From the NCBI GenBank assembly GCA_003567475.1, contig PWZL01000046.1, positions 1 through 59,804 on the forward strand: a stretch of DNA of 59,804 nucleotides, given 5' to 3'. The notes beneath the pieces are model-generated. The model did not search any database. It worked only from the letters and a program-made list of their open reading frames with translations, and was not told where the DNA came from. This document shows, one piece after another, positions 1-59,804 of the stretch. The translations under genes and the position numbers were made by a program. The stretch's first letter is position 1. Each line of letters opens with the position of its first letter. The stretch comes from Gammaproteobacteria bacterium. Its GTDB lineage: Bacteria > Pseudomonadota > Gammaproteobacteria > Steroidobacterales > PWYM01.

Positions 1-356
1 AGCATCAACGCCGCGACGCCGATGTTGTTCATGAACGCCGAGAGCCCGCCGCCAGTGAGCATGATGACGGTCACCATGCGAAACTCGTTGGGGCCGGCGA
101 TCCGCAGCAGGTAGCGCCCCAGGATGTTGGCGATCCCGGTCCGCGTCAGGCCTTCACTCAGGATGAACATGGCCCAGACCGCAATCACCGCCGGGTTGCT
201 GAACCCGGCGACGGCACCGGCCGGATCGACCAGTCCGGTCAGGGCGAGGGTGGCCAGCACCATCAGCGCCACCAGGTCCATGCGCAGGCGCTCACTGACG
301 AACAGCACCAGCGCGACCAGCAGAATGGTCAGGACGAGTGCGATCTCAAGCGTCAA
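1..356 (-). CDS. SLC13/DASS-type permease, N-terminal part (runs off left edge)
   Basis: About 118 residues of a membrane protein. An N-terminal hydrophobic helix is followed by the segment RLRMDLVALMVLATLALTG, then GFSNPAVIAVWAMFILSEGL and a stretch ending SAFMNNIGVAALML. The order NPAVI, then SEGL, then MNN is typical of SLC13/DASS and ArsB/NhaD-like anion permeases, where the MNN loop forms part of the ion site. The start is taken as TTG at 356 because GAGGAG lies six bases upstream and no ATG fits better. It begins 42 bases after the TRAP-type lipoprotein gene on the same strand, so the two are probably co-transcribed. The C-terminal part, where many members carry TrkA-C domains, is outside the window. 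Substrate unknown. Confidence 0.8.
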   Translation of the reverse strand, partial: MTLEIALVLTILLVALVLFVSERLRMDLVALMVLATLALTGLVDPAGAVAGFSNPAVIAVWAMFILSEGLTRTGIANILGRYLLRIAGPNEFRMVTVIMLTGGGLSAFMNNIGVAALM

Positions 357-398
357 GCGCCGCTCCTCCGCGTACGCCGACGCCAGTGCAGCACATCC

Positions 399-1439
399 TC
401 AGGCCGCCTCGTTGGCGCCCTGGCGACGCTGGAACTCCTGCTTGCCCTCGAGAATCAGGTCGTAGATCTCCTGCGCGCGGCCCCCGACCCGGCGGATCAG
501 CCGCTCATGTTGTGGCCAGGCCTGCTCCACCCAGCGCGCCCGCTGCTCATCGCTCCACTCATGCACTTCGATGCCCTGCGCGGGCAGGCGTGCCAGAGTC
601 TCGGCAACCATGCGCCGGGTCACCTCTCGGACGACCTCGTGACCACCGAAGGCTGATCGGATCACCGCCTGTTGATGCTCGTCGAGGCCGGCAAACCAGC
701 GGGCATTGGCGAGGATGAAACCCTTGTCATAGCTGTGCCGACTGAGCGACAGGTGGCGGGCCTCGCTCATCACGCCCCCATAGGTGTACATCGTGGTCGA
801 AGTCGCGCCACCGCGGATCAGGCCGGTCTGCAGTGACGGTACGATGTCCGTGAAGGGCAGCGACTTCGAGTCTGCCCCAATGCTCTCGGTGAAGTGCAGC
901 GCCGCCAGCGAGGAGGCGGCGCGCATCGGGTACCCGCGAGCATCGGCTGGCTCGAAGATCGGCTTCTGGGCGTACAGGTTCACCCAGCCGATGTCGGTGT
1001 ATTGCAGGACCACCAGCCCCTGCTCGGCGAACAGCTCGCTGAAGGGCTGGAACAGGTATTCGTCGAAAACGAAGTCCACCTCCTCGATGGAGTCGAACAG
1101 GAAAGGGGCTGAGACCACCGCGATTTCGGGGACGATCGTGGCCAGTCCCTGGAAGGAGCCGCCACCGACCTGGATTCGCCGCCCGCGGCGCAGCTCCGAG
1201 AGCATGGTCTCTTCCGGGCCGGCTTCACCGCGCACCAGCATCACGGGATCGAGCGTGTCACCCGCCTGTTCGCGGACGTTGCTCTCGAAGCGCAGCCAGT
1301 GTTGTTCATCTGAGGAGCCGGAGAACATGAAGCCCCCGACATTGAAGCGCTGGGCCCCGACGGCGTCCTGATCCTCGTCGGGAGAGGCGCATCCGGCAAT
1401 CAGTGCGGTGGCGATCAGGGGGAGCAACAGATATCGCAT
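399..1439 (-). CDS. TRAP transporter DctP-type substrate-binding lipoprotein
   Basis: Extracytoplasmic solute receptor of the DctP/TAXI-like TRAP superfamily, about 346 residues. The start at 1439 gives a clean lipoprotein signal with lipobox LIAGC near residue 17; the reading frame stays open upstream but without signal-peptide character. The mature part has the DctP hallmarks: an acidic N-lobe, EIAVVSAPFLFDS in the first third, the central motif DIVPSLQTGLI and a C-terminal GGRAQEIYDLI. No DctQ or DctM permease lies beside it; the next gene downstream is an SLC13-type permease 42 bases away. It is clearly paralogous to the lipoprotein at 55932-56978, sharing VPSLQTGL and the QEIYDLI tail. 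Ligand unknown; organic acids are usual for the family. Confidence 0.85.
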   Translation of the reverse strand: MRYLLLPLIATALIAGCASPDEDQDAVGAQRFNVGGFMFSGSSDEQHWLRFESNVREQAGDTLDPVMLVRGEAGPEETMLSELRRGRRIQVGGGSFQGLATIVPEIAVVSAPFLFDSIEEVDFVFDEYLFQPFSELFAEQGLVVLQYTDIGWVNLYAQKPIFEPADARGYPMRAASSLAALHFTESIGADSKSLPFTDIVPSLQTGLIRGGATSTTMYTYGGVMSEARHLSLSRHSYDKGFILANARWFAGLDEHQQAVIRSAFGGHEVVREVTRRMVAETLARLPAQGIEVHEWSDEQRARWVEQAWPQHERLIRRVGGRAQEIYDLILEGKQEFQRRQGANEAA

Positions 1440-1519
1440 GGCAGATGTCCCGGGGGATGGGCGAGGTGCGGAGTGACCGGCGTCATGGTAAACCAGCCGA
1501 CTGGTTTGCAGTGCAACGG

Positions 1520-3271
1520 TCATCCCTCTGTGGATCGACCGTCGGGCGCGGCAAGCAGTTCCGCCAGCGCCTGAGTGGTTTCCGGGCGTTCGTGGTGTCG
1601 CACGTGAGGGCCGGGAGGGGTCCGCGCGAGCGCAGGCGCATCCCGGCGATCCTCCTCGCGGGTGAGCAGGTGGACAGGACAGCCGACCGCGGTGAGCAGG
1701 GTGAACGCGTCTTCGTCAAGGGCGGCGCGCACCGGTGCCCCCCAGTGGGGCAGCTGCTTCAACAGCGCCAGCAGCGCATCCTGCAGTCCCTGGGCAGACC
1801 GCTGAGGGGTGATGCCCCGCCGGGCCTCGGCGGAACCGTCATACCATGGCCAGGCAATCTCCCGATCCCGCAGCAGATGCCAGAGCGTGAGCAGGTGAGT
1901 GCCGTCGCTGCGAGGGGCAATGGCCGGTGCGCTGTCATGGACGCGGGCCTGGCGTCGCGGCGTATCGTGCGGCGGGACGTCGAGTCCGGGCAGACCGGCC
2001 AGGTGGAGTGCCCGGACGCTGGCGGGAGGATCGACGGACAGTCGCAGTGCCAGCGGTGCGCTGCCGAACGCGGCATAGACCTCGCAGTCGTCGATCGCCT
2101 GCATCTTGAGCAGGGCGGTGAGCTGTTCCGCGAATGCGCCAGCCGTCGGCGACGCCTCGGGCAGGGGGTCCGAGTCGCCGGTCCCCGGCAACTCAGGCAG
2201 CAGTACGGTTTTGCCGCGGGCGGCGAGGGTCCGGAACAGCGGCAGCAGTTCGCTGGCAGCGCCCGGGAGCTCGTGGAGCAGCAGCAGAGGGCGCTCGGTC
2301 TGGCGTGCGCTGCGATGCATGTGGACGTGCAGCTGGCCGTGCGGCAGGGCGCAGTACATCGGCCCGCCGCCCGGCGGGGGCGTGCTCTCCTGCAGCCCCG
2401 GCAGGCCGCGCGGCCCGGGTCGGGCGCGGGTCGCCTCGTCGAACAGCTCGGCGAGTCTTGCGGCCCAGGCCTCACGCGCATCCGGGAGCCGCTCGACGCG
2501 CAGCCCCGCGGGCAGGGGCTCAGGGAGCGCCTCCAGATACGGGTAGAGCACGTCGCTGGGTCGACAGCAGATCACTGCCGGCCCCTGCACCGCCGCAAGG
2601 GCCGGGGCGGCCTGGTAGCGCATCGCCGCAGCGTAGGCGTCAGCGTAATGTGCGCCGGCGCTGAACAGGTCGAGGCTGTAGTCATGCAGCAGCGCGGGAC
2701 TTGGCAGGTCGACGGCCATGCGGGTCTCGGCCCGCCGGTCGAACCAGGGGAAAAACCGGTGCATGTCGCGGATACGGGTCCATACCGCCGCCAAATGGCT
2801 GCCGTCGAGCGCCGGCACGAACGGGGCCATGTAGCGGTTGATGAACGCCTCGGACGGCGGCTCTGGCGGCAGGCTCAGCCCTTCCATGATCACCGGTCCA
2901 GCGAGACCGGGATGCCGGCGGGCATACTCCAGCGCGATCTTGGAACTGGTGTGGAAACCGTACACCGGTGCGCCGGTCAGTCCGAGCGCCCGGACGGCCT
3001 CGGCCAGCGCATCGGCAAAATCCGCAATCGTGAGCGCCGTGTCGCTGCACAGCGGGCTCGAGTTGCCATAGCCGGGCGTGTCCAGGGCCACGGCCGTGAA
3101 GCGCTCGGCGAGTTGCGGCAGCAGTGCCTCATACAGCCGCGAGGAGCGCGGCGAGTCGTGCAGCAGGATCACCGCCGGACCCGCTCCGGCGTAGCGCAGA
3201 TGGACGGTACGGGCACCGGTGGTCACATAGCCGCGATGAACGGCGGCGGGCATCGCAGGGCCGGCGCTCAC
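1520..3271 (-). CDS. tandem alpha/beta-hydrolase-fold protein with non-canonical nucleophile elbows
   Basis: A 583-residue protein made of two alpha/beta-hydrolase folds in series, roughly residues 10-275 and 305-575. In copy 1 the nucleophile elbow reads YGFHTSSKIAL, with His where GxSxG enzymes have Ser. In copy 2 the aligned elbow reads YAAFGSAPLAL, with Phe there. The late catalytic His is not obvious in copy 1 (LPDAREAW), whereas copy 2 has RHHERPE. The oxyanion-loop segments LLHDSPRSS and LLHELPGAA are preserved. The GTG start at 3271 overlaps the stop of the CpcT-like gene (GTGA), so the two are translationally coupled; the TRAP lipoprotein follows 80 bases on. Either a non-serine hydrolase or a binding pseudoenzyme; substrate unknown. 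Confidence 0.8.
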   Translation of the reverse strand: MSAGPAMPAAVHRGYVTTGARTVHLRYAGAGPAVILLHDSPRSSRLYEALLPQLAERFTAVALDTPGYGNSSPLCSDTALTIADFADALAEAVRALGLTGAPVYGFHTSSKIALEYARRHPGLAGPVIMEGLSLPPEPPSEAFINRYMAPFVPALDGSHLAAVWTRIRDMHRFFPWFDRRAETRMAVDLPSPALLHDYSLDLFSAGAHYADAYAAAMRYQAAPALAAVQGPAVICCRPSDVLYPYLEALPEPLPAGLRVERLPDAREAWAARLAELFDEATRARPGPRGLPGLQESTPPPGGGPMYCALPHGQLHVHMHRSARQTERPLLLLHELPGAASELLPLFRTLAARGKTVLLPELPGTGDSDPLPEASPTAGAFAEQLTALLKMQAIDDCEVYAAFGSAPLALRLSVDPPASVRALHLAGLPGLDVPPHDTPRRQARVHDSAPAIAPRSDGTHLLTLWHLLRDREIAWPWYDGSAEARRGITPQRSAQGLQDALLALLKQLPHWGAPVRAALDEDAFTLLTAVGCPVHLLTREEDRRDAPALARTPPGPHVRHHERPETTQALAELLAAPDGRSTEG

Positions 3272-3924
3272 AGGTCCGTGAGCTTGGTGAACTCGTAGCC
3301 GCCGCCGCGTGGTCCCCAGACGTGCTCGCCTGCCTCGGTGAAGCCGCGGTCCCAGTTGGTAAAGCCGGTGGCTGTCACGCTCGAGATCGAGCGCATGAAG
3401 GCGGCGCCGCGCCAGGTGTTGCGGCAGTGTTCGTCGATGGTGCTGCCGGCGAACACGCCGGGCTCCACCTGCCGGTAGAGATTGTCGCAGCCGTCCTCGG
3501 CGCTCAGTGTGCCAGGATCCAGAGCCTCGAAACGCGCCGGGAACTGCCAGTCCCCGACATGCTCCGCAGCCTGCTCGAAGGTGTAGACGCGCAGGCGGAT
3601 CGCGCCGTCGGCATCACGGAAATAGCGCTGGATACGCTGGCGATAAGGCCTCTCCTGCCCTTCGATCTGCTGCTCGGTGTACACCCAGTAGCCCTCGTCA
3701 CGCCGGGGCCAGATGCGCACCGCCCGAAACTCCACGACCTGGTAGTCGCTGTCGCGCGCGGCCTGCGGCGCGGAGGTGAACACGCCCGTGTGATAGCCGA
3801 CGATGCGGGCGAGTTCGGGGTCGGCCGGCTGAGGCGGATGGCTGGCGCAGCCGGCGACGAGCAGGATGACGAGCAGTGTGGTACCGACCCCTGCCTGGTG
3901 GCGCTGGGATGGCGATCGGATCAT
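3268..3924 (-). CDS. CpcT/CpeT-family lipoprotein
   Basis: A 218-residue lipoprotein (lipobox LVAGC about residue 26) with the CpcT/CpeT fold signature: GYHTGVFTSAPQA near the mature N-terminus, then EDGCDNLYR, CRNTWRGA, WDRGF and HVWGPRGGGYEF at the end. In cyanobacteria this family attaches phycobilins to phycobiliproteins as cytoplasmic lyases. Here the protein is predicted to be lipid-anchored outside the cytoplasm and no phycobiliprotein gene is in the window, so lyase activity is not implied. The start at 3924 is the first that gives a lipoprotein signal. It heads the minus-strand operon hydrolase, TRAP lipoprotein, SLC13 permease. Function in this setting unknown. Confidence 0.8.
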   Translation of the reverse strand: MIRSPSQRHQAGVGTTLLVILLVAGCASHPPQPADPELARIVGYHTGVFTSAPQAARDSDYQVVEFRAVRIWPRRDEGYWVYTEQQIEGQERPYRQRIQRYFRDADGAIRLRVYTFEQAAEHVGDWQFPARFEALDPGTLSAEDGCDNLYRQVEPGVFAGSTIDEHCRNTWRGAAFMRSISSVTATGFTNWDRGFTEAGEHVWGPRGGGYEFTKLTDL

Positions 3925-3969
3925 TGGGGCAACCTCGGATGGTCGAGCGCAGTGCGTGGCGACGTCCTG

Positions 3970-4033
3970 ACTATACCGTGCCCGCGCGACCGTGCAACGC
4001 GACGCTGCAGTGGCTGGCAGGCGCGCGTAGAAT
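3970..4033. promoter_or_regulatory. candidate divergent promoters between CpcT-like and hydrolase genes
   Basis: The 138-base gap between the two divergent genes holds TATAGT on the minus strand (3970-3975) with TTGCAC 16 bases upstream of it. On the plus strand TAGAAT (4028-4033) lies 17 bases after CTGCAG. Both -10 elements are fair and both -35 elements poor, so this is a plausible but unproven assignment. Confidence 0.35.
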
Positions 4034-4062
4034 CCGCCGCTTCGCGTCTGCGGAGGACTGTG

Positions 4063-4959
4063 ATGGCAGCAGCCGAGAGCTATCGGCCGGGGCGTGAGCC
4101 CCGCGAATATGACCAGCCCCTGCGGGGTGTGCGCTACCGGGTGCGGGAATGGGGACCGGAAGAGGGGCGCCCGATACTGCTCCTGCACGGCTGGGGCGAT
4201 TGCGGCGCGACCTGGCAGTTTCTGGTCGATCGGCTGCCGGCGAACTGGCGGCTGGTCGCGCCCGACTGGCGCGGCTTTGGCGACAGCGCCTGGAATCATG
4301 GGGCCTACTGGTTTCCGGACTACCTCGCCGATCTCGACGCGCTGGTGACCACGCTGTTCCCGGAGCGCGCGGTGGAGCTCGTCGGTCACAGCATGGGAGG
4401 GAACGTTGCCGCGCTGTTTGCCGCGGTGCGCCCGGAGAAAGTGCTGAAGCTTGCCAGTCTCGAGGGCTTCGGTCTGCGCGACACGCCGCCGGAGAAGGCA
4501 CCGGGCCGCTATCGCCAGTGGCTGGACGAGGTTCGCGCTGCCGAGCCGTTCCAGACGTATGACGACAGCGCAGCACTCGCCCGGCGGCTGGTGCGCCGGC
4601 ATCCGTATCTGCCACTGTCACACGCGCTGTTCGTCGCCGACGCCTGGACCCGGCGGGACGAGGCGGGACGGCTGGTGATCAAGACCGATCCGGGCCATCG
4701 CTGGGTCAACCCGGTGCTCTATCGTCGTGGCGAGGCCGAGGCCTGCTGGCAGGCGATCGAGGCACCGGTGCTGTTTCTGCTGGCGCGAGAGTCGCACTTC
4801 TGGACTGCCGAGGCGGCGCGCTTCATCGATCCGGATTACGGCGCGACACACTATCGGCAGCTGCAAGAGCAGTGGCTGGAGGCGTGCGGTCACATGTTCC
4901 ACTGGGAACGTCCCGAGGCCGTGGCCGGGGCCCTGGTCGACTTTTTCGGGCAGGCGTGA
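4063..4959 (+). CDS. alpha/beta-fold hydrolase
   Basis: A 298-residue single-domain alpha/beta hydrolase. LLLHGWGD (about residue 42) forms the oxyanion loop, VGHSMGGN (about 108-115) is a canonical GxSxGG nucleophile elbow, and the late catalytic His is likely in CGHMFHWERPE near the C-terminus. No signal peptide, so cytoplasmic. ATG at 4063 is preceded by GGAGGA at good spacing; upstream in-frame codons have no coding character. Ester, lactone or epoxide substrates are all possible; the sequence does not decide. The lux-box-like palindrome begins two bases after its stop codon. Confidence 0.85.
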   Translation: MAAAESYRPGREPREYDQPLRGVRYRVREWGPEEGRPILLLHGWGDCGATWQFLVDRLPANWRLVAPDWRGFGDSAWNHGAYWFPDYLADLDALVTTLFPERAVELVGHSMGGNVAALFAAVRPEKVLKLASLEGFGLRDTPPEKAPGRYRQWLDEVRAAEPFQTYDDSAALARRLVRRHPYLPLSHALFVADAWTRRDEAGRLVIKTDPGHRWVNPVLYRRGEAEACWQAIEAPVLFLLARESHFWTAEAARFIDPDYGATHYRQLQEQWLEACGHMFHWERPEAVAGALVDFFGQA

Positions 4960-4960
4960 G

Positions 4961-4980
4961 ACCTGTATGGACGTACAGGT
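4961..4980. promoter_or_regulatory. lux-box-like perfect palindrome upstream of the helicase gene
   Basis: The 20-base sequence ACCTGTATGGACGTACAGGT has two perfect 7-base arms (ACCTGTA/TACAGGT). It matches the Vibrio fischeri lux box as I know it at 17 of 20 positions, differing only in the centre. It lies between the hydrolase stop (4959) and the helicase ATG (5004). No LuxR or LuxI gene is in the window. As RNA it could also form a short hairpin, but no U-tract follows, so a terminator is less likely. Confidence 0.5.
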
Positions 4981-5003
4981 GACGGGTGTACTAGGCTCTC
5001 GGC

Positions 5004-7109
5004 ATGAGCGAGCCCGCTGCCCCCGATCTGGCGTCCGCGTCCACCGATGATCCGTTCTCGACCCTGAACGAGGCACAGCGTGCGGCTGCGGAGTTCGGTC
5101 GGCGCAGTGGTGAGGGTCTGGTCGCCGGCCCACTGCTGATCATCGCGGGCGCCGGCACCGGCAAGACCGGGACGCTGGCGGCGCGCGTCGCGCGGTTGGT
5201 GCTGGCCGGCCACCCTGCCGAGCGCCTGCTGCTGCTCACCTTCAGCCGGCGTGCCGCCGAGGAGATGGGCCGTCGGACCCGGCACATCGTGACGCAGGTG
5301 GCCGGCGGTGCATCAGGCAGTGCCCGACTGCCCTGGTCCGGCACTTTCCATGGCATCGCCAACCGCCTGCTGCGTGAGTACGCGGCCAATGTCGGTCTGT
5401 CGCCGGGGTTTACCGTGCTCGATCGCGGGGACGCCGCGGATCTCCTCGACCTCGCCCGCCACGACCTCGGCCTGTCGCGGCTCGAGCGACGATTCCCCCG
5501 CAAGGAGACCTGCCTCGACATCTATTCGCGCACGGTCAATGCCGCGGCCGCACTTGAAGATGTGCTGACGCGCTGGTTTCCCTGGTGTGCGGATTGGGAG
5601 GCGGAACTGCGGCGGCTGTTCCGGCGCTACGTCGAACTCAAGCAGGCCGGCGAACTCCTCGATTATGACGACCTGCTGCTGTACTGGTATCACCTCATGC
5701 AGGAGCAGGAACTGGCCGACGCCGTGGGCGGGCGCTTCGATCATGTGCTGGTCGACGAATACCAGGACACCAACCTCCTGCAGGCGCAGATCGTGCGGCG
5801 GCTGAGGCCTGATGGCCGTGGGGTGACCGTGGTGGGCGACGACGCGCAGAGTATCTACGCCTTTCGCTCCGCCGAGGTCGAGAACATCCTCGAGTTTCCT
5901 GCGCAGTACACGCCGCCGGCCACGGTGCTGCGGCTGGAGCAGAACTACCGCTCGACCCAGCCGATCCTCGACAGCGCCAATGCGCTGATGGCGGAAGCCT
6001 CGCGTCAGTACGGCAAGCGCTTGTGGAGTGCGCGCCCGAGCGCCCAGAAGCCGCGCTACGTCACGGTCGAGGACGACAGCGCGCAGATCGACTACGTCGT
6101 GCGCACGGTGTTGGCCACGCGTGAGGCGGGGGTCGAGCTGCGCCGCCAGGCCGTGCTGTTCCGTAACGGCCACCACAGCGATGGCCTGGAACTCGAACTC
6201 ATCCGCCGAAATATCCCCTACGTGAAATATGGCGGGCTGAAGTTTCTCGAGGCGGCACACGTCAAGGATTTTCTCTCGCTGCTGCGCCTGGGCGAGAACC
6301 CGCGCAATCGGGTGGCGCTGTTCCGGGTGATGCAGCTGCTGCCGGGCATGGGGCCGGCCAACGCCGAGCGCGCGTTCCAGTGGCTGGCCACGAACGAATG
6401 GCGCGTCGCCGCGCTCGCGCAGTTCACGCCGCCGCCGGCAGCGCGGGAGGACTTTCCGGCGCTGGTCGCCCTGCTGGTCGAGCTGGCGCGGCCAGAGGCC
6501 TCGCTGGTCGACGCCTGGCAGTCGCAGCTCGAGCTTGCGCGGCGCTGGTACCAGCCCCAGCTCGAGCGTCTGTACGCCGGTGCCCAGGCCCGCGTGGGCG
6601 ACCTCGAGCAGCTCGAACAGATCGCCACGCGGTATCCCACGCGGGAACGCTTTCTCTCGGAGCTTACGCTCGACCCGCCACAGGCGAGCTCCGATCTTGC
6701 CGGCGCGCCGCTGCTCGACGAGGACTACCTGGTGCTCTCCACCGTGCACTCGGCCAAGGGCCAGGAGTGGGAGTCGGTATTCATTCTCAACGTGGCGGAC
6801 GGCAACTTTCCCAACGAGTTCGCCACCGGTGACCCGGTCATGATCGAGGAGGAGCGGCGGCTGCTGTACGTGGCGATGACGCGTGCGCGCAGCGAGTTGC
6901 ACCTGCTCGCTCCCTTGAGATACCACGTGCCGGGGCAGCGCCGCGGTGGCGACCGGCACGTCTACGGCGCGCGCAGCCGCTTCATGACCCCTGCGGTGCT
7001 GGAGAGTTTCGCGCTGCGGACCCACGGCTCCCCGGTCCACGGCGAGGGCGGGACGACACGGCCCAGTGCGCGAGTGGATGTCGCCGGGCGACTGCGTGAG
7101 CGGTGGTGA
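5004..7109 (+). CDS. UvrD/Rep-family superfamily 1A ATP-dependent DNA helicase
   Basis: A 701-residue helicase with the SF1A motif series: Q-motif region LNEAQRAAA, Walker A GAGTGKT (about 49-55), motif Ia LLLTFSRRAAEEM, motif II VDEYQDT (about 250), motif III VVGDDAQSIYAFRSA, motif IV region LEQNYRST, motif V TVHSAKGQEWESVF and motif VI LLYVAMTRAR. This layout unwinds DNA 3' to 5' in repair, replication restart or recombination. There is no nuclease domain, so it is not RecB or AddA, and the C-terminus is short compared with UvrD itself. The start at 5004 gives a compact N-terminus. A lux-box-like palindrome lies 24 bases upstream, which may place it under separate control from the preceding hydrolase. 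Confidence 0.93.
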   Translation: MSEPAAPDLASASTDDPFSTLNEAQRAAAEFGRRSGEGLVAGPLLIIAGAGTGKTGTLAARVARLVLAGHPAERLLLLTFSRRAAEEMGRRTRHIVTQVAGGASGSARLPWSGTFHGIANRLLREYAANVGLSPGFTVLDRGDAADLLDLARHDLGLSRLERRFPRKETCLDIYSRTVNAAAALEDVLTRWFPWCADWEAELRRLFRRYVELKQAGELLDYDDLLLYWYHLMQEQELADAVGGRFDHVLVDEYQDTNLLQAQIVRRLRPDGRGVTVVGDDAQSIYAFRSAEVENILEFPAQYTPPATVLRLEQNYRSTQPILDSANALMAEASRQYGKRLWSARPSAQKPRYVTVEDDSAQIDYVVRTVLATREAGVELRRQAVLFRNGHHSDGLELELIRRNIPYVKYGGLKFLEAAHVKDFLSLLRLGENPRNRVALFRVMQLLPGMGPANAERAFQWLATNEWRVAALAQFTPPPAAREDFPALVALLVELARPEASLVDAWQSQLELARRWYQPQLERLYAGAQARVGDLEQLEQIATRYPTRERFLSELTLDPPQASSDLAGAPLLDEDYLVLSTVHSAKGQEWESVFILNVADGNFPNEFATGDPVMIEEERRLLYVAMTRARSELHLLAPLRYHVPGQRRGGDRHVYGARSRFMTPAVLESFALRTHGSPVHGEGGTTRPSARVDVAGRLRERW

Positions 7110-7115
7110 CGCGGT

Positions 7116-7512
7116 TTACAGTCGCGCCTGTGCCGCGTCGGCAAGCTCCGGCAGACCGGGTGCGCGCAGTCGGCGGTAGTTGAGTACCTGGGTCGGGGTG
7201 CGTTCACTTGCCGTCTGTTCGAGCTCGCGTGCGTGATAGAGCGCTTCGGCCTTGTCGATGTCTGCCGGCAGGCTGTCCGGTCCGTAGCGCTCAGTGAGCC
7301 ACGGACCGAGCACGGCCTGGGCCGTTGACATGATCGCGCCTGAGAAAGAAGTTCCGTCCGCGGACGAAACTGGTGGCGGCGGCGAGATCTGGAATGCGTT
7401 CCCGGTTTTCTTGCAGGCGTTGCCAGCGTGCAAGCAGGGTGTCGGTCAATGCCTGTTCCCGTCCCTCCTCGGCGAACAGCTCGTAAAGAATCGTGCCGTA
7501 GCTGAAAGATAT
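7116..7512 (-). pseudogene. 5'-truncated, frameshifted remnant of an unrecognised gene
   Basis: Read on the minus strand, two overlapping frames give one protein-like sequence. The first (about 7512-7291) reads YGTILYELFAEEGREQAL then LLARWQRLQENRERIPDL. The second (from about 7331 to a stop at 7116) reads LGPWLTERYGPDSLPADIDK then TPTQVLNYRRLRAPGLPEL. A single frameshift near 7331 would join them into a C-terminal part of about 130 residues. The upstream end stops abruptly at about 7512, where a gene fragment on the other strand begins. The second frame alone could be called as a 71-residue ORF starting at 7331. I do not recognise the family. Confidence 0.5.
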
Positions 7513-7784
7513 CGGTCATCCCCGAAGACGCGGCGAACCTCGAGATCTGTCGTGCGATTCTCGGCCTGTGTCGAGGCCTCGGGATCACCTGCCTCGCTGA
7601 GGGGATCGAGCGAACTGAAGAACTGGCAGCCCTCGTGAGTGAGGGCTGCGAGGAAGGTCAGGGGTGGCTGTTTGCCCGGCCCATGACCGAGCCCGCGTTG
7701 CGGGAGTGGCTGAAGGCCGGCGCCGGGATCCGCGGACACTCCACAGGCGTCTCAACCGCGCGCCGCGCGTCAGGCCACGGCTGA
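7506..7784 (+). pseudogene. C-terminal remnant of an EAL-domain (c-di-GMP phosphodiesterase) gene
   Basis: The frame reads IPEDAANLEICRAI, then ITCLAEGIERTEELAAL, then GCEEGQGWLFARPM and a short tail to TGA at 7784. This is the end of an EAL domain (compare the usual VVAEGVET and GCDxxQGYLFSRP). A stop codon at 7503-7505 and the absence of any start or of the EAL catalytic half show it is a fragment. It abuts, head to head, the truncated minus-strand remnant, so one deletion may have removed the 5' halves of both genes. Confidence 0.7.
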
Positions 7785-7869
7785 GTCCCGGATCACGTTG
7801 CCGGACGTCGCCTGGGACGCTAGCCTTGCGGCCTCGCTGCCGGACTGGGCAGCGTCCGAGGGTGTGGTC

Positions 7870-8634
7870 ATGCACGGTGTAGAGGCGCAGCAGAATTTTC
7901 CGACGGTGTCGTCGCCCACCGTCATGCAAGATTACCCCGGGGTGCGCGACAATGAGCGCGACGTCCTGCTCGAATACGTCACCCTCAGGCCGGGTATGCA
8001 GGTGCTGGATGTCCAGGCGGCCGGGGGCTATCTCTCGGACGAAGTCCACCGGCGGCTCGGCGGGGACGTGATCAACCTCTGCGTCGAGCCCAATCCGGAA
8101 CTGCGCGCTCGGCTCGATCCGGCCTATGTGGTCATCGACAACCCGGTTGAGCGCTTCGACGACATTGCCGATGCCTCGGTCGATGTCGCCCTCGGGTTGA
8201 TCGGTCTGCACCACAGTCACTCGCATCAGGCGACCCTCGGCGAGTCCGTCCGGGTGCTGAAGCCCGGTGGCGAGCTGGTCTTCTGCGATGTCCCCGCGGG
8301 CAGCCGACTGGCCGCCTGGCTCAACGAGTTCGTGGACGCCCATTGTCCGGCGGGACATGCCGGTAATTTCCCCGAGATCGGCAGTCTGCGGGCGCACTGC
8401 CAGGCGCTTGGCTGCGAGGGCGTGACCGAGGTGCTGCGGGACGTGCCGTGGATCTTTCCGAATCGTCAGGCGATCGTCGCCTATTTCCAGGGGCTGTTCG
8501 GCCTGACCGCCGAGGCCCCGCTCATCGACGAGGCGCTGGAGGACTATTTCACGCTCCGGGAACGGGGCGGCAAAGTGTGGGTGGACTGGCAGCTTCTGTA
8601 CTGCCATGCGATCCGGCCGCGAGGGCGGTTATAA
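7870..8634 (+). CDS. class I SAM-dependent methyltransferase
   Basis: About 254 residues with a Rossmann-type SAM domain. Motif I is VLDVQAAGGYLSDEV (an AAGG variant of the usual GxGxG), followed by NLCVEPNPEL for the ribose-binding acid, VDVALGLIGLHHS for motif II and LKPGGELVFCDVP for motif III. ATG at 7870 is chosen because GAGGG lies seven bases upstream; the frame is open back to a TTG at 7798, which would add 24 residues. No signal peptide. It sits 78 bases before the AhpD/ABC operon and may or may not be read with it. Substrate unknown. Confidence 0.75.
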   Translation: MHGVEAQQNFPTVSSPTVMQDYPGVRDNERDVLLEYVTLRPGMQVLDVQAAGGYLSDEVHRRLGGDVINLCVEPNPELRARLDPAYVVIDNPVERFDDIADASVDVALGLIGLHHSHSHQATLGESVRVLKPGGELVFCDVPAGSRLAAWLNEFVDAHCPAGHAGNFPEIGSLRAHCQALGCEGVTEVLRDVPWIFPNRQAIVAYFQGLFGLTAEAPLIDEALEDYFTLRERGGKVWVDWQLLYCHAIRPRGRL

Positions 8635-8712
8635 CCATATAGGCATCGCATCTTTGGACGCCGGCCTGCCGGTGCCTAGCATGCGCTCCGGTTCTCAAGC
8701 ATCGGAGACGTC

Positions 8713-9267
8713 ATGGCCAGGCTCACCATCCACTCGCCGGCAACCGCGCCCGCGGAAAGCCGACCGTTGCTCGAGGCGGCCGAGGCGCGTAACGGCTTCA
8801 TCCCGAATCTTCTTGGGGTGCTGGCCAGTGCCCCCGCCGCCCTGGAGACCTACCTCACCGTTTCCGGCATCAACGCGCGTGCGAGCTTCGATCTGGCCGA
8901 ACGTGAGACGGTGCAGATCACGGCGGCGACCACGCACGGCTGTGATTTCTGCGTCGCCGGCCACACGGCCATTGCCCGCAAAGGTGGATTGCCGGATGAA
9001 CTGATCGAGGGGCTGAGGGCGCAGGAGACGCTTGATGATGCGCGCCTCGAGGCCCTCGCAGCCTTCACGCGCGCCGTCATCGCCAGCCGCGGAGCGGTCA
9101 GCGACGAGGCCCTGGCCGCGTTCCGCGAGGCCGGGTACGACGAGCAGCAGGCTCTGGAGGTGGTCCTCGGCGTTGCGCTGGCCACGCTGTGCAATTTCGC
9201 GAATTCGCTGGCGAAGACCGAACTCAATCCGCAGCTTGCGCCGCATCGCTGGCGTCCGGCGGCCTGA
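8713..9267 (+). CDS. AhpD-like carboxymuconolactone decarboxylase family protein
   Basis: A 184-residue all-helical protein with the AhpD/CMD signature THGCDFCVAGHTAIA (about 74-88), whose CxxC and nearby His form the peroxidase or disulfide active site of AhpD-like enzymes. GFIPNL near the N-terminus is also typical of the peroxidase-related branch. It opens a five-gene same-strand run: two bases separate it from the ABC ATPase, followed by binding protein, permease and acyl-CoA-dehydrogenase-like enzyme. Tight coupling suggests a redox or detoxifying step for whatever the transporter imports. Confidence 0.88.
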   Translation: MARLTIHSPATAPAESRPLLEAAEARNGFIPNLLGVLASAPAALETYLTVSGINARASFDLAERETVQITAATTHGCDFCVAGHTAIARKGGLPDELIEGLRAQETLDDARLEALAAFTRAVIASRGAVSDEALAAFREAGYDEQQALEVVLGVALATLCNFANSLAKTELNPQLAPHRWRPAA

Positions 9268-9269
9268 AC

Positions 9270-10037
9270 ATGTCCCTGCTGCAGGCACGTCAGCTGGCCT
9301 TCGCCCACGGCCGGCGCCCGGTCTTCGAGGACCTGGACTTCGAGATTCAGCCGCGGGAGATTGTTTGCCTTGTAGGGCCGTCCGGCGGCGGCAAGTCGAC
9401 CCTGTTGCAGGTGCTTGCAGGGCTCGCACCGGCGGCTGCCGGGGAGGTGCGGCTGCAGGGCGGACCCATCCGTTCCGGCGCTGATGGCACGGGGGTGGTG
9501 TTCCAGGCGCCGACACTGCTCCCCTGGCTGACGGTTGCGGAGAACGTGGCTTTCGGGCTGCGCTTCGGTCCGGCGGCCGGTCTGCCCCGGGCCGAGCGCC
9601 AGCGGCGCGTCGCGGCGGTACTGTCGCAGGTGGGGTTGACGGAAGATGCGCATCTGCGCCCGGATGCCCTGTCCGGCGGGATGGCCCAGCGCGTGGCGCT
9701 GGCCCGCGCGCTGGCGCGCGAACCCGCGTTGATCTTCCTCGATGAACCCTTCTCGGCACTCGATGCGCTGACGCGCGAGGCGATGCAGGACCTGCTGCTC
9801 GCCGTGGCGGCGGAGCATCGCAGTGCCGTGCTCATGGTCACCCACGATCTCGACGAGGCCCTGCGTATCGCCGACCGCATCGTACTGCTGAAGGGCTCGC
9901 CCTCGCGTCTGAGCGGCGACTGGCGTCCGCAGGGCCGTGCACCGAGGGTGCATCGCAGCGCAGGGCTGAACGCCTTGCGCGAGACCCTGCTCGATGCGCT
10001 GGGCGCATCGACGCTTGCCTTGCAGTCAGCCGCTTGA
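9270..10037 (+). CDS. NitT/TauT-type ABC transporter ATP-binding protein
   Basis: A 255-residue ABC ATPase of the nitrate/sulfonate/taurine class (SsuB/TauB/NrtD-like). Walker A is GPSGGGKST (about 40-48), the Q-loop lies in GVVFQAPTLLPWLTV, the signature is LSGGMAQRV, Walker B is LIFLDEPFSALD and the H-loop is MVTHDLDEAL. The wording around the Q-loop and Walker B is characteristic of this class. The ATG at 9270 follows the previous stop by two bases. It should pair with the permease at 11254 and the binding protein at 10048. Confidence 0.92.
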   Translation: MSLLQARQLAFAHGRRPVFEDLDFEIQPREIVCLVGPSGGGKSTLLQVLAGLAPAAAGEVRLQGGPIRSGADGTGVVFQAPTLLPWLTVAENVAFGLRFGPAAGLPRAERQRRVAAVLSQVGLTEDAHLRPDALSGGMAQRVALARALAREPALIFLDEPFSALDALTREAMQDLLLAVAAEHRSAVLMVTHDLDEALRIADRIVLLKGSPSRLSGDWRPQGRAPRVHRSAGLNALRETLLDALGASTLALQSAA

Positions 10038-10047
10038 GGAGCCTGCC

Positions 10048-11250
10048 ATGACGGACTCACGTGAACGCCCGCCTGTTGCAAGCCTGCCGCGGTCCCGCCG
10101 GGAATTCCTGAAACTCTCCGCGCTGCTCACGGGTGCCGCGGCCTGGCCTGCGGTGGCCCGCAGCGCAGGGGGTGACGAGCCGGTGCGGATCGGGTATCTG
10201 CCGATCACCGACGCCTCGCCGCTGCTGGTCGCTCACGCCCGCGAGATGTTCCAGGCGGAGGGTCTCGAAGTGGCCCCGCCGGTGCTGCTGCGCTCCTGGG
10301 CCCAGCTGGTGGAGGCCTTCATGGCGGGGCGGGTCAATGTCGTACACCTGCTCTCGCCGATGACGGTGTGGGCACGCTATGGCAGCCGGTTTCCGATGAA
10401 GGTGGTCGCCTGGAATCACATGGCCGGCTCGGCGTTGACCGTGGCGCCGGACATCACGACGCTGGAGGGTCTCGGCGGACGCCGCGTGGCGGTGCCGTTC
10501 TGGTATTCGATTCACAATGTCGTGCTGCAACATCTGTTGCGCAAGGCCGGGCTCGAGGGGGTCACGCGCCGCGTCCGGAGCCTGCAGCCCCATCAGGTCG
10601 GCCTCACGGTGATGGCACCGGCCGACATGGGCCCGGCGCTGGTGAATGGTTCGATCGCGGGCTTCATCGTGGCCGAGCCGTTCAATGCGGCGGCGGAAAC
10701 CCAGGGGATCGGCAAGGTGCTCCGCTTCACGGGGGACGTCTGGCGGGACCACGCCTGCTGCGTCGTCGCCATGCATGCCGCAGATCTCGATGCCCGTCCA
10801 GCGTGGTCCCAGGGGGTGGTCAGTGCCATCGTCAAGGCGCAGCACTGGTTGCGCGACCACCGAGGCGAGGCCGCGCAGCTGCTCTCGAACGACGGCCCCG
10901 GACGCTACACACCCTTTCCCGTGGAAGTGCTCGAACGCGTGCTGGTGCCCGATGCCGCGCGGGAGGCTCGATACATCGAGCGTGGTGCGATCCGTCATCC
11001 GGACTGGCGCCAGGCCCGCATCGATTACCAGCCCTATCCCTTTCCTTCGTACACGCGCACGCTGGTGCAGATGCTGCAGGACACCGCCATCGAGGGGAAC
11101 AACCGGTTCCTCACCAGCCTGGACCCGGACTTCGTGGCCCGGGACCTGGTCGACGATCGGTTCGTGCGCCTGGCGATCGCGCAGCTCGGGGGGCTCGGCG
11201 CGTTCGGGCTCGACGAGCAGTTCGAGCGCAGCGAAACCATCGTCATCTGA
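10048..11250 (+). CDS. NitT/TauT-family ABC substrate-binding protein with Tat signal
   Basis: A 400-residue periplasmic binding protein. The N-terminus carries a twin-arginine signal (SRREFLKLSALL, then AWPAVARSA), so it is probably exported folded. The mature domain has VRIGYLPITDASPLLVAHA, LSPMTVWARYGSRFPMKVVAW and GSIAGFIVAEPFNAAAE, as in the CmpA/NrtA and SsuA-like families. The length is nearer to NrtA/CmpA-like proteins than to SsuA. AGGAGCC precedes ATG at 10048. It lies between the ATPase and permease genes of the same system. Ligand not decided by sequence. Confidence 0.88.
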   Translation: MTDSRERPPVASLPRSRREFLKLSALLTGAAAWPAVARSAGGDEPVRIGYLPITDASPLLVAHAREMFQAEGLEVAPPVLLRSWAQLVEAFMAGRVNVVHLLSPMTVWARYGSRFPMKVVAWNHMAGSALTVAPDITTLEGLGGRRVAVPFWYSIHNVVLQHLLRKAGLEGVTRRVRSLQPHQVGLTVMAPADMGPALVNGSIAGFIVAEPFNAAAETQGIGKVLRFTGDVWRDHACCVVAMHAADLDARPAWSQGVVSAIVKAQHWLRDHRGEAAQLLSNDGPGRYTPFPVEVLERVLVPDAAREARYIERGAIRHPDWRQARIDYQPYPFPSYTRTLVQMLQDTAIEGNNRFLTSLDPDFVARDLVDDRFVRLAIAQLGGLGAFGLDEQFERSETIVI

Positions 11251-11253
11251 GCC

Positions 11254-12012
11254 ATGCCCGGTGTTCGCGACATTACGCTGCCGCTGGCCGGCCTCGCCCT
11301 GCTGATCGGGCTGTGGTGGCTGGCGGTGCATTGGCTGGGCGCGGATGCGTTCATGGCCGCGCAGTTCTCGCCCGGCAATACCTGGCAGGCTGCGATGGAA
11401 CTGGCGGGCTCCGGCGAGCTCTGGGTCCACGCCCTCTACAGTCTGCGTCGCGTCGCCCTGGGGCTGGTCATTGCCGTGGTCATCGGTGTGCCGCTCGGGC
11501 TGCTGGTCGGGATTTCCCGTGCATTCGCCAGCGCGAGCTCCGCAAGTGTCCAGTTCCTGCGGATGATCTCGCCGCTGTCCTGGATGCCGCTGGCGGTGAT
11601 GGCCTTCGGCGTGGGCGATGCGCCGGTCGTGGCGCTGGTGGCGTTCGCCGCGGTCTGGCCCATCGTGCTGAATGTCGCTGCCGGGATTCGGGCCATCGAC
11701 CCCCAGTGGCTCAAGCTGGCCGACAGTGTCGGTGCCGGCCGCCTTGCCAGGCTGACCCACGTGATGGTGCCGGCCATCGCCAGTCACCTGCTGACCGGTC
11801 TTCGCCTGGCCATCGGCCTCGTGTGGATCGTGCTCGTACCCGCCGAGATGCTCGGCGTCAACGAGGGGCTGGGTTATCTCATTCTCGATACCCGTGACCG
11901 CATGGCCTATGGCGAGCTCATGGCCACCATCCTGTTCATCGGTCTGCTGGGCTTTCTGCTCGACTGGCTGGCCCGCCAGGCCCACCGTCGGGCGGGTGGC
12001 CTGTCGGCCTGA
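11254..12012 (+). CDS. NitT/TauT-type ABC transporter permease
   Basis: A 252-residue inner-membrane permease of the SsuC/TauC/NrtB class with about six hydrophobic segments. The EAA-like loop that contacts the ATPase reads LADSVGAGRLARLTHVMVPAIASH (here split by the usual Gly). SLRRVALGLVIAVVIGVPLGLLVG matches the start of the permease fold, and WIVLVPAEMLGVNEGLGY the substrate-pathway region. It begins three bases after the binding-protein stop. Confidence 0.92.
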   Translation: MPGVRDITLPLAGLALLIGLWWLAVHWLGADAFMAAQFSPGNTWQAAMELAGSGELWVHALYSLRRVALGLVIAVVIGVPLGLLVGISRAFASASSASVQFLRMISPLSWMPLAVMAFGVGDAPVVALVAFAAVWPIVLNVAAGIRAIDPQWLKLADSVGAGRLARLTHVMVPAIASHLLTGLRLAIGLVWIVLVPAEMLGVNEGLGYLILDTRDRMAYGELMATILFIGLLGFLLDWLARQAHRRAGGLSA

Positions 12013-12031
12013 CCTGTTTTCGGAGTCCTTG

Positions 12032-13171
12032 ATGAACGCCACCGCACGCCAACTCACCGTCCCCCAGCCGGCCAGCGATCTGCAGGGCCTCATCGCCAGC
12101 GAGCTCGCGCCGCGGGTGACTGCGATCGATCTCGAAGGCGAGTATCCGGAAGCCTTTCTGCGCGCGTTGGGCGCCCTGGGGGGGTTCGCTGATGCCGTCG
12201 CGCCCGAGTATGGAGGGAGCGGCCGCGGCCTCGCCGCGACGATCGATACCATGGCCACTGTCGCCGCGACCTGCCTGTCCACCGCGTTCACGCACTGGTG
12301 TCATACGGCCTGCGCGCGCTACATCCAGCTTTCGGACAACGCAGATGCGTGCGGGGATCTGCTGCCCGGCCTCGCCAGTGGACGCCTGCTCGGGGGCACC
12401 GGCCTGTCCAATACGCTGAAGTCCGCCAGCGGCATCGAGCCCTTCCGCCTGCGGGCTCGCCCGGTCTCCGGCGGGTATGTGGTCGATGGTACGCTGCCGT
12501 GGGTCTCCAACCTGGCTGACGAGCACGTCTTCGTGACCGGCTGCCCGGTGACGGGCGACGAGCGGCTGGTGTTCTTCGTCGTGCAGTGCAACCAGCCCGG
12601 TTTCCGCCTGCTCGACGGGGCGCATTTCACCGCGCTGGAGGGGACGGCGACACGGGCCTGCCGATTCCGCGAAGTGCGCATCGACGCGTCCCGGGTGCTG
12701 GCGCCTCCAGCGCGCTCCCTCGCCTATCTCCGCCGGATCCAGCCCGGGTTGATCCTGGGCCAGGTCGGCATGGCCCTCGGGCTGGTGCGTGACTGCATCA
12801 GACTGGTGGAGGAGGCCGGTCGTACCCTGAGCCATGTCAACGTCTTCGAGTCGATCCAGGCGGATACCCTCGCCGGGCGGCTCGAGGCGCTCGAGCGGGA
12901 CGTGGCGGTGCTCGCCCCCGAGGTGGATGCGGCGGCGAGACACGATCACCGGGGGGACGGGGAGGCGCTGCGGCTGCGGGTGCTGCGCTGCCGGCTCACC
13001 GCCGGGGAGCTCGCCCTCGAGGCCGCGCAGGCGGCCATGCTGCACCAGGGCGCCCGCGGCTACCTGCGCACGGCGACGGCCCAGCGGCGGCTGCGCGAGG
13101 CCTATTTCATCGCCATCGTCACCCCGGCCCTCAAGCATCTGCGTCGCGAGATCGCCCGTCTGTCCGGCTGA
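12032..13171 (+). CDS. acyl-CoA-dehydrogenase-fold flavoprotein
   Basis: A 379-residue member of the acyl-CoA dehydrogenase superfamily: helical N-domain with FADAVAPEYGGSGRGLAA, middle beta-domain (GGTGLSNTLKSASG, GGYVVDGTLPWVSN) and helical C-domain. The middle domain differs from classical acyl-CoA dehydrogenases and recalls the DszC/SfnB-like flavin-dependent monooxygenase branch, which shares the fold. No obvious catalytic Glu motif of acyl-CoA dehydrogenases can be picked out. It closes the operon behind a NitT/TauT-type transporter, so oxidation of an imported sulfur or nitrogen compound is a reasonable inference, not a demonstration. Confidence 0.75.
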   Translation: MNATARQLTVPQPASDLQGLIASELAPRVTAIDLEGEYPEAFLRALGALGGFADAVAPEYGGSGRGLAATIDTMATVAATCLSTAFTHWCHTACARYIQLSDNADACGDLLPGLASGRLLGGTGLSNTLKSASGIEPFRLRARPVSGGYVVDGTLPWVSNLADEHVFVTGCPVTGDERLVFFVVQCNQPGFRLLDGAHFTALEGTATRACRFREVRIDASRVLAPPARSLAYLRRIQPGLILGQVGMALGLVRDCIRLVEEAGRTLSHVNVFESIQADTLAGRLEALERDVAVLAPEVDAAARHDHRGDGEALRLRVLRCRLTAGELALEAAQAAMLHQGARGYLRTATAQRRLREAYFIAIVTPALKHLRREIARLSG

Positions 13172-13202
13172 CGCACCGAATGCGGGTGCTATGCTCGCTG
13201 CC

Positions 13203-13940
13203 ATGGGAGATCGACAAGGCAGCAGGGTGCGCAGCCACTGCCCGCGTGTTTCAGCCCGGCTGTTCGTCTGTGCTGTCGGCGGACTGCTGGCCGTCGGCTG
13301 CACGGCAGTGATCACTGCACCGACACCGATCAGCGATCCCGTCCCGGTCTATGTCCTGGACCACGGGCGACACAACAGCCTGGTCCTGGTGGTCGACGGT
13401 GAACGGCCCCTGCGCCTGGCCTACGGCGAGTGGGGCTGGTATGTCGAGGGACGGACGGGGCCGCTGCGTACCCTGAGTACCCTGTTCAGATCGACACCCG
13501 GTGCGCTGGGCCGTGCCGAATTGCGCGGCCCTCCTGTCCCGGGATGCTGGGCGGAACAGGTCCGCTCGGAGATTCGCGCCGTGCTGGGTTTCTCGGCCGA
13601 GCGCGCGGACGTCCGCGCGCTGGCAAGCGCGATCGAGCAGCGTTTCGAGACCGCCGAGCCCCCGCCTGTCGCCAGCCTGCGCCTCAATCTGGAGTTCATC
13701 GTCGCGGACCGGCCGTACACGCTCGCTTACAACTCGAATCACCAGGTGGTGGCCTGGCTCGAGCGTCTGGGTTTCGAGGTTCGTGGCGACCCCACGGTCG
13801 GACGTCTGCGCGCCGAAGATCCGGCGAACATCGTGCCCCTGGAGATGTTGCGTTGCCCACCGCCCGGCCAGCAGACTTCCGGCGATGCTGCACCAGAAGA
13901 CGCGGACTCCGGGCCAGGCCTGGAGTCCGCTTCAGGGTGA
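13203..13940 (+). CDS. DUF2459-like lipoprotein
   Basis: About 245 residues. The N-terminus gives a lipoprotein signal ending LLAVGC (about residue 33). The mature part has VLDHGRHNSLVLVV, LRLAYGEWGWY and a later NSNHQVVAWLERLGF, which resemble the HGxH, GWG and N-x-H features of the DUF2459 (TIGR02117-like) family. Some members of that family lie beside urease genes; none is here. Starts at 13191 and GTG about 13228 are also possible, since no strong ribosome site marks 13203. A long hairpin lies inside its last codons. Function unknown. Confidence 0.6.
   Translation: MGDRQGSRVRSHCPRVSARLFVCAVGGLLAVGCTAVITAPTPISDPVPVYVLDHGRHNSLVLVVDGERPLRLAYGEWGWYVEGRTGPLRTLSTLFRSTPGALGRAELRGPPVPGCWAEQVRSEIRAVLGFSAERADVRALASAIEQRFETAEPPPVASLRLNLEFIVADRPYTLAYNSNHQVVAWLERLGFEVRGDPTVGRLRAEDPANIVPLEMLRCPPPGQQTSGDAAPEDADSGPGLESASG
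13902..13930 (+). terminator. long hairpin at the end of the DUF2459-like gene
   Basis: Arms GCGGACTCC and GGAGTCCGC are perfectly complementary. The inner bases (GGGCC/GGCCT) extend the stem to about 14 pairs with one G-U pair in the plus-strand RNA and almost no loop. It lies between convergent genes, just before the stop at 13940, and is followed by TTCAGGG rather than a real U-tract. It may act as a bidirectional terminator or as a 3'-end stabiliser. Confidence 0.5.
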
Positions 13941-13973
13941 TTGACCGCCCGAGCGTGCCGGACGTGGCGGGTT

Positions 13974-14591
13974 TCAGAACCGCCAGCCGAGCATGACCGA
14001 ATAGACCATCGGGTCGATTTCGACCTTCGGCCCGAGGACAGCGCCGTCGAGCTTGGCCTCGGTCCGGATACGGATCTTGCGCACGTCGACATTCAGGAAG
14101 AAGTTGTCGGCGAACATGATGTCGGCGCCCGCCTGCAGGGCCCAGCCGAAAGACCCGCCCAGACTGAGGTCAGCACCTTCGAGCGCGCCGGTGGTCCGTT
14201 CGCTGAAGAACGTCGTGTAGTTCAGGCCCGCACCCACGTACGGCTGGAATTGTGCTGCCGGGAGGAAGTGCCACTGCACCGAGAGCGTCGGCGGCAGGTG
14301 CTTGGTCGATCCGACCGTGGAGCCGTCGTCGTTCAGCCTGATGTCGTGCTTGAACGGCCACGCGCCGAGGACGTCCACCGCGATGTTGTCGGTGACCATG
14401 TAGGTCAGGTTGATGCTCGGCTTGATGTCGTCGTCGACATTCACCACAGGATGATTATTGGACTTGGGATCGACCAGCGTGACGCCGGCGCGCACGATCC
14501 AGTCGCCCTGTTCGTGAGCGGTGGCGGTTGATGTCCAGCCAGCCGCGAGCGCCGCGGCCGCGATGGCCGAGCACAGTACTGTGGATCTCAT
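13974..14591 (-). CDS. ompW: OmpW-family outer membrane beta-barrel protein
   Basis: A 205-residue outer membrane protein with signal peptide (cleavage about TATAHE). The start of the barrel reads WIVRAGVTLVDPKSNN, the plug-like and strand regions include INLTYMVTDNIAVDVLGAWPF, LPPTLSVQWHFLP and YVGAGLNYTTFF, and the chain ends in Phe (MLGWRF), as required for BAM recognition. This is the standard OmpW length and pattern (8-stranded barrel). GGGAGT lies upstream of the ATG. OmpW proteins pass small hydrophobic molecules and are often stress-regulated. Confidence 0.93.
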   Translation of the reverse strand: MRSTVLCSAIAAAALAAGWTSTATAHEQGDWIVRAGVTLVDPKSNNHPVVNVDDDIKPSINLTYMVTDNIAVDVLGAWPFKHDIRLNDDGSTVGSTKHLPPTLSVQWHFLPAAQFQPYVGAGLNYTTFFSERTTGALEGADLSLGGSFGWALQAGADIMFADNFFLNVDVRKIRIRTEAKLDGAVLGPKVEIDPMVYSVMLGWRF

Positions 14592-14732
14592 GGGGTACTC
14601 CCTTCGATGGTGTGGTAAAGCGCGCCCTATGGTGCCTTCACGCCGCGACAGCAGCGCTTGGGACTTACCCCAGTGGGTCTGCGGGGAGTGCGTATGGTCT
14701 TCGGCGGGGCTGATGCGTGCGGGATGGGGAAC

Positions 14733-15281
14733 TCAGCCCGCAGGGTTCAGACGCCAGATCTCGAGGTTCACAGCCAGCGCGAAGCTGGCCCAGGCGATGT
14801 AAGGGACCATCAGCGAACCGGCGACATGGCTGATGCGATAGAACACCGCCACGGTCAGTGCGACCGACAACCAGAGCACGAGCAGGTTCACCAGCGCCAG
14901 GCCGATGTCATGGCGCCCGAAAAACGCCCATGACCAGCTGGCATTGAGCGCCAGCTGCAGCACGAACAGGGCCAGCGCCACGGGTCGCAGTCGATGATGA
15001 TGCGTCCTCCACACCAGCCAGGCTGCGACCGCCATCAGGGTGTAGAGCAGTGTCCAGACCGCACCGAACACGAATACGGGTGGGGTCCACGGCGGTTTCT
15101 CGATCAGCTCGTACCAGGTGCCGGGCGTGAACTGCCCGGCGAACAGCGCGACCGCAAAACACAGGCCAAGGAACACCCCGAGGGCTGCGCCATCACGCCT
15201 CCGCCGACGCCGTCGCAGCACCATCGTGCGCGTCGGGTCGAAACGTTCGGCGCGGCGGAGAATCACGGTCGCAGACTCCAC
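14733..15281 (-). CDS. tspO: TspO/MBR-family tryptophan-rich sensory protein
   Basis: About 182 residues with five hydrophobic helices and the TspO pattern: PGTWYELIEKPPWTPP after helix 1, then FGAVWTLLYTLMAVAAWLVW, LNASWSWAFF and PYIAWASFALAVNLEIWRLN at the end. TspO proteins bind porphyrins and act in tetrapyrrole or stress responses at the membrane. A GTG at 15281 and an ATG at 15224 are both possible starts; the second omits a basic leader but still leaves a run of seven Arg before helix 1. Neighbours are OmpW (downstream) and a long gap upstream. Confidence 0.9.
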   Translation of the reverse strand: MESATVILRRAERFDPTRTMVLRRRRRRRDGAALGVFLGLCFAVALFAGQFTPGTWYELIEKPPWTPPVFVFGAVWTLLYTLMAVAAWLVWRTHHHRLRPVALALFVLQLALNASWSWAFFGRHDIGLALVNLLVLWLSVALTVAVFYRISHVAGSLMVPYIAWASFALAVNLEIWRLNPAG

Positions 15282-15640
15282 CCGCCGCCACGATGGCAGC
15301 AGTCACGCATGATAAGTGCCAGAAATTCCCCAGAGTTTTCCGCAGCATAGCTGACTCGGCCCGGCTCGGGAAGCTTTCCCCGGCTCGGTCATCCGGCAAT
15401 AAAGACCTGCGGACGGGCCTTGTGACATGGGCGGAACGAACGCGAGGAGGTGACAGGTCTGTGGCAGGGCGATGGGGTAACCGCGGGGCTTGTGCAGGTC
15501 GAGCTTCAGCCCCACACGACCCACCATGTCGTCAATCTCCTCGCCGGGTTCGCCCGTTCTGAGGCCCGGCTGCATGACACACACTGATGAGGGTCTCGCT
15601 GGCGAGATCGAAGACGGTTCGCCGACCCGCCTGCCGCCGC
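15282..15640. other. 360-base gap with no recognised gene
   Basis: Between tspO and the rlmI promoter. Open frames of about 90 codons exist on both strands, but their composition (Cys, Pro and Arg rich, no domain) does not look like protein. A short palindromic stretch GGGAAGCTTTCCC lies at about 15370. It may hold the tspO leader or a small RNA, but I see no convincing one. Confidence 0.4.
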
Positions 15641-15669
15641 CTGACGTCGTCGGATGGCACGGCTATACT
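15641..15669 (+). promoter_or_regulatory. sigma70-type promoter of rlmI
   Basis: CTGACG (15641-15646) and TATACT (15664-15669) are separated by exactly 17 bases, and the rlmI ATG follows 31 bases later. The -10 matches consensus at five of six positions and the -35 at four. Confidence 0.6.
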
Positions 15670-15700
15670 CGCGCGCTATTCGCCGCGAGGGCCGACCATC

Positions 15701-16891
15701 ATGGCTACCCCGACAGTCATCCTGCGTCCTGGACGTGACGCCTCGCTGCGTCGCCGCCACCCCTGGGTCTTCAACGGCGCGGTCGCCACACTGCGCGGCG
15801 CGGCCGCGCCCGGAGAGACGGTCGATGTCCACGCGGCCGATGGCCAGTGGCTGGCTCGCGGGGCATGGTCGCCCGCTTCGCAGATCCGCGTCCGGATCTG
15901 GACCTTCGACCCTGATGAAGCGGTGGACGAGGACTTCTTCCTGCGACGCGTGCTGCGGGCCGTCGCACAGCGCGAGGCCGATCCCTGGCTCTCGCTGACT
16001 GATGGTCGCCGGCTGGTGAACGGCGAGGGCGATGGCCTGCCCGGGGTGGTGGTCGATCAGTATGGCGGCGTGCTGGTGTGCCAGTTGCTGTCAGCCGGCG
16101 CGGAACGCTGGCGGGAGGCGCTGCTCCAGGCGTTGCGTGCCGCCACCGTTGGCGAAGTCCTCTACGAGCGCTCCGACAGCGATGCCCGGGGCCGTGAGGG
16201 CCTGGAGACGCGGCGAGGTGTGCTCGACGGCGCGTTGCCCGATCCGCTGGTGATCGTCGAGGGCCCGGTGAGCTATCGGGTCGACTGCGAGCAGGGCCAC
16301 AAGACCGGGTTTTATCTCGATCAGCGTGAGAACCGTGCGTTGATGGACGTCCTGGGTCGCGATGCCCGGGTGCTCAACGCCTTCGCTTACACCGGCGGTT
16401 TCGGCGTGCGCGCGCTGGCGGCCGGCGCGCAGTCGCTGGTACAACTTGACGCTTCGGCCGATGCCCTGGCCCTTGCGCGTGCCCAGCTTGTCACCAACGG
16501 CCTCGACGAGCGACGGGTCGAGCATGTCTGCGCCAATGCGTTTCAGTGGCTGCGCGAGGCCCGACGCGAGCGGCGACGGTTCGACGTGGTGGTGCTCGAC
16601 CCGCCCAAGTTCGTGGCCGCCTCGAGCCAGCTCAAGCGCGGGACCCGGGGCTACAAGGACATCAATCTGCAGGCGCTGGGGCTGGTGGCCCCCGGAGGCT
16701 GGCTGCTCAGTTTCTCGTGTTCCGGCCTGGTCGAGCCGCGGCTGTTTCAGAAGATCGTTGCAGATGCCGCACTCGATGCCGGTCGCGAACTGACGCTCGT
16801 GCGCTGGCTGCATGCCGGCAGCGACCATCCCGTGTCGGCAGCCTGCCCGGAGGGGCAGTACCTCAAGGGCCTGCTGTGCCGCGTGCATTGA
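15701..16891 (+). CDS. rlmI: 23S rRNA (cytosine-5) methyltransferase RlmI
   Basis: A 396-residue SAM-dependent rRNA methyltransferase matching RlmI (YccW) in length and order. The N-terminal PUA domain begins ILRPGRDASLRRRHPWVFNGAV; a linker domain has VNGEGDGLPGVVVDQY; then GHKTGFYLDQRENR, VLNAFAYTGGFGVRAL (SAM motif I), VVLDPPKF (motif IV) and SFSCSGLV with the catalytic Cys (motif VI). RlmI methylates C1962 of 23S rRNA in E. coli. ATG at 15701 follows GAGG and a good promoter. Confidence 0.95.
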   Translation: MATPTVILRPGRDASLRRRHPWVFNGAVATLRGAAAPGETVDVHAADGQWLARGAWSPASQIRVRIWTFDPDEAVDEDFFLRRVLRAVAQREADPWLSLTDGRRLVNGEGDGLPGVVVDQYGGVLVCQLLSAGAERWREALLQALRAATVGEVLYERSDSDARGREGLETRRGVLDGALPDPLVIVEGPVSYRVDCEQGHKTGFYLDQRENRALMDVLGRDARVLNAFAYTGGFGVRALAAGAQSLVQLDASADALALARAQLVTNGLDERRVEHVCANAFQWLREARRERRRFDVVVLDPPKFVAASSQLKRGTRGYKDINLQALGLVAPGGWLLSFSCSGLVEPRLFQKIVADAALDAGRELTLVRWLHAGSDHPVSAACPEGQYLKGLLCRVH

Positions 16892-16985
16892 TCACGCCGT
16901 CGGCACGCTGTGTCCCGCGGCGCCTTGCAGTAGACTTCCCCGACACTGGAAACCCGCCCGCCCTGATGATGTCCAGGAGATGATC

Positions 16986-17888
16986 ATGCCCAGCCCCCTG
17001 TGCCGACTGATCCCGCTGTTGCTTGGCGCGATGGTGCTCGCCGGCTGCGAACCGGCAGAGCGCGCGGTGCCGGAGCCGGCCGTGGAGACCACGGTGCCTG
17101 CGGTGGTCCCCATCGAAGAGGAGCGCCTGGTCACCGATGCCGTCGAGGCGCGCCTGGCGGCGATCCTGGCCGGTGCGCATCGCAGCGAGGCGCACCGCGC
17201 CCGTGACCGCTATCGCAACCCGGCGGCCACGCTGGCTTTTTTCGGGCTGCAGCCGGACATGACGGTGGTGGAGATCTGGCCCGGCGCGCAGGGCTGGTAC
17301 ACCGAGATCATCGCGCCGTTCGTCAACGACGACGGCCAGTATTACGCCGCGCATTTCGATCCCGACTCCGAACGCGAGTTCGCGCAGCGTGCATTGGCGG
17401 CATTTCGTGACAAGCTTGCCGGCGCGCCGGAACTCTACGGCAATGCCCGCATGACCGCGTTGGGGTGCCCGGATACGCTGGATATCGCGCCGGCCGGTTC
17501 GGCCGATCTCGTGGTCGCGTTCCGCAGTCTGCACAACTGGATGGGCGCCGAGTGCGCCGACGCCGTGCTGGGCGCGATTTACACCGCGCTGCGGCCCGGC
17601 GGTGTGCTCGGCCTCGTCGGCCACCGCGGTCGCGCCGATGAGCCGCAGGATCCGCGAGCCCCACGGGGGTATGTCCGCCAGGACTACGCCATCGAGCGGG
17701 TGGAGGCCGCCGGCTTCGAACTGGTCGCCACGTCCGAGATCAATGCCAATCCGCGCGATACGGCCGACCATCCCCGTGGGGTCTGGACCCTGCCGCCGAT
17801 GCTGGCGCTGGGCGAAGAGGACCGCGAGCGCTATCTCGACATCGGCGAGAGCGACCGCTTCACGCTCAAGTTCCGGAGGCCGGAATGA
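16986..17888 (+). CDS. SAM-methyltransferase-like lipoprotein
   Basis: A 300-residue protein with a lipoprotein signal (lipobox VLAGC, about residue 21) and a methyltransferase-like fold: VVEIWPGAQGWYTEIIAPF at motif I, YYAAHFDPDSE after it, ADLVVAFRSLHNW and LRPGGVLGLVGHRG. AGGAGA is six bases before the ATG at 16986; an ATG six bases earlier is less well placed. The next gene overlaps its end (ATGA) and also encodes a lipoprotein. SAM is not expected in the periplasm, so either the protein faces inward or it no longer uses SAM. Role unknown. Confidence 0.8.
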   Translation: MPSPLCRLIPLLLGAMVLAGCEPAERAVPEPAVETTVPAVVPIEEERLVTDAVEARLAAILAGAHRSEAHRARDRYRNPAATLAFFGLQPDMTVVEIWPGAQGWYTEIIAPFVNDDGQYYAAHFDPDSEREFAQRALAAFRDKLAGAPELYGNARMTALGCPDTLDIAPAGSADLVVAFRSLHNWMGAECADAVLGAIYTALRPGGVLGLVGHRGRADEPQDPRAPRGYVRQDYAIERVEAAGFELVATSEINANPRDTADHPRGVWTLPPMLALGEEDRERYLDIGESDRFTLKFRRPE

Positions 17889-18385
17889 GTCTTGTGGGCC
17901 GATACGCGAAGCCGCTGCAGCGGGGTGCGGCCGTGCTGGTTGGCCTGTGGATCGCCGGCTGCGGTGGTGCGGCGCCGGCGGATGCGAGTGAGTGGGTGCC
18001 GGAATCGACGCCGCCGGGGATCGCCGATGCCGAGGCGGTCAACCGGATGAGCGTGGCCCGTTATCTGCGGCTCCAGCGGGAGGCCGAGGAAGATGGCGCC
18101 TCGGCGATGCTTCTCGGGGGCTACGTCGCGGGGCTGTTCAGCGGTTTCGCGTATTTTTCCGAGGCGGGCGACGCGGCGGGCCTGGGTCCACTGCCGTTTT
18201 GCATGCCCTCGGGCCTCGCGCCCGGGCTGCTCGACTTGCTGACCTTCATCGACGAGGCGCTGGTGCCCTACCGCGAGGGCCTGCGCGACGCGGACGCCAC
18301 CCTGTTGCAGACACTCATGTTCGACGCTCTGGCAGCGCGTTTTCCCTGCGATGTGGACGGCTCGGGCGACGAGCCCGCGGTCTGA
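17885..18385 (+). CDS. hypothetical lipoprotein
   Basis: A 166-residue lipoprotein (lipobox WIAGC about residue 26). The mature part is acidic, with RMSVARYLRLQREAEEDG, a Gly/Ala-rich helix LLGGYVAGLFSGFAYF and two Cys (PFCMPSG and RFPCDVDG) that could form a disulfide. It overlaps the methyltransferase-like lipoprotein by ATGA and so is translated with it. No family recognised. Confidence 0.75.
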   Translation: MSLVGRYAKPLQRGAAVLVGLWIAGCGGAAPADASEWVPESTPPGIADAEAVNRMSVARYLRLQREAEEDGASAMLLGGYVAGLFSGFAYFSEAGDAAGLGPLPFCMPSGLAPGLLDLLTFIDEALVPYREGLRDADATLLQTLMFDALAARFPCDVDGSGDEPAV

Positions 18386-18390
18386 TCGCC

Positions 18391-19908
18391 TCAGTGCTGA
18401 CCGAGAAACAGCCGGTAGGCCGGATCCGCGCTCTCGTCCCAGTGCGCATAGCCCAACTGGGCGAGATGGGTTTCGAAGGCGTCGCGCTCGGCTGACGGCA
18501 CCTGGACACCGGCCAGCACGCGGCCGTAGTCCGAACCGTGGTTCCGGTAATGGAACAGGCTGATGTTCCAGCGATCGCCGATCGCCTGCAGAAAGCGCAG
18601 CAGTGCTCCGGGGCGCTCGGGGAACTGGAACCGGAACAAGACCTCGTCACGCAGTCCGGGGGCATGGCCGCCGACCATGTGCCGGAGATGCAGTTTGGCC
18701 AGTTCGCTGTCGCTGAGGTCGGTGACCGCATAGTGCTGCGCGCGCAGGGCGCCGATGAGGTCAGCTTTCTCGGCGGCGCCGTGGCGCAGCGCGATGCCCA
18801 CGAAAATGCGGGCGGTGGTGGTGTCGGCATAGCGGTAGTTGAATTCGGTGACGCTGCGCCGGCCGATGGTTTCGCAGAAGGCCCGGAAGGCGCCCGGGCG
18901 TTCGGGGATTTCCACTGCGAGCAGGGCCTCGCGTTGCTCGCCGATGTCGGCGCGTTCGGCGATGTGCTTGAGGCGGTCGAAGTTGACGTTGGCGCCGCAG
19001 TTCACCGTGACATGACAACGGTCCTGTCCCGGGTTGTCGGCGAGCCAGCGCTTGAGCCCCGCCACCGCCAGGGCGCCGGCCGGCTCCACCAGCGTGCGCG
19101 TGTCCTCGAAGATGTCGCGGATCGCCGCGCAGATTTCGTCGGTGCTGACCAGGACGATCTCGTCGACATACCGCTGGCACAGACGGAAGGTCTCGTCTCC
19201 CACTCGTCGCACCGCCACGCCATCCGCGAAAATGCCCACCTCGGGCAGCGTGACGGGCTCGCCGGCCGCGAGCGCCGCCTGCATGCTTGCCGCTTCCCTG
19301 GGTTCGACGCCGATCATGCGCACGTCCGGGTAAAGGGATTTGATGTAGCAGGCGATTCCGGCCATCAACCCGCCGCCACCGATCGGGACGAAGATCGTGT
19401 CCGGGGGGGTCGGCCGCTGGCGCAGGATTTCCATGCCGATGGTGCCCTGGCCGGCGATCACGTCCGGATCGTCGAACGGATGAATGAACACAAGGCCTTC
19501 GGCGTCGGCGCGCCTGCGGGCCTCCGCGTAGGCGTCATCGTAGGTCTCGCCATGCAGCAGGATGTCGGCACCGAGCGCCTCGACGGCCTGCACCTTGATC
19601 GAGGGCGTGAGTGTGGGCATCACGATGATCGCGCGGGTGCCGAGCCGTCGCGCGGCGAGTGCCACGCCCTGCGCATGATTGCCGGCGGAACTGGCGATCA
19701 CGCCACGGGCGCGTTCATCGGGGGTGAGGTGGGAGATCCGGTTGTACGCACCCCGCAGCTTGAACGAGAACACCGGCTGCAGATCCTCGCGCTTGAACAG
19801 CACGCGCTCACCAAGACGTTCACTGAGCCTGCGGGCCGGTTCCAGCGGGGTTTCAATGGCGACGTCGTAGACGCTGGCCTTGAGGATGCGTTCGAGATAA
19901 TTGTCCAT
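18391..19908 (-). CDS. ilvA: threonine ammonia-lyase (biosynthetic)
   Basis: A 505-residue PLP enzyme that makes 2-oxobutanoate from threonine, the first step to isoleucine. The catalytic domain has FKREDLQPVFSFKLRGAYN with the PLP Lys (about residue 57), SAGNHAQGVA, and the glycine-rich phosphate-binding loop VPIGGGGLMAGIA. The second half holds two ACT-like regulatory regions (PERPGAFRAFCETIG and PERPGALLRFLQAIG) that bind isoleucine and valine. Full-length and matching biosynthetic IlvA, not the short catabolic form. It is alone on its strand, convergent with the lipoprotein pair. Confidence 0.95.
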   Translation of the reverse strand: MDNYLERILKASVYDVAIETPLEPARRLSERLGERVLFKREDLQPVFSFKLRGAYNRISHLTPDERARGVIASSAGNHAQGVALAARRLGTRAIIVMPTLTPSIKVQAVEALGADILLHGETYDDAYAEARRRADAEGLVFIHPFDDPDVIAGQGTIGMEILRQRPTPPDTIFVPIGGGGLMAGIACYIKSLYPDVRMIGVEPREAASMQAALAAGEPVTLPEVGIFADGVAVRRVGDETFRLCQRYVDEIVLVSTDEICAAIRDIFEDTRTLVEPAGALAVAGLKRWLADNPGQDRCHVTVNCGANVNFDRLKHIAERADIGEQREALLAVEIPERPGAFRAFCETIGRRSVTEFNYRYADTTTARIFVGIALRHGAAEKADLIGALRAQHYAVTDLSDSELAKLHLRHMVGGHAPGLRDEVLFRFQFPERPGALLRFLQAIGDRWNISLFHYRNHGSDYGRVLAGVQVPSAERDAFETHLAQLGYAHWDESADPAYRLFLGQH

Positions 19909-20016
19909 ACGTCATGCTAGACCGGCAGCCACTGCGGGTCCATGACGGGATACCGGCTGACGAGACCGGTCAGTGCGGGGCCGGGCGCGCACGGCGCGCG
20001 GCCCCGCGAGGCGCGG

Positions 20017-20292
20017 TCAGGGACGACGCATGGGTCGGCGACCGGCGTCCTGGCGCGGCTGGGCCTCGTTGACCCGCAGCGGCCGGCCATTCATCGGGCT
20101 GCCATTGAGCCGCTGAATCGCCTCGTTGGCCTCACTCGCGGTCGGCATCTCGACGAAGCCGAAACCCTTTGAGCGACCGGTTTCCCGGTCCATGATGACT
20201 TTTGCCGAGCTGACCTGCCCGTACGCTTCGAACGCTTGACGCAACTCGTCTTCGGTCGCGGTGTAAGGCAGATTTCCAACGTAGATGTTCAT
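20017..20292 (-). CDS. RNA-binding protein with a single RRM
   Basis: A 91-residue protein that is essentially one RNA recognition motif: RNP2 IYVGNLPY (3-10) and RNP1 KGFGFVEM (about 42-49), followed by a short Arg/Pro-rich tail. Such bacterial RRM proteins bind single-stranded RNA and are often cold-induced. The start is fixed by the RNP2 strand immediately after Met. The gene has a leader of more than 200 bases with a strong hairpin, which suggests control at the RNA level. Confidence 0.92.
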   Translation of the reverse strand: MNIYVGNLPYTATEDELRQAFEAYGQVSSAKVIMDRETGRSKGFGFVEMPTASEANEAIQRLNGSPMNGRPLRVNEAQPRQDAGRRPMRRP

Positions 20293-20351
20293 ACCACTGT
20301 CGTCTCATGCTCCGTGTCATTTGCAACCTGCATCGCACCCCCGGCCAATGA

Positions 20352-20383
20352 CACCAGACCGGGCGTGGATGGCCGGTCCGGTG
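20352..20383 (-). promoter_or_regulatory. 5' leader hairpin upstream of the RRM gene
   Basis: On the minus strand the arms CACCGGACCGG and CCGGTCTGGTG pair over 11 positions (one G-U) around a 10-base loop, about 60-90 bases before the RRM start. On the plus strand the same position would be an A-C mismatch, so the structure favours the RRM transcript. The rest of the 278-base gap (20293-20570) holds a weak -10 (TACTAT, minus strand, 20505-20510) and no gene. Confidence 0.4.
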
Positions 20384-20570
20384 ACCGACAGACGGAAGAA
20401 ACGCGGGGGAATGTTCGGCAGGCGCGGGTTCGCCGGACGGTGACGCAACGGCATGGTCATGCTCAGAGGCTGTCGGCAGACGCTCGAACGGTTGGCTTGC
20501 CGCGATAGTACAACCAGTGCGCCGACGGGGTACAGCACTGCGTGGGTCCGCGTCAATATGTCCGGACCTT

Positions 20571-21572
20571 TCAGTCGTCGGCTGTGGGTGCCAGCAGATC
20601 TTCCATGCGCCGGGTCAACTGGTCGAAGCGATGCCGGGGAATACGCAGGGCACGCCCTGCGAGTGGCTGCAGCGAGGCTGTGAGCCCGAGCGTCGCAGCG
20701 GTATCTTCCGGCAGGTCAACCGTCAGCCAGGGGCCGTCGTCGTCGGTCAGGGCCAGCAGCCGGAACGTCTCGCCCCCGAAGGTTTCGAGCTCGATGCTCA
20801 CCGGTGCGCTGCCTTCGTCGAACACGCTGTCGCGCCGGGCAAGCTCTTCCACGCGCAGCGTGGACAGCGCACCGAGCGTTGCCGAGGCGATCGTCGCGTG
20901 CAACAGGCGCCGCCCGTCAGGGATCTCGAGGACCGAGACATCGTTGGCGTCTTCCGTCTGGCGCTGCAGGCGGACCTGCTCACCATCAGGGTGGCGGATC
21001 GTGACGGTGGCAATCCCTGCTGCGGTGAGGTCCGGCACGGCCGGGTCCAGCCACTCGCCCGTGCTGCGGGCCGGGCGCAACACGCCGCTGACCAGCCAGG
21101 CGGTCGGTTCCCGGTTGAGTCTCACGTTCGTGTACGGGCCATCCACATTGCCGATCACGAGGGTGACGGGACCGGTGGGCGTCTCGAGCGCGAGTTCGAT
21201 GCCGCTGGCGGCGGCATCCTCCATGGGTGCGACACCCAGGCGAGGCCACTGCGCGGGGTTGCCGGTGCGTGGTTCCACGCGGCGCGCTTCGGCGAGTGTC
21301 AGCAGCAGTTCGCGCAGCCGCCGGGTATCGGCCGGCCAGTCATCGCGTTCGGCCACCACCCAGCGTTCGCCGCGAAGCTCCAGCGTCGCCACGACCTCGG
21401 GTCCGGGAGCGGACACGCGCAGGGTGCTGAGTTCAGCAAATTCGCCGCGCAGTCCTGGCAACAGCGGGTCGTCGAGCCCGGACACACGCTCGTCGGCGAA
21501 GTGCAGCCAGGCCGCCAGCGTCAGCAGGAGAACCGCCGCCAGCCCGAGCACGCCCAGGGCCCGGCGATTCAC
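20571..21572 (-). CDS. DUF4340-domain membrane-anchored protein
   Basis: About 333 residues. An N-terminal anchor helix (RRALGVLGLAAVLLLTLAAWL) is followed by DUF4340-type repeats with WVVAERDDWPAD, LRELLLTLAEARRVEP and VTLVIGNVDG. The GTG start at 21572 overlaps the GldG stop (GTGA) and has GGAGG nine bases before it; a GTG at 21593 is the alternative. Members of this family usually follow a GldG-like gene and an ABC exporter, as here. Likely a periplasmic part of that system; precise role unknown. Confidence 0.85.
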   Translation of the reverse strand: MNRRALGVLGLAAVLLLTLAAWLHFADERVSGLDDPLLPGLRGEFAELSTLRVSAPGPEVVATLELRGERWVVAERDDWPADTRRLRELLLTLAEARRVEPRTGNPAQWPRLGVAPMEDAAASGIELALETPTGPVTLVIGNVDGPYTNVRLNREPTAWLVSGVLRPARSTGEWLDPAVPDLTAAGIATVTIRHPDGEQVRLQRQTEDANDVSVLEIPDGRRLLHATIASATLGALSTLRVEELARRDSVFDEGSAPVSIELETFGGETFRLLALTDDDGPWLTVDLPEDTAATLGLTASLQPLAGRALRIPRHRFDQLTRRMEDLLAPTADD

Positions 21573-23452
21573 GCCGGCGCCCTCCGGCGCCACACCAGCC
21601 CGCCGATGGCCGCCAGCGTCAGCAGCAGCGGGACCAGGCCGATGTTGATGATCTTCAATCGCCGGCCCAGCGCCTCGATGCTGGCCTCGCGGTCACGCTG
21701 CACTTCGCGAAGCTCCTGGCGCAACGCGACCTGCCGCTGGCTGAACCGGTCGATCTCGGCTTCCTGCTCGGGCGAGAGCAGCAGCGTGCCGGCATCCTCG
21801 CGCGCCGCCTCCAGGGCGGCCAGCCGCTGTTCGGTGTCGCGGAGTTCCTGCTCCAGGCGGGCCAGGGTCTCGCTCACCCGCGCATCAGCTTCGCGGCGCA
21901 GTGCTTCCACGCGGGTGAACGGCCGTTGGAACGTGGCACGCCCGCGCAACCCGAGCAACTCCTCGCTGCCCCCCAGGTAGTCCAGCGCATTGATGATGAA
22001 ATCCCCATTGCTGGCAAACGGGTTTGGCAGCCGCTGACCGAAAAACGACTGGACCTGCACCCACATACGGTCGCTGGCGAGGTCGCTGTCGGCCACCAGC
22101 AGGAGATGGATGTCGCCTCGCGAGGAGGCAAGATGCTCGACGGCTGCGGCCTGCGGCGGCTGGTCCTCGTCGGCCAGAGCGGGTGGGCCGTCCGGAAAAC
22201 TGCTGGGTACCGCTCCGGTCAGCAGCGCCGCAAGCGTGAGCGCCTGCCCCTCGGGGGTGAAACGCTCGCGCAGCGCCGCGGGCTCCGGCATCGCGCGAGC
22301 TTCGTCAGCCGGAATCCGTCCAGCCTGGGCACTGGTCTGGATCAGCGGTTCGACCCGCAGTGGCGTGTCCGCCTCGGCGAGGATATGCCCGGGGAAGGCG
22401 AAGTTGACCTGCTCGAGGCCCGCCGTCGTCACTTGCGAGGTGTTGAGGCCATCGCGGCGCACGCCCAGCAGGGCCAGGTGACGCTCCGGACGCTGTCCCG
22501 GGCTGCTCACGGTCAGTGCACTGACGTCATCGAGCACCACGTCGTCCGGGGGTACGCGAATCCCCCAGGCCTCAAGCAGCCGGTTCAGAGACGAGGCCGG
22601 CGCAGGCGCGACCCCGCCCATGGCCGCCATCGGGTCGGGGTCGTCCAGCTGTGCGAATGGATCGACCATCGCGAGGGTCCGCCCGCCCCGCAGCATGAAC
22701 TGGTCGATCGCATAGAGGGTGTGATCCGGCAGTTCACGGGGGTGCAGCAGCCAGAGGATGTCGATCTCGGCGTCGATGGCGGTGGTGTCGCGCGGCAGGC
22801 TGCGGATCTCGTAGAGCCGTCGGGCCTGCTCCAGCACCACCCACGGGCTGGTGACCTGCCGGGTGATGGGATCGAAGCCGCCTTCGATGCCGAGCCCGGA
22901 GATCAGCCCCACGACCGGCCGCCGGGCGTCCATCAATTCGAAGACCAGCCGGGCGAGCTCATACTCGAGAAAGGCCTCCTGGGCCGGGTCGAGAAAGGGC
23001 AGCAGGGCTTCCTCGCCGACCGCGTTGGTGCCGGCCAGGCCAAAGTAGACGCGCTCACCGAGCGCGCCGATGCTCGCGCCGCGCAGCCCGAAAGCGCTCG
23101 CGCGATCCTCCGCTTCGGAAAACGGCAGCGGATCGAGCATCTGCACCCGCAACTGCCCTCCGGAGGCGGCCCGCATCTCTTCGAGCAGCTCGCGCACCCT
23201 CTGGGCATGGGTCCGCAGCGCAGGAAAATCCCGGGCACTGCGCTCGGAGAAAAACAGGTACAGGGTGATCGGCTCCTCGATCCGCGCCAGCAGGGTACGG
23301 GTGCCCGGCGAGAGCGTGTAGAGCCGGTTTTCGGTCAGATCCAGGCGCATGCCGCCGAGCAGGGCCTGGTTCGCGACCACCGCGGTGACGAAGACGACGG
23401 CGAGGATCGCGAGCATGCCTGCGCCGAGAGTGTTGGCGGCACGACGGTCCAT
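21569..23452 (-). CDS. GldG-like ABC-transporter auxiliary protein
   Basis: A 627-residue membrane protein with an N-terminal helix (ILAVVFVTAVVANQALL), a typical GldG start of the exported part (LDLTENRLYTLSPGT), a large extracytoplasmic domain including DILWLLHPRELPD and GGRTLAMVDPF, and a C-terminal helix followed by Arg residues and the stop. A coiled-coil region rich in Glu/Arg (about 515-590) precedes the last helix. The order ATPase, permease, GldG, DUF4340 is a recurring proteobacterial exporter operon. Its substrate is not known; gliding is not implied. Confidence 0.88.
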   Translation of the reverse strand: MDRRAANTLGAGMLAILAVVFVTAVVANQALLGGMRLDLTENRLYTLSPGTRTLLARIEEPITLYLFFSERSARDFPALRTHAQRVRELLEEMRAASGGQLRVQMLDPLPFSEAEDRASAFGLRGASIGALGERVYFGLAGTNAVGEEALLPFLDPAQEAFLEYELARLVFELMDARRPVVGLISGLGIEGGFDPITRQVTSPWVVLEQARRLYEIRSLPRDTTAIDAEIDILWLLHPRELPDHTLYAIDQFMLRGGRTLAMVDPFAQLDDPDPMAAMGGVAPAPASSLNRLLEAWGIRVPPDDVVLDDVSALTVSSPGQRPERHLALLGVRRDGLNTSQVTTAGLEQVNFAFPGHILAEADTPLRVEPLIQTSAQAGRIPADEARAMPEPAALRERFTPEGQALTLAALLTGAVPSSFPDGPPALADEDQPPQAAAVEHLASSRGDIHLLLVADSDLASDRMWVQVQSFFGQRLPNPFASNGDFIINALDYLGGSEELLGLRGRATFQRPFTRVEALRREADARVSETLARLEQELRDTEQRLAALEAAREDAGTLLLSPEQEAEIDRFSQRQVALRQELREVQRDREASIEALGRRLKIINIGLVPLLLTLAAIGGLVWRRRAPA

Positions 23453-23453
23453 G

Positions 23454-24188
23454 TCAGCTGGCCTTCTTCATGTCGAGCACCAGGGTGTTGGCATACAGGA
23501 AGACGCTGATCACCAGGGCGAAAAACACCAGGTCCCGCAGTTCGATCACCCCTCGCGACAGGGCGTTGTAATGGGTCAGAAACGACAGCGAGGCCACCGC
23601 CTCCACCAGCGCATCAGGTGCCCAGCCGGCGAACAGGTCGAGCACCAGCGGGAAGCCCGCGAGCAGAAAGCCGAAGCAGGCGACCACCGTCAGGATGAAG
23701 GCGATGATCTGGTTGCGGGTCGTGGCCGAGAGGCAGGCGCCGATCGCCAGAAAGCCGCCCGCCATCAACAGGCTGCCCAGATAGGCGGTGAGGATCGCCC
23801 CGTTATCCGGATCGCCGAGATAGTTCACCGTGAGCCACATCGGGAAGGTCAGCGCCAGCGCGAGCGCCGTAAAGGCCCAGGCGGCGAGGAACTTGCCGAG
23901 CACCGCCTGCCACAGCGTGACTGGCAGGGTCATCAGCAGTTCGATCGTGCCGCTCTTGCGCTCCTCCGCCCACAGCCGCATCGACAGTGCGGGCACCAGA
24001 AACAGGTACAGCCAGGGATGAAAGGTAAAGAACGCGGCGAGATCGGCCTGACCGCGCTCGAAAAAGCCGCCGAGGTAGAAGGCGAATGTGGCCGACAGCA
24101 CCAGGAAAATCACCAGGAAGACGTAGGCTACCGGGGTCGCAAAATAGCCGGCCAGTTCGCGTCGCAGGACCACCGTCATCGGGCTCAT
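23454..24188 (-). CDS. ABC-2 type permease (GldF-like)
   Basis: A 244-residue permease with six hydrophobic segments, starting RRELAGYFATPVAYVFLVIF and containing PALSMRLWAEERKSGTIELLMTLPV, the recognisable ABC-2/GldF cytoplasmic loop. Its ATG overlaps the ATPase stop (ATGA) and its stop is one base from the GldG start, so the set is translationally coupled. Confidence 0.9.
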   Translation of the reverse strand: MSPMTVVLRRELAGYFATPVAYVFLVIFLVLSATFAFYLGGFFERGQADLAAFFTFHPWLYLFLVPALSMRLWAEERKSGTIELLMTLPVTLWQAVLGKFLAAWAFTALALALTFPMWLTVNYLGDPDNGAILTAYLGSLLMAGGFLAIGACLSATTRNQIIAFILTVVACFGFLLAGFPLVLDLFAGWAPDALVEAVASLSFLTHYNALSRGVIELRDLVFFALVISVFLYANTLVLDMKKAS

Positions 24189-25114
24189 GCGACCCCTCCG
24201 GTGGTGATGCGGCGGAACACTTCATCGAGTCTCCCGGATTCGAGGTGCAGCTCGGCGAGCGGCCAGCCCGCGGTGCGGGCCAGTTCGCTGATCGCCGGCA
24301 GAATCTCTGCACCCTGGTCGGGCAGCGCGGTGAGACGCTGATGGTCCCGTTCGACGGCGTCGACGCCCGGCAGGGCTGCAAGGGCGGTTGCCGCGGCCGC
24401 CAGCTGCGCGGGATCGCGCAGCCTGAGGCTGACAGCATTGTGATAACGGGAGCGGGCTTCCAGTTGTCGCGGCTCGTCATCGGCCAGCAGACGGCCATGC
24501 CCGATGATCATGACCCGGTTACACAGCGCATCCACCTCCTCGAGGATGTGGGTCGAAATGATGATGGTCTTGTCGGCCGCCATCTCACGGATGAGTGCCC
24601 GGACCTCGTGCTTCTGGTTGGGGTCCAGGCCGTCGGTCGGCTCGTCGAGAATCAGGATGGCGGGGTCGTGCAGAATCGCCTGTGCCAGACCGACGCGCCG
24701 ACGGAACCCTTTTGACAGCGTCTCGAGGGTCTGGGTGGCGACACTGCCCAGGCTCAGGCGATCCATGACCTCCGCCAGCCGTTGCCGGCGTCTCGGTCCG
24801 CGCAGTCCACGCAGATCGGCGACGAAGCCCAGGAAGCCGGCGACCGTCATCTCGCCGTAGCCCGGCGCGCCCTCCGGCAGATACCCGATCAGGCGCTTGA
24901 CCGTCAGCGGCTCCCGGGTGACATCGTGGCCGCCCACGATGGCCTGTCCGGCGCTGGGGCGGATGAACCCTGCGAGCATCTTCATGGTGGTCGACTTGCC
25001 TGCGCCGTTCGGCCCGAGGAAGCCGAGGACCGTTCCTGGCAGGATCTCGAAAGACAGGGCGTCCACGGCAAGCAGTGGACCGTAACGTCTGCTCAGGGCT
25101 TGCGTTCTGATCAT
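24185..25114 (-). CDS. ABC transporter ATP-binding protein (GldA/CcmA-type)
   Basis: A 309-residue ATPase with Walker A GPNGAGKSTTM (about 39-49), Q-loop IGYLPEGAPGYGEMTV, signature LSKGFRRRVGLAQ, Walker B ILILDEPTDGLD and H-loop ISTHILEEV. The C-terminal 80 residues are the extension typical of GldA-like and drug-export ATPases. ATG at 25114 begins right at the domain; the frame is open 14 codons upstream. First gene of the four-gene exporter operon. Confidence 0.93.
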   Translation of the reverse strand: MIRTQALSRRYGPLLAVDALSFEILPGTVLGFLGPNGAGKSTTMKMLAGFIRPSAGQAIVGGHDVTREPLTVKRLIGYLPEGAPGYGEMTVAGFLGFVADLRGLRGPRRRQRLAEVMDRLSLGSVATQTLETLSKGFRRRVGLAQAILHDPAILILDEPTDGLDPNQKHEVRALIREMAADKTIIISTHILEEVDALCNRVMIIGHGRLLADDEPRQLEARSRYHNAVSLRLRDPAQLAAAATALAALPGVDAVERDHQRLTALPDQGAEILPAISELARTAGWPLAELHLESGRLDEVFRRITTGGVA

Positions 25115-25250
25115 CGCCGCATCCGGGGGAAATACTGCACACACGCGCCGCGCCATGCGGCAAACCTGGCGAACCGTCGCAAGTGCCGGCGCGTTCTTTC
25201 CCGTGGGACTGCGCCACCCGCGTCGGGTTCAACCCATCGCGCTGTCGGCG

Positions 25251-25544
25251 TCAGAATTTTTCAGGTCGCATGACTTCGACATCCTGCAGGAACAGGATCA
25301 TGGCGTAGTCGCGGTAGTAGTGTTCCCGCAGCCAGTTGGCGATCCGTTCAGCCACGCTGCTGTCGCAGACCACTTCCACCCGGATGTTGCCGGCTTTCTC
25401 GAAGCCGCTCTCGCGGACACCGCGCGAACCCTCGCCATAGGCTTCGGTGATGGTGTAGCCGTGCGCCCCCCGCTGCTTGATCCCGGCAATGAGCCGGCGT
25501 TCCAGCGAGGCCTCGGTGATGATCGTCAGCAGCTTGCGTTGCAT
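25251..25544 (-). CDS. sbtB: SbtB-like PII-family regulator of SbtA
   Basis: A 97-residue PII-like protein: KLLTIITEASLERRLIAGIKQRGAHGYTI forms the first beta-alpha unit, the T-loop region reads YGEGSRGVRESGF and the second half has IRVEVVCDSSVAERIANWL. It differs from GlnB/GlnK (no uridylylated Tyr motif) and matches SbtB-type proteins, which bind adenine nucleotides and block the bicarbonate transporter SbtA. The C-terminal Cys-containing loop of cyanobacterial SbtB is absent. It starts one base after the sbtA stop, which strongly supports the pairing. Confidence 0.85.
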   Translation of the reverse strand: MQRKLLTIITEASLERRLIAGIKQRGAHGYTITEAYGEGSRGVRESGFEKAGNIRVEVVCDSSVAERIANWLREHYYRDYAMILFLQDVEVMRPEKF

Positions 25545-25545
25545 G

Positions 25546-26493
25546 TCAGCCTCCGGCGGTTGGCCATACGGCCTGCAGGATGCGGAAATAGAGGGGGATC
25601 CCGACCAGGACATTGAAGGGGAAGGTGATGGCCAGCGAGGCAGTCAGCGACAGCCCCGGGTTGGCTTCAGGCACGGCCATGCGCATTGCCGCGGGCGCCG
25701 CGATGTACGAGGCACTCGCGCCCAGGGTGGTCAGCAGCAGCGCCCCACCCAGGGACAGGCCCATGACCAGCGCGAAGCCTGCGCCGATGACCGCACCGAT
25801 CAGCGGCATCACCAGCGCGAAGCCGAGAACGAACAGCCCGTGGCGGCGGATGGCGCCGAGCTGAGTAGCGGCGACCAGGCCCATCTCCAGCAGAAACAGC
25901 GCGAGAATACCCTTGAAGGCATCGAAGAACAGGGGCGAGATGCCTTCGAGGCCGACCGGGCCTGCAATCAGGCCGATGAGCAGCCCACCCAGCAGCAGGA
26001 CCACGCTCTTGCCGAGGAACACCTCGCCCGCGAGGGCCCGCCAGCCGCCCTCGGGGCGTGCGCCACGGGCCAGCACGATGCCGATCAGGATGGCGGGCAC
26101 TTCGAGCACCACCACGAAGGCCGCCACGTACTCCTCGAAGCTCACATCCACGTGGGCGAGAAAGGCGACAGCCACCGCGTAGGTGCCGACACTGACCGAA
26201 CCATAATGCGCGGCGATCGAGGCGGCGTCGCTGCGGCCGAGCCCGCGGGAGAGCCGCAGCAGCCCGAAGGCGACCAGCCCGGTGACCGCGCCCATCACGG
26301 CGACCGCGGCGAGCTGGACGACAAGCTCGCTCGCGGGCACGCCGGACATGGCCATGCCACCCTTCATCCCGATGGAGAGCAGCAGCAGGACACTCAGCAG
26401 TTCATAGACCGCGGCGGGCAGGCGCAGGTCGGCCTTCAGGATCCCGGCGCCGAGGCCGAGCAGGAAGAACAGGATGACGGGATCGAGGGTCAT
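25546..26493 (-). CDS. sbtA: SbtA-family sodium-dependent bicarbonate transporter
   Basis: A 315-residue membrane protein with about ten hydrophobic segments in two inverted halves: LLLLSIGMKGGMAMSG in the first, SVSVGTYAVAVAFL, then LFLLEMGLVAATQLGAIRR and TTLGASASYIAAPAAMRMAVPEA in the second. The SIGxKGG and SYIAAPAAMR motifs are characteristic of SbtA (formerly DUF897), a Na+/HCO3- symporter first known from cyanobacteria. The sbtB-like gene follows with one base between. Suggests inorganic carbon uptake, although no RuBisCO or carboxysome gene lies in the window. Confidence 0.9.
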   Translation of the reverse strand: MTLDPVILFFLLGLGAGILKADLRLPAAVYELLSVLLLLSIGMKGGMAMSGVPASELVVQLAAVAVMGAVTGLVAFGLLRLSRGLGRSDAASIAAHYGSVSVGTYAVAVAFLAHVDVSFEEYVAAFVVVLEVPAILIGIVLARGARPEGGWRALAGEVFLGKSVVLLLGGLLIGLIAGPVGLEGISPLFFDAFKGILALFLLEMGLVAATQLGAIRRHGLFVLGFALVMPLIGAVIGAGFALVMGLSLGGALLLTTLGASASYIAAPAAMRMAVPEANPGLSLTASLAITFPFNVLVGIPLYFRILQAVWPTAGG

Positions 26494-26598
26494 GGTGATT
26501 CAGTCCTGCCGGGCGTGCCCGGTAAGCTCGGTATCGGGGGCCTGCACCCACGCGGCGATTCTGCCCGATCTGGCGCCGCCCCGGTACTGGCCGGGGAC

Positions 26599-27075
26599 TC
26601 AGCGGGTCGGTGCGTGATCCAGCGGCACGGCCGTGGTGTACTTGAGTTCCTCCATGGAGAAGCTGGAACTGACGTCGGCAAAATCCACCCGATCGATCAT
26701 CTGCTTGTAGACCGTGTCATAGCCGGCAATGTCAGGCACGACGACCCGCAGCAGGTAATCGATCTCCCCACTCATCCGGTACGCCTCGACGATCTCCGGA
26801 ATGTCCTGGACCATGCGATGGAACCGTTCGAACCAGTCCGTCGCGTGGCGATTGGTCTTGACGGCCACGAATACCGAGACGGGGACATTGAGACGCGCGC
26901 GGTCGAGCAGGGCCACGCGCTTGCGGATATAGCCGCCCGCCTCGAGTTTCTGGATGCGCCGCCAGCAGGGCGTGGTCGACAGCCCCACCCGGTCGGCGAT
27001 CTCGGCGGCCGACATCATGGCATCCTGCTGAAGCATGGAAAGAATCTGTTTGTCTTTGCTGTCGAGGAAGTCCAT
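26599..27075 (-). CDS. Lrp/AsnC-family transcriptional regulator
   Basis: A 158-residue regulator: N-terminal helix-turn-helix with AAEIADRVGLSTTPCWRRIQKLE (about 23-45) and a C-terminal RAM/AsnC ligand domain with VVVPDIAGYDTVYKQMI and SSFSMEELKYTTAVPL. Such proteins form octamers and respond to amino acids. It is divergent from the thiol-dioxygenase-like cupin gene across an A+T-rich gap, so control of that gene, perhaps in response to cysteine, is a natural inference. Confidence 0.93.
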   Translation of the reverse strand: MDFLDSKDKQILSMLQQDAMMSAAEIADRVGLSTTPCWRRIQKLEAGGYIRKRVALLDRARLNVPVSVFVAVKTNRHATDWFERFHRMVQDIPEIVEAYRMSGEIDYLLRVVVPDIAGYDTVYKQMIDRVDFADVSSSFSMEELKYTTAVPLDHAPTR

Positions 27076-27196
27076 TTTAATAAAATATAGATTAATAGAA
27101 AAATATTGCTAGATGATACCGGTATAAAGCAAAAATCGTAACAATTTTCCGTTATCGGGCTGTTACGCTGGGGAGGGACAAACGCAGGGGGACCTT
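27076..27196. promoter_or_regulatory. A+T-rich divergent promoter and operator region
   Basis: Much richer in A+T than its surroundings, as expected for an Lrp-bound intergenic region. It contains the perfect palindrome ATACCGGTAT (27116-27125) and several A/T tracts. The cupin gene has AGGGGGA as ribosome site just before its ATG. Confidence 0.5.
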
Positions 27197-27772
27197 ATGT
27201 CTGCAGTCGTCGATTTTCGGCACCGTCGTGATGCCGCTGGGCGTCGGCCTTCCGGGCCGACGCTGCCCGTGTCGCCGGCGCTGGCGCGCTACGTCGAGCA
27301 GGTGGAGACGCTGTTGGCCGGCGCCGCAGACGAAGCGGCCCTGGCTGCCCGTGTCGCCGGCGCCCTCGGCGAACTGGCCTGTGAGCGGGATCTGCTCACG
27401 CCGGAGCAGCGTTGCGGGGATGCGGACGGCTATACCCGCCACCTGCTGTATGCCGATCCCCAGGGGCGATTCAGCGTGCTGGCACTCGTCTGGTTGCCCG
27501 GTCAGGGCACACCCGTGCACGGCCACACCGCCTGGGGTGCCGTCGCCGTGCACGAGGGCCGACCGACCGTGGTGCTGTATGAGTACGAGCCGGGCTATGG
27601 CGCGCTGCCGCGCCAGGACATCCAGTGTGTGCCTGGGGAGGTGAGCTGGGTGCGTGCCGGGATCCAGTATCCGCATCGCATCTGCAACGTGAGCGACCGT
27701 CCGGCGATCACCCTGCATACCTACGGGCGTGACCTCAGCCGCAATCCGACCGGCATCAATATTCTCGTCTAG
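27197..27772 (+). CDS. cysteine-dioxygenase-type cupin (thiol dioxygenase)
   Basis: A 191-residue cupin of the cysteine/3-mercaptopropionate dioxygenase family. VHGHTAWGAVAVHEG gives two of the iron-binding His and IQYPHRICN the third, as in the three-His site of these non-heme Fe(II) enzymes. VLALVWLPGQGTPVH matches the strand before the HxH. The family oxidises a thiol to a sulfinate; cysteine, 3-mercaptopropionate or related thiols are all possible. The divergent Lrp-type regulator supports an amino-acid-related substrate. Confidence 0.82.
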   Translation: MSAVVDFRHRRDAAGRRPSGPTLPVSPALARYVEQVETLLAGAADEAALAARVAGALGELACERDLLTPEQRCGDADGYTRHLLYADPQGRFSVLALVWLPGQGTPVHGHTAWGAVAVHEGRPTVVLYEYEPGYGALPRQDIQCVPGEVSWVRAGIQYPHRICNVSDRPAITLHTYGRDLSRNPTGINILV

Positions 27773-27937
27773 CGGTACGACCGGAACCCGGCGCTCGCGC
27801 CTGACCCTCTCCCCCCGACCTCAAGGGCGGGCGTCGGGTTCGCCGGTCATGTGGCCGGAACGGGCACCGCCCGCCGCTGTGATACATTAGGCCCCTGTGG
27901 CCGCGCCACCACGGACGGCGATAGCGGCCCGAACATC

Positions 27938-28903
27938 ATGGCGAGCAGACCCAAGCCTCAAGAACGTCTTTACGAGATTCGCGCTGTCTCGAAGATGACC
28001 GGCGTGCAGCCGGTCACCTTGCGGGCGTGGGAGCGCCGCTATGGCGCGGTCGAGACCCGCCGCACCAGCACCGGTGGCCGGCGCCTGTACACCCAGGAAG
28101 ATGTTCAGCGGCTGTCGCTGATCAAGTCACTGGTGGATCTGGGGGAGTCGGTCGGTACGGTTGCCATCCTGCCGACCGAGGAGCTGGCCGCCCGGCTGGA
28201 GGCGGTTCACGGGGCCCGGGCCGGTGAGCCGCGACCCGATGCGCTGGTCCGGGTGGCCGTTTTCGGGCCGCGGCTCGCCGCGTTGCTGCGCGGTGACTTC
28301 AGCCATCGGGGAATCGAACTGGTCGCCGTGCACAGCGACCTGGCCGCCTGCGAGTCGCTGCCGCCCGCGCTGGGCATCGATACCGTCGTGCTGGAATTCA
28401 CCGGGGTGCACGAAGACACTCGTGAGCAGGTGCTCGGCTGTCTGCAGCGCGCGCGGGCCAGTCGTGCCGTGGTGATGTACGACTTCGGCAATCTTGCCAG
28501 CGTGGCCAGCCTCAAGGCCCCGCCCATCGCCGCCGTCCGGGGCCCGGCGGAGCCGGAAGATATCGCCCGGGCCTGCCTGGTCCTGGCGGTGCCCGGGCGG
28601 GCGCGCGTGGATCAGAGTGTGGTGCCGGAGACCACCGGGGAGATCCCGCGGCGGCGGTATTCGCGGGCCCGGCTCAACCGTCTGCGCGAATCGACCACCC
28701 AGATCGGCTGTGAGTGCCCCCACCATCTGGCGACTCTGGTCGGACAGCTCTATGCCTTCGAGGATTACTCGGCGGAGTGCGAAAACCGCAACGCCGAGGA
28801 TGCACGGATGCACGCCTATCTTCACGAGGCCACGGCCCGCTGTCGCGCGGAACTGGAGGACGCCCTGTCGCGGCTGATCCGTTTCGAGGGTCTCGAGGAC
28901 TAA
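27938..28903 (+). CDS. MerR-type regulator with Rossmann-like sensor and Cys/His-rich C-terminus
   Basis: A 321-residue regulator. Residues 10-75 are a MerR DNA-binding domain (YEIRAVSKMTGVQPVTLRAW, then GGRRLYTQEDVQRL). Residues about 95-200 look like an alpha/beta domain in the place where CarH/LitR-type proteins bind cobalamin, but the B12 motif DxHxxG is absent. The C-terminal region has a CECPHH cluster, followed by Cys in the segment SAECENRNAEDARMH, which could bind a metal or be conserved for structure. The gene ends overlapping the convergent flavin-oxidase gene by four bases. Signal and targets unknown. Confidence 0.8.
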   Translation: MASRPKPQERLYEIRAVSKMTGVQPVTLRAWERRYGAVETRRTSTGGRRLYTQEDVQRLSLIKSLVDLGESVGTVAILPTEELAARLEAVHGARAGEPRPDALVRVAVFGPRLAALLRGDFSHRGIELVAVHSDLAACESLPPALGIDTVVLEFTGVHEDTREQVLGCLQRARASRAVVMYDFGNLASVASLKAPPIAAVRGPAEPEDIARACLVLAVPGRARVDQSVVPETTGEIPRRRYSRARLNRLRESTTQIGCECPHHLATLVGQLYAFEDYSAECENRNAEDARMHAYLHEATARCRAELEDALSRLIRFEGLED

Positions 28904-30525
28904 CCGCCGGCGTCCGCGTGCAGTCCGAGTGCCCCGGGGTTCATCAGCCCGTGGGGATCGACGCGGTCCTTGAGTTGCCGGACCAGCGCTGCCAGGGCGG
29001 GCTCGCGTGTCGCGAGGTAAGGATAGTCTTTGCCGACCTGCAGATGACTGGCGCCATTGGCGATGCACAGTGCCTGCAGCCGGTCCTTGATCTCCGCCAC
29101 CAGGGCCCGGCCCTCAGGGTTCGGTGGATGCCGGGGCACTGCGGGCAGCAGTTCCGCCGGATACACGCGCTCATGGTAGGCCAGCAGTTCATCCTCCCAG
29201 AGAAACGTGGGTTCGTAGACGAACGCGTGGGTCGATACGAACATCAGCATCCGTGTCAGCCGGACCCGGTGCTCGGCCATCCGGGGCGCATACTCGGCGA
29301 TCAGCGCCTCGACGTCGGTGTGGTGTTTCAGCACCCGCGAAAACGGCAGGATCGCGTGGGTGGGCTTCCAGCGTTCTCCGTTTGGCCCGAGGATGGGCGT
29401 CAGCGGCAGAAACGGATTGGCATTGAAATAGGTCGGGATGGAGGCCGCGACTTCCGCTCCATGGGGTTGCAGCACACGGCGCAGCACGGCGAGCTTCTCG
29501 CGAGCCTCGGCAATGGTGGCGCCCTCGGTGCTGAAGTGCGCGGAGTAGCTCGCGCCCCGCAGGAAATTCCGCCCGCCTGCCGCCAGGCGTGCGACCTGCA
29601 GCACGCCGTCCAGGGGATGGCGGGCGGAGCGAAATACCGAGCGTGCGGCCTCCCAGGTGTTGGCGGAGGCCATCCGGTCCAGCGCACCTTTCTGCTGGCG
29701 GGGATCCATGGCAAAGTTCTGCGCGACCACGCCGAGCCGGGCGGCCTCGATCATGGCGGTGAGGCAGCGCTCGCCGTCGGGGAAGCCGAAAGAGACCGCG
29801 GCAAACCCGCGAGGACGGGGCACCAGGCGCAGCGTGAGCCTCGCCTTCACGCCGAAGGCCCCGGCATCGCCGACGAACAGGCCCGTGAGATCCGGTCCAT
29901 AGAAGCGGAAGTGGGGCAGACAGCCGTCCGCGCCTGCGGAACCCGTCCGGATGAGCTCACCGTTGGCCAGGATGACGTCCATTTGCAGCAGGGATTCGGC
30001 TGAGACGCCGTAGCTGCCGCTGCCGTAGTTGACCGCATAGTGGGACATGCCGCCCGCCACCGTGGCGGCGATGCCCGAAAACGGCCCCCAGAACGGCGTC
30101 CGCAGGCCTTGGGCGGCGAGTGCCTCGTGCAGGGCGGCCCAGGTGACCCCGGCCTCGACCGTGACATACATGTCTTCGGCGTTGATCTCGATGCCCTGCA
30201 GCCGTGAGGTGTCGATACATAGGCTGCCGGGACGCGTCGGGAGATAGGCGTCGGTGTAGGAGGCGCCGCCGCCGCGAACGACCATCGGCGCACGGTGCTC
30301 GGCGCAGACGGCCACCACGGCCTGCAGAGCCTCGACGCTGTCCGGACGGGCGACTGCGGCAAAGGCCAGCGGCGCGGCCCGGTAGATGTCGGTGGCATAG
30401 AACCGGCAGTCGGCCTCGCCGGTCAGGAGCTGCCCCTCGCCGAGGTGCTGTCGGAGCGCCTCGCACATCGCGTCGGTCATGCCAGGCGCTGCCGCAGCAG
30501 CCGTGACCTGACCCGTGGTCGCCAT
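28900..30525 (-). CDS. FAD-binding oxidase (VAO/PCMH type)
   Basis: A 541-residue flavoprotein. The PCMH FAD domain shows MVVRGGGASYTDAYLP, TVEAGVTWAALHEALAA, TVAGGMSHYAVNYGSGSYG and GDAGAFGVKARLTLRLVP. The C-terminal cap ends DRVDPHGLMNPG, the usual FAD-linked oxidase ending. No signal peptide is seen. Members oxidise 2-hydroxyacids, lactate-like or phenolic substrates; this one cannot be assigned. It follows the OppA-like gene with a one-base TGATG overlap, so the two form an operon. Confidence 0.87.
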   Translation of the reverse strand: MATTGQVTAAAAAPGMTDAMCEALRQHLGEGQLLTGEADCRFYATDIYRAAPLAFAAVARPDSVEALQAVVAVCAEHRAPMVVRGGGASYTDAYLPTRPGSLCIDTSRLQGIEINAEDMYVTVEAGVTWAALHEALAAQGLRTPFWGPFSGIAATVAGGMSHYAVNYGSGSYGVSAESLLQMDVILANGELIRTGSAGADGCLPHFRFYGPDLTGLFVGDAGAFGVKARLTLRLVPRPRGFAAVSFGFPDGERCLTAMIEAARLGVVAQNFAMDPRQQKGALDRMASANTWEAARSVFRSARHPLDGVLQVARLAAGGRNFLRGASYSAHFSTEGATIAEAREKLAVLRRVLQPHGAEVAASIPTYFNANPFLPLTPILGPNGERWKPTHAILPFSRVLKHHTDVEALIAEYAPRMAEHRVRLTRMLMFVSTHAFVYEPTFLWEDELLAYHERVYPAELLPAVPRHPPNPEGRALVAEIKDRLQALCIANGASHLQVGKDYPYLATREPALAALVRQLKDRVDPHGLMNPGALGLHADAGG

Positions 30526-32183
30526 CAGCGGCCGTCCCGTTCGATACGGAAATGCCGCGAATAGTGACGGTCCATGATGTTCGCCTGGAAGCCCTTGACG
30601 TGTGGCCGAACCAGCCGCTTGCTGGTGTAGAAGTACAGCGGAATCAGCGGATGATCGGCCAGCATGACGCGCTCGGCTTCGGCCATCAGCGCGGCGCGCG
30701 CGTCGAGATCACGTTCGAGCTGCGCTTCGATGGCCAGTTCGTCGAAGGCCTCGTTCGACCAGCCGACCGTGTTCTGGCCGTGGCCCGTCTGCAGGATTTC
30801 CAGGAAGGTGAAGGGATCGTTGTAGTCCCCGATCCAGCCGAAGCGCATCACCTGCCAGGCGCTCAGGTCGCGGCGGGTCTGCAGCATCACCTTCCATTCC
30901 TGATTCAACGGTGAGGCGTTCACGCCAAGCACCTGTTCCCACATCGAGGCCACCGCCACGGCGATCCGACGATGGTTCTCGCTGGTGTTGAACAGCAGCT
31001 CCAGAGTCAAGGGATTGTCGGGGCCGTAGCCCGCCTCGGCCAGCAGACGCCGGGCTTCCGTGTGTCGCCGCTCGACCGGCCAGTCTGCCCACTCGAACTG
31101 CACCGGCACGTGGTTGGCGGTGCCGTCGGGCACGAACGCGTAGGCGGCGCGCTCGCCCACCCCGGTGACCCGCTCGACGATGATGTCGCGATCGATCGCC
31201 ATGTTCAGGGCCTGGCGGACCCGCACGTCGTCGAAGGGCGGGCGGCTGAGGTTAATGGAAAAGTAGTAGGTGCCGAGGTAGGGCGCGACGTGCAGGGCGT
31301 CGGCCAGGTTGCGCCGAATCGAGTCGATCTGGGTGTTGGGAATCTGAATCGTGAAGTCGAGCTCTCCGGCCCGGAAGCGGTTGAACTCGCTGTTGACGTC
31401 CTCGGTATTGTGAAAATACACGGTGTCGATCTGGACGTTGTCGAGGTCGTGGTAGTAGGGGTTGCGGCGCAGGCGAACATGCGACTGCACCACCCACTCA
31501 TCGAGCTGGTAGGCACCGTTGGAGACCTTGATGCCCGCCCGTGCGAAGCGGGGGCCATGCTCGGCGAGCGTGGGACGATGCACGGGGTAGGTCACCGAAT
31601 GCGTCAGCATGCCCAGGAAATAGGGCGCCGGCTTTTCGAGTTCGATTCGAAGGACGCGCTCTTCCAGCGCGCTGACGGCCAGCTCGTCCACCGCCATCCG
31701 GCCCTCGGTGATCGCGCGGGCGTTGCGGATCGGCCAGAGCATCTGGGCATAGGTCGAGGCGGTTGCCGGATCGACGCTGCGGCGCATCCCGGCGGCGAAG
31801 TCCTCGGCGACCACCGGATCGCCGTTCGACCAGCGGGCGTTTTCGCGCAGACGGAAGGTGTAGACGAGTCCATCGTCACTGATCTCCCAGGACTCCGCCA
31901 TGCCGGGCACCACGGTCGAATCGGCGGTCTCCGTGGTCAGGCCCTCGTAGAGATCCCGCAGGATCGCCGCCGCCGCGGTCTCCTCCGAGCGATGGGGGTC
32001 GAGGGTGTCGGGCTCTGCGCCGTTGCCGCGATGGAAGACGACGCCTTCGTCTGCCGTCGTCCGGGCCCCGGGTTCGGGCGTCTCGGCAGGTCCGCAGGCC
32101 GCCAGGCCCAGTGCGGTCAGCGCCAGCACTGCCGGGGCCACCCAGCCTGTGAAGGGGTTTGCTTGGCGTGATAGAGGGCTCAT
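30525..32183 (-). CDS. OppA-like ABC peptide-binding lipoprotein
   Basis: A 552-residue solute-binding protein of the OppA/DppA family (SBP_bac_5). Lipobox GLAACG is near residue 31. The mature chain has FHRGNGAEPDTLDPHRSEET, YEGLTTETADSTVVPGMAESWEISDDGLVYTFRLRENARWSNG and FDDVRVRQALNMAIDRD, all classic for the family. ATG at 32183 has GGAG seven bases upstream; a TTG twelve bases earlier is less likely. No OppBCDF genes lie nearby; the partner is a flavin oxidase gene overlapping its stop. Confidence 0.92.
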   Translation of the reverse strand: MSPLSRQANPFTGWVAPAVLALTALGLAACGPAETPEPGARTTADEGVVFHRGNGAEPDTLDPHRSEETAAAAILRDLYEGLTTETADSTVVPGMAESWEISDDGLVYTFRLRENARWSNGDPVVAEDFAAGMRRSVDPATASTYAQMLWPIRNARAITEGRMAVDELAVSALEERVLRIELEKPAPYFLGMLTHSVTYPVHRPTLAEHGPRFARAGIKVSNGAYQLDEWVVQSHVRLRRNPYYHDLDNVQIDTVYFHNTEDVNSEFNRFRAGELDFTIQIPNTQIDSIRRNLADALHVAPYLGTYYFSINLSRPPFDDVRVRQALNMAIDRDIIVERVTGVGERAAYAFVPDGTANHVPVQFEWADWPVERRHTEARRLLAEAGYGPDNPLTLELLFNTSENHRRIAVAVASMWEQVLGVNASPLNQEWKVMLQTRRDLSAWQVMRFGWIGDYNDPFTFLEILQTGHGQNTVGWSNEAFDELAIEAQLERDLDARAALMAEAERVMLADHPLIPLYFYTSKRLVRPHVKGFQANIMDRHYSRHFRIERDGR

Positions 32184-32293
32184 CGGGATCTCCAACTGGG
32201 GGCATGTCGTCGCCGAGTATAAGGGCTCGGCAGGGAGGCCGGCGCGTCGGCGGCGCTGTTAGACTATCCCATCCTCGCCGATGAGTTCCCGCG

Positions 32294-33265
32294 ATGCCGA
32301 CCACCGCCCCCCTGAGGACCCTGTATCCGCCGATCGAGCCCTGGTCGACCGCGACCCTGCAGACGTCGGATGGCCACGAGGTCTACTACGAGCAATCCGG
32401 CAATCCCGACGCCCCCCCCGTGCTGTTCCTGCACGGGGGCCCTGGCGGTGGCGGCGATACCAACGCGCGGCGCTTTTTCGATCCGGCGAAGTGGCGAATC
32501 GTGATTCTCGACCAGCGGGGCTGCGGCCGCAGCCGCCCGCACGCGAGTCTCGAGAACAACACCACCTGGCACCTGGTGGGCGATATCGAGACCATTCGCG
32601 AGCGCCTCGGGATCGAGCGCTGGACGGTGTTCGGAGGCAGTTGGGGCAGCACGCTGGCGTTGCTGTACGCAGAACGGCATCCGCAGCGCGTGGCCGGGCT
32701 GATTCTTCGCGGCATCTTCATGCTGCGTCGCCGTGAACTCGAGTGGTTCTATCAGCACGGGGCCAGCATGGTCTGGCCGGAGCGCTGGGTCGACTATCTT
32801 GCACCCATCCCGCCCACGGAACGGGGTGACCTGCTCGGGGCCTATCACCGGCGGCTGACGGGGGAGGATCGCGAGCAGGCGCTTCGCTGCGCGCGCGCGT
32901 GGTCGATATGGGAGGGCGCCACCAGTTGTCTGCGACCCTCCGAGGGCCTGGTGGAACGCTTCGGCGCCGACACGTTTGCCCTGGCGATGGCGCGCATCGA
33001 GTGCCACTACTTCGTGAACGGTGGATTCATGGCGCGTGAATCCCAGATTCTCGACGACATCGGGCGTATCCGCGGCATTCCCGGCGTCATCGTGCAGGGT
33101 CGCTACGACATGGTCTGTCCGGTCCACAGTGCCTGGGAACTGCACCACGCCTGGCCGGACGCTGACCTCCGGCTGGTTGCCGAGGCGGGCCACTCGGCGT
33201 TCGAGCCGGGCATCCTGCATGAGCTGATCAGCGCCACCGATCGTTTCGCCGACGCTGCGGCGTGA
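32294..33265 (+). CDS. pip: proline iminopeptidase
   Basis: A 323-residue S33 peptidase that removes N-terminal proline. LFLHGGPGGGGD (about 46-57) is the oxyanion loop, ILDQRGCGRSRPHA follows, FGGSWGSTLALLYAERHP (about 113-130) carries the catalytic Ser, and the His is in AEAGHSAFEPG near the end. Length and these motifs match bacterial Pip closely. The GTG of the next gene overlaps its stop, coupling it to an asparaginase-type peptidase. Confidence 0.93.
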   Translation: MPTTAPLRTLYPPIEPWSTATLQTSDGHEVYYEQSGNPDAPPVLFLHGGPGGGGDTNARRFFDPAKWRIVILDQRGCGRSRPHASLENNTTWHLVGDIETIRERLGIERWTVFGGSWGSTLALLYAERHPQRVAGLILRGIFMLRRRELEWFYQHGASMVWPERWVDYLAPIPPTERGDLLGAYHRRLTGEDREQALRCARAWSIWEGATSCLRPSEGLVERFGADTFALAMARIECHYFVNGGFMARESQILDDIGRIRGIPGVIVQGRYDMVCPVHSAWELHHAWPDADLRLVAEAGHSAFEPGILHELISATDRFADAAA

Positions 33266-34149
33266 CCCCACGGCTGATCCTTCATGCGGGTGCCGGGCTG
33301 CGCGAGCGCACCCGCGCCTCAGCCGAGCAGATCGAAGCGCGCCTTGACGACATCCTCACCGCGGCCTGGGCCGTGCTGACGGCGGAGGGCGCCCGGGCCT
33401 GCGTGCGCTACGCCGTCGAGCAGCTCGAGCATGAGCCGCTGTTCAACGCCGGTACGGGCAGCAAGCTTCAGGCCGATGGCGTGGCGCGCATGAGTGCGTC
33501 GATCATGTCGGCCGATGACGGCATCTTCAGCGGGGTGATCAACGTCGAGGGGATCGCCCATCCCGTGGTGGCCGCCGACCGCCTGCATGGGGTCCCCCAC
33601 CACGTTCTGGCGGGTACGCCGGCGCTCGACTGGCTGCGTTGTGCCGGCTTCTCCGCCCATGATCCGGTGACCGACCAGCGTCGCGAGGAATGGCGCGAGG
33701 GGCGGGCCGGTCGCACCGGGACGGTGGGCGCGGTGGCGCTGGATGCCACGGGTGTGATTGCAGCGGCCACCTCGACCGGCGGTGTCGGCATGGAGCAGCC
33801 GGGTCGGGTCAGCGATTCGGCGACGGTCGCTGGAAACTATGCCAGCGCCATGGCCGGGGTCTCCGTGACGGGCGTGGGCGAGCATATCGTCCATCACGCC
33901 GTCGCGGCGCGCGTTGTGGTGCGCTGCACCGACGGTCTGGCACTGAGCGACGCGGTGCTCCGGACACTCGACGAGGCCTCGCAGCGCGAGTACCAGTTCG
34001 GCCTGATCGCCCTGGCCGCGGACGGCAGCCTCGTCGCCAACCAGACACCCGGGGTACAGACCCTGTATGCCGCCCGTTGCGGTGAGCGCGCGCTGAGTTT
34101 TCTGCAGGCGCCCGCCCTGCACTGGCCGGCGAAGCCGTCGCCGTCGTGA
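33262..34149 (+). CDS. isoaspartyl peptidase/asparaginase (Ntn hydrolase)
   Basis: A 295-residue plant-type asparaginase. The autocleavage and catalytic Thr is in GRTGTVGAVALDATG (about residue 154), followed by GVIAAATSTGGVGMEQPGRVSDS, the conserved substrate loop. The early FNAGTGSKLQADGVARMSASIM is also standard. The enzyme processes itself at the Thr and hydrolyses isoaspartyl dipeptides or asparagine. Start GTG at 33262 overlaps the pip stop. Together with Pip it suggests peptide turnover or repair. Confidence 0.92.
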   Translation: MTPRLILHAGAGLRERTRASAEQIEARLDDILTAAWAVLTAEGARACVRYAVEQLEHEPLFNAGTGSKLQADGVARMSASIMSADDGIFSGVINVEGIAHPVVAADRLHGVPHHVLAGTPALDWLRCAGFSAHDPVTDQRREEWREGRAGRTGTVGAVALDATGVIAAATSTGGVGMEQPGRVSDSATVAGNYASAMAGVSVTGVGEHIVHHAVAARVVVRCTDGLALSDAVLRTLDEASQREYQFGLIALAADGSLVANQTPGVQTLYAARCGERALSFLQAPALHWPAKPSPS

Positions 34150-34154
34150 TGGCC

Positions 34155-35228
34155 TCAGAGCAGGCCGCGCCGCACCAGGGCCTGGATGTCCTCTTCCTGC
34201 CAGGCGGTCATCTCGCTGCGCGCGGGAATTCTGTAGCTGCCGTCGGACTGGACGAGCCGGTTACAGGGCCGGAAGACAATGTCGCGATAACTTTCGGCAA
34301 AGACCTGCAGCGGGAGACGCGAGACCATATTGGTCAGGCCGGTCCGCCGCCGGGCTTCGCGCAGGCTTTTCAGATTGATCAGGGCGTGTGCCACCATGCT
34401 TTCGCCGCCGGCGTTGGCCTCGCACAGCACGTTGCCGTAGTAGTCGACGACGGTACTCATGCCGGAAGTCGAGGCGGCCGGGAAGGGAATGCCATCCAGC
34501 GAGGCGGAGTTGGCAGAGACGACATACGCCATATTCTCGATCGCGCGGGCGCGTTTGGCGACATCCTTGGGCGTGAGCAGCGGACTGCCGACTTCGCTGG
34601 TCGGATGCAGCAGCACTTCAGCCCCGCGCATCACCAGACAGCGCGCCACTTCCGGGTAGAGGATTTCCTCGGAGGCGACCGCAGCGATACGCCCGATCTC
34701 GGTGTCGGCCACCGGAAAGACGCCGTCCATGCCATAGAGGTCGAGGTATTTCTGCCAGAGATCGCAGGGCGAGGGCGCATACAGCGAGATCAGGCGGCGG
34801 TAACGCAACACGGTGTGACCCGCCGGGTCGATCAGGAAACAACACTGGAAGTACAGGTCGGGGAAGTTCGGGTCGGTCTCGTAGACATTGCCGCAAAGGA
34901 ACACGCCGGCGGACTGGGCCAGCTCGGCCAGCGCGGCATACTCGGCGCCGGCCGGGTCGAGACAGGCTTTGGCGATCCAGGTCGGCACGTCTTCGCCCAT
35001 CGGAAAGCCGGAAAGAAAGTACTCTGGCAGCACCACCAGTTTTACCTCGGTGCCGTTGTACTGGCGCACGAAACCCTTGCTCGAGCGCAGTTTGGCTCCG
35101 ATCCGACGGATGTTGTCCATCATCACGCGGCGGGCTTCCACCGGATTGTCGATGGCGTTTACCGCCTCGGTGCTGACCTGCAGCGCCATCGCCGTATAGG
35201 GTTCGGGGGCGTGTGTGCTCTCGCTCAT
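34155..35228 (-). CDS. nitrilase-superfamily protein lacking catalytic Cys and Lys
   Basis: A 357-residue carbon-nitrogen hydrolase fold. The Glu of the triad is present (VVLPEYFLSGFP), but where active members have a Lys the sequence reads LRYRRLISL, and at the nucleophile elbow (usually ICYDxxFPE) it reads VASEEILYPEVAR, placing Ser where Cys is expected. The rest of the fold (VLLHPTSEVGSP, RARAIENMAYVVSANSA, GMSTVVDYYGNVL) is well kept, so this is not a decaying gene. Probably a pseudoenzyme or an enzyme with altered chemistry. It is convergent with the asparaginase and divergent from an AEC carrier. Confidence 0.8.
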   Translation of the reverse strand: MSESTHAPEPYTAMALQVSTEAVNAIDNPVEARRVMMDNIRRIGAKLRSSKGFVRQYNGTEVKLVVLPEYFLSGFPMGEDVPTWIAKACLDPAGAEYAALAELAQSAGVFLCGNVYETDPNFPDLYFQCCFLIDPAGHTVLRYRRLISLYAPSPCDLWQKYLDLYGMDGVFPVADTEIGRIAAVASEEILYPEVARCLVMRGAEVLLHPTSEVGSPLLTPKDVAKRARAIENMAYVVSANSASLDGIPFPAASTSGMSTVVDYYGNVLCEANAGGESMVAHALINLKSLREARRRTGLTNMVSRLPLQVFAESYRDIVFRPCNRLVQSDGSYRIPARSEMTAWQEEDIQALVRRGLL

Positions 35229-35281
35229 GCTTGCGTCCTGCTCAGGGCCTGCCGGGATGATACCCGACAGGGGTACCAGGG

Positions 35282-36169
35282 GTGAGCGGTGCGCTGGTCG
35301 CGGAGCTCGCCGCGATCGTCGCGCCGATCTTCATCGCCGCCGGCATCGGCTTCGCCTGGGCGCGCAGCGGTCGGGACTACGATGGCATCTTCGTGCGCCG
35401 GGTGGTCCTGCACATCGGCACGCCCTGCCTGATCATCTCGACCATCGGTCGTGCCGAGGTGGCCACCGAGGTGCTGCTGACCAGTGTGCTGGCCTGCTGG
35501 CTGGTGGTTGCCCTGACCCTGTCGACATTTGGGCTGGTGCTGCGTCTGGCCGGCCTCGATCGGCGTGTGTTTCTGCCGCCGCTGGTGTTCGCCAATGCCG
35601 GCAACATGGGTCTGCCGCTGGCCCTGTTCGCTTTTGGCGCGGAGGGCCTGGCCCTGGCGCTGGGCTTTTTTGTCGCCAACACCATGGCCCACTTCACCGT
35701 GGGCATCTACGTCACGGCCGGTCGGGCGAACCTGGGTGAGATGGTGCGTACGCCCATCTTGTGGGCAGCGTTCGTTGCGCTGTTCGTGCAGCTCTCCGGG
35801 GTGAGCTTCCCAGCGTGGCTGGACAACACCCTTGAGTTGATTGGTGGCATCACCATTCCGCTGATGCTCATCACGCTGGGCGTGTCGCTTGCGAGTATTC
35901 GAGTGGCTACGCTGGGACGGACCACGGTGCTGGCGCTGCTGCGCCTGGGGGGTGGGGTCGCCGCCGGCTGGGTGGTGGCGACGGTGCTCGATCTTGAGGG
36001 CGTTGCCCGTTCGGTGGTGATCCTGCAGTCGGCGATGCCGGCGGCCGTTTTCAATTACCTGCTGGCGCAGCAGTTCGGGCGCGCGCCCGCAGAGGTGGCC
36101 GGCCTCGTGGTCGTGTCGACAGCGCTGTCATTTCTGACCCTGCCGGTGTTGCTCTGGTGGCTGCTCTAG
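35282..36169 (+). CDS. AEC-family (auxin efflux carrier type) transporter
   Basis: A 295-residue membrane protein with about ten hydrophobic helices in two halves of five. VVLHIGTPCLIISTI, then PPLVFANAGNMGLPLALFAFG in the first half and IGGITIPLMLITLGVSLA and QSAMPAAVFNYLLAQQF in the second are the AEC hallmarks. GTG at 35282 is the start. Bacterial members export malonate, malate or other small acids; the substrate here is unknown. Confidence 0.9.
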   Translation: MSGALVAELAAIVAPIFIAAGIGFAWARSGRDYDGIFVRRVVLHIGTPCLIISTIGRAEVATEVLLTSVLACWLVVALTLSTFGLVLRLAGLDRRVFLPPLVFANAGNMGLPLALFAFGAEGLALALGFFVANTMAHFTVGIYVTAGRANLGEMVRTPILWAAFVALFVQLSGVSFPAWLDNTLELIGGITIPLMLITLGVSLASIRVATLGRTTVLALLRLGGGVAAGWVVATVLDLEGVARSVVILQSAMPAAVFNYLLAQQFGRAPAEVAGLVVVSTALSFLTLPVLLWWLL

Positions 36170-36232
36170 ATGCTTGCCGGGCCGGCGGGCGGGCGTCATC
36201 ATGGCGTCCGGTGTCGTTCCGGGAGTATCCAG

Positions 36233-37165
36233 ATGATGATCCGTCCGTCCCCTGCCGTGCTGGCCGTCCTGTTGCTGGTGACCGTCGCGCTGTTCGCCTG
36301 TGGTCAGCCGCCGCAGGATTCGCCCGGTGAACCCGTCCTCTCGGCAGAGGATCACGAGGCCGCCGAGCGGATCGCCCACGAGCACGCGCATGATGCGCCG
36401 TCGGCGACGCCTGCGGTTGCGTCGCCACCCCGCACGCCCGTGGTGGCGCGCGCGGTGGAGTACGGCGATCTCGAGGGCGTGGCGCTCACCGGTTATCTCG
36501 CCATGCCCGAAGCCGAGAGCCCGACGCCACTGCCCGCAATCATCGTGATTCATGAGTGGTGGGGACTGAACGAAAATATCCGTGCCATGACCGAGCGGCT
36601 GGCAGGGGAGGGCTATGTGGCGCTGGCCGTGGACCTGTATCGCGGTGCGACCACCGAAGACCCGGCCGAGGCCAGGGGGCTCATGCAGGGGCTGATGGGT
36701 GCGCGTGAGCAGGGCCGGGATAACGTCCGGCAGGCCCACGAGTATCTGGTGTCCTATCTTGGTGCGCCGGCGGTGGCTTCACTGGGCTGGTGTCTGGGCG
36801 GCACCTGGGCGCTCGAAACCGCGCTCGTGCTGCCGGATCGGCTTGACGCGGTGGTGATCTACTACGGCAATGTGCCTGCCGAGGAAGCCGCGCTCGCACC
36901 GTTGCAGATGCCTATCCTCGGCCTGTTCGCCGAGGACGATGCCGCCGTGCCGCTGGCGGGCGTTCACGCCTTCCGCGACCAGTTGGCCGCGCTCGGCAAG
37001 AATGCCCATATCCAGATTTATCCGGGGGTCGATCACGCCTTTGCCAACCCCTCGGGCGGCAATTACGATCCCGAGACGGCCGAGGACGCCTGGCAACGCA
37101 CGCTCGCTTTCCTGGCTGCACACCTGCGGGGAGAGGACATGGAAGCCCCCGGGCTGGACGACTGA
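36233..37165 (+). CDS. dienelactone hydrolase family lipoprotein
   Basis: A 310-residue protein: lipoprotein signal with lipobox LFACG (about residue 23), a linker rich in His, Ala and Pro, then a dienelactone-hydrolase domain with IVIHEWWGLNENIR (about 101), the nucleophile elbow LGWCLGGTWAL with the family's Cys (about 186), AEDDAAVPL with the Asp and GVDHAFANPS with the His. The triad is complete. Predicted to act in the periplasm, unlike classical cytoplasmic enzymes of chlorocatechol breakdown. A second ATG follows at 36236. Confidence 0.88.
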   Translation: MMIRPSPAVLAVLLLVTVALFACGQPPQDSPGEPVLSAEDHEAAERIAHEHAHDAPSATPAVASPPRTPVVARAVEYGDLEGVALTGYLAMPEAESPTPLPAIIVIHEWWGLNENIRAMTERLAGEGYVALAVDLYRGATTEDPAEARGLMQGLMGAREQGRDNVRQAHEYLVSYLGAPAVASLGWCLGGTWALETALVLPDRLDAVVIYYGNVPAEEAALAPLQMPILGLFAEDDAAVPLAGVHAFRDQLAALGKNAHIQIYPGVDHAFANPSGGNYDPETAEDAWQRTLAFLAAHLRGEDMEAPGLDD

Positions 37166-37221
37166 CAGCGAGGCGGCGCCGGCGGGCAGCCCGGGGCGTT
37201 TCCGGCGGCGACGCGATCGGC

Positions 37222-38076
37222 TCAGAGCAGCAGGGATGACATCCGGCGCCGATAGCGACCGGTGAGTTCCGATCCGGTCCCCAGGATATTGAACGCGGCC
37301 ACCAGACTGCGACGGGCGATAGCCTCGTCGAAGCTGCGGTCCCGGGCAAGCAACTCCAGCAGCTGTTCGAGTGCGGCTTCGTGCTGGCCCTCGCTGAACA
37401 GGCGGGCCGCGAGTTGCTGGCGGGCACGGTGATCGTCGGCGTTGTCGGTCAGGCGCTGCTCGAGGGTCGCGCGCTCGGGGGCATCCCCCAGGGCATCGGC
37501 GAACAGGACGTAGGCGCGCACCCGCTCTGCGCCATCCTTGGTCTGCGCATCCACGGGCAGGCTGGCCAGCAGGTCGCTGGCGCGCGCGGTGTCGCCGTGC
37601 ATCGCGAGGACCTCGGCGAGCTCCAGTGAAGTGTCGGCATCTTCCGGCTTGGCCTGGTGGGCTGCCTCCAGGCGCGCCAGGCGATCCTCGGCGGTCTCCG
37701 CGTCGGCGCCGGCCGCCCCGGGCGCGCCGGCTGCATCGGGCAGGTGACGGGCGAGCATCTCGCGGATCTGCGCTTCCGGTTGCGCGCCAACGAATTCATC
37801 GGCGATACGGCCCTGGAAAATCAGCTTGACCGTCGGCAGGCTGCGGATGCCCAGTTGCTGGGCGATCATCGGTTCCTCGTCGACATTGACCTTGACGACA
37901 TCGAGCACGCCGGCGTAGTCGGCGGCCAGACGGTCAAGGATCGGTGACAGCGTCTTGCAGGGCCCGCACCAGTCGGCCCAGAAGTCCACCAGGACCGGCA
38001 CTTCCATCGAGCGCTGCACGACCTCCTGGGCGAAAGTCTCGGCAGTGACGGGGCGGGCGGTGGCAGTGGCGGTCAT
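37222..38076 (-). CDS. cnoX: CnoX-like thioredoxin with TPR domain
   Basis: A 284-residue protein. Residues about 8-115 are a thioredoxin domain with active site WADWCGPCKTL and the cis-Pro in IRSLPTVKL. The remainder is helical and TPR-like (EDADTSLELAEVLAMHGD, HRARQQLAARLFSEGQHEAALEQLLELL). This is the architecture of CnoX (YbbN), a chaperone-like thioredoxin that hands clients to GroEL. Unlike E. coli CnoX it keeps the redox CGPC motif. ATG at 38076 has GGAG upstream; the frame is open a further 20 codons. Confidence 0.88.
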   Translation of the reverse strand: MTATATARPVTAETFAQEVVQRSMEVPVLVDFWADWCGPCKTLSPILDRLAADYAGVLDVVKVNVDEEPMIAQQLGIRSLPTVKLIFQGRIADEFVGAQPEAQIREMLARHLPDAAGAPGAAGADAETAEDRLARLEAAHQAKPEDADTSLELAEVLAMHGDTARASDLLASLPVDAQTKDGAERVRAYVLFADALGDAPERATLEQRLTDNADDHRARQQLAARLFSEGQHEAALEQLLELLARDRSFDEAIARRSLVAAFNILGTGSELTGRYRRRMSSLLL

Positions 38077-38166
38077 CGGGAACTCCGGGTGTGTGCGCTG
38101 GCCGCACAGAGTGGCGATGGCACACGCGGATTTCAAGCCGTCCAGGGCACGCGGGCGCCGCAGGCC

Positions 38167-38367
38167 CTACTCGTAGAGGCCAAGATCGTCGAGATCGAAA
38201 CTGTCCATGTCCAGCGCGGCGAGTTCGCGTGTCACCCGGCGCTCCTCCAGAACGGCTTCCAGGCGCCGTCGGGCGCCGCCGTCGTCACGCGCGGCGATGT
38301 CCCGAAGGTCGCGTACCGCGTCTTCGCCAGTGTCGCTCAGAGTGTCGCTATCGAGGTCAGCGTTCAT
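38167..38367 (-). CDS. small acidic protein, PA3496-like
   Basis: A 66-residue, Asp/Glu-rich protein with a basic middle (ARRRLEAVLEERRVTREL) and an acidic end (DSFDLDDLGLYE). The RRxEAxLEERRxxREL pattern followed by an acidic tail resembles the small PA3496-type proteins of gammaproteobacteria, annotated elsewhere as putative envelope-integrity proteins. It ends about 90 bases before cnoX on the same strand. Function unknown. Confidence 0.65.
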   Translation of the reverse strand: MNADLDSDTLSDTGEDAVRDLRDIAARDDGGARRRLEAVLEERRVTRELAALDMDSFDLDDLGLYE

Positions 38368-38517
38368 GTGATCCCGCTCCTCTGTTGACCGGGGTATCGT
38401 GGCAAGGAAGTGGGACCAGAGCCGGACAAGTCGTCATCCGCATTACAGTTTCGGGCCTGATAACCCTGAACGAACGGCGAACTCTGGTCCCCAAGGCCGT
38501 CCGTTCTGCGGGGGCGA

Positions 38518-38550
38518 CACGCCAGGGGGGGAGGGGGGGGAGTTGGCGTG
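38518..38550. repeat. inverted repeat enclosing a G7-A-G8 tract
   Basis: CACGCCA (38518-38524) and TGGCGTG (38544-38550) are perfect inverted repeats that enclose seven G, one A, eight G and AGT. Long G runs like this are rare and prone to slippage; the plus strand could form a G-quadruplex. It lies in the 216-base gap between two minus-strand genes, where no gene is seen. Confidence 0.6.
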
Positions 38551-38583
38551 CCGCCCCATGCAAAACAGCTGTGTTGAATGGCG

Positions 38584-38913
38584 TCAGCCGCGCTCCACCC
38601 CCGCGGCCGCTGCGGCCAGGCGGATCTCGCGCGCCGTTGCACGCTGGGTCTCGACACCGGCCGCCAGTGCGGTCGCCCGCGAGATGGCGCTGGTGATGCC
38701 CAGGCTGGATGCGAGCTCGTCCTGCGACAGGCGGGGCGCCGTGACGGTCATTTCATCGACGGTCATCGTGGGGCGGGGCGCCGTGACGACGATCTCATCG
38801 ATCACCCGCGGCGCAGCTTCAGCCGTCGCGGCGGTCAAGGGGGTCGCCGCCGCCATGGCAGTCGCTATCAACAGTACGCGACCGGTCGGGAAAACCCTCA
38901 AAAGCTTGTTCAT
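38584..38913 (-). CDS. small exported protein with two TonB-box-like motifs
   Basis: A 109-residue protein. A signal peptide (basic start, hydrophobic core LLIATAMAAATPL, likely cleavage at AEA|AP) leaves about 75 residues. Directly after the cleavage site come two similar segments, IDEIVVTAPR and VDEMTVTAPR, 15 residues apart. They resemble the N-terminal TonB box of TonB-dependent receptors, yet no plug or barrel follows; the rest is Ala-rich and helical. ATG at 38913 has AAGGTGAG six bases upstream. A -24/-12 type promoter and three activator-like sites lie in front, next to the divergent sigma54 activator gene. Function unknown. Confidence 0.72.
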   Translation of the reverse strand: MNKLLRVFPTGRVLLIATAMAAATPLTAATAEAAPRVIDEIVVTAPRPTMTVDEMTVTAPRLSQDELASSLGITSAISRATALAAGVETQRATAREIRLAAAAAGVERG

Positions 38914-38989
38914 GTCGCTCACCTTTCCGATAATTCGTGTTTCCGGGATGTCGTCTTTCGAGACAGCCTTCTGGTATGCCCAATAACAA

Positions 38990-39005
38990 TGCATCAAGTG
39001 TGCCA
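38990..39005 (-). promoter_or_regulatory. sigma54 (-24/-12) promoter of the small exported protein gene
   Basis: On the minus strand the sequence TGGCACACTTGATGCA fits the consensus TGGCACG-N4-TTGCW, with exactly ten bases between GG and GC. The expected start of transcription is about 38980, leaving a leader of about 65 bases before the ATG at 38913. The neighbouring regulator carries the GAFTGA sigma54-contact motif. Confidence 0.72.
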
Positions 39006-39049
39006 ATGTGGGGCATATAAAAAATCAATCACTTATGCGAGCATCGTAA

Positions 39050-39102
39050 TACGGAAAACCGTAAATAACGGAAAACCGTATACGTTTTGACGGAAATGCG
39101 TA
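39050..39102. promoter_or_regulatory. three activator-type binding sites (candidate UAS)
   Basis: TACGGAAAACCGTA (39050-39063), AACGGAAAACCGTA (39067-39080) and the weaker GACGGAAATGCGTA (39089-39102) are related sites with inverted half-sites TACGG/CCGTA. CGTATACG (39077-39084) is a further palindrome at the end of the second. Their centres lie about 77, 94 and 116 bases upstream of the predicted sigma54 start, as is usual for enhancer sites. The last ends three bases before the regulator ATG, so autoregulation is likely. Confidence 0.65.
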
Positions 39103-39105
39103 AAT

Positions 39106-41010
39106 ATGGCCTTGACTGACGGCGAACCACCGTGCCCTGAAGCCGATCCCTATCTCTGGGTATTCCGCAGGATCCCGGCGATGGTGCTGGTCTTCGACGC
39201 CGAGGGCAGGGTGCAGGATGCCAGCGACACCTGGCTGTCCCGGATGCTCCACGCGCGCGACGAAGTCGTCGGTCGTCGGCCGGAGGATTTCGCCACGGCC
39301 GAGAGTGCCCGGCGGGTACAGGAGGAATATGCGCCGTTGCTGCGTCGCACGGGCCGGCTGGAGGCCGTCCCCATCGAGCTGCAGACACGCCACGGTGAGG
39401 TGGTGGACTGTGTCACCAGCGCCATCGTGGAGCATGCCGTCATCGACGGGAGCGGTTATCTGCGGACCGTGGCGGTCTACACCGAGTCGGCTGTGCAGGC
39501 GCACATCGAGCGCCACTACCGCGATCTCTATCGCGCAACGCCCGCCATGCTCTATACCGTGGATGCGGAGGGGCGGATCGTCCTCTGCAGTGATCGCTGG
39601 CTGAGCAAGATGGGCTATCGGCGTGAGGAGGTGCTCGGGCGGTTCATTTCGGAGTTCATGAGTTCCAGCAGTCAGGAGGCCCTGTCCGGCGGACGGCTGC
39701 AGCGGATCATCAGCACCGGCGAACTCGACAATGAACCGCGTGAGATGATCAGTCGTGACGGGCAGAGCATGGAGGTGCTCATTTCGGCGCATGCCGAGCG
39801 CGACGCCCAGGGCAGGGTCACCCGGATGCTGGTGGCGATGAAAGACGTCACCGAACGCAACCGCGCGGAGCGCGCCCTGCGGGAAGCCTTTGAGGAGAAC
39901 GCCCGGTTACGCGAGCAGCTTGAGCGTGAGCGCGATTACCTTCGCGAGGAGGTCAACGTCTCCATGAACTTCAGCCAGATCGTCGGCGAGTCGCCGGTGT
40001 TGCGCAAGATGCTCGCCCGGATCGAGGCCGTGGCCGAGACTTCCGCCAACGTCCTGCTGCTCGGCGAGTCGGGGGTCGGCAAGGAGCTGGTGGCGCGCGC
40101 TATTCATGCCCAGAGCCCCCGTGCCGGGCGTCCCCTGGTCAAGGTCAACTGTGCGGCGGTGCCGCGGGAATTGTTCGAAAGCGAGTTTTTCGGCCACGTC
40201 AAGGGCGCGTTTACGGGCGCGACCAAGGATCGGATCGGTCGTTTCCAGCTCGCCGACGGCGGTACGCTGTTCCTCGATGAGGTGGGGGAAATTCCACCGG
40301 AGCTCCAGAGCAAGCTGCTGCGCGTGTTGCAGGAAAAGGAGTTCGAGCCCGTAGGCAGTGACCGCACCCGCACGGTCGATGTCCGGGTGGTCGCCGCCAC
40401 CAACCGGGATCTCGAAGAAATGGTCGAGGCGGGGACTTTCCGCGATGACCTCTACTACCGGCTGACGGTGTTTCCCATCGAGGTGCCACCGCTGCGAGAA
40501 CGTGGAGCTGATGTGGTCCAGCTGGCCGCACATTTTCTGGAGCGCGCCTGCAAGGACTTCGGCTATCCGCCGATCGCCCTTGGCAGGGGCCATGCCGAGG
40601 CGCTGCGTGCCTATGACTGGCCGGGCAACGTGCGTGAATTGCAGAGCGTGATCGAGCGGGCGGTCATCCTTGGCAAGGGCGAGGTCCTGCGCCTGGATCT
40701 GGCGTTGCCGGGCGTGTCGGCGCCACGGGTGACTCAGGATGTCGCAGCGGGTGAGCGCCGACAGGGGGGTCCACCGGGCGGGGCGGGCGTCGCGGCCACG
40801 GCCGACCCGGGATTCCTGACGGAGGAGGAGTTCCGGGCGCGCGAACGCGACAATCTGCTGGCCGTGCTGGAGGCTGCGCAGTGGCGCGTCTCAGGCGCCG
40901 GTGGTGCAGCCGAGCTGCTGGGTGTGCCCTCGACCACCCTGGCCGATCGTATCCGGCGGATGGGGTTGCGGCGCCCGGCGCGTGCCTCCGGCGCCCGCGC
41001 GATGCGCTGA
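39106..41010 (+). CDS. PAS-PAS sigma54-dependent enhancer-binding regulator
   Basis: A 634-residue activator. Two PAS domains (about 18-125 and 135-255) precede a coiled-coil linker ([20 protein letters not shown]). The AAA+ domain has Walker [10 protein letters not shown] (about 318), GAFTGA for sigma54 contact (about 367), Walker [11 protein letters not shown] and the arginine-finger region. The end is a Fis-type helix-turn-helix ([22 protein letters not shown]). A Gly/Ala-rich spacer separates AAA+ and HTH. With no receiver domain, the PAS pair is the likely sensor; the ligand cannot be told. It is divergent from the small TonB-box-like gene, whose promoter it probably activates. Confidence 0.93.
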
Positions 41011-41084
41011 GCCCCACGATCGGCTACGCTTGCTCACGGATCGGCGACCCGCGCCCAGGCGCGACACACGGACAGGGGGATGAG

Positions 41085-42116
41085 ATGGGCGAAGTCAATC
41101 GGCAGCTGGTGCTGAAAGAACGGCCTCGTGCGGAGGTCCAGGACTCACACTTCGAGCTGCGTGAGGGCGCCATGCCCGTGATCGAAGAGGGCCAGGTGCT
41201 GCTCCGCAGTCTTTATTTCTCCTTCGATCCCACCCAGCGTGGCTGGCTCAATGATGTGCCGAGTTACATGCCCCCCGTGCAGATCGGCGAGCCGATGCGC
41301 GCCGGCGGCGTCGCGCAGGTGGTCGAGTCGCGCCACCCGCGGCTGCGTGCGGGCGATATCGTGTCTGGAACGCTGAGCTGGCAGGACTACATCGTGGTCG
41401 GTGAACAGGGGGTTTCAGGGCTCTCGAAAGTCCCGCGCGGTGTGCCCCTGACCTGGCCGCTCGGCGTCCTCGGCATCACCGGACTGACCGCCTACTTCGG
41501 CATGCTGGAGCTGGGTCGGCCGGTCGAGGGTGAGACGGTCGTGGTGTCCGGTGCCGCCGGTGCCACCGGTTCGGTGGCCGGTCAGATTGCCCGGCTGAAG
41601 GGCGCGCGGGTCATCGGCTCGGCGGGCGGTCCTGAGAAATGCCGCTGGCTGACGGAGGTGGCTGGCTTCGATGCCGCGATCGACTATCGCAACGAAAACA
41701 CCTTTGAGCGCCTGCAGGCGCTGTGCAAGAACAAGATCAACGTGTTCTACGACAATGTCGGCGGCCAGATCCTCGATGACTGCCTGCTGAACATGGCGCA
41801 GTTCGGCCGGATCGTGCTTTGCGGCGGCATCTCCTCAGGCTACGGGCTCGATCTGCCCCCGGGTCCCAGACACTACATGCAACTGGTCATCCGTTCCTGC
41901 CGGATGGAGGGTTTCATCGTGCTGAACTACCTGGATCGCTTCCCGGAGGCTGTCGAGGCCTTGGCCGGCTGGGTCAAGGGGGGGCAGATCCGGTTCGAAG
42001 AGGACGTCCAGGAAGGCCTGGAAAACTGCCCGGCGACGCTGCGCAGGCTGTTCGAGGGCCGCAATTTCGGCAAGCAGCTGCTGAAGGTTGCCGAGCCACC
42101 GATGCCGCTCTCCTGA
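41085..42116 (+). CDS. zinc-free NADP-dependent MDR oxidoreductase
   Basis: A 343-residue medium-chain dehydrogenase/reductase of the CurA/leukotriene-B4-dehydrogenase branch, which has no zinc site. YFSFDPTQRGWLND near the N-terminus, GVLGITGLTAYFGMLELG, the NADP-binding VVVSGAAGATGSVAGQIARLKGARVIG, then FYDNVGGQILDDCLLNM and RIVLCGGIS are all family-typical. Reduction of activated double bonds is the usual activity. AGGGGGA precedes ATG at 41085. Confidence 0.92.
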   Translation: MGEVNRQLVLKERPRAEVQDSHFELREGAMPVIEEGQVLLRSLYFSFDPTQRGWLNDVPSYMPPVQIGEPMRAGGVAQVVESRHPRLRAGDIVSGTLSWQDYIVVGEQGVSGLSKVPRGVPLTWPLGVLGITGLTAYFGMLELGRPVEGETVVVSGAAGATGSVAGQIARLKGARVIGSAGGPEKCRWLTEVAGFDAAIDYRNENTFERLQALCKNKINVFYDNVGGQILDDCLLNMAQFGRIVLCGGISSGYGLDLPPGPRHYMQLVIRSCRMEGFIVLNYLDRFPEAVEALAGWVKGGQIRFEEDVQEGLENCPATLRRLFEGRNFGKQLLKVAEPPMPLS

Positions 42117-42221
42117 CGGGTCTCCCCGCCTGGGATCGGCCTTCCTCGGGGCCCGCCGGTGTCAACCTGCGGGCCCCGTCTGCGTTCTGAACCCTGACAT
42201 CCACATTCAGGAGCGCGTCCC

Positions 42222-42668
42222 ATGCACAAGACCATCATCAGCCTGATGGCGGGCAGTCTGGTCCTGCTGGCCTCACCGGTGTCAGCACAACCGGCAGACC
42301 CGGACAGGCCGCCAGAGCACCGGGCCCCAGAAGTTGCTGAAGAACGCAGTGCGCGGCGCGCGGAGCGGCGCGAGCGCTGGGCGGCGCTCGAGCCCGAAGA
42401 GCGCGAGGCGCTGCGTGAGACGATGCAGGCGCGGCGCGCGGAGCGGCGTGAGCGCTGGGAGGCACTCGAGCCTGAAGAGCGCGAGGCGCGCCGCGAGGCC
42501 ATGCAGGCGCGGCGTGCCGAGGCGCGCGAGCGTTGGGCGGCGCTCGAGCCTGAAGAGCGCGAGGCGCTGCGTGAGCAGTGGCAACAGCGTCGTGGCGACC
42601 GGCCCCGCGGCGAGCGCCAGGGCGGTCCAAGGGGCGAGCCGCGCGGCCCCCGCGGACCGGGCAGTTGA
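42222..42668 (+). CDS. periplasmic charged-helix repeat protein
   Basis: A 148-residue exported protein (signal peptide to about PVSAQ). The mature part has three 26-residue repeats, residues 45-70, 71-96 and 97-122, of the form RRAERRERWxALEPEEREALRE, very rich in Arg and Glu and helical by pattern. The last 25 residues are Gly/Pro/Arg-rich and probably disordered. The WxxLxPEEREALRE unit recalls the DUF3106 type of small periplasmic proteins. The repeats are also visible in the DNA as a 78-base unit. Function unknown. Confidence 0.75.
   Translation: MHKTIISLMAGSLVLLASPVSAQPADPDRPPEHRAPEVAEERSARRAERRERWAALEPEEREALRETMQARRAERRERWEALEPEEREARREAMQARRAEARERWAALEPEEREALREQWQQRRGDRPRGERQGGPRGEPRGPRGPGS
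42354..42587 (+). repeat. three tandem 78-base coding repeats
   Basis: Three in-frame copies of a 78-base unit encode the 26-residue repeats of the periplasmic protein. Copies differ by a few substitutions (for example WAALEPEEREALRE, WEALEPEEREARRE), so the array is expandable but not fresh. Confidence 0.75.
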
Positions 42669-42677
42669 ACCGTCACC

Positions 42678-42699
42678 GCAAGGGCTTGCAGACCCTTGC
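42678..42699 (+). terminator. weak hairpin after the repeat-protein gene
   Basis: GCAAGGG and CCCTTGC form a 7-pair stem with an 8-base loop ten bases after the stop codon. No U-tract follows, so intrinsic termination would be weak. Confidence 0.4.
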
Positions 42700-42836
42700 T
42701 CCCAGCTGTTATACGTAAAGTGAACTAGAGCACTGAAACATCGGCAGTTGGTGTGATAAGTCCGGACCAATGGGGGCATTGGCTCGGACATCGCACCGCA
42801 GGGGCTCCTCCCAAGCCGGCGTGATCAGGCCGGGTC

Positions 42837-42862
42837 ATCACCGGACCATTCGGGCCGGTGAT
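42837..42862 (+). promoter_or_regulatory. leader hairpin before the 133-residue hypothetical gene
   Basis: ATCACCGG and CCGGTGAT are perfect arms around a 10-base loop, 27 bases before the ATG at 42890. It could be an operator or an RNA structure near the ribosome site. Confidence 0.3.
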
Positions 42863-42889
42863 CCGAGCAGGCGGCGGTGAGGGGTAGGG

Positions 42890-43291
42890 ATGACGCAGAT
42901 TGCAGACCGGTTTCAGTCGGCCGTGTACACGTTGGCGAGCGAACGACCCATCAAAGCGAGGCTGGTCGAGGCGTATTCCCGCCACCTCGAAGATATCGAC
43001 GAAGATCAGGTGCCTGATGAACTGCGCTGCAGTTTTGTCAATCTGCGTGAACATCTGCAGCAGCATCGGCCGATTGGCAGCGAGACGGCCGTAGAGGCGA
43101 CCGTACGCAAGATGTCGGTGTTCGAAGCGGGGGCGTGTGCCGGTGAGATCGTCACACTGCTGCTGCGCATGCTGCGGGATCCGGCGGCCGTCGAGCGACT
43201 TCGCGTGGTCGGCGGCTCCCGTGGTGCCCCCGCCAGTTCTGACCCCGCAGCCCCACCGGAACCCCCGGCGTTTCTCGCCGAGACTCGCTAA
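42890..43291 (+). CDS. hypothetical helical protein
   Basis: A 133-residue protein without signal or membrane helices. The first 100 residues are helical in pattern (SERPIKARLVEAYSRHLEDIDEDQVPDEL, then FVNLREHLQQHRPIGSETAVEATVRKMS); the end is Pro/Ala-rich and probably disordered. GAGGGGTAGGG precedes the ATG. Gene-like codon use and a good ribosome site argue that it is real. I do not recognise the family. Confidence 0.7.
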   Translation: MTQIADRFQSAVYTLASERPIKARLVEAYSRHLEDIDEDQVPDELRCSFVNLREHLQQHRPIGSETAVEATVRKMSVFEAGACAGEIVTLLLRMLRDPAAVERLRVVGGSRGAPASSDPAAPPEPPAFLAETR

Positions 43292-43307
43292 GTCCAACCG
43301 CGCCGGC

Positions 43308-43973
43308 TCATGGCGGCTGGGTCGCGCCTGCTTCTGCTGCGCCCGCGGGTATCGCCGCCAGTCGATCCAGGACCTGCAGCAGGAACGGCGGTTCCTGCGC
43401 CCCCGAAAACGCATGGCGTCCGTCGAGGATGAAGGTGGGGACGCTGGTGACCCCGGCCTCGCGGACCTGTTGCAGATGCTGCGAGACCGTCTCGGCGTCA
43501 TGGCGCCCGCCGAGTGTGCTCTCGATCTCGTCCTGGGGCAGGCCTAAGTCCTGCGCCAGCCCGGCCAGTGTTTCCGGGTGACCGAGGGGCTGGCCGCGAC
43601 TGAAATGGGCCGCGAACAGGGCTTCGGCCAGGTCGTCGGCGCACCCGTGGCGCGTCGCAAGATGCATCAATTCGTGGGCCAGCCGAGTGTTGGGCTGCAT
43701 TTCGATGGCGGTGAAATCGAAGTCGATGTCGAGGTCCAGGCCGATCGCCACCAGTTGCCCGAGCATCTCCGCCAGACGCTCTGATGAGCCGAAACGCGCC
43801 TGCCACCAGCGTTCACGCGGCACGCCAGCTGGCGGGATCTCGGGGTTCAGTTCGAACGGGTGCCAGTGGATCTCGGCCTGAACCGCCGGGCGCTGGGCCA
43901 AGGCGATCGCCAGGCGCCGCCGGCCGACATAGCACCACGGGCAGACGAAATCGGCGACGATGTCGATTCTCAC
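43308..43973 (-). CDS. DsbA/FrnE-family thiol oxidoreductase
   Basis: A 221-residue cytoplasmic protein of the FrnE/2-hydroxychromene isomerase-like DsbA branch: IDIVADFVCPWCYVGRRRL at the start with the CPWC site (about 12-15), WHPFELNPEIPPAG, then TSVPTFILDGRHAFSGAQ with the cis-Pro near the end. GTG at 43973 is chosen because AGGAG lies six bases upstream and the domain begins at once. Divergent from the GST gene, which fits a shared redox theme. FrnE-like proteins act on disulfides or polyketide isomerisation. Confidence 0.9.
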   Translation of the reverse strand: MRIDIVADFVCPWCYVGRRRLAIALAQRPAVQAEIHWHPFELNPEIPPAGVPRERWWQARFGSSERLAEMLGQLVAIGLDLDIDFDFTAIEMQPNTRLAHELMHLATRHGCADDLAEALFAAHFSRGQPLGHPETLAGLAQDLGLPQDEIESTLGGRHDAETVSQHLQQVREAGVTSVPTFILDGRHAFSGAQEPPFLLQVLDRLAAIPAGAAEAGATQPP

Positions 43974-44051
43974 GGCGTGCTCCTGCGAATGGGCCTGCGA
44001 GCTTGCTAACATTCCGCTCCGGCGTCCAGTCTCGATCACCAGAGGATATCC

Positions 44052-44708
44052 ATGAAACTCTACAGCTTACCGGCCTCCCCGTTTGCGGCGCGCTGCCGCA
44101 TGATGATTTACGCCAAGAACCTGCCGGTCGAGATCGTCGAGCCGCCAGGCGGGTTGGGCTCGGAGACTTACGAGTCGATCAATCCGCTGCGCAAGGTCCC
44201 GGCACTGGATACCGGCGAGGGCGTGATTCCCGAGTCCGACACCATCCTTGAATACCTCGAGGATCATTACCCGGAGCCGTCGTTACGCCCGGAAAAGGCG
44301 CTGCACCGGTCGAAGGCAAGATTGCTGGCGCGGATTGCCGATCTCTACATCATGGAGCCGATGTTTCCGTTATTCATGCTGATGCGCAGTGAACACCCGG
44401 ACAAGGACGCCGTGGCCAAGCAGCTCGACAAGATCGACTGGGGCCTGCGGACGCTGGACTGGTACCTCGACAACACGCAGGGTTACGCGGTCGGGCCCCA
44501 TCTCAGCAAGGCCGACTGCGCGCTGGTGCCCACGCTGGTCTACGTCACCGAGATGCTGCCGAGGTTCGGCAAGGAAAAGCCGCTGGCTTTTCGCGACAAG
44601 CTCGCGGCGTACTGGGAGGGCATCCAGACGGATCCGCATGCCGTGCGGGTGATCGAGGAGATCCGCGAGGGGATGCAGCGGATGGCCGCGGCCCGCGCGC
44701 AGCAGTAG
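44052..44708 (+). CDS. glutathione S-transferase family protein
   Basis: A 218-residue GST: thioredoxin-like N-domain (KLYSLPASPFAARCRMMIYAK, with cis-Pro in RKVPALDTGEG and the glutathione-binding IPESDTILEYLED) and a helical C-domain. SxF/C-type start suggests a beta-, zeta- or stringent-starvation-like class, but the class is not certain. Starts right after a short divergent gap from the FrnE-like gene and is followed nine bases later by dacB. Confidence 0.92.
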   Translation: MKLYSLPASPFAARCRMMIYAKNLPVEIVEPPGGLGSETYESINPLRKVPALDTGEGVIPESDTILEYLEDHYPEPSLRPEKALHRSKARLLARIADLYIMEPMFPLFMLMRSEHPDKDAVAKQLDKIDWGLRTLDWYLDNTQGYAVGPHLSKADCALVPTLVYVTEMLPRFGKEKPLAFRDKLAAYWEGIQTDPHAVRVIEEIREGMQRMAAARAQQ

Positions 44709-44717
44709 GGCCGTCCC

Positions 44718-46232
44718 ATGCGCGCCGTGCCAGCGCTGGTCGCCAGTCTGCTGCTCGCGGGCCCGTGGGTCGCGTCCGCCGTCGCGCAGGCTGAGCCCGG
44801 GTTGCCCGAGCCGGTGGCGCGCGTGGCCGCTGCGCTGGGCGTCCCGGTCGACGACATCAGTCTGTGGGTGCAGGAGCTGGGTGCCCCGGCGCCGCTCGCC
44901 GTGCATCTGCCCGAAGTCTCGCGCAATCCGGCCTCGGTCATGAAGCTCGTGACCAGCTTCGCGGCGCTGCAGGGGCTCAATCCGGCCTACCGCTGGTTTA
45001 CCGAGGTCCATGCCCTGGGGGTGATCGAGGACGGTGTACTCGATGGGGACTTGCTGATCCGCGGCGGCGGGGACCCGTATCTGGTCGCCGAAGAATACTG
45101 GAAACTGCTCAACGACCTGCGCGGTCGTGGCCTGCAGCGCATCACTGGCGACCTGGTGTTCGATGTCTCGTTTTTTGACCTCCCAGTCGAAGACCCGGGC
45201 AGTTTCGATGGCCGGCCGGACCGGATCTACAACCTGGTGCCCCACCCCCTGCTGGTGAACTTCAACGCGGTGCGTTTTGAGTTCCAGCCGGGCGGCGACG
45301 GTCGCAGCGTGCAGGTGCGCACCGAACCGCAGCTCTACAACCTCCGGGTGCAGAACCGCCTGCGGTTGGGCGACGGCCGCTGCGCTGGCTACCAGCGTGG
45401 CGTCTCGCTGAGCGTGCTGGCGGATCCGCGCGACGAGGTGCTGCTCGAGGGCCGCTTCCCGAACGCCTGTCAGGCGTTCGGTCTCACCCGCAGCGTCCTC
45501 TTGCCGGAGAGCTACGCCTGGGACCTGTTCAAGGTCTACTGGCGCCAGCTTGGCGGCGAGCTGGAGGGCGGCTGGCGCTGGGGAGAATTACCGGCGCGGC
45601 ACGAGCCGGCGGCACTTGACGCCAGCCCGGAGCGTGCCGACAGCAACGGCGACAACCCCGCCAACGGCCTCGACAGTGACCGCGGCGCTTTCCATGTGCA
45701 CCGCTCCCGACCCCTCGGTGAGCTGGTTCGGCTGGTCAACAAGTACAGCAACAATGTCATGACCCGGCATCTGGAGCTGACCCTCGGTGCCGAACGCTTC
45801 GGCGCGCCCGCGACGCCAGAGAAAGGCCGCACGGCCATCCTCGAGATCCTCGCGATGCACGGCATCGGGACCGAAGGCATCGTCCTCGACAATTCCGCGG
45901 GGCTGTCGCGGAACGTGCGGCTCACGGCGCGCCAGGTGGCCGAGCTCCTGCAGGTTGCGTGGGACGCGCCCTACATGCCGGAATTCGTGTCTTCGCTGGC
46001 GCTGTCCGGTCTGGACGGCACCTTGCGCCGCCGGCTGGACAATGCCCCCTCGCGCGGGCGGATGCATCTGAAGACGGGCACCCTGAACGATGTCTCGGCC
46101 GTTGCCGGTTACGTGCAGGTCCCCGATGGCCGTCGCCTGGCCGTGGTGTTGCTGGTCAATTCACCGGAGGCTCATCGTGGGCCCGGTGAGGAACTCCAGG
46201 ATGCCCTGCTGGACTGGGTGTATCGCCAGTAA
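44718..46232 (+). CDS. dacB: D-alanyl-D-alanine carboxypeptidase/endopeptidase (PBP4 type)
   Basis: A 504-residue S13 peptidase of peptidoglycan. Signal peptide to about VAQAE; SxxK motif in NPASVMKLVTS (about 73-76); the long inserted domain; SxN in NKYSNNVMTRH; KTG in MHLKTGTLNDVSAVAG near the end. It removes terminal D-Ala and cuts cross-links in the periplasm. Length and motif order match PBP4/DacB. Probably expressed with the GST gene upstream. Confidence 0.94.
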   Translation: MRAVPALVASLLLAGPWVASAVAQAEPGLPEPVARVAAALGVPVDDISLWVQELGAPAPLAVHLPEVSRNPASVMKLVTSFAALQGLNPAYRWFTEVHALGVIEDGVLDGDLLIRGGGDPYLVAEEYWKLLNDLRGRGLQRITGDLVFDVSFFDLPVEDPGSFDGRPDRIYNLVPHPLLVNFNAVRFEFQPGGDGRSVQVRTEPQLYNLRVQNRLRLGDGRCAGYQRGVSLSVLADPRDEVLLEGRFPNACQAFGLTRSVLLPESYAWDLFKVYWRQLGGELEGGWRWGELPARHEPAALDASPERADSNGDNPANGLDSDRGAFHVHRSRPLGELVRLVNKYSNNVMTRHLELTLGAERFGAPATPEKGRTAILEILAMHGIGTEGIVLDNSAGLSRNVRLTARQVAELLQVAWDAPYMPEFVSSLALSGLDGTLRRRLDNAPSRGRMHLKTGTLNDVSAVAGYVQVPDGRRLAVVLLVNSPEAHRGPGEELQDALLDWVYRQ

Positions 46233-46239
46233 GCGGCGC

Positions 46240-46710
46240 TCAGAACACCCCGGCTTCGAGACCTGCCGCCATCGTCAGTCCGAGTTCCTCGCAGGCGGGC
46301 AGGACAGTGGCTTCGTCGGCTGGTCCGGCCACCACCAGCGGTTCGCGGATGGCCCTCCAGCGCAGCCCGGCGACGATCCGCTCGACACTGCCGACCGCGC
46401 CGCTGCCATCGTTGCCCGCGCGCACAAACAGCGCCCACGGCAGCCCTTGGGTGTGCGCGAGGCAGGCGTGATAGCTGCGATCCAGGAAGGTCTTCAGGCC
46501 GCCGCTCATGTACCCGAAATTCTCCGGGGTGCCGAGGATGACGGCGTGGGCCCAGAGGAGATCGTCGGGGCCGGCATCGAGCGCCGCACGCACCCGCACC
46601 TCGATCCCCTCGACCGCCGGGTCGCTGGCACCGCGGATCACCGCCTGGGCCATGGCCTCGGTGGTGCCGGACTGGGAGTGGTACACGATGAGCAGGTGGT
46701 GTGTGGGCAT
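46240..46710 (-). CDS. flavodoxin-family protein
   Basis: About 156 residues. HHLLIVYHSQSGTTEAMAQAV is the FMN phosphate loop, AVILGTPENFGYMSGGLKTFLDRSY the second FMN loop of the WrbA/NADPH-reductase-like flavodoxins, and WALFVRAGNDGSGAV follows. ATG at 46710 starts directly at the fold; a GTG at 46740 would add ten residues. Convergent with dacB. Likely an NAD(P)H-dependent reductase or electron carrier. Confidence 0.87.
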   Translation of the reverse strand: MPTHHLLIVYHSQSGTTEAMAQAVIRGASDPAVEGIEVRVRAALDAGPDDLLWAHAVILGTPENFGYMSGGLKTFLDRSYHACLAHTQGLPWALFVRAGNDGSGAVGSVERIVAGLRWRAIREPLVVAGPADEATVLPACEELGLTMAAGLEAGVF

Positions 46711-46745
46711 CACGACGCTGGCCAGTGACGGTATGGCCACGGTAG

Positions 46746-47153
<408 letters not shown>

Positions 47154-47205
47154 CTCCAGACGCGCCTGATTATCCCGGCAACACCCGGTGCCGAGCGACG
47201 CGGGT

Positions 47206-47376
47206 TCAGTCGCGCGGCGCCGTTGCGCTCAGCCAGCCGAGGTCCCAGCCCGGTTCCGGGGCGTGGGCGCTGCGATCACGCGGCACCATGTAGCCCTTGA
47301 TGCAGAGGAACTCGTCGTCAGTCCTGCGGGGCTCGCGGGTCGGGGCGCTGCGGTCTTCGCTGTATTCCATGATCAT
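47206..47376 (-). CDS. small hypothetical protein, 56 residues
   Basis: ATG at 47376 has GGAG at good spacing. The peptide has a charged start (MIMEYSEDRSAPTREPRRTDDE), a central FLCIKGYMVPRDRS with its only Cys, and a Trp-containing end (EPGWDLGWLSATAPRD). No signal peptide or membrane helix. It lies alone in the gap between glnK and the Rieske gene and may be a genuine small gene; family not recognised. Confidence 0.5.
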   Translation of the reverse strand: MIMEYSEDRSAPTREPRRTDDEFLCIKGYMVPRDRSAHAPEPGWDLGWLSATAPRD

Positions 47377-47632
47377 GGGGGCACTCCAATGCTTGTTCAC
47401 GACAGTCTATGCAAGAGAGATGACAGGTTCGTTAAGCAGCTGAAATCATTGAAATACGGTCTCCTGGTGCCAGGGCGGTGACGCTCCGCACGAGCCATGC
47501 TGGTGCACGCACCGCCCGCCGTTGCACCAAGATGGTGTCGCTGCAGTGCAGTATCGAGACCGATTGCTGCGGTTTGGCCGTTGGGGCATCTTCATGCCTG
47601 TCGGTGACGGAAGGCGAAGGAGGTTGACGGCC

Positions 47633-49021
47633 ATGGCGACACGCTCGACGGATGGCGCGCGCGCGCCGGGGACCCCTTATCAGACCTATCTCGATCGCGA
47701 TGCCCAGCCACCGACCCCCGGCGTGCGCGAGCATGTCTGGGAGCCGCCTGAAGGCGAGGCGGAGATTCCTGTCGAGCGCTATGTGTCGCGAGACTTCTTC
47801 GAGCTCGAGAAACGCCGGCTCTGGCCGAAGGTCTGGCAGATGGCCTGTCGTGAGGAGCACATCCCCGAGCCTGGCGACTACACGCTCTACGAGATCTGCG
47901 ATCACGCGTTCATCATCGCCCGCCAGGACAACGGCTCGATCCGCGCGTTCTACAATGCCTGCCTGCACCGCGGGCGGATGTTGCGTACCGAACCCGGTTC
48001 TACCCGGCAGTTCAGGTGTCCCTTCCACGGGCTGACCTGGGGTCTGGACGGGCAGCTGCAGGAACTGCCCTGTGCCTGGGACTTCCCCGGCGTAGACCCG
48101 GCGACGCTGCCGCTGCCGCAAGCCCGTGTCGCCACCTGGGGCGGCTGGGTGTTTCTGAACATGGATGAGGCGGCTCCGCCGCTGGAGGATTACCTGCGGC
48201 CCCTCCCCGAGCACTTTGCCACCTGGGGTCTGTCGCAGAGCTATCTCGGCGTGCATGTGGCCAAGGTGATCCAGGCGAACTGGAAAGCCGTGCTCGATGC
48301 GTTCTCCGAGGCCTGGCACTCACGGGATACCCATCCGCAGATCCTGCCCTTCACCGGGGACACCAATACCCGCTATGACATCTGGCCGGATAACCCCCAT
48401 GTCGACCGGATGATCACACCGTTCGGTGTGCCCTCGCCGGTGCTGGAGGGTCAGATCGGCGAGGGCGACATCCTGGCGGCAATGGCCGCCCTAGGCGAGG
48501 GGGGGCGCCGCCCGGCCGGCATGGCGGCGATCGAGTTGCCCGAGGGCGTGACGGGTCGTCAGATCGCCGCCAGCAAGGCCCGCGAGACGGCCGAGGCCAT
48601 GTGGGGCCGGCCGCTGCCCGATGCGCCGGAAAGTGAACTGCTCGACGGCATCCTCTACAACGTGTTTCCCAACTTCGTGCCCTGGGGCGGCTATGGCCCC
48701 AACATCAATTACCGGTTCCGGCCACATGGGAATGACCACGAAGCCTGCGTCATGGAGGTGATGCTGCTGCTGCGCCACCCGGCAGACCAACCCAAGCCCC
48801 CGCCGGCCGAGCTGCGCTGGCTGGAGGCCGATGAGCCGTGGTCAACGGCCACCGAACTCGGCGGACTTGGCGCGATTTTCGATCAGGACAACAGTAACCT
48901 GCCCTGGGTGCAGCGCGGAATGAAGGCCACGGCGCGCCGCCGGCTGCTGCTGGCGCATGTTCAGGAGAGCCGCATCCGCCACTATCACGGCACCTTGATG
49001 CATTACCTGACCGGACCGTGA
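47633..49021 (+). CDS. Rieske non-heme iron oxygenase, catalytic subunit
   Basis: A 462-residue aromatic-ring-hydroxylating-type oxygenase. The Rieske centre is CLHRGRML followed by CPFHGLTWGLDG (about 109-132). The mononuclear iron site lies in DAFSEAWHSRDTHPQ (about 222-236), and DNSNLPWVQRGMKA near the end is family-typical. AAGGAGG precedes the ATG at 47633. No beta subunit, ferredoxin or reductase gene is adjacent, so it may be a homotrimeric alpha-only enzyme fed by shared reductases. Substrate unknown. Confidence 0.9.
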   Translation: MATRSTDGARAPGTPYQTYLDRDAQPPTPGVREHVWEPPEGEAEIPVERYVSRDFFELEKRRLWPKVWQMACREEHIPEPGDYTLYEICDHAFIIARQDNGSIRAFYNACLHRGRMLRTEPGSTRQFRCPFHGLTWGLDGQLQELPCAWDFPGVDPATLPLPQARVATWGGWVFLNMDEAAPPLEDYLRPLPEHFATWGLSQSYLGVHVAKVIQANWKAVLDAFSEAWHSRDTHPQILPFTGDTNTRYDIWPDNPHVDRMITPFGVPSPVLEGQIGEGDILAAMAALGEGGRRPAGMAAIELPEGVTGRQIAASKARETAEAMWGRPLPDAPESELLDGILYNVFPNFVPWGGYGPNINYRFRPHGNDHEACVMEVMLLLRHPADQPKPPPAELRWLEADEPWSTATELGGLGAIFDQDNSNLPWVQRGMKATARRRLLLAHVQESRIRHYHGTLMHYLTGP

Positions 49022-49070
49022 GCGCCCGCTGTCCAGGCGCACCCGCCGCGGTCCCGGCGCAGAGCGCCGG

Positions 49071-49108
49071 ACCCGGGGCTACCCGGGGCTACCCGGGGCT
49101 ACCAGGGG
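49071..49108. repeat. tandem 10-base repeat (ACCCGGGGCT)
   Basis: Three exact copies of ACCCGGGGCT (49071-49100) and a partial fourth (ACCAGGGG). Each contains the palindrome CCCGGG. It lies between the convergent Rieske and SDR genes and runs into the last codons of the SDR gene. Confidence 0.75.
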
Positions 49109-49866
49109 ATGGTCTGGCCATCCCAGGCGATGAAGCGGCCCTGGTCGTCCGGGCCGAGGCCATTGATGATCTCAAGCAGCTGGCGCACGGCACGTTCGCG
49201 GCTGAACAGGCGCGCTGCCGGCACGTTGCCCTGGAAGGGGGCGGAGAGGTCGGTGTCGACCGTACCGGGGTGCAGTGCGATGCAGAGCACGCCCCGGTGC
49301 TTGCGGGGCAGCTCGACCGAGAGGTTGCGGGTCAGCATGTTCTGCGCCGCCTTGGCCGCGCGGTAGGCATACCAGCCGCCGAGACGGTTGTCGCCGATGC
49401 TGCCCACGCGCGCCGAGAGGCTGGCGAACACCGCGCGCTCGCGTCTCGGGAGCAATGCCGCAAAGTGCTTCGCCACCAGCAGCGGGCCGAGTGCGTTCAC
49501 CTGGTAGCTGAGCAGCATGTGGGCTGGCTCGACCTCAGCGAGACGCCGCTCCGGCTGCATGCCCTCGGCGGTATGCAGCACACCCGCGACGTTGATGATC
49601 AGGCTCAGGGTGTCGGTGCCACGCGCGACCTCGGCTGCCGCCGCCGCCACGCAGTCTTCGTCGGTGACGTCCACGCGCAGCGGGTGGAGACGCCCGGTGG
49701 GCGTGTCTGCGGGCAACGCCAGGGTGTCGGGCTGCCGGCAGCCGGCCCAGACGCGTCCCACGTCGGGGCAGTGCAGCAGCTGGCGCACGAATTCATGGCC
49801 CAGGCCACGGCTGGCGCCCTGGACCAGCACGTGGATCTCGCTGCCGAGGGTGTCGAGACGGATCAT
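49099..49866 (-). CDS. short-chain dehydrogenase/reductase (CsgA-like)
   Basis: A 255-residue SDR: HVLVQGASRGLGHEFVRQLL with the Gly-rich NAD(P) loop (about 17-23, the first Gly preceded by Gln), LIINVAGVLH in place of NNAG, catalytic Ser in FASLSARVGSI, YAYRAAKAA with Tyr and Lys (about 167-171) and ALHPGTVDTDLS. The 10-base repeat array overlaps its 3' end. Substrate unknown; the neighbouring Rieske oxygenase is convergent, not co-transcribed. Confidence 0.9.
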   Translation of the reverse strand: MIRLDTLGSEIHVLVQGASRGLGHEFVRQLLHCPDVGRVWAGCRQPDTLALPADTPTGRLHPLRVDVTDEDCVAAAAAEVARGTDTLSLIINVAGVLHTAEGMQPERRLAEVEPAHMLLSYQVNALGPLLVAKHFAALLPRRERAVFASLSARVGSIGDNRLGGWYAYRAAKAAQNMLTRNLSVELPRKHRGVLCIALHPGTVDTDLSAPFQGNVPAARLFSRERAVRQLLEIINGLGPDDQGRFIAWDGQTIPW

Positions 49867-49892
49867 CCTTGATCTCCCGTGGGTGGCGGAAC

Positions 49893-50858
49893 TCAGTCGC
49901 GTGCGGCGGCATCCTCCAGCCGCACGGGCGTGGCGAATTCGTCAGGCTTCATCACCAGGACATCGCAGGGCAGGCGATCGAGCACCTGCTCGGCCGTACT
50001 GCCAATGAAAAACCGTTTCAGCCGCCCACGCGCCACCGCACCCATGATCACCAGGCCGGCGTCCAGCTCGCGGGCGCTTGCGGGCAGCACTTCCCTGGCC
50101 GGTCCGCGGTGCAGGTGGATGCGATCCGCGGATAAGCGGTAGGTTTCGGCGAGCTCGCCCAAGGCCTCGCCGTGGCTGCGGGCGAGTTCCTTACCGATAT
50201 CCTCGGCCGGGACGGAAATCGGCGTGGCCACCGCGGTTGCGGTCCCGGCAATCGCCGGCATGGGGTCGTAGCTGTGAAAGGCATGCAGTTCGCCCCCCGT
50301 GGCGTCAGCCAGCCGTTCGCCCTCGCGGAGGATGATGTGGTCCAGGCTGGCCGGTTTGTCATGCTCATGCATCGGGTCGACCGCCGCGACGATGCGCAGC
50401 CGGTCGGCCACTGCACGGGGTTTCACCAGCCACAACGGCACCGGACAGGTCCGGATCAGATTCCAGTCGGTGTTGCTGAACACCGAACGGCGCAGCGCCT
50501 GGTGGTAGTGGGTGTCTTTGAGGATCAGCGTCGGCTTCGCGGTGAGGGCCCGGCGTACGATGCCTTCATGCAGCGGGGTGTCCCAGGCCACCTCGGTGTT
50601 GACGTCCAGGCCCTCTGCGGCCAGCGGTTCGGCAAGCCGGGCAAGGCGGGCGAGCATCGCGTCCATGGTGTCGCGGCGTGCTTTCTGCAGGCCCGGCGAA
50701 TCGAAGAAGCGCTCACCGGACAGGTAAGGGTCGTAGTGGCAGATGAACAGCTCGATACCGCAGCCGAGCGCCTGGGCCAGCGTTGCCGCGCGAGCCACTG
50801 CCGGCTGGTCGTCGGCGGTCGGATCGACCACCACCAGGATTCGGTGTCCATCGCTCAT
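49893..50858 (-). CDS. tandem universal stress protein (UspE-like)
   Basis: A 321-residue protein with two Usp domains: the first begins HRILVVVDPTADDQPAVARA, the second RLRIVAAVDPMHEHDKPAS and ends with the ATP-loop motif VIMGAVARGRLKRFFIGSTAEQVLDRLPCDVLVMKP. The second domain has the G-2x-G-9x-G(S/T) nucleotide site. Start at 50858 with AAGGAGCAGGG upstream. Divergent from the fixL-like gene; Usp genes are common targets of oxygen regulators, so a functional link is plausible. Confidence 0.92.
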   Translation of the reverse strand: MSDGHRILVVVDPTADDQPAVARAATLAQALGCGIELFICHYDPYLSGERFFDSPGLQKARRDTMDAMLARLARLAEPLAAEGLDVNTEVAWDTPLHEGIVRRALTAKPTLILKDTHYHQALRRSVFSNTDWNLIRTCPVPLWLVKPRAVADRLRIVAAVDPMHEHDKPASLDHIILREGERLADATGGELHAFHSYDPMPAIAGTATAVATPISVPAEDIGKELARSHGEALGELAETYRLSADRIHLHRGPAREVLPASARELDAGLVIMGAVARGRLKRFFIGSTAEQVLDRLPCDVLVMKPDEFATPVRLEDAAARD

Positions 50859-50934
50859 GCCCTGCTCCTTCCGCAATTCACTGCCGACGTTTCATGATAC
50901 GCGGCGGACCCTCATGGAGAAATGCAGCTTTCTA

Positions 50935-50940
50935 TATAAT
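50935..50940 (+). promoter_or_regulatory. -10 element of the fixL promoter
   Basis: A perfect TATAAT lies within the A+T-rich stretch TTTCTATATAAT in the 140-base divergent gap, 58 bases before the fixL ATG. No good -35 is seen, and I found no FNR/FixK-type TTGAT-N4-ATCAA box here. Confidence 0.4.
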
Positions 50941-50998
50941 CGGAATGGCGAGACCGCTGAAATCGCGGTCATCCTGTGTTGCGCCGTGGAATCTACCT

Positions 50999-52150
50999 AT
51001 GAGTGTCGATCGTGTTCCGGAGTCCCTGTATCCGGCCAGCGACATCGGAGATGCAAATTTTCGCGCGCTGCTGCATGCAGCCGTCGACGCGATCATCATG
51101 ATCGACGAGCGCGGCGGTATCCTGATCTTCAACCCGGCCGCCGAGCGTATTTTCGGCTATCGGGAGCGTGAGGTGGTGGGGCGAAACGTCAGCGCACTCA
51201 TGCCGCCGCACTTCGCCGAGCACCACGATGATTTCATGGCGCATTACCTCAATACCGGCGAACGGCGCATCATCGGCATAGGCCGCGAGGTCGAGGCGCT
51301 GCGCCGGGACGGCGAAGTTTTCCCGATCGAACTGTCGGTCGGACAGGTCGATCTGCCGGGCCCGCCCCACTTCATCGGCATCATCCGCGACATCTCCGGG
51401 CGCAAGCGCGCCGAGCAGGAAATGCGCGAATTGCAGGAGCGTCTGGCACGGGTGGGCCGCTTCAGCACCATGGGCGAAATGGCCGCCGGTCTGGCGCACG
51501 AGATCAACCAGCCTCTCGCGGCGATCAATACCTACGCCCAGACCGCCGAACGGCTGCTCAAGGCCGGTGCCGCTGCCGACGCCGAAGACCTTCAGCACAT
51601 CTGCCGCCAGGTGAGCCAGCAGGCGCACCGTGCGGGCGAGGTGATTCGCCGTCTGCGCGGGTTTCTGCGCCAGCAGGACTCGGAGCGTGAACGCCTCGAC
51701 TGCAATGCCCTGATCCGGGAGATCATGGTACTGGCCGAGCTCGATGCTCGCGATCGCGACGTGCCCCTGTGCATGGCACTGGCCGAGGCGCTGCCACCGG
51801 TGCGCGGCAATGCCGTGGAAATCCAGCAGGTGATGCTCAATCTCATTCGCAATGCCGTCGATGCCATGTCGGCGCAGGCCGATCGCTCGCAGGGTGTCAT
51901 TATCAGCACCCGCCAGCGCGAAGAAGGTGGCGTCGAGGTGACTGTCATCGATCACGGGCCCGGTGTTGCCGAAGAGGTCGCTCGCCAGATCTTTCACCCC
52001 TTCGTGACCAGCAAGCAGAATGGTCTGGGCGTCGGTCTGTCCATCAGCCGCACCATCATCCAGTCGCATGGCGGCCGACTCGGTTTTCAGCCGAATCCCG
52101 CCGGTGGCGCGATTTTCAGTTTTCACCTGCCCCTGTCGTTCGAGGACTGA
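50999..52150 (+). CDS. fixL: FixL-like oxygen-sensing histidine kinase
   Basis: A 383-residue kinase with a PAS domain (about 18-140), HisKA and HATPase domains. The PAS core ALLHAAVDAIIMIDERGGI and the segment EHHDDFMAHYLNTGERRIIGIGREV align with FixL heme PAS domains, including the His that ligates heme and the Arg of IIGIGR that contacts oxygen. The phospho-His is in GLAHEINQPLAAINTYAQ (H box); N box NLIRNAVDAM, G1 DHGPGV and G2 GLGVGLSI are present. No membrane helices, so cytoplasmic. The fixJ-like gene follows four bases on. Confidence 0.9.
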   Translation: MSVDRVPESLYPASDIGDANFRALLHAAVDAIIMIDERGGILIFNPAAERIFGYREREVVGRNVSALMPPHFAEHHDDFMAHYLNTGERRIIGIGREVEALRRDGEVFPIELSVGQVDLPGPPHFIGIIRDISGRKRAEQEMRELQERLARVGRFSTMGEMAAGLAHEINQPLAAINTYAQTAERLLKAGAAADAEDLQHICRQVSQQAHRAGEVIRRLRGFLRQQDSERERLDCNALIREIMVLAELDARDRDVPLCMALAEALPPVRGNAVEIQQVMLNLIRNAVDAMSAQADRSQGVIISTRQREEGGVEVTVIDHGPGVAEEVARQIFHPFVTSKQNGLGVGLSISRTIIQSHGGRLGFQPNPAGGAIFSFHLPLSFED

Positions 52151-52154
52151 CTTC

Positions 52155-52772
52155 ATGACCCAGCCGACCGTCTATATCGTTGATGACGATCACGCCGTGC
52201 GAGATGCCCTGCGGATGCTCATCAAGTCGGTAGGCCTGCCGGTGCAGGTATACGCATCCGGCGACGAGTTCCTCGGTGCGTGGCAGGCAGAGATGCGCGG
52301 CTGCATCGTCGCCGACATCCGGATGCCGGGCATGAGCGGGCTGGAGATGCAGGAAGCATTGCTGGAGCGCGGCTGCCGGCTGCCGGTCATCTTCATCACC
52401 GGACATGGCGATGTGCCCATGGCGGTGGAGGCGATGAAGGCCGGGGCGCTGGATTTCGTCCAGAAGCCCTTCCGCGACCAGGACCTGCTGGATCGGATCA
52501 ACGAGGGCCTTCAGCAGGAGAAAAGCCTGCATCAGGTGGAAGTCGAGATCGACGAGATCACGGGGCGGCTCGAAGCGCTGACGCCGCGGGAGCGGCAGGT
52601 GCTCGAGCGGGTGGTGTCCGGGCAGCCCAACAAGGTGATCGCGATGGATCTGGATGTCAGTCAGCGGACCGTGGAAATTCACCGGGCCCGGGTGATGGAG
52701 AAGATGCAGGCACGCTCGCTGGCGCAGCTCGTGCAGATGATGAGCCGGCTGGAGAATCTCCGCGAAGGGTAG
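52155..52772 (+). CDS. fixJ: FixJ-family response regulator
   Basis: A 205-residue regulator. The receiver has YIVDDDHAVRDAL, phospho-acceptor Asp in IVADIRMPGMSGL (about 54) and Lys in FVQKPF; a linker helix leads to a LuxR/GerE-type helix-turn-helix (LTPRERQVLERVVSGQPNKVIAMDLDVSQRTVEIHRARVMEKM). Paired with the FixL-like kinase it should control micro-oxic genes; the targets are not in evidence in the window. Confidence 0.94.
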   Translation: MTQPTVYIVDDDHAVRDALRMLIKSVGLPVQVYASGDEFLGAWQAEMRGCIVADIRMPGMSGLEMQEALLERGCRLPVIFITGHGDVPMAVEAMKAGALDFVQKPFRDQDLLDRINEGLQQEKSLHQVEVEIDEITGRLEALTPRERQVLERVVSGQPNKVIAMDLDVSQRTVEIHRARVMEKMQARSLAQLVQMMSRLENLREG

Positions 52773-52878
52773 ACCGACGGTCCACCCCGTACATTCCCCT
52801 ATTGTGACGATCCGGGCCCCGGACGGACACTTTCTGCCACTCGAAAGTGTCTTCAAGCGGCCTGGTGACCTGTTAGCG

Positions 52879-53301
52879 ATGAAAATTCCGGCCGATCTGG
52901 ATGTCTGTGTGGTGGACCCGGATCCGGCGCTCTACAACGCCCTCGTGCCAATGTTCCATGCGGCTGACGCCCGGCTGCGCAGCTTCGTGCGCGCAGAGGA
53001 ACTGCTGGCTGACTGCAGCGTGAGCTCGGTGAGATGCGTGGTCGCCGCGGCCCTGTTGCCCGGAATCTCTGGCATCGAACTCATCGATCGCCTGCGCCGT
53101 GCCGGCAGCAGCGCGCCGGTCGTGCTGCTGGTGCCGTCCGATGATGTTGGCACGGCCGTCTCCGCCATGCGCAGCGGTGCCGTGGATGTCCTCGAGATCC
53201 CGGTGCCGATCTCGCGCCTCTTGCACAGTGTTGTCGCCTCGGCGGCCGTCCTGCGTAACGGGCGGCAGGTGGCCGCGCCACTGGGCCCGGAAGGGGCCTG
53301 A
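52879..53301 (+). CDS. orphan receiver-like protein without phospho-acceptor Asp
   Basis: About 140 residues with the fold of a response-regulator receiver. VCVVDPDPALYNAL matches the start of FixJ receivers, but the acceptor position reads VVAAALLPGISGIEL (Ala for Asp), and the KP position reads VLEIPVP (Ile for Lys). LIDRLRRAGSSAPVVLLVPSDDVGTAVSAMRSGAVDV is otherwise receiver-like. No output domain. The ATG at 52879 starts the fold; a GTG at 52804 would add 25 residues. It follows fixLJ on the same strand by about 100 bases and may bind FixL or FixJ. Confidence 0.75.
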   Translation: MKIPADLDVCVVDPDPALYNALVPMFHAADARLRSFVRAEELLADCSVSSVRCVVAAALLPGISGIELIDRLRRAGSSAPVVLLVPSDDVGTAVSAMRSGAVDVLEIPVPISRLLHSVVASAAVLRNGRQVAAPLGPEGA

Positions 53302-53325
53302 CCCGTCCCGATGCCCTGGCGGCGC

Positions 53326-54222
53326 TCAGGGCAGACGGGCGCGCTGCTGGCACAGTGCAAGCCCCCCCAGGATCAGCACCAGTGCGAGCCAGGCGTCGGC
53401 GGGCAGCCGCTCGCCCGCGAACACCGCACCGAGCCCCACGGCCACGCACGGGACCAGATAGTTCGACAGTGACAGAAACGGCGCACCGCTGCGGTGTGCC
53501 AGCCAGAAGAACACCAGGTTGGCCGCCGCGGTGCACATCAGCCCCAGGGTCACTACGGCCCACCAGGGTCCCGGGGTGAGTGCGACCGGTGGCGTCAGTT
53601 CCCCGGCCCAGACCATGAGCACCAGCATCACCGCGCTGGCGGTCAACAGAGTTCCCGCCGCCGACTGCAGCATGTCACGGTTGGGCTGGTATTGGGCGAG
53701 GATGCCCGCCGTGGCGTAACTGATCGTCGCGCCGAGCAGGGCAACTCGCGCGAGCTGCGCCTCCTGCGCCAGCAGTCCCCCGAGATGCTGCGGACCGATC
53801 AGCACCACCACACCCACGAAGCCCAGCAGAAAGCCCGCAGTCCGTCGTCGAGTGAGCCGCTCGCCCGGCAGCAGAAAGTGCGCAAGGACCATCACCAGCA
53901 GCGGGACCAGCGCCATCAGGATGCCCGCTTCGCCGGAAGGGACGTGCTGCTGACCCCAGGCAATCAGCAGGAAAGGCAGACAGTTGCCGGTGATCCCCAT
54001 GGCGAGAAAATAAGCCCACTGCCGCCGCCCGCCGGGCAGACCCGGACCGAACGCCAGACACAGTGCCACCAGCACCGCGCCGGCGATGATGATGCGGGAG
54101 CCGGCAATCTGCAGTGCGCTGAAGCTTCCCAGCGCAATCGAGACGAACAGGAACGCGCTGCCCCACAGCAGCACCAGCGCCAGCAGCGCAACCCAGTGTG
54201 AGGCGGGGTGTTTCCGGTTCAC
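53326..54222 (-). CDS. EamA/DMT-family transporter
   Basis: A 298-residue inner-membrane protein with ten hydrophobic helices in two EamA repeats. WVALLALVLLWGSAFLFVSIAL opens the first, PSGEAGILMALVPLLVMVLAHFLLPGERLT ends it, and SNYLVPCVAVGLGAVFAGERL ends the second. GTG at 54222 is the start. Such carriers export amino acids or metabolites; the adjacent metC gene on the same strand hints at sulfur amino acids, as an inference only. Confidence 0.9.
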   Translation of the reverse strand: MNRKHPASHWVALLALVLLWGSAFLFVSIALGSFSALQIAGSRIIIAGAVLVALCLAFGPGLPGGRRQWAYFLAMGITGNCLPFLLIAWGQQHVPSGEAGILMALVPLLVMVLAHFLLPGERLTRRRTAGFLLGFVGVVVLIGPQHLGGLLAQEAQLARVALLGATISYATAGILAQYQPNRDMLQSAAGTLLTASAVMLVLMVWAGELTPPVALTPGPWWAVVTLGLMCTAAANLVFFWLAHRSGAPFLSLSNYLVPCVAVGLGAVFAGERLPADAWLALVLILGGLALCQQRARLP

Positions 54223-54249
54223 CGGGCGTGCGCAGCGCGCAGCACGGCT

Positions 54250-55437
54250 TCAGGCCGTCTCGAGACGTGCAAGGCCTGCCGCGAGATCGGCCTGCAGATC
54301 TTCCATCGCCTCCAGTCCGGCGTGTAAGCGCAGCAACGGGCGGTCGTCCGCAGCCGCGGTGCTGCGGTGCGGCGGCAGCCGGACAGGAATCAGCAGGGAT
54401 TCGAAGGCTCCGAAGCTGTAGCCCATGCCGAACAGCTGCAGGCCATCGAGCATCCGGCGCAGCGCCTCGCGGTCGTACTGCCGCTGCAGCCTGAAGGCGA
54501 ACAGGCCGGACGCCCCGCTGAAGTCCCGCTGCCAGAGGGCATGCTGGGGGTGCTGCGGCAGCCCCGGATGCAGCACCTCGGCGACGGCCGGCTGCTCGGC
54601 CAGCCACTGTGCCAGGGCAAGCCCCGTGGCCATGTGCTGGCGCAGGCGCACCGCCAGCGTGCGCAGCCCCCGCAGGCCGAGCCAGCAGTCATCCGGGCTG
54701 GCATAGATCCCCTGGAGTTTTGCATTCCGCCGAATGCTCGCCAGCGTCGCCTCGTTGCAGGCCACCAGGCCGAGCATGGCGTCGGAGTGCCCGGAGATGT
54801 ATTTCGTTGCCGCCTGGATGACAACGTCGGCGCCCAGTGACAGTGGTTGGTGGAACAGGCCGCCGGACCAGGTGTTGTCGATCAGGATCAGCGGTTTGCG
54901 CTCGCGCTGGACGGCAGCCGCGCGCACGGCCGCCGCGATTGCCGGCAGGTCCTGCAACTCGAAGGTGCCGGAGCTGGGAGATTCCAGGTAGACGATGCGG
55001 GTGTTCGGCTGCAGGGCCTCGCCAATCCGTCCGCCGATCGCCGGCGGCACCAGCGTGACGCTGACACCGAATTCTTGGAGCACGCCCTGGGCGTAAGCCA
55101 CGGTCGGTTCGTAGGCGCCCTCGCTGAGCACCAGGTGATCACCGGGGCGCAGGAACGAAGACAGTGCGACTGTGACCGCCGAGAGGCCCGAGCAGGTGGC
55201 TACGGCGCCTGCCGCGCCCTCAAGTTCGGCATAGGCGCTTTCCAGGGCGCGGGCGGTGGGCGTGCCGTCGCGGGCATAGCGGAACGCTTCGCTGCCCTGG
55301 CTATGGTCCTCAAACGCCGCCAGGTCCTCGAACAGCACCGTGGAACAGCGAAAGGGCGGAATGTTGACCGTGCCAGCCGAGAGCTGGCGGTCGCGCCCGG
55401 CGTGGGCCAGTGCGGTGTCGCTGCGGCGTGTTGTCAT
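54250..55437 (-). CDS. metC: cystathionine beta-lyase
   Basis: A 395-residue PLP enzyme of the trans-sulfuration family. RRSDTALAHAGRDRQLSAGTV at the start, RYARDGTPTARALESAYAELEG, TCSGLSAVTVALSSFL, then IDNTWSGGLFHQPLSLGADVVIQAATKYISGHSDAMLG with the PLP Lys (about 210), and FGMGYSFGAFESLLIPV fit the bacterial MetC branch rather than MetB or MetZ. It splits cystathionine to homocysteine. ATG at 55437 has AAGGATG upstream. Upstream of the DMT exporter gene, 27 bases apart. Confidence 0.92.
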   Translation of the reverse strand: MTTRRSDTALAHAGRDRQLSAGTVNIPPFRCSTVLFEDLAAFEDHSQGSEAFRYARDGTPTARALESAYAELEGAAGAVATCSGLSAVTVALSSFLRPGDHLVLSEGAYEPTVAYAQGVLQEFGVSVTLVPPAIGGRIGEALQPNTRIVYLESPSSGTFELQDLPAIAAAVRAAAVQRERKPLILIDNTWSGGLFHQPLSLGADVVIQAATKYISGHSDAMLGLVACNEATLASIRRNAKLQGIYASPDDCWLGLRGLRTLAVRLRQHMATGLALAQWLAEQPAVAEVLHPGLPQHPQHALWQRDFSGASGLFAFRLQRQYDREALRRMLDGLQLFGMGYSFGAFESLLIPVRLPPHRSTAAADDRPLLRLHAGLEAMEDLQADLAAGLARLETA

Positions 55438-55643
55438 GCGGGCATCCTTGCTGGGGCCAGGGTTGCGCATTTTCGCACAGCGCGTCCGCGATCGTGGTCG
55501 GCTATTGGTGTCCGGTCAGGGGCCGATCGCGGCTTCATGAGGCTGTCATGGCCTTGTCACGCGCGCGAAACCCTGCGCCGGTTAGTCTTTTCCCATCAAG
55601 TCATGGGCGTGCCATCGTGGTCGCCCGGAACGGAGCTGCAACA

Positions 55644-55844
55644 ATGCCCAGACTCAGCGCTCAGAGCCTGCTGCCGGCACTGATCGAAGATGGTCGACTC
55701 GATCCCCGCCACGCTGAACTGCTGGCGCGGTACTGGGACGAGCGTGACAGTGCGGCTGTGAACCTCGACGCCATCGGGTACTGGCTCGAGGTGTGCGGAC
55801 GCCAGGACGCCGAAATCGTCGAGCTGCACGCGCCGCGCCCCTGA
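55644..55844 (+). CDS. small hypothetical protein, 66 residues
   Basis: ATG at 55644 follows GGAG at eight bases. The peptide (RLSAQSLLPALIEDGRLDPR, then RHAELLARYWDERDSAAVNLDAIGYWLEVCGRQDAEIVEL) is amphipathic and acidic, without signal or membrane segments. Isolated between metC and the TRAP gene. Good ribosome site and protein-like composition support it; family not recognised. Confidence 0.6.
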   Translation: MPRLSAQSLLPALIEDGRLDPRHAELLARYWDERDSAAVNLDAIGYWLEVCGRQDAEIVELHAPRP

Positions 55845-55931
55845 CCCGGGGTGTGATCAGCGCCAGGGCACTGGATTCCCTGGTGACCAGTTGCGAAGAT
55901 GTCGTCTGGTTCTTCGCGACGGAATGCGTTC

Positions 55932-56978
55932 ATGTTTCCGAGAGTGTGGTGGGTGCTGTGCGCCGCAGTGATGCTGCTGGCCGGTTGTGGGGGTGGCGAG
56001 CGTGCCGGCATGGAGGTCACGGTGGCGGGCACGGCCGCGCCGCGAACCGCGGGCGAGGAGCAGTGGCTGATGTTCCAGCGCGCGGTGGAGTCCTCGGACG
56101 AGGACATCACCATGCGCATGCTGATCTACGGTCAGCTGGGTTCCGAAGAGGCGCTGGTCTCAGGGCTGCGGCGCGGTCGCGTGCAGTTCGGCAATCTGTC
56201 GGCGATGGCCGCCTCTACGGTCGTACCCGAACTCACCCTGCTGTATGCGCCCTACCTGTTCGATGACTATGCCGAGGCCGACCATGTCTTCGACAATTAC
56301 CTGACCCCGGTCTTCCGCGAGATGCTGGCGGAACGCGGGCTGCAGTTCATCACCTGGAACGAGATCGGCTTCCACCACGTCTACGCCAAGCATCCGCTGA
56401 TGCCCCCTGCCGAGATGCGTGGCGTGCGGTTCCGCGTCTCGGCGAGCCCGGCCTCCCAGCTGTTTGCCCGGGCACTGGGCACTGACGTGATCTCGGTGGG
56501 CTTCGGCGATATCGTGCCCTCCCTTCAGACCGGTCTGATGGAGGCGGGCGAGAACGGCGTGCCGCTGTACGCCCGAACCGGCATCGCCGGCGAGGCGCCG
56601 CACCTGATGCTCACGGCCCACTCCTTCGGCTTGAGCGTGATCGTGGCCGACCTGAGCTGGTGGAACAGGCTGACCGACGCGCAGCGCGAACTGTTCGCCA
56701 CAGCCTTCCCGGACATCGCCGTCACCCGTCGCATGATCCGCGAGGAGATTGACCGTGACCTGGCCATCTCCGAGCAGGAACTGGGCTTCGTCTCTCATGA
56801 GCTCACGCCCGAGCAGCGCGAGCTGTGGGTGGCCGCGACCCGCGACACCCATGAGGCGCTGATCCGCACAGTGGGTGGCCGCAGTCAGGAGATCTACGAC
56901 CTCATCCAGGAAGGCAGGGCGTCGTGGCGGGCTGTTGCAGGGGAGGCCGAAGGGTCTGCAGCAGCCATCGCTCAGTGA
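55932..56978 (+). CDS. TRAP transporter DctP-type substrate-binding lipoprotein (second copy)
   Basis: A 348-residue TRAP solute receptor with lipobox LLAGCG (about residue 19). DctP features are PELTLLYAPYLFDD, HHVYAKHPLMPPAEMRGVRFRVS (the Arg that binds the carboxylate is probably in this segment), GDIVPSLQTGLMEAGENG and the tail GGRSQEIYDLI. Clearly paralogous to the receptor at 399-1439. ATG at 55932 gives the best signal; an upstream ATG at 55899 is open in frame. No DctQM genes are adjacent; the gene is convergent with the sugar-nucleotide-like cluster, overlapping the epimerase end by seven bases. Confidence 0.87.
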   Translation: MFPRVWWVLCAAVMLLAGCGGGERAGMEVTVAGTAAPRTAGEEQWLMFQRAVESSDEDITMRMLIYGQLGSEEALVSGLRRGRVQFGNLSAMAASTVVPELTLLYAPYLFDDYAEADHVFDNYLTPVFREMLAERGLQFITWNEIGFHHVYAKHPLMPPAEMRGVRFRVSASPASQLFARALGTDVISVGFGDIVPSLQTGLMEAGENGVPLYARTGIAGEAPHLMLTAHSFGLSVIVADLSWWNRLTDAQRELFATAFPDIAVTRRMIREEIDRDLAISEQELGFVSHELTPEQRELWVAATRDTHEALIRTVGGRSQEIYDLIQEGRASWRAVAGEAEGSAAAIAQ

Positions 56979-57877
56979 CCGTGATTGCCGAGTTCCCGGT
57001 CGATTTCCTCGAACACCTGTAGCAGGCCCTGGCCCATGTCGACGTATTCTCCGGCCGTCAGCTTGTGGCCGGGTCTCGGTGTGTACGCGTAGGGGGTCTG
57101 CCCATAGTGGCCGCGACGCTCGCCGGCCAGTTCCGTCTCTTCCGGGTATTCGTAGCTGACCTCCACCGGACGACCCAGCATCTCGGCAAACATGCCGAAC
57201 AGGTCGCCGACCCGCAGGGCGTCGTGGCCGGTGATCACGATGTGGCGGTTGGCGTACTCCGGCGCCAGCGTCCGCACGCTCAGCCGCGCCGCGTCACTGA
57301 CATGGATGTATTCGCGCCGGTCTGCCGGGCTGCCATGATGATGGATGGCCTCGCCGCGCAGCGCCTTGCGGATCAGCCGGTAGACGCCGTTGCTCGCATC
57401 CGCACGCGGGCCATACAGGCTGCCGTAGCGCAGGATGGTGTACTTGATCCCGCTCCAGCGCGCGTATTCCTCGATATAGCTTTCGGCCGCCTGCTTGCTG
57501 CAGCGGTAGAAGCCGCCGTGGCGGCTGTAGACGTAGACGGTGCTGGCGAACAGCAGCCGGGGCACACCGTGGGTTCGCATGCCTTCGAGCACGTTCAGCG
57601 TGCCGCGGACATTGATCTCTAGGGTGTCGCGCGGGCGTTCGAGCCCGGCCTCGAGATCGGCGAGCGCGGCAAGATGGATCACGGCGTCCTGGCCGGCCAG
57701 CGCGGAGGCGACGGTGTCGGCATCACGGATGTCGCCGAGGATCTCGCGATGCCCGGGTCTGCGCCAGGGCGAGGGCTGCAGGTCGAACAGGCTGACCTCG
57801 TGGCCGGCCTCGGCCAGCGCATCGGCGACATGGCTGCCGAGGAAGCCGGCGCCGCCGGTGACCAGCACCCGGCTCAT
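56972..57877 (-). CDS. NAD-dependent epimerase/dehydratase (extended SDR)
   Basis: A 301-residue extended SDR: VLVTGGAGFLGSHVADAL with GxxGxxG (about 7-13), GDIRDADTVASAL, IHLAAL, ASTVYVYSRHGGFYRCSKQAAES with the Tyr-x3-Lys catalytic pair, and ILRYGSLYGPRAD. Length fits nucleotide-sugar epimerases or reductases. Its ATG overlaps the stop of the hydroxyacid dehydrogenase gene (ATGA). Last gene of the coupled right-edge cluster. Confidence 0.9.
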   Translation of the reverse strand: MSRVLVTGGAGFLGSHVADALAEAGHEVSLFDLQPSPWRRPGHREILGDIRDADTVASALAGQDAVIHLAALADLEAGLERPRDTLEINVRGTLNVLEGMRTHGVPRLLFASTVYVYSRHGGFYRCSKQAAESYIEEYARWSGIKYTILRYGSLYGPRADASNGVYRLIRKALRGEAIHHHGSPADRREYIHVSDAARLSVRTLAPEYANRHIVITGHDALRVGDLFGMFAEMLGRPVEVSYEYPEETELAGERRGHYGQTPYAYTPRPGHKLTAGEYVDMGQGLLQVFEEIDRELGNHGH

Positions 57878-58809
57878 GCGCCGGCTCCGGGGGCGGTCCG
57901 GGCCAGCCCGTGCAGCAGATGCTCGACCGCCTGGCGCTCCATCAGGACGCGCGCCTCACGCGCGTAGGAGCCGATATGGCCGCTCAGCAGCACGCGCGGG
58001 TGGCTGGCGAGCGGGCCGCGATAGGGCTCCTCGGGGAAGACGTCGAGGTAGGCCGAGAAGTCAGGATCGGCGTCGAGGTGGGCGAGCAGGGCGGCTTCGT
58101 CGACAAGGTCGCCGCGGGCCGTGTTGAGCAGTACGGCGCCGCGAGGGAGCCGCTGCAGCGCCGCGGCGTCCAGCAGCGGCCTGCCGCCTTGGCCGGGCAC
58201 ATGCAGGGAGAGGATGTCGGCGCGGGCCAGCAGCGCATCGAAAGCCAGCAGTTCGATGCCGGCAGCCCGAGCCTCCGTCGGGTCGGCGGCCGGGTCGGTG
58301 GCGAGCAGGGTCATCTCGAAGGGCGCGAGCAGTGCGGCCAACCGTCGGGCCACGCGTCCGAAACCCACCAGGCCGACGCAGCGGCCGCGCAGCAGGCCGC
58401 CCATCGGGCGCTGCCAGCCCCCCGCGCGGATGCTGGCGTCGCTGGCGGCAATGCCCCGCAGCAGCGCGAGCAGCCCGCCGAGGGTGAGTTCGGCCACCGC
58501 GTCGACATGCGCATCGGGCGTGTTGTAGACCTCGATGCCGCGCGCCGCGGTGGCTTCGAAATCGATGGCGTCCATGCCGGTGCCGACGCGCGAGATCACC
58601 CGCAGCTTAGGCGCGGCCGCCAGCACCTCGGCATCAAGCCGCTCGGTGCCAGCCACCAGGCCGGTGACCTCGCCCAGCAGCGCGCGGCTTTCTTCAGGCG
58701 TGAGCTTGCGGCCGTGCGGGTTCAGCCTCACGTCCAGCCCGGCCGACTCCAGCAGTGCCAGCGCGGCCTCACCGATGCTCGAGGTGCTGACCAGCACCCG
58801 CTCGATCAT
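57874..58809 (-). CDS. D-2-hydroxyacid dehydrogenase (SerA-like)
   Basis: A 311-residue dehydrogenase. PKLRVISRVGTGMDAIDFEAT, then AVAELTLGGLLALLR, the NAD loop VGLVGFGRVARRLAALL, catalytic Arg in NTARGDLVDEAAL, Glu in VFPEEPYRGPL and His in SGHIGSYAREAR. All three catalytic residues are present. No ACT domain, so not the regulated SerA form. ATG at 58809 with GGAGG upstream; it overlaps the synthetase stop by ATGA. Confidence 0.92.
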   Translation of the reverse strand: MIERVLVSTSSIGEAALALLESAGLDVRLNPHGRKLTPEESRALLGEVTGLVAGTERLDAEVLAAAPKLRVISRVGTGMDAIDFEATAARGIEVYNTPDAHVDAVAELTLGGLLALLRGIAASDASIRAGGWQRPMGGLLRGRCVGLVGFGRVARRLAALLAPFEMTLLATDPAADPTEARAAGIELLAFDALLARADILSLHVPGQGGRPLLDAAALQRLPRGAVLLNTARGDLVDEAALLAHLDADPDFSAYLDVFPEEPYRGPLASHPRVLLSGHIGSYAREARVLMERQAVEHLLHGLARTAPGAGA

Positions 58810-59576
58810 GGCTCGTCCTCCGGGGGGCGGGTGATGCTGGCGTAGTCGATGCCGTCGGCCTCCGACTGCAGGCGGTGGCCCTCGTCGAGCCACCAGCGGT
58901 GCACGCCGATGTCGAAGTGGGAATGCACGTCCCGCCCGGTGGTCCACATGCGCACCACCGGGTGGACCCGGGCACCCATCCACCACCAGGGGTTCGGGCC
59001 GTCTCGCCGCTGCACGCAGTCCTTGCGGAACGCCCAGACGCCCTGGTCATAGTAGTAGGCTTTGGGGTAGCTCTGGCGCTCGGTGGACACTTCGCGCTGG
59101 GTGCCACCGTAGGGCACGACCAGGCCATCGCGGATTTCCATCGCCCGCAACGGGTGATCGTCGCCGGCTTCCCACACGGTCATAACCGAGTCGATATCCT
59201 TCCGGGTCTCGAGGATCTCCAGGCAGTGATCGATGAGCTCGCCGCTGATCATCACCGTGTTCCCGAGCAGCAGCACGATGTTTTCCAGTCCCTCGACGCG
59301 CTCGTCGACCCACTCCACGGCGTGGCGGATGACGATGCCGTGGTTGACGCTGTCTCCGCCAAGTTCGTCCGGGCGCGGGATGATGGTGGCACCGGCCTCG
59401 CGCGAGGCCGCGGCGATGCGCTCGCCGTCGGTGGAGACATAGACGCCGTCGATCCGGCTGGCCTGGCGCGCGGCGTGAATCGGGTACTGCACCATCGGCC
59501 GGTCGTTCACCGGGAAGACGTTCTTGTCGATGATGGACTTGCTCCCCGCGCGGGCGGTGACGATGGCGACATTCAT
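58806..59576 (-). CDS. acylneuraminate cytidylyltransferase-like protein (NeuA family)
   Basis: A 256-residue nucleotidyltransferase: VAIVTARAGSKSIIDKNVFPVNDRPMVQYPIHAA is the CTP-binding start of CMP-NeuAc synthetases (Arg and Ser-Lys in RAGSKSI), followed by GVYVSTDGERIAAAS and RPDELGGDSVNHG. The second half (WWWMGARVHPVVRMWTTGRDVHSHFDI) is less typical of NeuA. It should activate a 3-deoxy-ulosonic or similar acid with CMP. Its ATG overlaps the stop of the SMP-30 gene by ATGA. Confidence 0.85.
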   Translation of the reverse strand: MNVAIVTARAGSKSIIDKNVFPVNDRPMVQYPIHAARQASRIDGVYVSTDGERIAAASREAGATIIPRPDELGGDSVNHGIVIRHAVEWVDERVEGLENIVLLLGNTVMISGELIDHCLEILETRKDIDSVMTVWEAGDDHPLRAMEIRDGLVVPYGGTQREVSTERQSYPKAYYYDQGVWAFRKDCVQRRDGPNPWWWMGARVHPVVRMWTTGRDVHSHFDIGVHRWWLDEGHRLQSEADGIDYASITRPPEDEP

Positions 59577-59804
59577 GGGCTGGCCCCGGTGTGTTGGCAA
59601 TCGGCGTCGATCAGAATGCGCGAATCGTATACCGGGCCGCCCTCCACGTTCACCTCGACCCGGAACACCGCGCCGGCATGGGGGCCGGCCTCCACCCGCG
59701 CCGGACCCCCCGCCGAAGTGACGAACAGCTCGCCGCGGCCCGGCGCGCCGAAGCACAGGCTGGTGGTGTAACGCGCCGGCAGCGTGATCCGTTCCATCAC
59801 CTCG
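59573..59804 (-). CDS. SMP-30/gluconolactonase-like protein, C-terminal part (runs off right edge)
   Basis: The last 77 residues of a protein with ERITLPARYTTSLCFG, GELFVTSAGG and a closing VEGGPVYDSR. The LPxxxTSLCFG then LFVTSA pattern is the last blade of SMP-30/gluconolactonase-type beta-propellers. The start is outside the window. First gene seen of the coupled cluster that continues with the cytidylyltransferase, hydroxyacid dehydrogenase and epimerase. Confidence 0.75.
   Translation of the reverse strand, partial: EVMERITLPARYTTSLCFGAPGRGELFVTSAGGPARVEAGPHAGAVFRVEVNVEGGPVYDSRILIDADCQHTGASP

Follow-up and report, generated by a model that had tools for sequence, protein, structure and literature searches.

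Gene arrangement and control region

The window, that is, the whole stretch of 59,804 nucleotides that was analysed, carries on its minus strand a small open reading frame (ORF) read from 38913 to 38584, with an ATG start and the ribosome-binding site (RBS) AAAGGTGAG. The ORF call, dN/dS and alignment point to a predicted small exported protein of 109 aa (38584-38913, minus strand), MNKLLRVFPTGRVLLIATAMAAATPLTAATAEAAPRVIDEIVVTAPRPTMTVDEMTVTAPRLSQDELASSLGITSAISRATALAAGVETQRATAREIRLAAAAAGVERG, in which a hydrophobic leader is followed by two TonB-box-like motifs and a tail. Start codons were assigned by rule. The preliminary description of a small secreted-type protein without a receptor barrel, in which about 50 residues follow the motifs, was confirmed: the tail behind motif 2 comprises 48 residues, Pfam returned nothing above its cut-off for the 109-aa protein, with no plug or barrel match, and NCBIfam gave zero matches. 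A known family for the window protein and five relatives was sought in the profile databases and none was found. Other matches to the protein in the window genome all lie in open frames of at least 656 aa, which have only the leader and the box in common with it, as in receptors. The C-terminal tail (38587-38730, minus strand) ends in an RLA..G signature shared, in alignment, by the proteins of the congeners and by three proteins of a distant family (f15). Structure prediction assigned short helices only to the small protein, at low confidence (mean pLDDT 58.8). The dN/dS of the ORF, 0.40-0.66, is consistent with a small protein that is translated and constrained, yet fast-evolving. Furthermore, the 5' UTR immediately ahead of the ORF (38914-38955, minus strand) is near-identical in three congeners even though the codons of the leader differ, a sign that another control element may lie there.

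Divergently from the ORF, a gene on the plus strand (39106-41010) encodes an activator of 634 aa, with PAS-PAS and a sigma-54 AAA+ domain recognised by Pfam (PAS_4, 6e-21; Sigma54_activat, 3e-73) and a probable C-terminal helix-turn-helix region; the equivalog cut-off was not reached for any family. Of the 246 genomes of the order, 124 have a single-copy ortholog of the activator, and just partial matches inside much larger open frames were obtained in a sample of the wider class. Three ACG-N6-CGT palindromes on the minus strand represent candidate upstream activator sites: site 1, ACGCATTTCCGT, at 39090-39101, and sites 2 and 3, both ACGGTTTTCCGT, at 39068-39079 and 39051-39062. A candidate sigma-54 promoter, TTGGCACACTTGATGCATT (GG-N10-GC), is located at 38988-39006 on the same strand. 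Palindromes and promoter are kept in four congeners, one congener having an inverted core, AAAA instead of TTTT. The strict site pattern occurs nowhere else in the congener genomes than at this locus, and the activator therefore looks dedicated. Judged on the window by itself, the promoter pattern is no better than chance, so that the case for the promoter rests on its conservation.

The conservation was followed through the order in a named-genome scan of 210 relatives, 80 of which were kept, all of them assembled from metagenomes; the labels Woeseiaceae and Woeseia are frequent among them, and one genome is named Candidatus Rariloculus. Assemblies served as the genomes compared, and f1, f2, f5, f6 and f15 are anonymous family labels. 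Eighty loci were scored, the window and 79 others, one locus at a contig end being omitted. It can be observed that the layout of activator, palindromes and promoter spans the order including Woeseiaceae (80/80), with the -24/-12 promoter 120-160 bases from the activator gene at every locus scored. At least one palindrome is found at all 80 loci, at least two at 79 and three at 67, against a shuffled expectation of 0.015 per locus, and the palindromes cluster upstream of the -24 element, at distances of approximately 55, 75 and 95 bases. The features of a sigma-54-dependent unit, namely a -24/-12 promoter, upstream activator sites and an AAA+ activator, were all found. We infer that the transcript of the ORF and of the RNA described below is sigma-54-dependent and fired by the divergent PAS-AAA+ activator through the palindromic sites. 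The strong promoter had earlier been taken as an argument against decay; the argument holds, in that dedicated control and selection on the small gene indicate a gene that is not decaying, and the promoter type is corrected to sigma-54 (-24/-12) with upstream activator sites.

The divergent slot is almost always occupied by a short ORF of 21-117 aa with a hydrophobic N-terminus, and many of these ORFs are of 30-51 aa with little besides the hydrophobic segment. At Woeseiaceae-type loci (L129, L146, L152, L176 and others) the divergent ORF occurs in discrete sizes of 30, 37, 45, 49-51 and about 94 aa, the shortest being approximately a single hydrophobic helix, for example MKDYKEEGLALAGMLVVLLGVMFAAAATVA. 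At two loci, L163 and L165, the RNA directly follows the promoter and there is no ORF.

TonB-box-like motifs of the predicted exported protein

The tandem TonB-box-like motifs noticed at the outset behind the signal sequence stand, and they match the boxes of the receptors of this genome. Motif 1, IDEIVVTAPR, occupies residues 38-47 (38773-38802, minus strand) and is supported by its matrix score and by congener conservation, while motif 2, VDEMTVTAPR, occupies residues 52-61 (38731-38760, minus strand) and is present in four of five congeners. Plug-domain matches number 36 in the window genome, corresponding to about 36 TonB-dependent receptors in 3 Mb. Among the 30 receptor N-termini examined, most boxes are [DE]EIVVTA or near it, and one receptor box, RVIDEIVVTAT, equals the small protein over ten residues. 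Scored with a matrix whose sole input was 28 TonB boxes from receptors of this genome, motif 1 reached 24.9 bits, compared with a receptor-box median of 24.2 (p = 0.001 against the shuffled protein). Moreover, positions invariant among four congeners are concentrated in the motifs, 17/22 against 22/82 elsewhere (Fisher p = 2e-5). By its score motif 1 qualifies as a TonB box of TonB-dependent receptors; the plug and beta-barrel of such receptors are absent from a protein of 109 aa. From their sequence, the motifs look like genuine TonB boxes, rightly placed after the leader.

TonB boxes are located in the mature N-terminal part of TonB-dependent receptors and group B colicins (PMC11658791). The window protein has the same motif at its mature N-terminal part and differs in that the box is doubled and no plug, barrel or toxin domain is present. 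Since TonB-dependent colicins have a TonB box near the N-terminus, the protein might be a TonB-dependent peptide exported against other cells in the manner of a bacteriocin. This is very unlikely indeed, given that no toxin domain was recognised in Pfam or NCBIfam, no recognised immunity gene adjoins the ORF, and the structure model is of low confidence and mostly unstructured. A leader with a box is also precisely the content of a receptor N-terminus, and the preliminary description had left room for a decaying receptor remnant. That account was not borne out and is considered extremely improbable: control is dedicated in five species, synteny extends across the order, the box is doubled and the C-terminal end is conserved under constraint. 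An ancient origin from a receptor N-terminus is possible.

Within the window's genus, at least one box is present in 5/5 members and two boxes in 4/5. Across the order, a box was detected in 12/88 ORFs of the divergent slot at p < 0.01 and in 15/88 at p < 0.05. The TonB reading had been staked beforehand on homologues retaining the motif; the genus and some distant families do keep a box, whereas most ORFs (73/88 at p < 0.05) are without one. In family f15, boxes occur in three genomes (MEELVVTAPR at L208, LQEITITAK at L209 and ITTIVITAK at L211), family f5 has the variants EEIVVYG, DEIVVNG and EELVVDG, and one Woeseiaceae-type locus has ADEIVVTER; the box is absent in the remaining slots. The box is therefore either ancestral with frequent loss or was gained repeatedly. 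When the tandem motif was searched in a sample of the class, the window itself was the sole match. In two genomes of f5, a further short secreted protein, bearing the motif EEIVVTAP once or twice, was observed at a separate locus (L043, 8653-8919, minus strand; L077, 4095-4331, plus strand), downstream of a murJ-like gene and with a common upstream element, CTCCAGCTTTCTCGATGG, and a terminator, and without a sigma-54 activator.

Most ORFs in the order have no box and many are of 30-51 aa, so that acting as a TonB decoy cannot be what the ORF does in general. The many relatives that retain the slot without a box, together with the RLA..G end that is kept alongside the box, would suit an exported effector that uses the motif otherwise and acts on a target other than TonB, for example an envelope protein, or as a signal. 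We regard this as improbable, the motif being equal to the genome's receptor boxes over ten residues. The window protein is still best read as a TonB decoy or competitor, although export of the peptide, its binding to and competition for TonB, and the signal sensed by the activator are all predicted.

The structured RNA and its C-rich loops

A structured RNA is predicted 3' of the stop codon (38404-38583, minus strand), supported by its fold and by congener identity. The stretch 38404-38575 folds at -78.5 kcal/mol (z -4.49), and identity among congeners is 81-86% for the RNA compared with 67-75% for the ORF. After the stop codon, C-run-loop hairpins are followed by a long terminator-like helix. 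In the window, fold and cross-locus comparison place a hairpin with a C-rich loop at 38501-38568 (minus strand), the loop ACTCCCCCCCCTCCCCCCC being at 38525-38543. The 3' domain (38404-38491, minus strand) folds by pairing of GGGGACCAGAG (38481-38491) with CTCTGGTCCC (38412-38422) and is terminator-like with a weak T tract; in other families this position has strong T runs. Along the stretch from ORF to RNA a single promoter and a single terminator-like end were seen, and the two probably share one transcript. Judged from sequence, a small ORF with the dN/dS of a translated gene and a structured RNA with compensatory arms lie on the same unit, as is required of a dual-function RNA. The preliminary description had treated the ORF alone; the ORF is real, but the better-conserved half of the unit, the structured RNA, had been missed.

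Across the order, a loop of at least five C closed by at least six uninterrupted pairs is present at 70/80 loci, with 60 distinct 5' arms. Stems of at least 8 bp closing C-runs were counted in 54/184 cases, against 5/184 after flank shuffling. The hairpins keep their loops of five or more C while the arms change, which is compensatory change. RNAalifold on the first wide alignment gave poor structure from misaligned columns, and pairs were counted on a structure set by hand. In 28 Woeseiaceae-type RNAs, 94.3% of the cells of the 3' module are paired compared with 32-50% when partners are slid, and the covariation score is 0.180 compared with 0.035-0.080; both values are biased towards the structure, which was built on the same 28 sequences. 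A covariance model of the Woeseiaceae-type RNAs recovered the same position and strand at 26 non-training loci (E ≤ 1e-7). In f2 and f5, it gave weak matches at the right place (E 0.007-0.6), two congeners followed at E 0.66-0.7, and no match was obtained in the window or its genome. Since the model is weak or absent across families, homology of the 3' module rests on position, element order and the C-loop hairpins. In Rfam 15 no family was above its gathering score for the RNA, the nearest for the window RNA being 6C RNA (RF01066; 23.7 bits against a threshold of 47, E 1.2). Relaxed Rfam thresholds brought nothing credible, a 5.8S rRNA match at L088 being attributable to chance.

Several local features accompany the RNA. 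L090 has two copies of the C-loop hairpin downstream of the divergent ORF, and the RNA-like sequence appears once more further on. At L115, about 3320-3400, the RNA region of a congener contains expanded G and C tracts, which may reflect real expansion or an assembly error. Of the genes downstream of the RNA in the window, one (38167-38367, minus strand) encodes a PA3496-like small protein, at 21.8 bits just under the cut-off of 22, and the other (37222-38136, minus strand) a YbbN/CnoX-type thioredoxin-TPR protein. A thioredoxin gene also adjoins the RNA at L163 and L165.

Regarding possible targets, the receptor RBSs of the window genome are often of the GGGGAG type, complementary to the C-rich loops. 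GGGGA is found in 8/26 receptor RBSs compared with 9/331 of other genes, for which start calls are noisier. When the Woeseiaceae-type loop was paired with receptor RBSs and with SD-matched controls, the gaps in three genomes with the system were 2.7, 3.1 and 2.3 kcal/mol; shuffled loops did as well in 0/100, 0/100 and 17/100 cases (Mann-Whitney p 0.004, 0.01 and 0.10). Two activator-less genomes gave gaps of -0.04 (56/100) and 1.85 (G059; 3/100, p 0.03), and the three genomes with the system differ from these two at a permutation p = 0.03. The better pairing makes receptor mRNAs plausible targets, yet receptors have G-rich RBSs in genomes lacking the system as well. The notion that such RBSs set apart the genomes with the system is weakened by these activator-less controls. 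Pairing of the C-rich loops with receptor RBSs is supported but not proven. The loop of the window RNA is nearly all C, and order-specificity is therefore not demonstrable for it. At receptor loci L221-L250 and L271-L300, RBSs are often GGGGGAGA-like, also in activator-less genomes, which hints at another common regulator.

The RNA might alternatively be the effector, a sigma-54-dependent sRNA whose C-rich loops have broad targets, namely any G-rich RBS, the ORF being a leader or a membrane peptide under loose constraint and the boxes a lineage-specific elaboration. The RNA is indeed better conserved than the ORF, which shrinks to about 30 aa or is lost, and the boxes are patchy across the order. 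On the other hand, constraint on the boxes is clear in the window's genus, dN/dS is below 1, and boxes recur at the same place in distant families; this account is considered possible but rather unlikely. Titration of CsrA/RsmA via GGA hairpin loops is suggested by many Woeseiaceae-type RNAs, in which one hairpin loop contains GGA (CCAGGAAGG), and by ACAUGGACGU-like hairpins in other families. However, not every RNA has GGA there, CAAAA and GAAAC being among the other loops seen, sites per RNA are few and the constant feature is the C-rich loop, so that titration appears very unlikely.

Comparison with known systems and proposed mechanism

The closest parallel in architecture is SgrS/SgrT, an RNA carrying a transporter-inhibiting small protein, in which both halves lower uptake; SgrT is poorly conserved, is missing in some species and acts on PtsG (PMC4021124). 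As in sgrR/SgrS/SgrT, an activator gene and an RNA lie in a conserved context, a 5' small ORF precedes a 3' pairing region and terminator, and the small protein is weakly conserved and absent in some species (PMC4021124). SgrT is cytoplasmic, SgrS is without C-rich loops, and neither has any sequence relation to the window unit. Moreover, SgrR is not known to be a PAS sigma-54 activator.

C-rich loops themselves have precedents. In Xanthomonas, sX13 has three C-rich loops that repress mRNAs whose start codon lies close to G-runs (PMC3771888). The window RNA resembles sX13 in its loops; however, sX13 is a 115-nt RNA with no ORF described and no divergent activator, and is confined to Xanthomonadaceae according to PMC3771888. 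In actinobacteria, two C-rich-loop hairpins of 6C RNA, or B11 (RF01066), bind G-rich RBSs (PMC10470900). The window RNA shares such hairpins and is a sub-threshold match to this family (23.7 bits against the cut-off of 47), but it comes from a different phylum, and 6C is without an ORF. The sRNA ChvR of Caulobacter represses the mRNA of a TonB-dependent receptor by pairing, partly near the RBS, and differs in being under ChvIG control, with one target found and no ORF described (PMC6237742). No description of the activator/ORF/RNA unit was found in the open-licence literature searched.

Combined with the boxes, the precedents of SgrS/SgrT, sX13, B11/6C and ChvR lead to the following proposal. 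The PAS-type sigma-54 activator would bind the three palindromic sites beside its own gene and fire the divergent -24/-12 promoter. The transcript would first encode the short exported protein, with TonB boxes in its mature N-terminal part, and after the stop codon would fold into the structured RNA, in which hairpins present the C-rich loops and the end is terminator-like. The peptide would occupy the C-terminal domain of TonB instead of the receptor TonB boxes, two boxes raising avidity for TonB, while the C-rich loops would cover the G-rich (GGGGAG-type) RBSs of receptor mRNAs. The anatomy, comprising activator, sites, promoter, synteny, ORF, boxes, RNA fold and compensatory change, is regarded as practically certain. 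The mechanism as a whole, a dual-function unit like sgrR/SgrS/SgrT with both products damping TonB-dependent uptake, is advanced tentatively, its likelihood being judged somewhat short of even. It is doubtful, though conceivable, that the unit represents an undescribed order-wide system in which one sigma-54 transcript throttles uptake twice, through a TonB-competing peptide and a new family of receptor-silencing C-rich-loop RNAs. To our knowledge, it would be the first TonB decoy from the cell that owns the TonB.

Dozens of receptors depend on the same TonB, about 36 of them in this 3-Mb genome, which raises the question of how a cell manages the competition for it. If the proposal is true, a self-made TonB-box peptide together with an RNA able to silence receptor mRNAs would give the cell a direct means of turning uptake down. 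Mechanism aside, there is here a conserved structured RNA with no Rfam 15 match above threshold and with a dedicated activator, and both RNA and activator occur across a widespread, little-studied bacterial group.
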